A program made the translations under genes and the position numbers. From assembly GCA_017609525.1 (NCBI GenBank), contig JAFCDT010000011.1:1-33872 (forward strand): 33,872 nucleotides of DNA. The letters run 5' to 3'. The stretch is from Candidatus Woesearchaeota archaeon (GTDB lineage: Archaea; Nanobdellota; Nanobdellia; SCGC-AAA011-G17; JACPNG01). This document shows, one piece after another, positions 1 through 33,872 of the stretch. Within the stretch, counting starts at the first letter, position 1; every line of letters begins with the position of its first letter. The notes under the pieces are model-generated. The model was not told the DNA's origin. It did not search any database and saw nothing but the letters and a program-made list of their open reading frames with translations.

Positions 1-1
1 G

Positions 2-877
2 GGTTTTTGGCACTGGATAATTGCAATCTTTTTTGTTGCTGTTGTTCACGAGTTTGCTCATGGAATAATAACCAGAGTCCATAATGTTAAAATAAAATCA
101 AGTGGTTTTGCTTTTATGGGTCCAATTTTGGCTGCTTTTGTTGAACCTGATGAAAAAAAGATGGAAAAAAAATCAAAGAAAGCCCAGCTTTCTATTTTTG
201 CTGCAGGACCATTCTCCAATATAATTTTTGGAGTTTTGGCTTTATTATTACTGCATTTTCTCATTACCCCCTTTAGTTCTTCTTTGTTTGAATTCTCAGG
301 TGTGCAGGTTTTTGATCTTGATAAAAACCAACCCGCTGCGTTGTCGGGAATAACTTCTGGGGAAATGATACTGGAGATAAATGGAGCGAAGGTAAACAAT
401 TTGGAAGAATTTCAAGAGAGTTTGAAAGACTTGAAACCGGGAGATAATGTCAAAGTTCAAACTGATTTGTCTAGTTATAATATAATAGCTAATCAAAATC
501 CTACGGATGAAAATAAAGGCTACTTGGGAATAAGAGTTAATGCTGCTGAAAGAAAAGTTAAGGAAGAAGTACAAGAAAAATATGGCTTTTGGTTCCCTGG
601 TGTTGTGATGTGGTTTAGATTGTTGATATATTGGATTTTTCTTGTGAATGTTGGTGTTGGTTTATTTAATTTACTTCCTTGGGGTCCTTTGGATGGAGGA
701 AGAATGTTTTATGTTATGAATTTAATATTCTTTAAGAAAAAAAGGATTGCAACGAGAGTCTTGTCTATAGCAAGCTGGTTGGTTGGGTTATTAATCGTAA
801 TTAACCTATTACCTTGGTTGACTAAGTTATTAATGTTTTTAGTTAAGTCTTTTTCTTTTGTAATTTCTTTATTTTAG
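2..877 (+). CDS. Site-2 (M50 family) intramembrane metalloprotease with PDZ domain, 5' partial
   Basis: Integral membrane zinc protease that cuts substrates within the bilayer. The reading frame is open from base 2, so the N-terminus lies outside the window; 291 residues are visible. The zinc motif HEFAH is at bases 47-61, before the first internal ATG at 116, so starting there would remove the active site. A PDZ-like region follows (about bases 300-560, with a GITSGEMILEING stretch), then hydrophobic segments and the second catalytic motif PLDGGR near base 690, equivalent to the NPxPLDGG motif of the family. A strongly hydrophobic C-terminus ends the protein. Family assignment is firm; the substrate is unknown. 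It converges on the TrmJ-like gene. Confidence 0.9.
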   Translation, partial: GFWHWIIAIFFVAVVHEFAHGIITRVHNVKIKSSGFAFMGPILAAFVEPDEKKMEKKSKKAQLSIFAAGPFSNIIFGVLALLLLHFLITPFSSSLFEFSGVQVFDLDKNQPAALSGITSGEMILEINGAKVNNLEEFQESLKDLKPGDNVKVQTDLSSYNIIANQNPTDENKGYLGIRVNAAERKVKEEVQEKYGFWFPGVVMWFRLLIYWIFLVNVGVGLFNLLPWGPLDGGRMFYVMNLIFFKKKRIATRVLSIASWLVGLLIVINLLPWLTKLLMFLVKSFSFVISLF

Positions 878-931
878 CAAAATATCCGCAAAGATTGTAA
901 ATCTCTCTTTTTGTGAGAAAAGCTTTGTTAA

Positions 932-1471
932 TCAGATTTTTCCAGGATTTTTCTTGGGTCTCTCTTTTTTCTTTTTTCTTGTTGCATAAGTAAAGTGTGA
1001 GTTTGATTTTTCTTTTTTGGAGTTTTTGAATATCTCATATAACACAATTGCCGCTGCATGAGAAATGTTTAAAGTAGGATACTTTTTTGAAGAAGGGATT
1101 GTGGTTATTAAATCACATTTTTTAATTTCTTTGTTTGATAATCCACGATCTTCTCTGCCAAAGAGAATTACTGCCTTTTTTGCTTTTATTTTTTCTAGTG
1201 GCAAAGAGGTTCTTGGTATGTTGTGATTATTTCCTAATTTTGCTGTTGTACCAATAATATAATCAAATTTTTTTAAATAGCTAAAAGGTTTTACTTTTGC
1301 TTTTTTAAGTATGTTTTTTGCATGTGATGCTCTATCTATTGCTTCTTGGTTTATTTTACATTTTGGATTTATTAATATTAAATCTTTGACATCAAAATTT
1401 TTCATAACTCTGGCTATTGCTCCAAGATTGCCAGGATTTTGGATTTCAAGCAAAGCTACGGAGATTTTCAT
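932..1471 (-). CDS. SpoU/TrmH-family (TrmJ-like) RNA 2'-O-methyltransferase
   Basis: SAM-dependent 2'-O-ribose methyltransferase of the SPOUT superfamily; archaeal TrmJ methylates C32 of tRNA. The 179-residue protein shows the three family motifs: NPGNLGAIAR near residue 12, FGREDRGLSN near residue 105 and YPTLNISHAAAIVLYE near residue 130. These build the trefoil knot that binds SAM. It is shorter than bacterial TrmJ (about 240 residues): the C-terminal extension is reduced to a Lys/Arg-rich tail that may bind RNA. The ATG start at 1471 sits about 26 bases from a symmetric TATA box at 1494-1501 shared with the divergent TatD gene. Exact RNA target is inferred, not shown. Confidence 0.85.
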   Translation of the reverse strand: MKISVALLEIQNPGNLGAIARVMKNFDVKDLILINPKCKINQEAIDRASHAKNILKKAKVKPFSYLKKFDYIIGTTAKLGNNHNIPRTSLPLEKIKAKKAVILFGREDRGLSNKEIKKCDLITTIPSSKKYPTLNISHAAAIVLYEIFKNSKKEKSNSHFTYATRKKKKERPKKNPGKI

Positions 1472-1493
1472 GTTTTATTTTGATTAAATAAAG

Positions 1494-1501
1494 TTTATAA
1501 A
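1494..1501. promoter_or_regulatory. Symmetric TATA box shared by divergent genes
   Basis: The octamer TTTATAAA is its own reverse complement. Its centre is about 26 bases from the plus-strand ATG at 1523 and about 26 bases from the minus-strand ATG at 1471. Both distances are right for leaderless archaeal transcripts, so one box may serve both genes. Confidence 0.6.
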
Positions 1502-1522
1502 TAATACTCTTTTTTTAGTGTT

Positions 1523-2269
1523 ATGTTAGTAGATGTTCATGCTCATTTAGACTTCAAAGAATTCGAAGAAGATTTGGATAAAGTAATCGAGAATGCTGAA
1601 AAAGCTGGAGTTAGCCACATTATAACTTCTGGAGTTAATCACGAAGCGAATAAAAAAGCATTAGAGATTGCTAAAAAATATAAGATTGTTCACGCTTCTT
1701 TAGGGTTGTATCCTTTAGATATTCTGGATTTGGCGAAGGAAGAACTTAATAAAGCCATAGAATTTATAGAGAAAAATAAAAATAAGTTTATTGCCATTGG
1801 TGAAGTTGGCTTGGACTTTGTTTCTAGAGAAAGGGAAAAAGAACAAAAAGAAAATTTTCTAGGGATAATAGATCTTGTTGAGAAATTAAAGAAACCAATT
1901 TTGGTTCATTCTAGAAAAGCAGAAAAAGAATGCATAGAAATGCTGGAAAGTTCCAGAATTAAAAAAGTTATTCTACATTGTTTTTCTGGTGGAATGAAAT
2001 TAGTTAAACAAGCTGAGGACAATGGCTGGAATTTTTCTGTGCCCACTAATATTATTTATTCTAATCATTTTCAAACACTGGTTGAGAGAGTTTCTATTAA
2101 TAGTTTATTGACTGAAACAGATGCGCCTTTTTTAAGTCCAATCAAAGGAGAAAGAAATGAACCAAAAAATGTTGCTGTTAGTGTTAAAAAAATTTCTGAA
2201 ATAAAAAAATTGAATGAAAGTGAAACTCAAAAAGTAATTTTAAATAATTTCCAAAAAATTTTCCAATAG
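1523..2269 (+). CDS. tatD: TatD-family metal-dependent hydrolase/DNase
   Basis: TIM-barrel metallohydrolase of the TatD family, whose members act as 3'-5' exonucleases or DNases. The 248-residue protein has all metal-binding motifs: VDVHAHLD at residue 4 (HxH), GEVGLDF near residue 93, LVHSRKAE near residue 133, LHCFSGG near residue 156 and TETDAPFL near residue 204. The length is typical. The gene looks leaderless: the TATA box at 1494-1501 is about 25 bases before the ATG and no Shine-Dalgarno sequence is visible. Confidence 0.9.
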   Translation: MLVDVHAHLDFKEFEEDLDKVIENAEKAGVSHIITSGVNHEANKKALEIAKKYKIVHASLGLYPLDILDLAKEELNKAIEFIEKNKNKFIAIGEVGLDFVSREREKEQKENFLGIIDLVEKLKKPILVHSRKAEKECIEMLESSRIKKVILHCFSGGMKLVKQAEDNGWNFSVPTNIIYSNHFQTLVERVSINSLLTETDAPFLSPIKGERNEPKNVAVSVKKISEIKKLNESETQKVILNNFQKIFQ

Positions 2270-2325
2270 AAAGGTTTTTATACTAGCTTTGTGTATAAAT
2301 TTTTATAATAAAATTATGATAAGAA

Positions 2326-2333
2326 GAGGTGAT
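2326..2333 (+). promoter_or_regulatory. Strong Shine-Dalgarno deciding a TTG start
   Basis: GAGGTGAT is complementary to the usual 3' end of 16S rRNA. It overlaps the in-frame GTG at 2329, which therefore cannot be the start, and lies 4 bases before the TTG at 2338. A TATA-like stretch (GTGTATAAAT) lies upstream at 2291-2300. Confidence 0.6.
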
Positions 2334-2337
2334 ACAT

Positions 2338-2547
2338 TTGTTAAGAAAAAAGAAAACCACAAAAAGAAAAACTACCAAAAGAAAGACAACTAAGAGAAAA
2401 GTAGCTAAGAGAAAACCAGCTAAAAGAAAGACAACTAAGAGAAAAGTAACTAAGAAAAAGACAACTAAGAGAAAAGTAGCTAAGAGAAAACCAGCTAAAA
2501 GAAAGACAACTAAGAGAAAGACAGTAAGAAGAAAAAAGAGGAGATAA
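2338..2547 (+). CDS. Lys/Arg-rich pentad-repeat basic protein (histone H1-tail-like)
   Basis: A 69-residue protein made almost wholly of repeats of the form K-[TVP]-[TA]-K-R, for example KRKTTKRKVAKRKPAKRK. Nearly all residues are Lys, Arg, Thr, Ala, Val or Pro, so it is extremely basic and probably disordered. Similar sequences occur in bacterial AlgP/Hc1-like and eukaryotic H1 tails, which bind DNA or RNA. The start is taken as TTG at 2338 because a strong Shine-Dalgarno (2326-2333) overlaps the alternative GTG at 2329. A TATA-like box upstream and a T-rich stretch downstream (2563-2600) suggest a single-gene transcript. Nucleic-acid binding or compaction is inferred from composition only. 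Confidence 0.65.
   Translation: MLRKKKTTKRKTTKRKTTKRKVAKRKPAKRKTTKRKVTKKKTTKRKVAKRKPAKRKTTKRKTVRRKKRR
2382..2519 (+). repeat. Internal 15-bp tandem coding repeat
   Basis: Degenerate 15-base units (core GACAACTAAGAGAAA and variants) encode the K-x-x-K-R pentads. A longer block running from GAAAGACAACTAAGAG through the AAACCAGC unit occurs twice nearly unchanged (about 2382-2442 and 2457-2519). This indicates expansion by duplication or slippage. Confidence 0.7.
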
Positions 2548-2562
2548 ATACACACTCCTTCT

Positions 2563-2600
2563 TTTTAGTCTTTGCAAAGTTTTTTATAATTTTTATGATT
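2563..2600 (+). terminator. Possible T-rich archaeal terminator
   Basis: Several runs of T (CTTTTTAG, GTTTTTTATAATTTTTATG) follow the basic-repeat gene, in line with oligo-T termination by archaeal RNA polymerase. No stable stem is evident. Part of the run may also serve as the promoter of the next gene. Confidence 0.35.
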
Positions 2601-2610
2601 CTCATTCTCT

Positions 2611-3543
2611 ATGTTTTATGAACGCAAGAAGGATTTAGAAAAGCAAGGATACAGAATTGTAGGCAAGCACTCTGCTATAAAAATATGCCATTGGTGTAAG
2701 AAATCACTAAGAAATGAAGGTATTTGTTATAAGAACACTTTTTATGGTATAGTGCCTTGGAGGTGCATTCAAGCGAGTGTTACATTAGACCTTTGCAATT
2801 TGAGATGCCAATGGTGTTGGAGAGATGTTGGCTTGGATTTACCAAAAAATTTAGTTTTTAATGATAAACCTCAAGATATTCTAAGTGGTTTTATTAAAGA
2901 ACAGAGAAAAATCTTACAAGGATTTAAAGGCAATTTCAAGGTTTCTAAAAAAAAGTTTGAAGAAGCCATGGACCCAAAACATGTTGCCTTAAGTTTGACA
3001 GGAGATGCATGTTTATACTCAAAGTTACCTAGCTTGATTAAAGAAATTAAAAATAGAAAGATGACTTCTTTCTTAGTTACCAATGGTACGTTTACTTCTA
3101 TGTTAAAAAAATTACGAAAAGAACAACCAACTCAGTTGTATATTACAGTTCCTGCACCCAATGAAGAATTATTTGAAAAAGTTTGTAGACCTTTGGGAAA
3201 GAATCTTTGGAAAAAAATTATGGAATCTTTAGATCTATTGGGAGATTTTAGTAGGGGAACTATAAGGATGACTTTGGCAAAGGGCATTAATATGTGCAAT
3301 GTTGAAGAGTATGCTAATTTGTTAAAAAATATCGACTTTAAATTCTTGGAATTAAAGGCTGCCATGCCTATTGGTGATGCAAGGTATAGATTAACTATGG
3401 AAAATATGCCATATCATTCTGAAATAAAAGATTTTGGCAAAAAGATTGCCAGATTGAATAAATTGAAGATTGTAGATGAGAAAAAAGATTCCAGAGTTAT
3501 ATTATTAATGAAGAAAGATAAAGGTAGAAAAATTAAACTATAA
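2611..3543 (+). CDS. taw1: S-adenosylmethionine-dependent tRNA 4-demethylwyosine synthase (Taw1/TYW1)
   Basis: Radical SAM enzyme that joins pyruvate carbons to N1-methylguanosine-37 of tRNA-Phe to make the tricyclic 4-demethylwyosine. The 310-residue length is typical for archaeal Taw1. The radical SAM motif CNLRCQWC uses Cys62, Cys66 and Cys69; Cys26, Cys39 and Cys52 fit the ligands of the second 4Fe-4S cluster. These positions match those I recall for the Pyrococcus enzyme. LSLTGDACLY near residue 129 is a SAM-binding strand. The last 11 bases overlap the convergent metallophosphoesterase gene. Confidence 0.93.
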   Translation: MFYERKKDLEKQGYRIVGKHSAIKICHWCKKSLRNEGICYKNTFYGIVPWRCIQASVTLDLCNLRCQWCWRDVGLDLPKNLVFNDKPQDILSGFIKEQRKILQGFKGNFKVSKKKFEEAMDPKHVALSLTGDACLYSKLPSLIKEIKNRKMTSFLVTNGTFTSMLKKLRKEQPTQLYITVPAPNEELFEKVCRPLGKNLWKKIMESLDLLGDFSRGTIRMTLAKGINMCNVEEYANLLKNIDFKFLELKAAMPIGDARYRLTMENMPYHSEIKDFGKKIARLNKLKIVDEKKDSRVILLMKKDKGRKIKL

Positions 3544-4126
3544 CTATTTTTCCTTCTGGTCCAGGATTTAGGATCTTTGTGTTTCCTATTCTGTCTATTT
3601 TTCCTTGGTTTTCATGTAAGTGTCCACAAAAGTGGTATATTGGCTTGATTCCTTTTATGAATCTTGTGAATGATTTATTTCCAACATAATTTACTTCTGG
3701 TAAATGATCCAGTTTTGTCCCATATGGAGGAGCATGAGTTAAAAGTATAACCTTATTTTCTTTTTTTATTGTTTTTTTGAATTTTTTTGTTATGTTTTCA
3801 AATTTTAGATCTTTTTGGGACATGCCACCCCCACCATAGCCAAAGAATATGTAGTTGTTTAGCTTATAGGCTGATTGATGAAGGAAAATTAGGAATTTAT
3901 TTTTTTTAGCTATTTTTTTAACATCACCAATGTATTCATGGTTGCCATGAATAAAAATAAAAGGTGTGTTAAACTGCTTAAATTTGAGTAAAAGTTTTTC
4001 TAGATTTTTTCCAAATACTGAAATATCTCCTAGGCATATAATTATATCTACATCTTTTGCTTTTTTTAAAACCTTCTTTAGTGCTGATTGGTTGTCATGT
4101 GTATCAACAAAAACCAGGATTTTCAT
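3533..4126 (-). CDS. Calcineurin-like metallophosphoesterase
   Basis: Two-metal phosphoesterase of the calcineurin-like superfamily. The 197 residues carry the five standard motifs: D-T-H near residue 8, CLGDI near residue 31, GNHEY near residue 60, LTHAPPYG near residue 128 and GHLHENQG near residue 168. It resembles small archaeal YfcE/MJ0936-type phosphodiesterases, but the substrate cannot be told from sequence. The start is divergent from the MscS gene with closely spaced TATA elements in the 41-base gap. Its 3' end overlaps taw1 by 11 bases in convergent orientation. Confidence 0.88.
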   Translation of the reverse strand: MKILVFVDTHDNQSALKKVLKKAKDVDIIICLGDISVFGKNLEKLLLKFKQFNTPFIFIHGNHEYIGDVKKIAKKNKFLIFLHQSAYKLNNYIFFGYGGGGMSQKDLKFENITKKFKKTIKKENKVILLTHAPPYGTKLDHLPEVNYVGNKSFTRFIKGIKPIYHFCGHLHENQGKIDRIGNTKILNPGPEGKIVIV

Positions 4127-4167
4127 TTTGGTAAATTTTATATAGTAGTTTATAATATTTTTGTTTT

Positions 4168-5241
4168 ATGATAAATTTTACTTCTTTAATAGAGGGGTGG
4201 ATTAATTCAATACCTATCGGCAATGTTTATGTTAAATCAGGAATCTTCTTAGTTGCTTTTATTTTAGTTATGAGGTTGGTTATTTATATTGTTGAGAAAT
4301 ATATTGCTAGTTTTGTAAAAGATACTAAAACACAGATAGATGATTTGATTCTTAAGGCCTTAAATAGACCAATATTTTATGTGTTATTTTTTTGGGGCAC
4401 TAGAATTGCTGTAGATCTTTTGAAATTTAGTGAGACTGTTACTAATAATATTCAAAAAATATTAGATGTTTTAATAATTTTATCTCTGGCCATTATTTTT
4501 GTCAGGATATTAAATATTATTATTGATGGGGTTGTTAAGAAATATGCTAAAAAGACTAAGAGTGATTTAGATGATGAGTTATTACCCCTTTCCCATAAGG
4601 TAATTCGAATTTTAGTTTTTGTTTTTGCTGCTATGTGGATCTTAACTTTGTATGGCGTTGAAATTGGTCCTGTTTTAGCTAGCTTAGGTATTGCTGGATT
4701 GGCTATAGGTTTGGCATTACAACCTACTTTGGGAAATATCTTTTCTGGAATATCAATTGTTAGTGATAGGAGCATTAAAAGAGGAGATAGAGTTAGATTA
4801 GAATCCGGAGAAGAAGGCATTGTTCATGATATTGGTTTGAGGAGCACTAAGATTTTGACTTTTGACAAGCAACTTATTATTGTTCCTAATAGTCAATTAG
4901 CTAATGGGAGAGTAATTAATTATGCTAGACCAGATAATAAATCCAGGATTGCTCTGGACGTTGGTGTTGCTTATGGAAGTGATATTGATAAGGTAAAGAA
5001 GGTTTTATTGGATTGTGTTAAGGTTGTACCTAAGGATGTCATTGACAAAGATAAAAAATCGGCGGTTTACTTTACCAATATGGGGGATTTTGCTTTGACT
5101 TTTAAGCTAATTGTTTATCTTAATTCTTATAAAGATAAATTTCTGAATGAGGTTAAATTAAGAGAGGAAGTTTATAAGAAATTGAAAAAACATAGATTAG
5201 AGATTCCTTTCCCAACACAGACTATTTATGTTAAGAAGTAG
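4168..5241 (+). CDS. mscS: MscS-family mechanosensitive ion channel
   Basis: Small-conductance mechanosensitive channel that opens under membrane tension to release solutes during osmotic downshock. The 357-residue protein has about four predicted membrane helices (roughly residues 20-42, 65-82, 95-115, 140-185). The pore helix region is rich in Gly and Ala (GIAGLAIGLALQPTLGN). The MscS beta domain follows, with FSGISIVSDRSIKRGDRV and IVPNSQLANGRVINY, then the alpha/beta vestibule domain. Length fits archaeal MscS types. A TATA element at about 4137-4144 suggests a leaderless message. Confidence 0.9.
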   Translation: MINFTSLIEGWINSIPIGNVYVKSGIFLVAFILVMRLVIYIVEKYIASFVKDTKTQIDDLILKALNRPIFYVLFFWGTRIAVDLLKFSETVTNNIQKILDVLIILSLAIIFVRILNIIIDGVVKKYAKKTKSDLDDELLPLSHKVIRILVFVFAAMWILTLYGVEIGPVLASLGIAGLAIGLALQPTLGNIFSGISIVSDRSIKRGDRVRLESGEEGIVHDIGLRSTKILTFDKQLIIVPNSQLANGRVINYARPDNKSRIALDVGVAYGSDIDKVKKVLLDCVKVVPKDVIDKDKKSAVYFTNMGDFALTFKLIVYLNSYKDKFLNEVKLREEVYKKLKKHRLEIPFPTQTIYVKK

Positions 5242-5271
5242 TTTTATATATCTTTATTTTATCTTTTTTGT

Positions 5272-6369
5272 ATGCCTAAAGCATTAATTGTTGGTATAGA
5301 CCCTGGAACTACTGTGGGATATGCTCTTTTAGATTTTAAAGGCAATTTTATTGCTGTTGGTAGTCAAAAGGAGCTGAATTTGAGTTCTTTAATTTTAAAA
5401 ATATTAGATTATGGAAGTGTTAAAATTGTCGCTACAGATAAAAGGAAGGTGCCTAGTTTTGTTTATAATTTTGCTGTTAAAACTGGAGCTAAAATCTTTA
5501 AGCCTAAAGAGGATATGAAGGTTTTTTTAAAAAAAGATCTGGTTAAGAGAAAGGTCAGGAATGATCATGAAAGAGATGCTTTGGCCTCTGCTTTGTTTGC
5601 TTTTAAACATTATAGATTAACTTTTGATAAGGTAGATAAATTTTTACAAAATAAAGGGAAAGAGAAGTTTTCAGATTATTTTAAAATCAAGATTTTAAAG
5701 AAAGATAGTGGTTTAGAAAGCATATACAAAGATTTATTCAATGAAAAGAAGAAGGTTGTAAAAAAGAAAAGAAAAAAGACCAAGACAGGAATTATTGTTA
5801 AGGACAACGAATTAGAATTATTAAGATTGCAAAATTTAAAATTAAAAGAAGATCTTTCTGTGTTAGCTAATAAATTTGATGCTCTTGAGCAAGAATTTGA
5901 TTTTAAAATTGATGAAAAAACAACTAAATTAACTAAACACACCAAAGATAGATTAAACCAGCTTAGGTTTGATGTTGAGGAATTAAAAAAAGAGGTTTAT
6001 AGGTTAAATGGGGTTGTTGAGAAATATAAAAAGTATTTAATGTTAAATGACTATTTTTTTGTTCCCAAAATTAAAGATTTGGGCTGGAAAAATGTTAAAG
6101 GAAAAAAGAAGATTATTTTTGCAATTGACATTAATTCTTTTAGTGAGAAAAGTTTGGAGTATATAAGACAAAACATAATTTTAGTTATTTATAGGGGCAA
6201 ATTGAATCAAAATTTTAAAAGGGGCAGTATTAGTTTTATTAATATTAAGGATTTGAAGATTAAAGAAGAGGAAGATTTTATCTTGGTAGAGAAAGAGAGT
6301 TTTGAGAAGGCAAGGAAAAAAATAAATATCTTGGACAAAGTTTTGAAAAATTACAAAGAGAACTCCTAG
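5272..6369 (+). CDS. DUF460 archaeal protein with RNase H-like N-domain and coiled coil
   Basis: Archaea-specific family of unknown function. Residues 1-115 form an RNase H/RuvC-like domain: GIDPGTTVGYALLD at residue 8 gives the first-strand Asp, and NDHERDALASALFAFK near residue 97 resembles the final acidic helix. Residues about 130-175 are very basic (KKKVVKKKRKKTK), followed by a coiled coil (about 178-255) and a C-terminal alpha/beta region. The arrangement suggests a nucleic-acid binding or cutting protein, but no activity is established from what I can see. At 365 residues it is shorter than some family members of 600 or more. Confidence 0.75.
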   Translation: MPKALIVGIDPGTTVGYALLDFKGNFIAVGSQKELNLSSLILKILDYGSVKIVATDKRKVPSFVYNFAVKTGAKIFKPKEDMKVFLKKDLVKRKVRNDHERDALASALFAFKHYRLTFDKVDKFLQNKGKEKFSDYFKIKILKKDSGLESIYKDLFNEKKKVVKKKRKKTKTGIIVKDNELELLRLQNLKLKEDLSVLANKFDALEQEFDFKIDEKTTKLTKHTKDRLNQLRFDVEELKKEVYRLNGVVEKYKKYLMLNDYFFVPKIKDLGWKNVKGKKKIIFAIDINSFSEKSLEYIRQNIILVIYRGKLNQNFKRGSISFINIKDLKIKEEEDFILVEKESFEKARKKINILDKVLKNYKENS

Positions 6370-6428
6370 TTTTTATTCTTTTTTTGGGTGAATTAGATTT
6401 TTATATTTTGAGTATATACTATTTTGAC

Positions 6429-7436
6429 ATGGTTAGCAAGGCTTTTTTTAAAACACCAGGACTTGATGAAATAAAACGCAAATTAGATTTAGATCCTTTT
6501 GGAGGGGATCTTGCAAGCCTGGTAGCTAGGCTTTGGCAGGGCATAGATGAAGGAAGAGGATTATTACTTAAAAAGCGAATAGTTCCAGAGGGTTATTCAG
6601 ACTCTAGGAAATTCTTAAAACATTCAGAAACCCATTTGGATGAAATATTTCTAAAGAGACTTTCTGGTGTAAGTGATGCTGAGAATCCCTTAAAGTTAAG
6701 AAGACAGGCTTTTACAAAAATGCAAGATGGTCGCGTTAGACCATTTTCCTGTATATCTTATGTTCCTTTTGGTGGACCTGACCGGATTGTGAGAAAAATT
6801 CCTTTTGATATGCCTTTTAGTATGGCTTGGTTATGGGCCTATTGCAAAGATCCCAATATCCCTACAGATGCTCAAATAGAGGAGATTTACATTGAGCAGG
6901 GAGATATTGGCCGAGAGGGCGCAACTTTTGTTGTTAGTGTCCCTTCTCGTAAAAAAAATGCTTCAAGGTTTTCAATGAGATTTGATCATGTTCCTTGGGA
7001 AGATAATCTTGATAAGTTTTTAATTTGGATGCGAATGAAAACAGACCACAGTTGTGGTTATAAAAAACATTTTTTTAGACATAAAGGAAGGGGAAGAAGG
7101 TATAGCGACATGTTTATATGGGATGAACATGAAGGTGTGGGCTTGTTAAAGATATGTGAGTATGCTTGGGAAGAACATAAAAATGCTGTGCCACTGCAAA
7201 CTGTCCCTTTCTTTTATCCTACCAGAGAAGCAGTTGAGAAGATCTATATCCCTTTGCTTAGCAGGGTTGTAATCGAAGGTCCCGAAAAAAATAGATTAAG
7301 AAAATTACATGAACAAGAGGTAAGTGCAGTCATATCTGTCGCTATTCAAATTTATGGCGAAAATGGGGGAGACAGAATAACTTTTGTTCCTAAAAAAGAA
7401 AAAATACAACATTATTCTTGGGACTTTAGTATTTAG
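6429..7436 (+). CDS. Unrecognised 335-residue protein
   Basis: I do not recognise this protein. Translation from ATG 6429 gives 335 residues without membrane segments, signal peptide or a motif I can name. It is rich in aromatic and charged residues. Notable stretches are PFSMAWLWAYC near residue 120 and WMRMKTDHSCGYKKHFFRHKG near residue 200, with clustered Cys/His that might bind metal. A TTG at 6384 would add 15 residues, but a TATA-like stretch (TTTTTATATTTTG, about 6397-6409) lies 20-30 bases before the ATG, so a leaderless ATG start is preferred. The last 4 bases overlap the convergent micro-ORF at 7433. G+C looks slightly higher than in its neighbours. Confidence 0.7.
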   Translation: MVSKAFFKTPGLDEIKRKLDLDPFGGDLASLVARLWQGIDEGRGLLLKKRIVPEGYSDSRKFLKHSETHLDEIFLKRLSGVSDAENPLKLRRQAFTKMQDGRVRPFSCISYVPFGGPDRIVRKIPFDMPFSMAWLWAYCKDPNIPTDAQIEEIYIEQGDIGREGATFVVSVPSRKKNASRFSMRFDHVPWEDNLDKFLIWMRMKTDHSCGYKKHFFRHKGRGRRYSDMFIWDEHEGVGLLKICEYAWEEHKNAVPLQTVPFFYPTREAVEKIYIPLLSRVVIEGPEKNRLRKLHEQEVSAVISVAIQIYGENGGDRITFVPKKEKIQHYSWDFSI

Positions 7437-7537
7437 CTTTCCATATATCCTTGCATAAATCCTTCTTCTGCTGTTGAAATCTCATCATTTTCCCTTAGGT
7501 CTTTTCTATGATCCTTAATATAAATATTTTGCATCAT
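7433..7537 (-). CDS. Micro-ORF 3 of a three-ORF cluster, 34 residues, acidic tail
   Basis: A short frame starting ATG-ATG at 7537, overlapping the end of micro-ORF 2. The product ends ENDEISTAEEGFMQGYMES. Endings of this acidic, Gly-Phe/Tyr type are common in small archaeal proteins, but I cannot name a family. It is in the same frame as micro-ORF 1, so it may instead be the C-terminal part of one frameshifted gene. Its stop overlaps the convergent 335-residue gene by 4 bases. Confidence 0.4.
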   Translation of the reverse strand: MMQNIYIKDHRKDLRENDEISTAEEGFMQGYMES

Positions 7538-7613
7538 CTTTTCTTTCCAGTGGCAGACTTCTAAGAGTTTGGCTGAATAATTTTTCTATGATTCTTTTAT
7601 CTAAATAGTACAT
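7515..7613 (-). CDS. Micro-ORF 2 of a three-ORF cluster, 32 residues
   Basis: Starts at ATG 7613 with the Shine-Dalgarno GGAGGG 7 bases upstream, inside the end of micro-ORF 1 (13-base overlap). The product starts MYYLDKRIIEKLF and ends at a TAA at 7515. The ribosome-binding site argues for real initiation. The alternative is that this is the middle part of a gene broken by two compensating frameshifts. Confidence 0.4.
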   Translation of the reverse strand: MYYLDKRIIEKLFSQTLRSLPLERKDDAKYLY

Positions 7614-7738
7614 TTTAGTCCCTCCATATTTTTTAGAGAATCTTTTGTTGTTTTGCTTATAAAATTCCAGATTTCTCTGTGGTAGATTAGGTTTTGATAT
7701 TGTGTCCAATTAAGATAGATCTTCCTAGATAAAAACAT
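7601..7738 (-). CDS. Micro-ORF 1 of a three-ORF cluster, 45 residues
   Basis: Starts at ATG 7738 with a near-perfect Shine-Dalgarno GGAGGTGATT (7741-7750) and a TATA box at 7781-7790. The product starts MFLSRKIYLNWTQYQNLIY and is basic and aromatic. Few genes here have such strong initiation signals, which supports translation of this very short frame. Function unknown. It lies downstream of orc1/cdc6 on the same strand but has its own promoter. Confidence 0.5.
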   Translation of the reverse strand: MFLSRKIYLNWTQYQNLIYHREIWNFISKTTKDSLKNMEGLKCTI

Positions 7739-7740
7739 AT

Positions 7741-7796
7741 AATCACCTCCATAAAAATTTCTAATATTTGTTAGGAAAAGAGATTTATAAGCGCTG
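7741..7796 (-). promoter_or_regulatory. Promoter and Shine-Dalgarno of the micro-ORF cluster
   Basis: Read on the minus strand, a G+C-rich purine/pyrimidine block (GCGCGCAGCGC) precedes TTATAAATCT at 7781-7790, which fits a BRE plus TATA box. A transcript start is expected near 7755-7765. The strong GGAGGTGATT at 7741-7750 then precedes ATG 7738. Confidence 0.5.
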
Positions 7797-7837
7797 CGCG
7801 CGTTTGACTTTTAGGGTTATGATGCGATATATATTTT

Positions 7838-8893
7838 CTAATAATCACTTAATTTTCTTGCATGTCCAGTATATAGTTTAAAGGATTTTCCACCTGTTTC
7901 TGTTGTGGTTTCTTCTTTAGTTATTAGATTCGCACTAGTTAGATTATTTATTCTTCTGCTAAAGGATTTATAAGAAATATCGGGAATTAATTTTGAGATT
8001 TCACTTAGTGTTTTTCCTGGATTTTGTTTTATCGTTTCAAGAATTAAACTTTCATATTTGTCTAGCATTGATGGATCTTTGGTTTTGTAGTCTTTTAGTT
8101 TTGATATTGCTTCTGTTGCATGTTCTTGAGTTATTTTTCTTGATGCTTTGTTCTCAGCTATATTTCCTGCTTCCTTTAAAAGATAAAGTCCTGTTCTGAT
8201 ATCGTTTAGTTCTGCTGTTTTTTGAACAATGATATTAAAGGCCTCTTCATCAAAAACATTTTGAACAAAAGCATAATCTTTTCTTGTTTTAAGAATATCC
8301 CTGGTTTGAGCTTCTGTATAAGGTTTAAAGCTTATTTCATCTATATTCAATCTTGACATGAGCCTTTGGTCTAGTTTTAATAAGAATTCTTTATTATTTG
8401 TGATTAAGAAAATTGATTTTTTATATATGTCTTCTAAAAAATAATAAATTATTGATGAGTCTTCTATTTTATCTGCTTCATCCAGGATTAAAACACAGGT
8501 TTTTTTATTTAACCTGTTTTTGATTTCATTCATTAACTGATCTGTATTTTTATTGTGAGTAAATTTGTATCCTATTTGGTTACATATTTCTAATGCTATT
8601 TTATGTTTGGTTTCTTTTTTCCAACAGTTAATGTATAATTGTATTATGTTCTCATATTGTTCTAATTCTCTTAATACATGTTTTGTTGATACTGTTTTTC
8701 CCACTCCTGGTGGACCATAGATTAAGAGATTTTTTCCATTTCTGTTTTGAAGTAATGGTTTAATGCATAGGGCCATGTATTGTTGTTCTTGCTCTCTAAA
8801 TGGAACTAGTTTTGGTTGGTAGTCATAGTCTAGGTGTTCTGGATTTAAAAAAAGAGATTCATCATCTTTAAGCATGTTATCAAATAAGCTCAT
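7838..8893 (-). CDS. cdc6: Orc1/Cdc6 replication initiator AAA+ ATPase
   Basis: Archaeal replication initiator that binds origin repeats and loads the MCM helicase. The 351-residue protein has an AAA+ core: Walker A GPPGVGKT at residues 60-67, Walker B LILDEAD at 135-141, sensor-1 LITNN near 163 and an arginine region RLMSRLNIDEI near 177. A C-terminal winged helix (about 275-351) would bind DNA. Length is slightly shorter than euryarchaeal Cdc6 (about 400). Archaeal origins often lie beside this gene, but the 73-base upstream gap shows only one weak ORB-like core (AGTGGAAA, 8933-8940). Confidence 0.92.
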   Translation of the reverse strand: MSLFDNMLKDDESLFLNPEHLDYDYQPKLVPFREQEQQYMALCIKPLLQNRNGKNLLIYGPPGVGKTVSTKHVLRELEQYENIIQLYINCWKKETKHKIALEICNQIGYKFTHNKNTDQLMNEIKNRLNKKTCVLILDEADKIEDSSIIYYFLEDIYKKSIFLITNNKEFLLKLDQRLMSRLNIDEISFKPYTEAQTRDILKTRKDYAFVQNVFDEEAFNIIVQKTAELNDIRTGLYLLKEAGNIAENKASRKITQEHATEAISKLKDYKTKDPSMLDKYESLILETIKQNPGKTLSEISKLIPDISYKSFSRRINNLTSANLITKEETTTETGGKSFKLYTGHARKLSDY

Positions 8894-8966
8894 GCGGTTT
8901 ATGTGATTTTATAGATTTTTAATGATTTCTGTAGTGGAAAGCTATATAAAAGAATTTTAAATAAAA

Positions 8967-10625
8967 ATGATTATGAAATCTCTTTGTAGGGCTATTATAA
9001 AAGAAGTTTTGGATAAGAAAATAAAAGCTGTTGATGGAGTCCTTAAAGTTAGGGATAGGTTATGCAAAAAGTTTAGACCTGATTCATTACCCACACTGAT
9101 CCAAATTTTAAGTTATGCCACAAATGAAGAATTAAAGAAGTTAAAATTTATTCAAACCAAGCCAACCAGGGCGATATCCGGAGTTAGTGTTGTGGCAATT
9201 ATGACCAAGCCTTTTAGATGCCCCCATATAAAATCTGGCTTAGGACCCTGCATAATGTGCCCAGGAGGGATTGATAGTAATTTTGGAGATGTTCCACAAA
9301 GTTATACTGGCAGAGAACCAGCAACTATGAGGGGCATAAGAAACAGATATGATTCTTATTTACAGGTTATGAACAGGTTGGAGCAATATATTCTTCTTGG
9401 AATAATTCCTGATAAGGTTGAATTAATTGTTATGGGCGGAACTTTTCCAAGTGTTAATAGGAGGTACCAAGAAACTTTTGTTAAGTATGCATTTAAGGCA
9501 ATGAATGATTTTTCTAGATTGTTTTTTACAAAAGGGGTTTTTAATTTTAAGAGGTTTAAGGATTTTTTTGAGCTGCCTGGAAAAGCAGGAGATCCAAAAA
9601 GAACAAAGAAAATCCAAAAGAAATTGCTGAGATTAAAAGGGAAATGTGTTTTAGAAAAAGAACAAAAGAAAAATGAAAAGGCAAAGATAAGGTGTGTTGG
9701 TTTAACAATTGAAACTAGACCTGATTATGCAACTGAAAAAGAAGCTAAACAAATGTTAAGGTTGGGATGTACTAGAGTAGAGTTAGGGATGCAAAGTGTT
9801 TATGAAGATGTTTTGAAGTTTATGCGCAGGGGGCATAGTGTTGAAGATACAAAAAAGGCATTTAAAATTTTAAGAAATCATGGATTTAAGATTAATGTTC
9901 ATTATATGATTGGTTTTAAGAGAGCTAAGGAAGAGTTAGAAGGATTAAAACAATTATTTCTGGATGAAGACTATAAACCAGATATGTTGAAGTTGTATCC
10001 GGTTATGGTTGTTAAAGGAACAAAATTATACAAATTATGGAAATCAAAGAAATATAAAGCTATTACAACAAAAGAAGCAGTCAAGGTGCTTTCTAGGTTT
10101 AAATCCTATGTTCCTAAGTATGTCAGAATTATGAGGGTTCAAAGAGATATTCCTGGTTATTTGGCTGAAGCAGGAGTAGATAGAAACAATCTTAGGCAGT
10201 ATGTTAAAAAAGAGATGAATAAATATGGATTAAAATGCAAATGTATAAGGTGTAGGGAAATAAGAAATGAGAAGATAAAAAACCCTGTATTAAAGATTTT
10301 AGAATATAATGCTAATGGTGGTGAGGAGTATTTGATTAGTTTTGAGGAAAAAGACAGATTGATTGGATTTTGCAGGTTGCGGATTTTTGATAAAAAAGCT
10401 TTTGTTAGGGAATTGCATATTTATTCTAAGGTTTTGGAAATTGGTAAGAAAGGAAAAAGTTTACAGCATATGGGTTTTGGTAAAAGATTAATGAAAAAAG
10501 CAGAGGAGATCTGCAAAAAGAATAAAATTAAGAAATTATATGTTATTTCTGGTGTGGGAACAAGAGAGTATTATAGGAAGCTAGGATATAAAAAAGATGG
10601 TTATTATATGGCCAAACTCTTTTAA
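8967..10625 (+). CDS. elp3: Elp3, radical SAM-GNAT tRNA uridine(34) carboxymethyl transferase
   Basis: Archaeal Elp3 makes cm5U at wobble uridine 34 of tRNA using acetyl-CoA and SAM. The 552-residue, full-length protein carries the radical SAM cysteines in RCPHIKSGLGPCIMCPGG (Cys85, Cys95, Cys98). A TIM-barrel core includes RCVGLTIETRPDYA and GCTRVELGMQSVYEDVL, followed by the Cys-rich segment CKCIRCREIRN near residue 425 and a GNAT acetyltransferase domain to the end (GFGKRLMKKAEEICKK). A TATA box at 8943-8950 is 27 bases before the ATG at 8973, so that ATG may be the true, leaderless start. Confidence 0.93.
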   Translation: MIMKSLCRAIIKEVLDKKIKAVDGVLKVRDRLCKKFRPDSLPTLIQILSYATNEELKKLKFIQTKPTRAISGVSVVAIMTKPFRCPHIKSGLGPCIMCPGGIDSNFGDVPQSYTGREPATMRGIRNRYDSYLQVMNRLEQYILLGIIPDKVELIVMGGTFPSVNRRYQETFVKYAFKAMNDFSRLFFTKGVFNFKRFKDFFELPGKAGDPKRTKKIQKKLLRLKGKCVLEKEQKKNEKAKIRCVGLTIETRPDYATEKEAKQMLRLGCTRVELGMQSVYEDVLKFMRRGHSVEDTKKAFKILRNHGFKINVHYMIGFKRAKEELEGLKQLFLDEDYKPDMLKLYPVMVVKGTKLYKLWKSKKYKAITTKEAVKVLSRFKSYVPKYVRIMRVQRDIPGYLAEAGVDRNNLRQYVKKEMNKYGLKCKCIRCREIRNEKIKNPVLKILEYNANGGEEYLISFEEKDRLIGFCRLRIFDKKAFVRELHIYSKVLEIGKKGKSLQHMGFGKRLMKKAEEICKKNKIKKLYVISGVGTREYYRKLGYKKDGYYMAKLF

Positions 10626-10646
10626 TTATTTGTTTCTTATTTTGAT

Positions 10647-12227
10647 TTATTCCAAACATGCTTTAATAAAATTATAAAACAGGGGCGAAGGTTTTTCAAG
10701 TTTTGACTTTAGTTCTGGATGCGATTGTGTTGCAACAAAAAATTTGTGATCTGGCAATTCAATAAATTCAGCAAGCCTTTTGTCTGAAGAAAAACCAGAT
10801 ATTATCAGATTATTTTTTTGCAGTATTTCATGATATTCTGGATTGACTTCATACCTATGACGATGTCTTTCAAATACCCTGCCGGTTTTATAAAATTCTT
10901 TAATTTTGCCTGAGACTATGGCTTCTTGAGATCCCAAACGCATGGTTGCTCCTTTCATATGTATATTTTTTTGTTCAGGCAGTATGTCAATAACCCTGTG
11001 TGCAATGTTTTCATTAACTTCTGTAGTGTTTGCATTATCTAAATTACATACGTTTCTTGCAAATTCAATGATTGCAAGTTGCATACCAAGACACAAACCT
11101 AGAAAGGGTATGTTGTTTTCTCTGCAATATTTGATAACATGGATCTTACCTTCAATTCCTCTGTTTCCAAATCCGCCTGGAACAATAACTCCGTTAACAT
11201 TCTTAATCTTTTTTTCTATATCTTTGATATCTGTGGTTTCAACCCACCTTATGTTGATTTTGCATTTAAAATTTGCCGAACAATGGTTTAGGGCTTCAAT
11301 GACGCTAGCATAAGAATCACCAAGCCGAGTGTACTTTCCACAGATCGCAATCTTAATTTCTTTATCAGGATTTTCAAGATTATTCAACAAATGTTCCCAA
11401 TTCTTGATGTCCGGGTTTATTTGCAGATTGAATTTTTTATTTATTCTATCCAATAATCCCTCTTCCTTGAAGATTAAAGGAATTTTATAGATATTATCTA
11501 CATCAAGCCCTGTGATGACATCTTTTTTGTCTATATTCCCAAAGATTGCTATTTTTTCTTTGATGTGATCGGTGAGTATTTCTTCACACCTTCCTATGAT
11601 AATGTCTGGCTGTATTCCAATTTTTCTAAGTAAGTTTATGCTTTGTTGAGTGGGTTTTGATTTTTGTTCATTAACATTTTTTGGTATTGGAATATATGTC
11701 AGATGGATATATAGAATATTACCACTATTGACATCTTTTTTCATTTGTCTTACTGCTTCTAGAAAGAGTTGGTTTTCTATGTCTCCAACCGTGCCCCCTA
11801 TTTCTATAAGTACTATGTCTGCTTTTTCTTTCTTAGCGATTTCAAAGATTTTTTGTTTTATTAGATCTGTAACATGCGGAATAAACTGCACTGTTTTTCC
11901 AAGATAATCTCCTTTTCGTTCTTTTTTCATGATCATGCTAAAAATTTTCCCCATTGTTAGGTTCCATTCTGATTTACAATTTATATTGAGGAAGCGTTCA
12001 TAATGACCAAAATCCATATCAACTTCTCCCCCATCATCCAATACAAAAACTTCCCCGTGCTCTATGGGATTCATTGTCCCTGGATCTGTGTTAAGATATC
12101 CATCACACTTTATCGGGACGATTTTAAGATTTTGAGAAAGGAGTTTACCTATGCTTGCTGCAGCTACACCTTTACCTAATCCAGAAAGAACTCCACCAGT
12201 AAAGACAATAATCTTTGTTTGGCGCAT
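10647..12227 (-). CDS. pyrG: CTP synthase
   Basis: Makes CTP from UTP, ATP and glutamine. The 526-residue protein has the N-terminal synthase domain with P-loop GGVLSGLGKG (residues 11-20) and the UTP/Mg region DPGTMNPIEHGEVFVLDDG. The C-terminal class I glutamine amidotransferase domain has nucleophile Cys379 in GLCLGMQ and His503/Glu505 in SHPE. All catalytic parts are present and the length is normal. A TATA-like CTTTAAATAG lies about 27 bases before the start at 12227. It is convergent with elp3. Confidence 0.97.
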   Translation of the reverse strand: MRQTKIIVFTGGVLSGLGKGVAAASIGKLLSQNLKIVPIKCDGYLNTDPGTMNPIEHGEVFVLDDGGEVDMDFGHYERFLNINCKSEWNLTMGKIFSMIMKKERKGDYLGKTVQFIPHVTDLIKQKIFEIAKKEKADIVLIEIGGTVGDIENQLFLEAVRQMKKDVNSGNILYIHLTYIPIPKNVNEQKSKPTQQSINLLRKIGIQPDIIIGRCEEILTDHIKEKIAIFGNIDKKDVITGLDVDNIYKIPLIFKEEGLLDRINKKFNLQINPDIKNWEHLLNNLENPDKEIKIAICGKYTRLGDSYASVIEALNHCSANFKCKINIRWVETTDIKDIEKKIKNVNGVIVPGGFGNRGIEGKIHVIKYCRENNIPFLGLCLGMQLAIIEFARNVCNLDNANTTEVNENIAHRVIDILPEQKNIHMKGATMRLGSQEAIVSGKIKEFYKTGRVFERHRHRYEVNPEYHEILQKNNLIISGFSSDKRLAEFIELPDHKFFVATQSHPELKSKLEKPSPLFYNFIKACLE

Positions 12228-12356
12228 TTTATAAAAAATATATATTACTATTTAAAGATTAGTGTGATTTGCTATTACTTTTGCCATTTAGGCCATCAAA
12301 TCTCCTATTTTTTAAAAATAGAAAACTATATAATCTATTTAGTATTTTTAAACACC

Positions 12357-12662
12357 ATGATAGAACTTGGTGGAAATATCATATTAGTGGGGTTTAAAGA
12401 CCTAGAGCCGGCCAAATTAATAGTTGTTAAAAAAATGGTCGGAACCTATGCTAAAAAGATAGCTGATAAAGTAGAGCTAAAGGAGCTAAAAGTTGAGCTT
12501 AAACCCATTCATAATAAAGAGAAAGATGAAGAAAAACAAAAATATGAAGTAAAGGCTAATGCACATACAGATAAGAAAGACTATAATGCTGAAACAACAC
12601 AGTTTAATCTATTCTATGCTTTAGATGAGGTTTTGGGCAAGATAATTACACAGGTTGAATAA
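12357..12662 (+). CDS. Small protein resembling ribosome hibernation factor HPF/RaiA
   Basis: A 101-residue protein with apparent beta-alpha-beta-beta-beta-alpha order: MIELGGNIILVGF, helix LEPAKLIVVKKMVGTYAKKIAD, strands KELKVELKPIH and KYEVKANAHT, then helix TTQFNLFYALDEVLGKIITQVE. This order and the ALDEVLGKI helix recall the S30AE domain of HPF/RaiA, which sits in the decoding centre of dormant ribosomes. Sequence identity is weak and the charged loop is expanded, so this is a fold-level guess. ATG 12357 is chosen because a TATA box (CTATATAATC, 12326-12335) is 25 bases upstream. It precedes the eL21 operon by 51 bases. Confidence 0.5.
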   Translation: MIELGGNIILVGFKDLEPAKLIVVKKMVGTYAKKIADKVELKELKVELKPIHNKEKDEEKQKYEVKANAHTDKKDYNAETTQFNLFYALDEVLGKIITQVE

Positions 12663-12713
12663 AAACCTTTATAAAGCACGATATGTTGAAATTTTAAATA
12701 AGGAGAGATAAAA

Positions 12714-13004
12714 ATGGCACAAAGAGTAGGTGGTTTTAGAAGAAAAACAAGAAGCAAATTAAGAAAATCCAAGAAAGATAGAGGCAAGATTAGCATAGCT
12801 AAACATGTTCAGCAGTTTAAGATTGGAGAAAAAGTTTGCTTAAAAGCAGAGCCTGCTGTACAAAAAGGGATGTATTTTCCTAGGTATCATGGAAAGTCTG
12901 GAATTGTCTCTGGAAAGCAAGGAAAATGCTATTATGTTAAAATAAAGGATGGGAATAAAGAAAAAACTTTATTGACACATCCTATTCATTTAAGGAGGCT
13001 TTAA
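12714..13004 (+). CDS. rpl21e: Large subunit ribosomal protein eL21
   Basis: Archaeal/eukaryotic ribosomal protein of the 50S subunit. The 96-residue length is normal. The basic N-terminus (MAQRVGGFRRKTRSK) is followed by the SH3-like barrel with GEKVCLKAEPAVQKGMYFPRY-type residues and the conserved end THPIHLRRL. A TATA box CCTTTATAAAGC at about 12665 and the Shine-Dalgarno AAGGAGAG before ATG 12714 mark the head of a transcript with rpo4 and the DUF655 gene. Confidence 0.96.
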   Translation: MAQRVGGFRRKTRSKLRKSKKDRGKISIAKHVQQFKIGEKVCLKAEPAVQKGMYFPRYHGKSGIVSGKQGKCYYVKIKDGNKEKTLLTHPIHLRRL

Positions 13005-13346
13005 ATGGTTGATTTGAAAGTTATTGAAGAAAAACCAATCAGCATGGTTGAGCTTAAAAACAAGATAGCTCTAATTAAGAAAAGAGACCAAGAATTAAAT
13101 TTTAGATCAAATAAAGTTCAGGAGTACCTTAATGCTTTTGTTACATTAACTGAAAAAGAAGCAAATGAATTAAAGAAAAAGATGGAAGAACTTAATATTT
13201 CAAGATTAAAAGACAGACATATTGTGAAAGTGCTGGACATTATGCCAGAGGATCTTGATGGATTAAAAGCATTATTTGCAGGTGAAAATATTACAATAAA
13301 ACAAGAAGATTTAACTAGGATCTTAGAAGTTATAAGACAAAAATGA
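13005..13346 (+). CDS. rpo4: RNA polymerase subunit Rpo4 (RpoF)
   Basis: Forms the stalk of archaeal RNA polymerase with Rpo7, binding nascent RNA and helping open promoters. The 113-residue length is typical, with the HRDC-like helical domain including RLKDRHIVKVLDIMPEDLDG. Its ATG directly follows the eL21 stop (TAAATG), and the Shine-Dalgarno AGGAGGCT lies inside the end of the eL21 gene, implying translational coupling. The eL21-rpo4-DUF655 order is widespread in archaea. Confidence 0.94.
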   Translation: MVDLKVIEEKPISMVELKNKIALIKKRDQELNFRSNKVQEYLNAFVTLTEKEANELKKKMEELNISRLKDRHIVKVLDIMPEDLDGLKALFAGENITIKQEDLTRILEVIRQK

Positions 13347-13358
13347 GGATAAAAGAAA

Positions 13359-13916
13359 ATGCAACCGGTAAGAGAAGAGTGGGCGATTATATTGGACTTT
13401 TTGCCGAATGGATACCCATTCGATACAAGACCAATGCATGTAAAGACACCAATAGCTCAAGCTATAGGCCGGGACCATTTTATCCTATTAGAATTAATTC
13501 CTAAAAAAGGCATAACCCTACAGCCCCAGGAAGAAGTATACATGGGTGAAGGAAAGAGAGATAAAATTCATCATATTCTAAGCAGAATTTCTTTGAGCAA
13601 ACTTACACAAACTGCTAAAGGAGAGTTAAATGTAGTTATAAATAGGTTGGTAAATGAAAAGGAACAGAAATTTGTGGATTTTTTCAGTAATGCAGGCCCA
13701 ATTAATACGAGAAGACACCAAATTGAGTTGTTGCCGGGGATAGGTAAGAAACATATGTGGGAAATCTTAGAAGCTAGAAAAAATGGTCCGTTTAAGAGTT
13801 TTGCAGATATAAAGGAAAGAGTAAGGTTAATACCTGACCCTGAATCAATGATAATCAAGAGAATCTTAATGGAAATAAATGAAGAGGATAAATATAAGCT
13901 ATTTGCCGGAACTTAA
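13359..13916 (+). CDS. DUF655 archaeal protein with helix-hairpin-helix
   Basis: Archaea-specific protein usually encoded after eL21 and rpo4. The 185 residues start with a beta-rich OB-like region (about 1-75, EEWAIILDFLPNGYP) followed by helix-hairpin-helix elements: ELLPGIGKKHMWEILEARK near 127 and a DIKERVRLIPDP segment near 155. The family is predicted to bind nucleic acid, probably in RNA processing or ribosome biogenesis; no activity is shown here. GAGGATAA precedes ATG 13359. In many archaea ksgA comes next, but here uS13 follows. Confidence 0.88.
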   Translation: MQPVREEWAIILDFLPNGYPFDTRPMHVKTPIAQAIGRDHFILLELIPKKGITLQPQEEVYMGEGKRDKIHHILSRISLSKLTQTAKGELNVVINRLVNEKEQKFVDFFSNAGPINTRRHQIELLPGIGKKHMWEILEARKNGPFKSFADIKERVRLIPDPESMIIKRILMEINEEDKYKLFAGT

Positions 13917-13959
13917 TACTTTAGTAAAGTTTTTAAATATTATGTTTTTTTGATTTAGA

Positions 13960-14430
13960 ATGGCCAAAAACGAAGAATTTAAACAACTGATAAGACTTGG
14001 AGACAAGGATCTTGATGGCAATAGAAGCACCTATTTTGCTTTGACTAAGATCAAAGGAGTTAGTTATGCATTTGCTAATGCATTGTGCAATATTTTTGAT
14101 CTAAAAAAGACTGAAAAAATTGGAAACCTGTCTGATGACCAACTTGAAAAAATAAAAGATGCTATAAAAAATCCAAGCAAATATAAAATAAGTCCTTGGT
14201 TGTTTAATCGGCAAAAAGATTTTGATAGTGGAGAGGATCAACATCTTATTTCCTCTGACTTAAAATTAAGAAAAGATTTTGATATTAAAAGATTAAGAAT
14301 GATTAAAAGTTATCGCGGTTTTAGGCATGGTTTTGGATTACCTTTAAGAGGGCAAAGAACAAAATCAAATTTTAGAAAAGGTACCACAGTGGGAGTAAAA
14401 AAGAAAGGAGCGAAAGGTAAGAAGAAATAA
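13960..14430 (+). CDS. rps13: Small subunit ribosomal protein uS13
   Basis: Head-domain protein of the 30S subunit that contacts tRNA and 50S. The 156 residues include the helix-two-turn-helix (ALTKIKGVSYAFANALCNIF) and the Arg/Lys-rich C-terminus with RGFRHGFGLPLRGQRTK and GVKKKGAKGKKK. Length is normal for archaea. A TATA-like TTTTTAAATATT at about 13930-13941 suggests a leaderless start at 13960. It heads the uS13-uS4-uS11-rpo3 group conserved across archaea. Confidence 0.96.
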   Translation: MAKNEEFKQLIRLGDKDLDGNRSTYFALTKIKGVSYAFANALCNIFDLKKTEKIGNLSDDQLEKIKDAIKNPSKYKISPWLFNRQKDFDSGEDQHLISSDLKLRKDFDIKRLRMIKSYRGFRHGFGLPLRGQRTKSNFRKGTTVGVKKKGAKGKKK

Positions 14431-14432
14431 AA

Positions 14433-15077
14433 ATGGGAGATCCTAAACAACAGAGAAAAAAATACAAAACACCGCTGCATCCGTGGCAAAGAGATAGATT
14501 GAATGAAGAAAGACAACTTCTTAAAGAATATGGATTAAAAAACAAAAAAGAATTATGGAAGTTTGAATCTTTGTTGAGAAAATTTAAGAGTCAAGCTAAA
14601 TCTTTAATTGCAAGTAGTGGGGAACAAGCTGAAAAAGAAGGGAAACAACTTTTGGATAGATTATATAGACTGAATTTAGTTAATAAAGATACAAAAATTG
14701 AAGATGTTTTGGGTTTGTCTTTGCGGAATGTTTTAGACAGGCGATTACAAACCATGGTTTTTAATCAGAAGTTAGCTAGAACAATTAAGCAGGCCAGACA
14801 GTTTGTGGTTCATGGTCATATTTTGATTGGAAACAAAAAAGTTAATATTCCCGGTTATATTGTGTTAAGAGATGAAGAAACTAAAATCAATTTTAATCCC
14901 CGTTCCAGTATTGCTAATGAGGAACACCCAGAGAGATTAAAAGACGAAAGTGTTAAGCAAGAAATCAAAAAAGAGAAGAAGACAGAAACTAAAGAGAAAC
15001 CTAAAAAAGAAGAAAAGAAAGAAAAAGTAGAAGAAAAGAAAAAAGACACTAAAAAAGAGGAAGTAAAGAAAAAATGA
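14433..15077 (+). CDS. rps4: Small subunit ribosomal protein uS4 with extended Lys/Glu tail
   Basis: Primary 16S rRNA-binding assembly protein. The archaeal N-terminus ([18 protein letters not shown]), the central helical part and the S4 RNA-binding domain ([20 protein letters not shown] and [17 protein letters not shown]) are all present. Residues about 173-214 form a low-complexity tail of Lys and Glu not needed for the fold. The tail may be a flexible, charge-alternating extension; its role is unknown. It follows uS13 by 2 bases and overlaps uS11 by 4 bases (ATGA). Confidence 0.95.
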
Positions 15078-15478
15078 AAGATAGAAAAGAAAAATTAAGA
15101 TGGGGAGTTGCACATATTTATTCTAGTTATAATAATACCATTATTCATGTTACAGATATTACTGGAAGTGAAACTATTGCTAAAGCTGGAGGAGGGATGA
15201 TGGTTAAGGCTCATAGATTAGAGAGCAGCCCTACTGCTGCTATGAGTGCTGCTAAAAAAGTTGCAGAAGAAGCAAAAGAAAAAGGAATTAATGCCATACA
15301 TGTTAAGTTAAGGGCCCCTGGAGGCCATGAAGGGCCTAGTAATCCTGGTCCTGGAGCACAGGCAGCTGTAAGAGCTTTATCCAGGTCTGGTATGAGGATT
15401 GGAATCATAGAAGATGTTACAGCTGTGCCGCATGATGGTTGTAGAAAAAGCCATAAAAGAAGAGGGAGAAGGGTTTAA
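15074..15478 (+). CDS. rps11: Small subunit ribosomal protein uS11
   Basis: 30S platform protein contacting mRNA near the E site. The 134-residue sequence is highly conserved: [57 protein letters not shown] and the end [21 protein letters not shown]. The start overlaps the uS4 stop (ATGA) and the stop abuts rpo3 (TAAATG). Confidence 0.98.
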
Positions 15479-16246
15479 ATGGTGGATATTAAAGTACTGG
15501 ATAAGAATAAGGAAAAGATTAGTTTGATTGTTAAAAATACTAATAGCGTTTTTATCAATACATTGAGGAGAATGATTATGGAAGAGGTTCCAACATTAGC
15601 TATTGAAGATGTTAAATTTATAGAAAATAGTTCTGCCCTGTATGATGAAATGATTGCCCATAGGTTGGGACTGGTTGCATTAAAAACTGATTTAAAAAGT
15701 TATGATATTAAGAAAAAAGGAAAAGGCAGCAAGGTTTTTACTGAACTAACTTTTAAATTAAAGGCGAAAGGACCAGGAAATGTTTATGCTGAGGAAATTA
15801 AGTTTAAAGACCCTAAGGTTAAGGCAGTATATCCAAAAACCTTGATTGCTAAACTTTTGAAAGGACAGAATTTAAATATTGAAGGGACAGCGATCTTGGG
15901 TATTGGCAAGGACCACACAAAATTTTCTCCTGGTTTGGTTTATTTCCATGGGTATCCAAATATCGAAATTATAAAACCTATGGTGGCTACTGGTGCTGTC
16001 AAGGTCTGCCCTAAACATGTTTTTAGATTAGCAAATAAAAAATTAGAGGTTGTAGATTTACTGAAATGTGATTTATGCATGGCATGTGTTAATGAATTGC
16101 CTGAAGCTATTAAAGTTGAGGGAAGTAAAAAAGATTTTATTGTTAATATTGAATCATGGGGACAGTTGAAGGCTAAAGAAATGGTTCAATATGCTATTGA
16201 GCTTTTGAATGATAAGCTTGATGAGTTTGGAAAGTTGATTAAATAA
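15479..16246 (+). CDS. rpo3: RNA polymerase subunit Rpo3 (RpoD)
   Basis: Counterpart of bacterial alpha and eukaryotic Rpb3; pairs with Rpo11 to nucleate RNA polymerase assembly. The 255 residues include the dimerisation motif NTLRRMIMEEVPTLAIE and DEMIAHRLGLVAL. A ferredoxin-like insertion carries Cys177 (CPKHV), Cys197, Cys200 and Cys203 (CDLCMAC), the four ligands expected for one 4Fe-4S cluster as in several archaeal Rpo3 proteins. Start ATG abuts the uS11 stop. It is followed after 9 bases by tRNA-Leu. Confidence 0.96.
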   Translation: MVDIKVLDKNKEKISLIVKNTNSVFINTLRRMIMEEVPTLAIEDVKFIENSSALYDEMIAHRLGLVALKTDLKSYDIKKKGKGSKVFTELTFKLKAKGPGNVYAEEIKFKDPKVKAVYPKTLIAKLLKGQNLNIEGTAILGIGKDHTKFSPGLVYFHGYPNIEIIKPMVATGAVKVCPKHVFRLANKKLEVVDLLKCDLCMACVNELPEAIKVEGSKKDFIVNIESWGQLKAKEMVQYAIELLNDKLDEFGKLIK

Positions 16247-16255
16247 ACCTGGGAG

Positions 16256-16339
16256 GCGGGAGTGCCGGAGTGGTCAAACGGGATGCGCTAAGGACGCATT
16301 GGCTTAGTGCCTACGCAGGTTCGAATCCTGTCTCCCGCA
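16256..16339 (+). tRNA. tRNA-Leu with anticodon AAG
   Basis: An 84-nucleotide class II tRNA. The acceptor stem GCGGGAG pairs fully with CTCCCGC (16332-16338), discriminator A at 16339, no encoded CCA. The D-stem is CCG/CGG, the anticodon stem ATGCG/CGCAT encloses loop CTAAGGA, so the anticodon is AAG at 16290-16292. The variable arm has a GGC/GCC stem and the T-loop is TTCGAAT. Anticodon AAG is unusual in archaea, where GAG is expected; the loop differs from CTGAGGA by one base. It sits between rpo3 and eL18 and is probably co-transcribed and cut out. Confidence 0.92.
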
Positions 16340-16350
16340 GTTTTGAAAAA

Positions 16351-16713
16351 ATGGTAAAAAGAACAGGACCAAGCAATGAATATTTAAGGAATTTAATTAA
16401 TGACTTAAAAGATTTAAGTAGAAAGGAAAATGTTAAGATCTGGAAAAGAATTGCTGATGACCTTAATAAACCAACGAGACAAAGAAGAGAGGTTAATTTG
16501 AGAAAAATTAATTTGCATTGCAAAGATAATGAAAGTATAATTGTTCCTGGGAAAGTATTGAGTGATGGAGAACTAAAAAAGAAAGTGACGGTAGCTGCGT
16601 GGAATTTTTCTGCTAAAGCAAAAGAAGAAATAAATAAAGTAGGGAAGACAATGACAATAAGACAATTAATGAAAGATAATCCAAAAGGAAAGAAAGTGAG
16701 GATTATTGGTTAA
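16351..16713 (+). CDS. rpl18e: Large subunit ribosomal protein eL18
   Basis: Archaeal/eukaryotic 50S protein related to bacterial uL15. The 120-residue length is normal, with conserved VKRTGPSNEYLRNLI, VNLRKINLHCKDNESIIVPG and the end TIRQLMKDNPKGKKVRIIG. The frame is open upstream through the tRNA, but ATG 16351 is the family start and lies only 11 bases after the mature tRNA end, so tRNA processing would leave a very short leader. Confidence 0.95.
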   Translation: MVKRTGPSNEYLRNLINDLKDLSRKENVKIWKRIADDLNKPTRQRREVNLRKINLHCKDNESIIVPGKVLSDGELKKKVTVAAWNFSAKAKEEINKVGKTMTIRQLMKDNPKGKKVRIIG

Positions 16714-16714
16714 G

Positions 16715-17125
16715 ATGATAATAAATGCCGAAAATCTAATTTTAGGAAGATTGGCTAGTTATGTTGCTAAAAGAGCCATTGAAGGAGAGAATGTTGATGT
16801 AGTTAATGCTGAAAAAGCAATCGTTGTTGGGAGAAGAGAAGATATCTTAGCAAAATATAGACATAAAAGAGAAAGGGGAGACCCTTTGCATGGGCCTTAT
16901 TTTCCAAGACAACCTGAGAGGATTGTTAAAAGAACAATAAGAAATATGTTGCCTTATAAAAAGCCAAGGGGCAAAGAAGCCTTAAAAAGAATTAGATGTT
17001 ATGAAGGTATACCAGATAATTTTAAAGATAAGAAAATGGAGATTGTTGAGGATGCTCAAATATCTGACAGGATTGTTAAATATTTATTTGTTAAAGATTT
17101 AAGTAAGCATCTTGGTGGAAAATGA
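16715..17125 (+). CDS. rpl13: Large subunit ribosomal protein uL13
   Basis: Early-assembly 50S protein. The 136 residues start MIINAENLILGRLASYVAK as in archaeal homologues, followed by HKRERGDPLHGPYFPRQPE and the C-terminal helix. A TTG at 16706 would add three residues, but the family N-terminus favours ATG 16715, one base after the eL18 stop. It overlaps uS9 by 4 bases. Confidence 0.95.
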   Translation: MIINAENLILGRLASYVAKRAIEGENVDVVNAEKAIVVGRREDILAKYRHKRERGDPLHGPYFPRQPERIVKRTIRNMLPYKKPRGKEALKRIRCYEGIPDNFKDKKMEIVEDAQISDRIVKYLFVKDLSKHLGGK

Positions 17126-17529
17126 AAAAATCAGATGTTGTTCATGTTTCAGGAAAGAGAAAGAGCGCAATAGCAAAAGCTACTTTGAGAAAAGGCAAAG
17201 GCATAATCAGAATTAATAGTAAACTCTTAAATGTTTATCAACCAGAATTAGCAAGATTAAGAATACAAGAGCCGCTCCACATAGCTGGAGACCTAGTTAA
17301 AAATATAAATATAACTGTTAAGGTTGGTGGGGGTGGTTGGCAGGCTCAGGCTGAGGCGTCTAGGCTTGCAATAGCCAGAGCTTTGGTTGAGTATAGTAAG
17401 GATAAAAAATTAAAACAAGATCTTTTAGATTATGACAGACATCTGCTTATTGCAGACGTGAGAAGAAAAGAGCCAAGGAAACCAAACGATTCCAAAGCCA
17501 GATCTAAAAGACAGAGCAGTAAGAGGTAA
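17122..17529 (+). CDS. rps9: Small subunit ribosomal protein uS9
   Basis: 30S head protein whose C-terminal tail reaches the P-site tRNA. The 135-residue sequence has VHVSGKRKSAIAKATLRKG, the core VKVGGGGWQAQAEASRLAIA and the C-terminal SKARSKRQSSKR ending in KR. It overlaps uL13 by ATGA. In most archaea rpo10 follows directly; here a LAGLIDADG gene lies between. Confidence 0.96.
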   Translation: MKKSDVVHVSGKRKSAIAKATLRKGKGIIRINSKLLNVYQPELARLRIQEPLHIAGDLVKNINITVKVGGGGWQAQAEASRLAIARALVEYSKDKKLKQDLLDYDRHLLIADVRRKEPRKPNDSKARSKRQSSKR

Positions 17530-17534
17530 TTTAA

Positions 17535-17547
17535 TTTCTTTTTTTCT
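17535..17547 (+). terminator. Possible oligo-T terminator after uS9
   Basis: A run TTTCTTTTTTTCT begins a few bases after the uS9 stop, followed by a second T-run at about 17552. Archaeal RNA polymerase terminates at such oligo-T tracts. If used, the downstream endonuclease and rpo10 genes would need their own promoter; TTTTAAA at 17625-17631 is a candidate. Confidence 0.4.
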
Positions 17548-17654
17548 ATAATTTTTGATGGTTTTAAGAACCAAGCAGAAAATATATTTTAAAATACTTC
17601 CCTAGAAGACAGAGGGGCGTGGAACTTTTAAATGAGAATTTTTTTATTTTTATT

Positions 17655-18614
17655 ATGAAGAAAGAATTTCATTTTTATGATTTACCAAAGGAAAAAATTT
17701 ACCTTAGGTTAAAGAATTCTTTTAGAAGAAAGCTTTTCAAAGAAGCACAGAAAAGATATACATCCTTTAACAAATTATCCAAGGTTCTTGATTGTTGTCC
17801 TCATAGTTTAAGTAATTGGAACAGTGGAAAATATTCCATTCCTGGAAGAATAATTTTTCACTTGTCTTATCTATTGAATAAGAGTTTTTCATTGAAGGAA
17901 ATAGAAAAGAATATAACTTCCATTTCAACAGGAAGAATGACAAAAAAGCAAGGAAGTGTTGGTAAAGCAATTTCAAATCTCAAATTTCCAATCAAGATTT
18001 CTTTTAAATTATCAAGAATTGTTGCTAATTTTATTGGAGATGGATCTATTAATCTAAATTATTATTTTAATACCACCTATTTTAATAAAGAATACAAATT
18101 AATTGAAAGCCTTAAAGAGAATATAACAACTGTGTTTGGAAAAATGGACTTTAATATTAATCAAAGTAAGGACGAGGTGTATTATATCAATGTTCCTGCA
18201 ATTGTTGGGTTAATTCTAGTTACTTGGTTTGGAAATTTTTATAGCAAGGTTGCAAGGGTACCATTTGAAATACTTAAAGGTGAGACAAATTGGAAAAAGG
18301 GATTTTTACAAGGGATTTATGATGATGAAGGAACTTTAGATATTAAAAGAGGTCATTTACTAATTGTTTCTTCTAGTCCATATCTGATAGAGGATATAAG
18401 CAAGCTTCTTGCTTGGTTTGAGATAAGACCGCGCAAAATATATGCTATAAATTATACAACTAATGTGAATAGACTTAATAGAGTTGCTTATCACTTGGTA
18501 ATTGCCAATAGGATGTCTATAAATAGGTTTGCTAAAAATATCGGATTTTTACATCCTACAAAATTAGAAAAATTGCATAAAATGACAAGCGAAAGCTTTA
18601 AAAAGGACTGGTGA
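17655..18614 (+). CDS. Stand-alone LAGLIDADG homing endonuclease-like protein with N-terminal HTH
   Basis: From ATG 17655 the protein has 319 residues. The first 90 or so look like a helix-turn-helix region (SFNKLSKVLDCCPHSLSNW). Two LAGLIDADG-type helices follow: LSRIVANFIGDGSI and WKKGFLQGIYDDEGTL, each with the acidic metal ligands in place. It is not inside an intein or intron that I can see. CTTTTAAAT at 17624-17632 is about 25 bases upstream, favouring this ATG; a GTG at 17619 would add 12 residues. Its stop overlaps the rpo10 start (GTGA). It may be a mobile endonuclease or a domesticated DNA-binding regulator. Confidence 0.75.
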   Translation: MKKEFHFYDLPKEKIYLRLKNSFRRKLFKEAQKRYTSFNKLSKVLDCCPHSLSNWNSGKYSIPGRIIFHLSYLLNKSFSLKEIEKNITSISTGRMTKKQGSVGKAISNLKFPIKISFKLSRIVANFIGDGSINLNYYFNTTYFNKEYKLIESLKENITTVFGKMDFNINQSKDEVYYINVPAIVGLILVTWFGNFYSKVARVPFEILKGETNWKKGFLQGIYDDEGTLDIKRGHLLIVSSSPYLIEDISKLLAWFEIRPRKIYAINYTTNVNRLNRVAYHLVIANRMSINRFAKNIGFLHPTKLEKLHKMTSESFKKDW

Positions 18615-18847
18615 AGGTTTTTAGATATTACTATCCGGAGTTGATTAAAATAATTATCCCTTTAAGATGCATGTCATGTGGAAAGCCTGTAGGACACCTC
18701 CATGAGGATTACCTAGATAAAATAAAAAACGGCGAAGATAAAAAGAAAGCTTTGGATGATTTAGGATTAGAAAGATACTGTTGCAGGGCCTTGTTTTTAG
18801 GACATGTTGATTTATTAGATACAATAATGCAATTTAAGAAGAGTTAG
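18611..18847 (+). CDS. rpo10: RNA polymerase subunit Rpo10 (RpoN), N-terminally extended
   Basis: Small zinc-binding RNA polymerase subunit that bridges Rpo3 and the large subunits. The zinc motif is C-M-S-C plus the paired cysteines in RYCCRAL, with the GHVDLLD segment. The family normally starts just before IPLRC. Here no start codon is there, and the frame reads back to GTG 18611, which overlaps the endonuclease stop in the tetramer GTGA, adding about 14 residues (MKVFRYYYPELIK). A TTG at 18641 is an alternative. Translation may thus depend on coupling to the endonuclease gene. Confidence 0.92.
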   Translation: MKVFRYYYPELIKIIIPLRCMSCGKPVGHLHEDYLDKIKNGEDKKKALDDLGLERYCCRALFLGHVDLLDTIMQFKKS

Positions 18848-19665
18848 TTGGCTATTAGTTTTTGCAACATATTGTAGGTATTAATAACCTTGTTCTGATA
18901 AATAACTGTTTGTTTAAAAGGCGGAATTCCTTTATATTTTCTAACAGCACCCATTCCTGCATTATAGGTTGCAATTGCCACCCTCATATCTCCTTTATTT
19001 TCATTGAGACTTTTAGCTATAGTTTCAACACAGAAATTAATTGCTGAGGGAATATGAAATCTTTGGTCAATTTCTAAAATTTCTTCGGGTGTTTTTCCTT
19101 TTATTTTTGTTAAAACCTCTTTTTTATAGTCTTTAAACAAACCTAATGCTTTTTGATAATGGTTATCTGCACTTATTTCAAGTCTTCTAGCATAGTTAAA
19201 ATTATTTTGATCAAATGCTTTGTGTGCTAATTGATCCTGTTTTATAAATTTTCTCCATTCCTGCCAACCCTTGGTGAAATTTGGAGTGATTATTACATTG
19301 AATCCATATTCTTCTGCTGTTTTTGGCATTATCTGAAAAAGGCCCCCTGCACCAACCCAGGATACAGCATAAGGGTTGCTTGAGGACTCTACCTTAGCAA
19401 TGGCAACAATCAGAAGAGGGTCAACCTGATAGATTTGTTTATTTTTTTCTACTGCATCAATTATTGTGTTTAGGTGAGGACGCATCTGCTGAAAATTTTC
19501 AATAATTGCCTCTAATTCCTCTCTTGTTCTAACTTCTGCTTTTGTTTCTTCTATTAATTGTTCTGGTTTTTTAGTTGGAGCAATTACATTTGAAACCAAG
19601 GAACCTGATGTTGCTGTTAGTGCTCCTAAAATCAATGCGCCCCTTATTATTTGTCCTAGTTTCAT
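18844..19665 (-). CDS. Exported SLT-type lytic transglycosylase
   Basis: Lysozyme-like fold that cleaves the glycan of bacterial peptidoglycan. The 273 residues start with a signal peptide or membrane anchor (KLGQIIRGALILGALTATSG). The catalytic domain follows: Glu93 in AIAKVESSSNPYA, then AGGLFQIMPKTA at about 106 and ATYNAGMGAVRKYKG near residue 240. A helical insertion sits between about 120 and 215. Archaea lack murein, so the substrate would be bacterial or the enzyme repurposed; such genes occur in several DPANN genomes. ATG 19665 is preferred to TTG 19674. The 3' end overlaps rpo10 by 4 bases. Confidence 0.87.
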   Translation of the reverse strand: MKLGQIIRGALILGALTATSGSLVSNVIAPTKKPEQLIEETKAEVRTREELEAIIENFQQMRPHLNTIIDAVEKNKQIYQVDPLLIVAIAKVESSSNPYAVSWVGAGGLFQIMPKTAEEYGFNVIITPNFTKGWQEWRKFIKQDQLAHKAFDQNNFNYARRLEISADNHYQKALGLFKDYKKEVLTKIKGKTPEEILEIDQRFHIPSAINFCVETIAKSLNENKGDMRVAIATYNAGMGAVRKYKGIPPFKQTVIYQNKVINTYNMLQKLIAN

Positions 19666-19749
19666 TTTAAACAATCACATCTTTTTTAGAAAAATATATT
19701 TATTGAAGAACAATTTTCTTTATAAATGTATCCCTTGCTTTTAGAAAAT

Positions 19750-20160
19750 ATGAGAGACAACTATTGGTTAGCTCAGAGACTAGAACAGATATGGCAGCTA
19801 TTATTCCCTGAAGTAGAAAAGAAAAATAAAGTTATTATCAGATTTAAAGGGAAATGGAAAAATAAATTTGGGCATATTGAAAAAAAAGGAAGGAATAGCG
19901 AGATAGTGGTTAATGGCTATTTTATGGATGAAAGAATTCCTGAATTTATTGTAGATTTGACAATTGCTCATGAACTAATTCATTATATGCATGGCTTTAA
20001 TAGCCCGCATAAACAGCTGTTTAAGCATCCCCATAAAGGGGGAGTAGTTAGAAAGGAATTGTTGAAGAGAGGTTTTGGTCACATCCTAAGGAAAGAAAAA
20101 GATTTTATTAAAAGAGAATGGCCTTTGTTTTTAAAGATTAAGAAAGCTCAACAAAGTTAG
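19750..20160 (+). CDS. SprT/YgjP-like zinc metallopeptidase
   Basis: A 136-residue protein with the zinc-binding motif HELIH (residues 74-78) and a likely third ligand in the SPHKQLFKHPHKGG region. The layout resembles SprT-like and WLM-type peptidases, some of which act in DNA-protein crosslink repair; no such role can be shown here. An upstream ATG at 19726 overlaps the TATA box (TTTATAAA, 19719-19726), so ATG 19750, 27 bases downstream, is chosen as a leaderless start. The 3' end overlaps the convergent pilin-like gene by 23 bases. Confidence 0.75.
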   Translation: MRDNYWLAQRLEQIWQLLFPEVEKKNKVIIRFKGKWKNKFGHIEKKGRNSEIVVNGYFMDERIPEFIVDLTIAHELIHYMHGFNSPHKQLFKHPHKGGVVRKELLKRGFGHILRKEKDFIKREWPLFLKIKKAQQS

Positions 20161-20623
20161 TTTTCGAGGATATTGTTATTTTTTTGTAAAAGCATTCGAC
20201 TTCTTTGTCTTTTAAGATAATGTTTGGAATTGTGAATGAGGAAAACTCTGCTTTTTTAATTGGTACAAAGAAAAAGTTTTTTTGACTTGTTTCCATAAAC
20301 TGTCTTGATATCTGATCTTGTTTTAAGATTGGTGGGGGATCTTGAAGATCTGTGTCTATGCTACTATTTTTTATGCAGATTGCTTTTATTTTTTTTGGAA
20401 GTGTTAAAGTAATTGTTTCTTTGCTTCCTTCATCCAGATAATAATATTGCTCTATTTTTTCTTTAAGGTCATTTACAAACTTGCTTAGTTGTACCTGTTC
20501 TGTATGTTTGGTTAAATCAAAGATTATTTTTGTTCCAAAGATTAATATCAGACCGCCAACAACTAGGGCGAATATCATGATAAATGGTTGAGACATAAGT
20601 TGACCTCTTTTTTTCATAAACAT
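20138..20623 (-). CDS. Membrane-anchored pilin-like protein
   Basis: A 161-residue protein with a short basic N-terminus (MFMKKRGQLMSQP) and one hydrophobic helix (FIMIFALVVGGLILIFGTKIIF), then a soluble extracytoplasmic domain with two cysteines. This resembles the class III signal peptide/type IV pilin-like proteins frequent in Woesearchaeota and Pacearchaeota, but no pilus genes are nearby and a classic pilin peptidase site is not certain. It may be a cell-surface or secretion component. It is followed on the same strand by nothing; upstream lies the Rpp21 gene with a 12-base gap. Confidence 0.6.
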   Translation of the reverse strand: MFMKKRGQLMSQPFIMIFALVVGGLILIFGTKIIFDLTKHTEQVQLSKFVNDLKEKIEQYYYLDEGSKETITLTLPKKIKAICIKNSSIDTDLQDPPPILKQDQISRQFMETSQKNFFFVPIKKAEFSSFTIPNIILKDKEVECFYKKITISSKTNFVELS

Positions 20624-20635
20624 CTTAACCAGCTT

Positions 20636-20920
20636 TTATTTATATTTCTTTTGTTTGATTGGTATTCTTGTATATTTTTTACAATTTTCACAATAAATAA
20701 TTACCTGATGATTCCTAATCCTTATTCTAGAGGTTTTTGGTGTCAGGTATTTGTAGCAATGTTTACAGAATTTTCTTTTTAAGCTTGGAGGAATTTTTAT
20801 TCTTGATTTCATTGCAATTTTTCTTGCAATGGTTATATAACGATTGGCGATTTTTTCTGCTTGTTTGAACAATTCAATGATTCTCTCTTTGGGGATATTT
20901 TTTGAATATTTTGATTGCAT
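20636..20920 (-). CDS. rnp4: RNase P protein component 4 (Rpp21/Rpr2)
   Basis: Zinc-ribbon subunit of archaeal RNase P, which trims tRNA 5' ends; it works with Rpp29 on the RNA specificity domain. From ATG 20920 the 94 residues have an N-terminal helical half and the zinc ligands in CKHCYKYL and CENCKKYTRIP. A TTG at 20941 would add 7 residues. The TATA-like TTTTAAATA at about 20943-20951 is 27 bases before the ATG and supports it. The gene lies just downstream of the 5S-like RNA on the same strand. Confidence 0.9.
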   Translation of the reverse strand: MQSKYSKNIPKERIIELFKQAEKIANRYITIARKIAMKSRIKIPPSLKRKFCKHCYKYLTPKTSRIRIRNHQVIIYCENCKKYTRIPIKQKKYK

Positions 20921-20969
20921 GCGAATTATATTCTTTTTCAAGTATTTAAAATTTTAGAAATATAAGAGA

Positions 20970-21051
20970 TGTGAACAGCGAACTGGATTTCCCGCTCAAA
21001 GAGCAGTAACGTCCAGAACGTCGGTCTGCTTAACATTCTTGGCCGTTCACA
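20970..21051 (-). rRNA. 5S rRNA-like RNA lacking most of the helix II/III arm
   Basis: Read on the minus strand, 82 bases closed by helix TGTGAAC/GTTCACA (helix I). Bases 21034 down to 21028 read GTTAAGC; then CGTTCTGGACGTTACTGC, a GCTC/GAGC hairpin, and CGGGAAATCCAGTTCGC. These match helix IV, loop E and helix I of archaeal 5S rRNA in order. What is missing is about 35-40 bases between the 5' strand (GAACGGCCA) and GTTAAGC, that is most of helices II and III. G+C is about 51%, far above the surroundings. A TATA box at 21071-21082 fits a start near 21050. Either a miniature 5S, a decayed copy or an assembly deletion. Confidence 0.7.
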
Positions 21052-21070
21052 AATTATTTTCATTATTTTT

Positions 21071-21082
21071 GATTTATAAAGG
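21071..21082 (-). promoter_or_regulatory. TATA box of the 5S-like RNA gene
   Basis: Minus-strand CCTTTATAAATC preceded by an A/C-rich BRE-like element (ACCAAAA). The box centre is about 27 bases from the 5' end of the RNA helix at 21050, the standard archaeal distance. Confidence 0.6.
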
Positions 21083-21141
21083 TTTTGGTATGAGGAAGTA
21101 GGTGGTAAAGGGACTAGAAATAAGTCGCTTCCAGGATAACC
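21081..21141. other. Nested inverted repeats upstream of the glycosylase gene
   Basis: Three nested complementary pairs: GGTT/AACC (21081-21084 with 21138-21141), GGAAG/CTTCC (21094-21098 with 21128-21132) and GACT/AGTC (21112-21115 with 21123-21126). It could be part of a transcript or a protein-binding region. It lies upstream of the likely promoter of the next gene (TATAAAAA near 21150), so it is not obviously that gene's leader. Statistical support is weak. Confidence 0.25.
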
Positions 21142-21183
21142 CTAAAATATAAAAATAGTTACATATGCTTAAAGTTTAACACT

Positions 21184-21930
21184 ATGAGTAACAAAGAAAA
21201 AATCATTAACATATTGATAGAAAGGGGAGGCGATTTACTTAAACAGCCCTACAAACTTAATACTTTCACTAAAAATCCTGAAGCAGATAAATTATTAAAT
21301 AACCTAGAAAATTACCCTCACCTTTTTGTTTTAGCTTGTGTTATGGACAGACAGATTAATTCAGAAAGAGCATGGCTAATTCCCTATAAAGTTTCCAAAG
21401 AAATTAGCAGTTATGAATTCTCAACATTTTTAGAGTTAAGTCAAAATCAAATTAAAGAAATATTTAATAATAAAAAACTCCATAGATTTAATGACTTAAT
21501 GGCTGAAAATTTTTATCTTGCAATCCAGAAAATTCACAATAATTACAGAGATAATGCATCTAATATTTGGAAAGATAATCCTAAAAGTGCCACTATTATT
21601 AGAAGATTTCTGGAATTTAAGGGTATTGGGGTAAAAATCGCAACAATGGCTACCAATATACTAGCAAGAGAGTTTAAAATCCCGATGCAGGATCATTTAT
21701 GTATTGATATCTCACCAGATGTACATGTAAAAAGAGTTTTTAAAAGATTAGGATTTATATCTAAAGATGCCAGTAATGAAGAATTAATATATTGCGCAAG
21801 AGAGTTACATCCAAAATACCCAGGAATCTTTGATTTATCTTGTTTTGAAATTGGAAAAAAATGGTGCAATCCAAAGAATCCAAAATGTTCAGAATGTTAT
21901 TTAAATGATGATTGTATCAAAATAATTTAA
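21184..21930 (+). CDS. Endonuclease III-family HhH-GPD DNA glycosylase
   Basis: Base-excision repair glycosylase family. The 248-residue protein has the helix-hairpin-helix FKGIGVKIATMA with Lys151 at the place of the EndoIII catalytic lysine, and Asp179 (ISPDVHVKRVF) at the place of the catalytic aspartate. The 4Fe-4S cluster motif is canonical: Cys228-x6-Cys235-x2-Cys238-x5-Cys244. The N-terminal 100 residues differ from standard Nth. Members of this family next to m5C methylases repair T:G mismatches (Mig of Methanothermobacter plasmid pFV1), which fits the context here. A lysine suggests lyase activity as well. The next gene starts one base after the stop. Confidence 0.85.
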   Translation: MSNKEKIINILIERGGDLLKQPYKLNTFTKNPEADKLLNNLENYPHLFVLACVMDRQINSERAWLIPYKVSKEISSYEFSTFLELSQNQIKEIFNNKKLHRFNDLMAENFYLAIQKIHNNYRDNASNIWKDNPKSATIIRRFLEFKGIGVKIATMATNILAREFKIPMQDHLCIDISPDVHVKRVFKRLGFISKDASNEELIYCARELHPKYPGIFDLSCFEIGKKWCNPKNPKCSECYLNDDCIKII

Positions 21931-21931
21931 A

Positions 21932-23386
21932 ATGCACATACTAACAAAATCCAAATATTTGGCTGGTTTAGAATGCCCGAGATATCTGTGGGTTGTATTT
22001 AATCAGCCTGAAAAGATAAGGAAAGCCACAATAGCTGAAGAGTTCAAGTTTAAAGAAGGAGATAAAGTGGGCCAGATGGCTAAAAAACTCTTTCCTGAAG
22101 GCATAGATCTGCCTACAGACTATAAAGAAAATATCAGGAAAACTAAAGAAGCTTTAAAGGAGAAAAAGCCTTTATTTGAGGCTGGATTTGAGTTCAATAA
22201 CTGTTTCTCAAGAGCGGATATCTTAGTTCCTGTAGGTGATGAATGGGACATAATAGAAGTAAAATCCGGAACAAGAGTCAAAGATATTAATTTTCATGAT
22301 GTTTCTTTCCAGAAATATGTTTATGAAGGAAATGGATTAAAGATAAGAAAATGCTTTCTTTTGCATCTGAATAAAGATTTTGTAAGAAATGGAGAGGTAG
22401 ATGTTGAAAACCTGTTTGAGAAAGATGATATAACTGCTGATGTAGAAAAAGCAATCAAAGGAATAGATAAAAGAATCAAGGAATTATTTGGGTTTGTTTC
22501 TTTAAAAACTCCTCCAAAGGCAGGACTTTCTTTAACTAAAATGTTTAAAGATGGCCATCATGACTGTTTTGCGGAAGGATGTGTTGATTTACCTGAAAAT
22601 CATGTATTCTGTCTTTATCGTGGGAATAAATTAGCCTGTGAACTATATGAAAATGGTGTTGAAACAATAAAAGATATTCCTGAAGATATTAAACTGAATG
22701 TAAAGCAGAAAATCCAGAGAGGTTGTGAGATTAATGGGAAAATCTATGTTGATAAGAAAGGAATTAAAGAGTTCATGAAAAAACTGCAATACCCCCTTTA
22801 TTATCTGGATTTTGAAACATTTTCTACTGCTGTTCCTATGTTTGATGGTTTAAAGCCTTATTCTCAGGTTTGTTTTCAGTTTTCTTTGCATGTTGTTAAG
22901 GAAGAAGGAGAAAAGCCCGAACATTATGAATTTCTTTATGATGGAAACGAAGATCCAAGAGAAGAGTTTATTTTAGCTTTGAAGAAAGTGTTAGGTGATA
23001 AAGGTTCTGTTGTTGTTTATAATCAAAGTTTTGAGATTAACAGGTTAAAGGAGTTGGAAGAACAGTTTCCGGAACATAAAGACTGGGTTGAATCTGTTCT
23101 GAAAAGAGTTGTTGACCTGCTTATTCCATTCAGAGAGTTTAGTTATTATAATCCCAAACAGCAAGGCTCAGCTTCAATTAAAAAGGTCCTTCCAGCTTTA
23201 TGTGGCAAAAGCTATGAAGGAATGGAAATAGATAACGGAGGATTAGCTTCAGTTGAGTTTTATAATATGGCTTATGGGGATTGTAAAGATAAAGAAAAAA
23301 CCAGAGAGAATTTACTAAAATATTGTGAAATGGATACTTTAGCAGAGGTTATGATTGTTGAGAAGTTGGGGGAATTGGTTGAATAA
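21932..23386 (+). CDS. DUF2779 protein: Cas4-like nuclease plus RNase H-fold exonuclease domains
   Basis: A 484-residue protein. The N-terminal half (about 1-170) resembles a PD-(D/E)XK nuclease: LTKSKYLAGLECPRYLW at the start, typical of Cas4/PD-DExK families, then SRADILVPVGDEWDIIEVKSG with Asp, Glu and Lys of the active site. The C-terminal half (about 285-484) is the DUF2779 region with YYLDFETFSTAVP, VVYNQSFEINRLKEL and YCEMDTLAEVMI, matching DEDD-type exonuclease motifs. Function is undefined. It is in an operon with the glycosylase and its last 38 bases overlap the convergent GHKL ATPase gene, suggesting shared mobility. Confidence 0.8.
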   Translation: MHILTKSKYLAGLECPRYLWVVFNQPEKIRKATIAEEFKFKEGDKVGQMAKKLFPEGIDLPTDYKENIRKTKEALKEKKPLFEAGFEFNNCFSRADILVPVGDEWDIIEVKSGTRVKDINFHDVSFQKYVYEGNGLKIRKCFLLHLNKDFVRNGEVDVENLFEKDDITADVEKAIKGIDKRIKELFGFVSLKTPPKAGLSLTKMFKDGHHDCFAEGCVDLPENHVFCLYRGNKLACELYENGVETIKDIPEDIKLNVKQKIQRGCEINGKIYVDKKGIKEFMKKLQYPLYYLDFETFSTAVPMFDGLKPYSQVCFQFSLHVVKEEGEKPEHYEFLYDGNEDPREEFILALKKVLGDKGSVVVYNQSFEINRLKELEEQFPEHKDWVESVLKRVVDLLIPFREFSYYNPKQQGSASIKKVLPALCGKSYEGMEIDNGGLASVEFYNMAYGDCKDKEKTRENLLKYCEMDTLAEVMIVEKLGELVE

Positions 23387-25133
23387 GATTATATATTTTT
23401 ATCAGCAATTGAACAGAGTCATTTATTTTGAATTTATCTAATTCTTCTTTTGAAGATATGTAATCGTAAATATTGTGTGCTTTTGGATTAATTTCGTTTC
23501 TTATTTTATCCAACAATTTTTTTACTTTTTCTATGTATCTTTTGATATTGCTCGGAAAATCGGATCTATTATTATATAAATTCCTTATAAGCGGGCTTAG
23601 CGTCAAAGGTTGATTAAATTCTTTATTCCACCAGATCTCTTCGTCTTCTTTTTTAGGAAATTTCTTCTCTAAAATATTATACAGAAGATTCTCAACTAAT
23701 TTTCTAGATAAAAAGAAAGTTGCATTTAGATAACCATTTTTATAACATTCATTGATTTCTTCTTCTAAAGGATAATAAAATTTATCTGGATAATCACCTT
23801 TTATATCTATAAACTTATCTTCTTTTAATGGTTCCGTTATAACTTCCGGAACTTTTACTAACGTTGGCTTAGATTTTGCTTTTTTCTTTTTTCCGGTTTT
23901 TGTTTTTTGTCTTGCTTTTTTCTTATGTGATTCTTCGTCACTTCTTAGATCAATAAATAACTCTCTTATTGAAATCTGAACAAATCTTGTTAAATCTTGA
24001 AATTCCTGATTAGCAATTACTCCTTCCCTAGTTGTTGTGTCGATTATTTTAGGATTCTTTGATTTGCTAATATGAACCATACCAAATATTGCATTATTTC
24101 TTGGACTCATAGTATTGTTTTGTGCAAATAGATCTAACTCCGCCCAATCATTTCCAGGTTCACCATAAGGTTTAACTCTAAAATTGTCTCTATAGATCTT
24201 AATTCCATGATATTCTTTTAAAGTATCATTTATTTCTTTAATATCTTGTTTTGACATTTCATAATTTAGGGCATCTTTAAGATATTTTGAATTTTTATAA
24301 TAAAAGAACAATTCAAAAACCGCATCCCCACAAGATAGTTTTTTATCAAGAACTATAGTGTCTTTCTTTTTCTTTCCTGTTATAGTTACGAATTCATATT
24401 GAATTCTGTTCCCGCTGATTATTTTTGTTTTTAAATAAAAAGAAGCTTTATTCAAGAAATTTTTACGAATTTTTTTAAATTGTTTAACTTCTTTATGGAA
24501 CTTTGGGATTATTTTAAAGTTTTTGGAAGATTTATTCGGGGGATTTAACAAATATATGTCTCTTAATAGACTTTTTTGTATATCTATGTCATTCCAATCA
24601 TGTTTTAGATCTTTTATTTCAATCTTAGTTCCACATTCTTTCTTTTTTTTCTTAAACTCATACCCCTTATTTATTACTTCGTTACACAAAACATTTGGTT
24701 TTTGGTATTCTTCCCAATTGAAGATTATTTTATAACCCTTTGTCTCATTTTTTGGGTATGTGTAGAGGATGGTTCTTTTGCCAAGACTTTCAGAAGACAG
24801 TCTTCCAATTCCTTTCTCTCCAACAGGAATCCTTTCTCCGTTGTTTATTTTGATAATTTTGGATTTATTTGGTGTTGCTATATTCATCCATTTGTTTTCT
24901 ATCTCACTACTACCCATCCCGTCTCCATTGTCTGAGATTGTTATTGAAGCGTTTGTTGTATCAATCTCATTAAGGTTTATCTCTACTTTTTTAGAATTAG
25001 CATCATAAGAATTTTTTATTAATTCCAGTATAGCAATATTTTTATTACTAATTGATTCTTCCCCAAGTTTTCTTATAATATTTCCACTTACCTTAAACCT
25101 AAAAGGTATATAATTATTATTTTCATTAGTCAT
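23349..25133 (-). CDS. GHKL (MutL/MORC/Hsp90-type) ATPase of a restriction-modification operon
   Basis: A 594-residue protein with an N-terminal GHKL ATPase: N-box ELIKNSYDAN (37-46), DNGDGM (68-73) and lid GEKGIGR (105-111). An S5-like middle region follows, then a Lys-rich linker (about 400-425, KKKARQKTKTGKKKKAKSKP). The C-terminal 140 residues are helical with LSRKLVENLLYNILEKKF and a RNEINPKAHN motif, similar to HEPN or DUF4145-type domains. MutL-like ATPases of this kind were described in restriction-modification operons by Iyer and colleagues (2008). It is the last gene of the operon and overlaps the methylase by 8 bases. Confidence 0.75.
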   Translation of the reverse strand: MTNENNNYIPFRFKVSGNIIRKLGEESISNKNIAILELIKNSYDANSKKVEINLNEIDTTNASITISDNGDGMGSSEIENKWMNIATPNKSKIIKINNGERIPVGEKGIGRLSSESLGKRTILYTYPKNETKGYKIIFNWEEYQKPNVLCNEVINKGYEFKKKKKECGTKIEIKDLKHDWNDIDIQKSLLRDIYLLNPPNKSSKNFKIIPKFHKEVKQFKKIRKNFLNKASFYLKTKIISGNRIQYEFVTITGKKKKDTIVLDKKLSCGDAVFELFFYYKNSKYLKDALNYEMSKQDIKEINDTLKEYHGIKIYRDNFRVKPYGEPGNDWAELDLFAQNNTMSPRNNAIFGMVHISKSKNPKIIDTTTREGVIANQEFQDLTRFVQISIRELFIDLRSDEESHKKKARQKTKTGKKKKAKSKPTLVKVPEVITEPLKEDKFIDIKGDYPDKFYYPLEEEINECYKNGYLNATFFLSRKLVENLLYNILEKKFPKKEDEEIWWNKEFNQPLTLSPLIRNLYNNRSDFPSNIKRYIEKVKKLLDKIRNEINPKAHNIYDYISSKEELDKFKINDSVQLLIKIYNLIQPIPPTSQQS

Positions 25134-26538
25134 TTTTATTTAACCACCCATAAACAGATTTGGCTATTCTTTCGGCCATTAATGGTGGAACCGCATTGCC
25201 TATTTGTGTATATATATCTTTTTTATTTCCTTTGAATTTATAATTTTTTGGGAAACTCTGAATTAACGCACACTCTTCAGCAGAGAGCATCCTTATTGTT
25301 TTATCATCATATTTTACAAGAGCTTCCGCACCATCTTTCCAGTAACGTGCTGAAATAGTATACGAAGGTTCTTCAGGATTAAGAAAACTCCACCCAAACC
25401 CTATATTTCTCTTTTTGTTATTTCTTTCCCTCTTTTTAAATCCCTCTATCAGTTTTGCAGAATAAAACAATTTTTCATCAGCATTTGTTTTATCAGTCAG
25501 TATTTTCTTTACATTGTTCCATAATCTCAATTTTTCCCCTTCTTTTGAAAGACCATCTTTACTATGTGTTTTATCCGGAAAAGAAAAATCTAATTGTAAA
25601 TTCTTTTTTGTTCCGATAATAAATATTCTGTATCTTTTCTGGGGCACCCCGTAATCTGCCGTATTAACTTTATGTACTTTGGCATTATAACCTATTTTAT
25701 AAAATTCTTTAAGAATTATTTCTATTACTTTTTCATTTCTTTCATTTTTCATGGATAGTAAGCCTCTGACATTCTCCATGATAAACATCTTTGGTTTTAA
25801 TCCCTTTACAATTCTAAGATATTCACGGAAAAGAGAGTTTCTTGGGTCATTTGGTCTCCTTTTCCCTGCCATACTGAACCCCTGACAAGGGGGGCCACCA
25901 ACTATTACATCTATCTTCTGATTTTTCGTAAGTTTTTTTATTTCACTTACAGACAATGATTGGATATCTCTGCACAAGCCTTTTGAGTTTTTATGGTTTG
26001 AATTGAATGTTTCTATTGCATTCTTGTCTGAATCAATCCCCAAAAGAACATCAAACCCTGCTTTCTCAAATCCGTAGCTCATACCTCCTGCACCACAGAA
26101 TAAATCTATAATATTTGGTTTATTTTGTGCAACAGTATTTTTTATTTTATTTACGCAACTACTAAGATTATTTTTTATTTCATGTTCCCAGAATCTTAAA
26201 ACTCTCCATCCCTCTTTCTTTAGTTGAGAATTTATTTTTCTGTCTCTTATTTTATTTGTTTTTATTTTTTCAGACCAGAATTTATTATGTGCTTGGGGTT
26301 CTTTATAACATCTTGGGCATTTATGCCAGAAACATCCGTCTATAAAGACAGCAACTTTCTGTTTTGAAAATATTATATCTGGTTTTCCTATAATTTTAGC
26401 ATGTATTCTGTATCCTTTCACTCCTGAAGAAAATAGTTCCTTTCTTAATTTAATTTCTGGTTTTGTGTCTTTCGCTTTTATCTGAGACATATTATAACTT
26501 CTCTGTTTTTTTGTATGTACATCAACCATTTTGAACAT
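25126..26538 (-). CDS. Vsr endonuclease-DNA cytosine-5 methyltransferase fusion
   Basis: A 470-residue fusion. Residues about 5-135 match very-short-patch repair (Vsr) endonuclease, which nicks at T:G mismatches left by m5C deamination: VDVHTKKQRSYNMS, GKPDIIF (Asp54 catalytic), FIDGCFWHKCPRC (zinc and intercalating region) and GWRVLRFWEHEI. Residues about 142-470 are a complete m5C methylase: motif I DLFCGAGG (145-152), motif IV PPCQGF with nucleophile Cys218, ENVRGLLS, and the C-terminal motifs SYTISARYW and QIGNAVPP. The two are usually separate genes. A 6-base gap from the preceding methylase and an 8-base overlap with the ATPase indicate coupled translation. Confidence 0.92.
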   Translation of the reverse strand: MFKMVDVHTKKQRSYNMSQIKAKDTKPEIKLRKELFSSGVKGYRIHAKIIGKPDIIFSKQKVAVFIDGCFWHKCPRCYKEPQAHNKFWSEKIKTNKIRDRKINSQLKKEGWRVLRFWEHEIKNNLSSCVNKIKNTVAQNKPNIIDLFCGAGGMSYGFEKAGFDVLLGIDSDKNAIETFNSNHKNSKGLCRDIQSLSVSEIKKLTKNQKIDVIVGGPPCQGFSMAGKRRPNDPRNSLFREYLRIVKGLKPKMFIMENVRGLLSMKNERNEKVIEIILKEFYKIGYNAKVHKVNTADYGVPQKRYRIFIIGTKKNLQLDFSFPDKTHSKDGLSKEGEKLRLWNNVKKILTDKTNADEKLFYSAKLIEGFKKRERNNKKRNIGFGWSFLNPEEPSYTISARYWKDGAEALVKYDDKTIRMLSAEECALIQSFPKNYKFKGNKKDIYTQIGNAVPPLMAERIAKSVYGWLNKND

Positions 26539-26544
26539 AGAGTC

Positions 26545-30213
<3,669 letters not shown>

Positions 30214-30217
<4 letters not shown>

Positions 30218-30465
30218 TTGGCTAACTCCTTCACAGCATCAGCAGGATCCTTTAATTTATATAGTCTTTTTCTGGAGTCTTCAGGATCTAATGTTAAATC
30301 CAGCCAGCCGAATTTTTTAAGTCTTGAGAGGACAATACTGGTATTGGTTATCTTCAGTAAATCTTCTGCCTGCTGGTGGGTAAACTGCTTATCTTTGAAT
30401 TTAAACCATAATTTAGAATAGTGCTTCATAATCCATTTTGGAAGAGGAGATATTAAATTACCCAT
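30214..30465 (-). CDS. Small winged-helix regulator heading the restriction-modification operon
   Basis: An 83-residue protein with a helix-turn-helix (FTHQQAEDLLKITNTSIVLSRLKKFGWL) and a beta wing (DPEDSRKRLYKL). It resembles small archaeal MarR/AbiEi-like winged helices. It heads the operon, as controller proteins often do in restriction-modification systems, letting methylase act before nuclease. A perfect palindrome lies 6 bases upstream of its start, between TATA box and start codon, which would suit self-repression. Its stop overlaps the helicase start in ATGA. Confidence 0.72.
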
Positions 30466-30470
30466 TTGGT

Positions 30471-30497
30471 TAATTATTGTATAATTAGTATATAAAG
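30471..30497 (-). promoter_or_regulatory. Operator palindrome and TATA box of the restriction-modification operon
   Basis: TAATTAT-TGT-ATAATTA (30471-30487) is a perfect inverted repeat with 7-base arms. On the minus strand TTTATATA (30490-30497) is the likely TATA box, about 28 bases before ATG 30465. A repressor on the palindrome would block polymerase, in line with autoregulation by the winged-helix protein. Confidence 0.55.
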
Positions 30498-30530
30498 ATT
30501 TCTATATCCCACTATAATAATATTTATATA

Positions 30531-30562
30531 TTAGTTAACCTTATAGTATATTAATTAACTAA
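30531..30562. repeat. Inverted repeat TTAGTTAA...TTAACTAA
   Basis: Arms at 30531-30538 and 30555-30562 are perfect complements with a 16-base spacer. It lies between the operon promoter and the transposase. It could be a second regulator site, an upstream element, or part of the insertion junction. The region is very AT-rich, so chance is possible. Confidence 0.35.
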
Positions 30563-30571
30563 ATAAGATAA

Positions 30572-30611
30572 ACCAGAGAAGACGAAGTTTCGACGCAACA
30601 TCTCCTCTGGT
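30572..30611 (+). repeat. Imperfect hairpin abutting the transposase start codon
   Basis: Arms ACCAGAGAAGA (30572-30582) and TCTCCTCTGGT (30601-30611) pair with one mismatch, and the loop holds CGAAGTTTCG, itself partly self-complementary. The 3' arm ends exactly at the ATG at 30612. It may be a leader hairpin limiting transposase translation or a structured element end. Confidence 0.5.
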
Positions 30612-31763
30612 ATGGAGTCCGGAATGAACCCCACAAATAGAAGTAAGAAAAAGGAATTTAATAAATCTTCCCCTAATCTGAAGTCTAAAGAGATAAAGAG
30701 AATTACAAAACTTCTCAAAAAGAAAGTTTATCCTTCAATCAAACTGAAGATGCACCATAACTCAAAGTATTCTGAAACAGACTTTCTTGACTTATTAACC
30801 TATGTTGCAGTAACCCATGACTTCACAAATAATGGATCAAAAACATTTGAATTATTAAAGGAAAACACTCCCGCATCAAACACAGTTATACATCATATCA
30901 AGAAACTTCATCCTGAGTATGTTGAAAAACTATTCATAAAAACATTTGATAAATTAATTAAAGAAGCAACAAAATACAAACCCTTTAGGCAAAGAGTAGA
31001 TTTAGCAATTGACATAACAGAACAGATGTATTACGGAGATAAAAACGACTACATGGTGTGTGAAACAAAGCCAAAAGACGGAACTTCTCACTGCTTCAAA
31101 TACATTACAATAAATGTAGTTGAAAATGGTAAAAGATTTACTTTACTTGCATTACCAATGCATAAATTTACAACAAAGGCAAAAGTTGTAAGGAGACTGA
31201 TAACTTATGCAAAATCAAAAGTCAAAATAAGATATATTTACCTAGACAGAGGCTTCTTTAATTCTGAAATTATTAATTTACTGAAAGAATTAAGAGTTAA
31301 ATTTCTCATGCCTGCTGTCCAGAATGTAAAAATACAGAGATATATGAAAAAATATGAAGGAATACAGTCAAGGATTATAGATTATGATATGGGCTACAGA
31401 AAATACAACAGAGCAGAATTTAAGCTTGTATTCGTCAATGACAAACAGGGAACTAAGAGAACATTTGCCACAAATATCGTTATTGGAGAACAGATAGCAC
31501 ATTACTACTTTAAATGGTATTCAAAAAGATGGGGAATTGAGACATCTTACAGAGTTAAAGGAGATTTTAAAGCAAGGACAACATCAAAGTATTATTCAGT
31601 AAGATTGTTTTATTTTATGTGGTCTGTCTGCTTGTATAATATCTGGGTTTTAGTTAGTCTGGTTGTTGCTTTAATATTCTTTATTGATTTAAAGAAGCCA
31701 TTAGTTACTGCTAAATTATTTGGAACTGTTCTTTATTCTTCGGAACCAAAAGGAATAACGTAA
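30612..31763 (+). mobile_element. DDE transposase, IS4-family (ISH3-like)
   Basis: A 383-residue transposase with a DDE active site: Asp134 (DLAIDITE), Asp212 (IYLDRGFF) and Glu310 (YSKRWGIETSYR, the Y-2-R-3-E-6-K-like signature of IS4 families). The overall layout recalls haloarchaeal ISH3-type elements. The frame is intact, so it may be active. ATG 30624 preceded by GGAGTCCGGA is an alternative start. I could not find matching terminal inverted repeats or a target duplication, so the element's borders are not defined. It inserted beside the restriction-modification operon promoter. Confidence 0.85.
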
Positions 31764-31779
31764 CATAGCGTGAGCTCTC

Positions 31780-32250
31780 TTATTTTGATGAGGTAACAGA
31801 ATTTTGCTGAACTCCATTTAACCACCAATTCACTTTAATAGTTTTACTATCTGGAATTTTATGGATTCCATTAATATGCTTTTTAGCTAATCTTTTTTTA
31901 CTGATATCTGCATTTGGATCATCAATGTGGACAACTAAATCAATGTTCCACATCTTCTCCTTATCGTCAAATCTTGTAATAATATTAAATGAAGTCTTTT
32001 TAGTTTTTATTTGAGTATTATGGACTATTGGTTGAGGATTAAAAATCTGTCCACCACTTGCCCATGAGTATTGTTGATTAATTCCATCCTTAGGGTCATT
32101 TGTAGAGTTTGGAATATAACTTGCCGTATAAGTTTCTTCCAATTGGGAGGGATCTATACCTATCTCTTGGAATTTGGCAGATAGATCTATACTCTTTCTA
32201 GGACTTTTCCCAGAATCATATTCTACCTCAATCTCAATTAAATAAGTCAT
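31780..32250 (-). CDS. Unrecognised 156-residue protein
   Basis: I do not recognise this protein. It has no membrane segment or signal peptide. The start (MTYLIEIEVEYDSGKSPRKS) and much of the rest look beta-rich, with a WASGGQIFNPQP segment near residue 65 and VVHIDDPNADIS near residue 108. It ends 16 bases after the transposase stop in convergent orientation. A TATA-like AAATAAAAG (about 32272-32282) is upstream, and a large palindrome lies further up at 32303-32366. Confidence 0.55.
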   Translation of the reverse strand: MTYLIEIEVEYDSGKSPRKSIDLSAKFQEIGIDPSQLEETYTASYIPNSTNDPKDGINQQYSWASGGQIFNPQPIVHNTQIKTKKTSFNIITRFDDKEKMWNIDLVVHIDDPNADISKKRLAKKHINGIHKIPDSKTIKVNWWLNGVQQNSVTSSK

Positions 32251-32302
32251 ATCTATTTTAGAAAGGAAAGCTTTTATTTACTTTGCGATCTACTGATGAT
32301 TG

Positions 32303-32366
32303 GCTTTGTGTATAAAGTCCTTAAAATGAGCTATTTTTTACACAGGAGCGACTAAATACACAAAGC
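32303..32366. repeat. 64-bp imperfect palindrome
   Basis: GCTTTGTGTAT (32303-32313) is the exact reverse complement of ATACACAAAGC (32356-32366). A second pair, AGTC (32316-32319) and GACT (32350-32353), lies at the same inner distance, giving 17-base arms with two mismatches. Inside is AAAAT...ATTTT. It sits in the 183-base gap between two minus-strand genes of unknown function. It could be an operator, a recombination site, or a hairpin RNA. Confidence 0.6.
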
Positions 32367-32433
32367 TGGTATAATTATATTGTTAAGTTAAAGGGATTTT
32401 AAAAACTAATGAAACTAAAAGAAAAGAAAGTAG

Positions 32434-32742
32434 TTAGAAAAGAGTATAGCCCTTAATTCCATAATGAATTTCTATTAGTCTTATGGCCCTTAACCTATCT
32501 TTATTTTTACAGAAGCTAACACGAACCACATATTCAGGTGATTTGTCTTTTTTTCTTGGTTTTGTTTGTTTAAGGAAGCATACTTTATACCATTCTATTG
32601 TTCCATCTTGTCTTAATCCTTCAACAAAGTTCCCTAAATCCTCTAAGAACTTTTTTTTTGCTCTTGCTTCAAGATTATCTGTTTCTTTTCTGATAATTAT
32701 GCTTTTTTTACTTCTTGTAGAACGAATCGTCACCTCTCCCAT
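32434..32742 (-). CDS. Unrecognised small basic protein, 102 residues
   Basis: No family recognised. The sequence is Lys/Arg-rich (RSTRSKKSIIIRKE near the start, KQTKPRKKDKSPE near residue 58), with a C-terminal region rich in hydrophobic strands (VVRVSFCKNKDRLRAIRLIEIH). ATG 32742 follows a TATA box (CTTATAAACT, about 32763-32771) by about 25 bases, fitting a leaderless message. A Shine-Dalgarno-like GGGAGAGGTGA lies just inside the coding sequence, but no standard start codon follows it at proper spacing. Confidence 0.5.
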   Translation of the reverse strand: MGEVTIRSTRSKKSIIIRKETDNLEARAKKKFLEDLGNFVEGLRQDGTIEWYKVCFLKQTKPRKKDKSPEYVVRVSFCKNKDRLRAIRLIEIHYGIKGYTLF

Positions 32743-32977
32743 AAACTATTGTTTATCCTTGAAGTTTATAAGAATTTTTTTAGTGCAATATGATGTTTTT
32801 AAAACTAGAAAAGTTTTCCCTGTTGGGGTTTTTGCGGTCTATTCTGCTCAATTCTTGGTTTTCTTTGTACGAATCCCACTAATTTTCCATGCGATAAATT
32901 TGTTTCTTTTATTGTAACTACTTTTTAGAGACTATAAAATAGAAAGGTTTAAATATTAGAATATTGGTTGTTTTAAT

Positions 32978-33604
32978 ATGGAAAGACCAACACCAAAGAA
33001 AGAGATGGTTAATGCATTATTTGGAGAAGATGTTCCATTAGTTAAATTAGCTTGTTCTGGTCTAATGGAGGTTCCTTTACATAGGTTTTATTCCCATATA
33101 AATTTTAAGGATCTTCTTGTTTTTGCTATCGGTTCTAGATATGCTAGAGAAAATTATTTAGATAGTTTTATTAAATCTATTGAGAATCGTTCTGCCTATC
33201 AAATTTTTGATGATGTGGCTAGAATAGAAATTGATGGGTATAGTATTTTTCAGTTATTGGGAGCTAGAGAAGCTAGATTGCCAAAGAATTTAAGTAAACA
33301 ATATGATAAACTTAATCCTTATAGAACAAAAGATTTAGAGACTAGATTGGGAAGGGTGGATGAAAGATTTGTTCGATTACTAGAAGGAAATTTACAAAAA
33401 AGACCTAAAGAATTTGTTTCTGAAGGAAGATATATTAATACTCCTGCTGATAGAAGGGATAATTTAGTGTGTGCAGGTTTTTTGCCTATGAGTTTAAGAG
33501 GGCGTTCAAATAGGGAAATTGTTGAAGCTCATGTAGGTCAGATCGTAAGATTGATTTCAGGATATCCCACAGAAGTTAAACCAGTTGAGCCAACTTTATT
33601 CTAA
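32978..33604 (+). CDS. Unrecognised 208-residue protein
   Basis: I cannot assign a family. The protein appears soluble and helical, with many charged residues. Visible stretches are KDLLVFAIGSRYARENYLDSF near residue 44, DDVARIEIDGYSIFQLLG near 78 and NTPADRRDNLVCAGFLPMSLRG near 153. GTTTAAATATTA (about 32947-32958) is 20-30 bases before the ATG and is a likely TATA box. The stop overlaps the convergent pth2 gene by 4 bases. Base composition is like that of the housekeeping genes. Confidence 0.6.
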   Translation: MERPTPKKEMVNALFGEDVPLVKLACSGLMEVPLHRFYSHINFKDLLVFAIGSRYARENYLDSFIKSIENRSAYQIFDDVARIEIDGYSIFQLLGAREARLPKNLSKQYDKLNPYRTKDLETRLGRVDERFVRLLEGNLQKRPKEFVSEGRYINTPADRRDNLVCAGFLPMSLRGRSNREIVEAHVGQIVRLISGYPTEVKPVEPTLF

Positions 33605-33872
33605 ATTAACTTAAGTTCCTTTATTACTTCATCTATTTTTTTATCAGAATCAGGACCTATTGCTAAACAAGTAATTGTTCCGGGCTTTATTGTTGTCAGA
33701 CCTGCATCTTTTATTAGTGCTGTTGAGAGTTTTAGTTTTTTTGCCTTTCTTTCATGGGCTTTTAATTCCTTTAGGTTTGCTACTTTTAGAACAACTTTTT
33801 TCATTCCTTGTAACTTCCAGGCTTTAACTTTAAATGCCGAGGATTTTAGTGTTGCTTCAACTGAAGCATGTG
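33601..33872 (-). CDS. pth2: Peptidyl-tRNA hydrolase Pth2, 5' partial
   Basis: Archaeal/eukaryotic-type hydrolase that frees tRNA from stalled peptidyl-tRNA. The frame is open to the window edge, so the N-terminus is missing; about 89 residues are visible. They start HASVEATLKSSAFKVKAW, the segment after the catalytic first strand, then KKVVLKVANLKELKAHERKA, TALIKDAGLTTIKPGTITC and the ending AIGPDSDKKIDEVIKELKLI. These match the conserved C-terminal two thirds of Pth2. An internal ATG at 33804 is not the true start. Confidence 0.93.
   Translation of the reverse strand, partial: HASVEATLKSSAFKVKAWKLQGMKKVVLKVANLKELKAHERKAKKLKLSTALIKDAGLTTIKPGTITCLAIGPDSDKKIDEVIKELKLI

Follow-up and report, generated by a model that had tools for sequence, protein, structure and literature searches.

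A shortened 5S rRNA gene without the helix II/III arm at the orthologous 5S locus of a woesearchaeote-like archaeon

We found that the minus strand of a 33,872-nucleotide stretch of archaeal DNA (hereafter the window), read from position 21050 to 20971, is a shortened 5S rRNA gene at the locus where relatives carry their own 5S. It measures 80 nt, compared to 114–119 nt for the full-length gene of the relatives, it lacks the helix II/III arm, and its form is unique among the genomes examined. The draft genome to which the window belongs, as contig C60, comprises 785 kb in 66 contigs and is 86% complete; named records from the same order carry the labels Woesearchaeota, Nanoarchaeota and similar. 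The 5S rRNA has been described as indispensable to cytoplasmic ribosomes in every species and as conserved in its secondary structure (PMC7283268). Reduced versions have been found in mitochondria. A cellular ribosome that truly worked without the uL18/uL5 arm would directly test what this arm is for. On balance, we lean toward the view that the window gene is a deletion derivative of the orthologous 5S, either recent or an artefact of the library or the assembly, rather than an established working 5S.

Identity and location of the short 5S gene

We derived a covariance model (R1) from 30 full-length 5S genes belonging to the same order, with the window sequence left out, and it covers the short gene end to end. 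In the window search it scores 50.5 bits (E = 1.2e-13), versus about 94–128 bits for full-length relatives, and the runner-up match in the window reaches only 10.9 bits. The Rfam 5S model (RF00001), the check put forward in the earlier note, did not reach its gathering threshold and gave no match at E ≤ 10 in either the window or its genome. The failure of the Rfam model would suit an unrelated small RNA or a likeness that arose by chance. However, this explanation is refuted by the E-value of the independent R1 model together with the orthologous position, and we give it practically no credence.

The strand reads GTGAACGGCCA-AGAAT-GTTAAGCAGACCGACGTTCTGGACGTTACTGCTCTTTGAGCGGGAAATCCAGTTCGCTGTTCAC, and the order of parts previously proposed for it, namely helix I, GTTAAGC, the helix IV/loop E sequence and the closing strand of helix I, is borne out. 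The 5′ strand of helix I, GTGAACGGC (21042..21050, minus strand), forms nine pairs, one of them G-U, with the 3′ strand, GCTGTTCAC (20971..20979, minus strand), at pair probabilities of 0.96–1.0. This helix closes the short molecule, in keeping with the complementary ends described earlier. GTTAAGC comes after the 5′ side of helix I and before helix IV. The arm made up of helix IV (CTGGA/TCCAG) with loop E and helix V (GCTC-TTT-GAGC) is intact (20983..21016, minus strand). The suggestion that the helix V hairpin is shortened proved to be wrong—it is of full size, and the full-length gene of the relative G009 carries an identical GCTCTTTGAGC. Counted across the whole short gene, 28 of the 30 retained columns that are ≥90% conserved in relatives are unchanged. 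A TATA box, TTTATAAA (21073..21080, minus strand), starts 30 nt upstream of the short gene; a box at a similar position occurs in most of the family, which upholds the promoter spacing noted before. The window gene is like the canonical archaeal 5S of RF00001 in helix I, loop E, helix IV, helix V, the conserved positions, the locus and the promoter; what sets it apart is the absence of helix III, of the helix II 5′ strand and of most of loops B and C.

The adjoining gene codes for the RNase P subunit Rpp21 (20636..20941, minus strand; PF04032, E = 2.7e-13), which by synteny is the usual neighbor of the 5S gene in this family. The 5S likewise adjoins Rpp21 in seven relatives (G002, G004–G007, G009 and G013), with SprT near and with RpoN, uS9 and uL13 lying beyond in those where the fetched stretch is long enough. 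The short gene occupies the place of the single 5S of these relatives. In the same neighborhood, the window has a LAGLIDADG-domain ORF (17619–18614) between uS9 and RpoN and an SLT transglycosylase-like gene (18844–19674) between RpoN and SprT, the latter with an ortholog in the same place in G007.

Upstream of the 5S gene, between it and the PTH2 region, sits an insert of about 11.7 kb (21184..32850) with restriction-modification genes, a helicase and a DDE transposase. It codes for a cytosine methylase fused to a Vsr-like domain, an N6/N4 methylase and a ResIII helicase that is type IV restriction-like. G007 is without the insert here, and less than 1 kb separates its 5S from the genes flanking the far end of the insert. 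The idea that the 5S gene had served as an attachment site, so that a second 5S or a piece of one would mark the far end of the insert, was rejected: the insert has no notable end repeat and the window has no second 5S.

The missing arm and its junction

In the comparison with G007, the closest sampled relative, the short gene has 5 nt, AGAAT (21035..21039, minus strand), where G007 has 40 nt between GGTCA and GTTAA. The net loss of 35 nt accords with the 35–40 bases of the 5′ arm reported absent in the earlier note. The stretch lost relative to G007 runs from the end of loop A through the helix II 5′ strand, the 5′ side of loop B and all of helix III to loop C. The helix II 3′ strand, CAGACC (21023..21028, minus strand), is still present; it would pair perfectly with the GGTCTG of G007, the partner that is missing from the short 5S. 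Judging by sequence, a helix II strand kept without its partner would be expected of a recent loss or an artefact.

Under the deletion reading, a single event would have taken the entire helix III arm, together with the helix II 5′ strand, out of the orthologous 5S. The event would be recent, might affect part or all of the sampled population and might have taken place at hairpins; alternatively, the deletion could have originated in library preparation or when the draft genome was assembled. The cells would depend on a full-length 5S that is not seen in the assembly. We infer that the deletion is probably recent, that its product probably lacks a function and that a full-length copy probably exists. 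In support of a deletion or an artefact, the family offers a precedent for assembly trouble at the same spot, as a contig of G003 ends inside its 5S.

A different reading takes the 80-nt RNA as a functional minimal 5S, which without helices II and III would be the sole 5S of the cellular (non-organellar) ribosome of a woesearchaeote-like DPANN archaeon. It would keep helix I and the 23S-docking loop E arm and have a small substitute hairpin for helices II and III. The helix I and loop E domains would then suffice, with uL18 and uL5 binding without the arm via other contacts. We regard this as possible but doubtful. In its favor, the gene is the sole 5S of the assembly, lies at the orthologous locus and keeps its promoter. 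Moreover, fold prediction allows an 8-bp substitute hairpin at the junction, between AGAAUGUU and GACGUUCU (21015..21039, minus strand; pair probabilities of 0.52–0.81). A stable version of this hairpin is possible because the junction has an extra T that is absent from relatives, the predicted energy being −5.1 kcal/mol with it and −0.6 without. The extra T also means that the junction is more than canonical sequence simply joined end to end, which counts against a deletion derivative. However, 133 of 1024 random 5-nt junctions (13%) equal or better the substitute hairpin, and 656 of 1024 equal or better the fold of the whole molecule. Since random junctions often fold as well, the hairpin is no evidence of selection, and selection for it was rejected as an explanation. 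The orphan helix II strand, which still resembles a paired strand, also speaks against a minimal 5S.

The AGAAT filler resembles the GAGAAA that precedes GTTAAGC in G003, and the ancestor may therefore have been of the expanded type described below, with its extra hairpins perhaps favoring deletion. This is only a suggestion; one extra T in the canonical CAGAA that precedes GTTAAGC would explain the filler equally well. A search of viral contigs for the junction pattern yielded none.

Other 5S copies and the survey of relatives

Searches of the assembled 86% of the genome with RF00001 and R1, both at E ≤ 10, recovered no second 5S, and the arm sequence pattern was absent from the same genome at up to three mismatches. 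An arm-only model (R3) gave a best match of only 10.7 bits in the assembled 86%, while in positive controls it recovered the arm of G007 (65.9 bits), G009 (60.1 bits) and the expanded G005 (41 bits). For the assembled 86%, these searches are strong negatives. They bear on a split 5S, in which a separately encoded helix II/III arm would pair with or be joined to the orphan strand. The good preservation of that strand would fit such an arrangement; the R3 result goes against it. The sole weak arm-like match, C50:2687-2718 (13.4 bits), is apparently antisense in an open frame and was rejected as chance; a weak match akin to it is also found in G053. We consider a split 5S highly improbable.

The short gene could also be a pseudogene, if duplication had placed a full-length 5S in the unassembled 14% and the copy left at the ancestral locus had decayed by deletion. 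The order has a precedent in G036, where a decayed second copy (L056 975–1091, equivalent to C30:46474–46590, minus strand; 23.8 bits) lies about 1.4 kb from an intact 5S and represents a 5S pseudogene. Bacterial 5S remnants near rRNA operons have also been described (PMC7812874). Like the window gene, these have a 5S-like core with parts missing. However, they are mostly downstream of a normal 5S and were judged likely untranscribed, whereas the window gene has a promoter and no normal copy was found in the assembly. Against a pseudogene, the order has very few second copies, the retained parts are almost free of decay and the functional copy would have to sit in the missing part of the genome. 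Almost all relatives have just one 5S gene, which makes a hidden second copy improbable from the outset and counts against a deletion derivative as well. We deem a pseudogene of this kind unlikely.

Across the order, R1 found a match in 84 of 103 genomes. The complete 5S genes are 114–119 nt or, in expanded forms, 140–179 nt in length, bar the window gene and that of G095 (99 nt), the only other complete gene below 114 nt; the 5S of G003 is cut by the contig end. A short-form model (R2), run on 371 genomes drawn from the phylum, ranked the window gene first with 81.1 bits against 66.8 for the next match, an advantage it has because the training set of R2 includes the window sequence. Among the matches listed, those next in rank that R1 also spans are 3′ parts of longer 5S genes. 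A scan for genus-mates in GTDB r220 contigs by SprT alignment yielded 71 archaeal loci, 34 of them with a 5S, and only that of G095 was short. The arm-less short form is common to no relative examined, in a comparison set without another genome of the same genus. This is one half of a pair of findings that the earlier note had named together as refuting its proposal; the other half, a complete 5S elsewhere, is absent from the 86% assembly.

G095 (JAIOSD010000056.1) has one detectable 5S of 99 nt (L055 1551–1649, plus strand; L133 7339–7437, minus strand), while its genus-mates have genes of 116 nt. As in the window gene, this single 5S has lost helix III and has an extra T before GT(T/C)AA. 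In contrast to the window gene, it keeps helix II, which is capped by a new 5-bp helix in place of helix III. In this one sequence, the new helix arises from two small changes relative to the genus-mates. The uL18 of G095 also looks ordinary. Though one sequence, G095 is a better case for a substitute helix than the window gene, and it is an instance of arm reduction elsewhere in the order—an observation that favors a minimal 5S and counts against a deletion derivative.

Arm-binding proteins and variation of the arm

We looked for compensating changes in the arm binders uL18 and uL5 and found none, both proteins being canonical: uL18 does not differ from 18 relatives at any column that is ≥90% conserved, and uL5 is complete with both of its Pfam domains. 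In algal mitoribosomes with a reduced or divergent 5S, the RNA interface of uL18m is lost (PMC9576764) or uL18m is absent (PMC8660880). By analogy, an old loss of the arm would be expected to have marked uL18 and uL5, and the unchanged uL18 tells against a minimal 5S. The mitochondrial 5S of Polytomella magna, which lacks H2 and H3 and keeps the loop E domain (PMC9576764), speaks in favor of a minimal 5S. It is also without domain alpha and is held by mL40 (PMC9576764), whereas the window gene keeps helix I and belongs to a cellular archaeal genome with a canonical uL18.

A recent deletion or a library or assembly fault would account for the uniqueness of the short form, the orphan strand and the unchanged uL18 and uL5. 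Against a deletion derivative stand the lack of a full-length 5S or arm in the assembled 86% and the intact promoter and 28 of 30 positions. A working short 5S keeps its share of plausibility, given the intact state of what is retained and the failure to find another 5S. We conclude that a new minimal 5S is no more likely than a recent deletion or a fault in the assembly. Of the functional arm-less 5S envisaged in the earlier note, the 5S at its orthologous locus, with promoter and closing helix, holds up; the working form does not, being unconserved and accompanied by canonical uL18 and uL5, and its function is not established.

Even if the window gene is an artefact or a deletion derivative, this order shows unusual variation in the helix II/III arm. 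The ten genomes whose arm carries additional hairpins, and the one in which helix III is lost, provide natural variants for the question of arm function. In the ten genomes with an expanded 5S (140–179 nt), the extra hairpins of the helix III arm sit in loop C and, in several, also in loop B. The expanded genes are located at L036 1494–1657, L037 56–233, L038 1490–1659, L039 1452–1619, L040 1547–1725 and L041 1450–1597, and in the further genomes G078, G079, G082 and G084 (L057–L060). A 2021 survey listed archaeal 5S expansions in Halobacterales only (PMC7812874).
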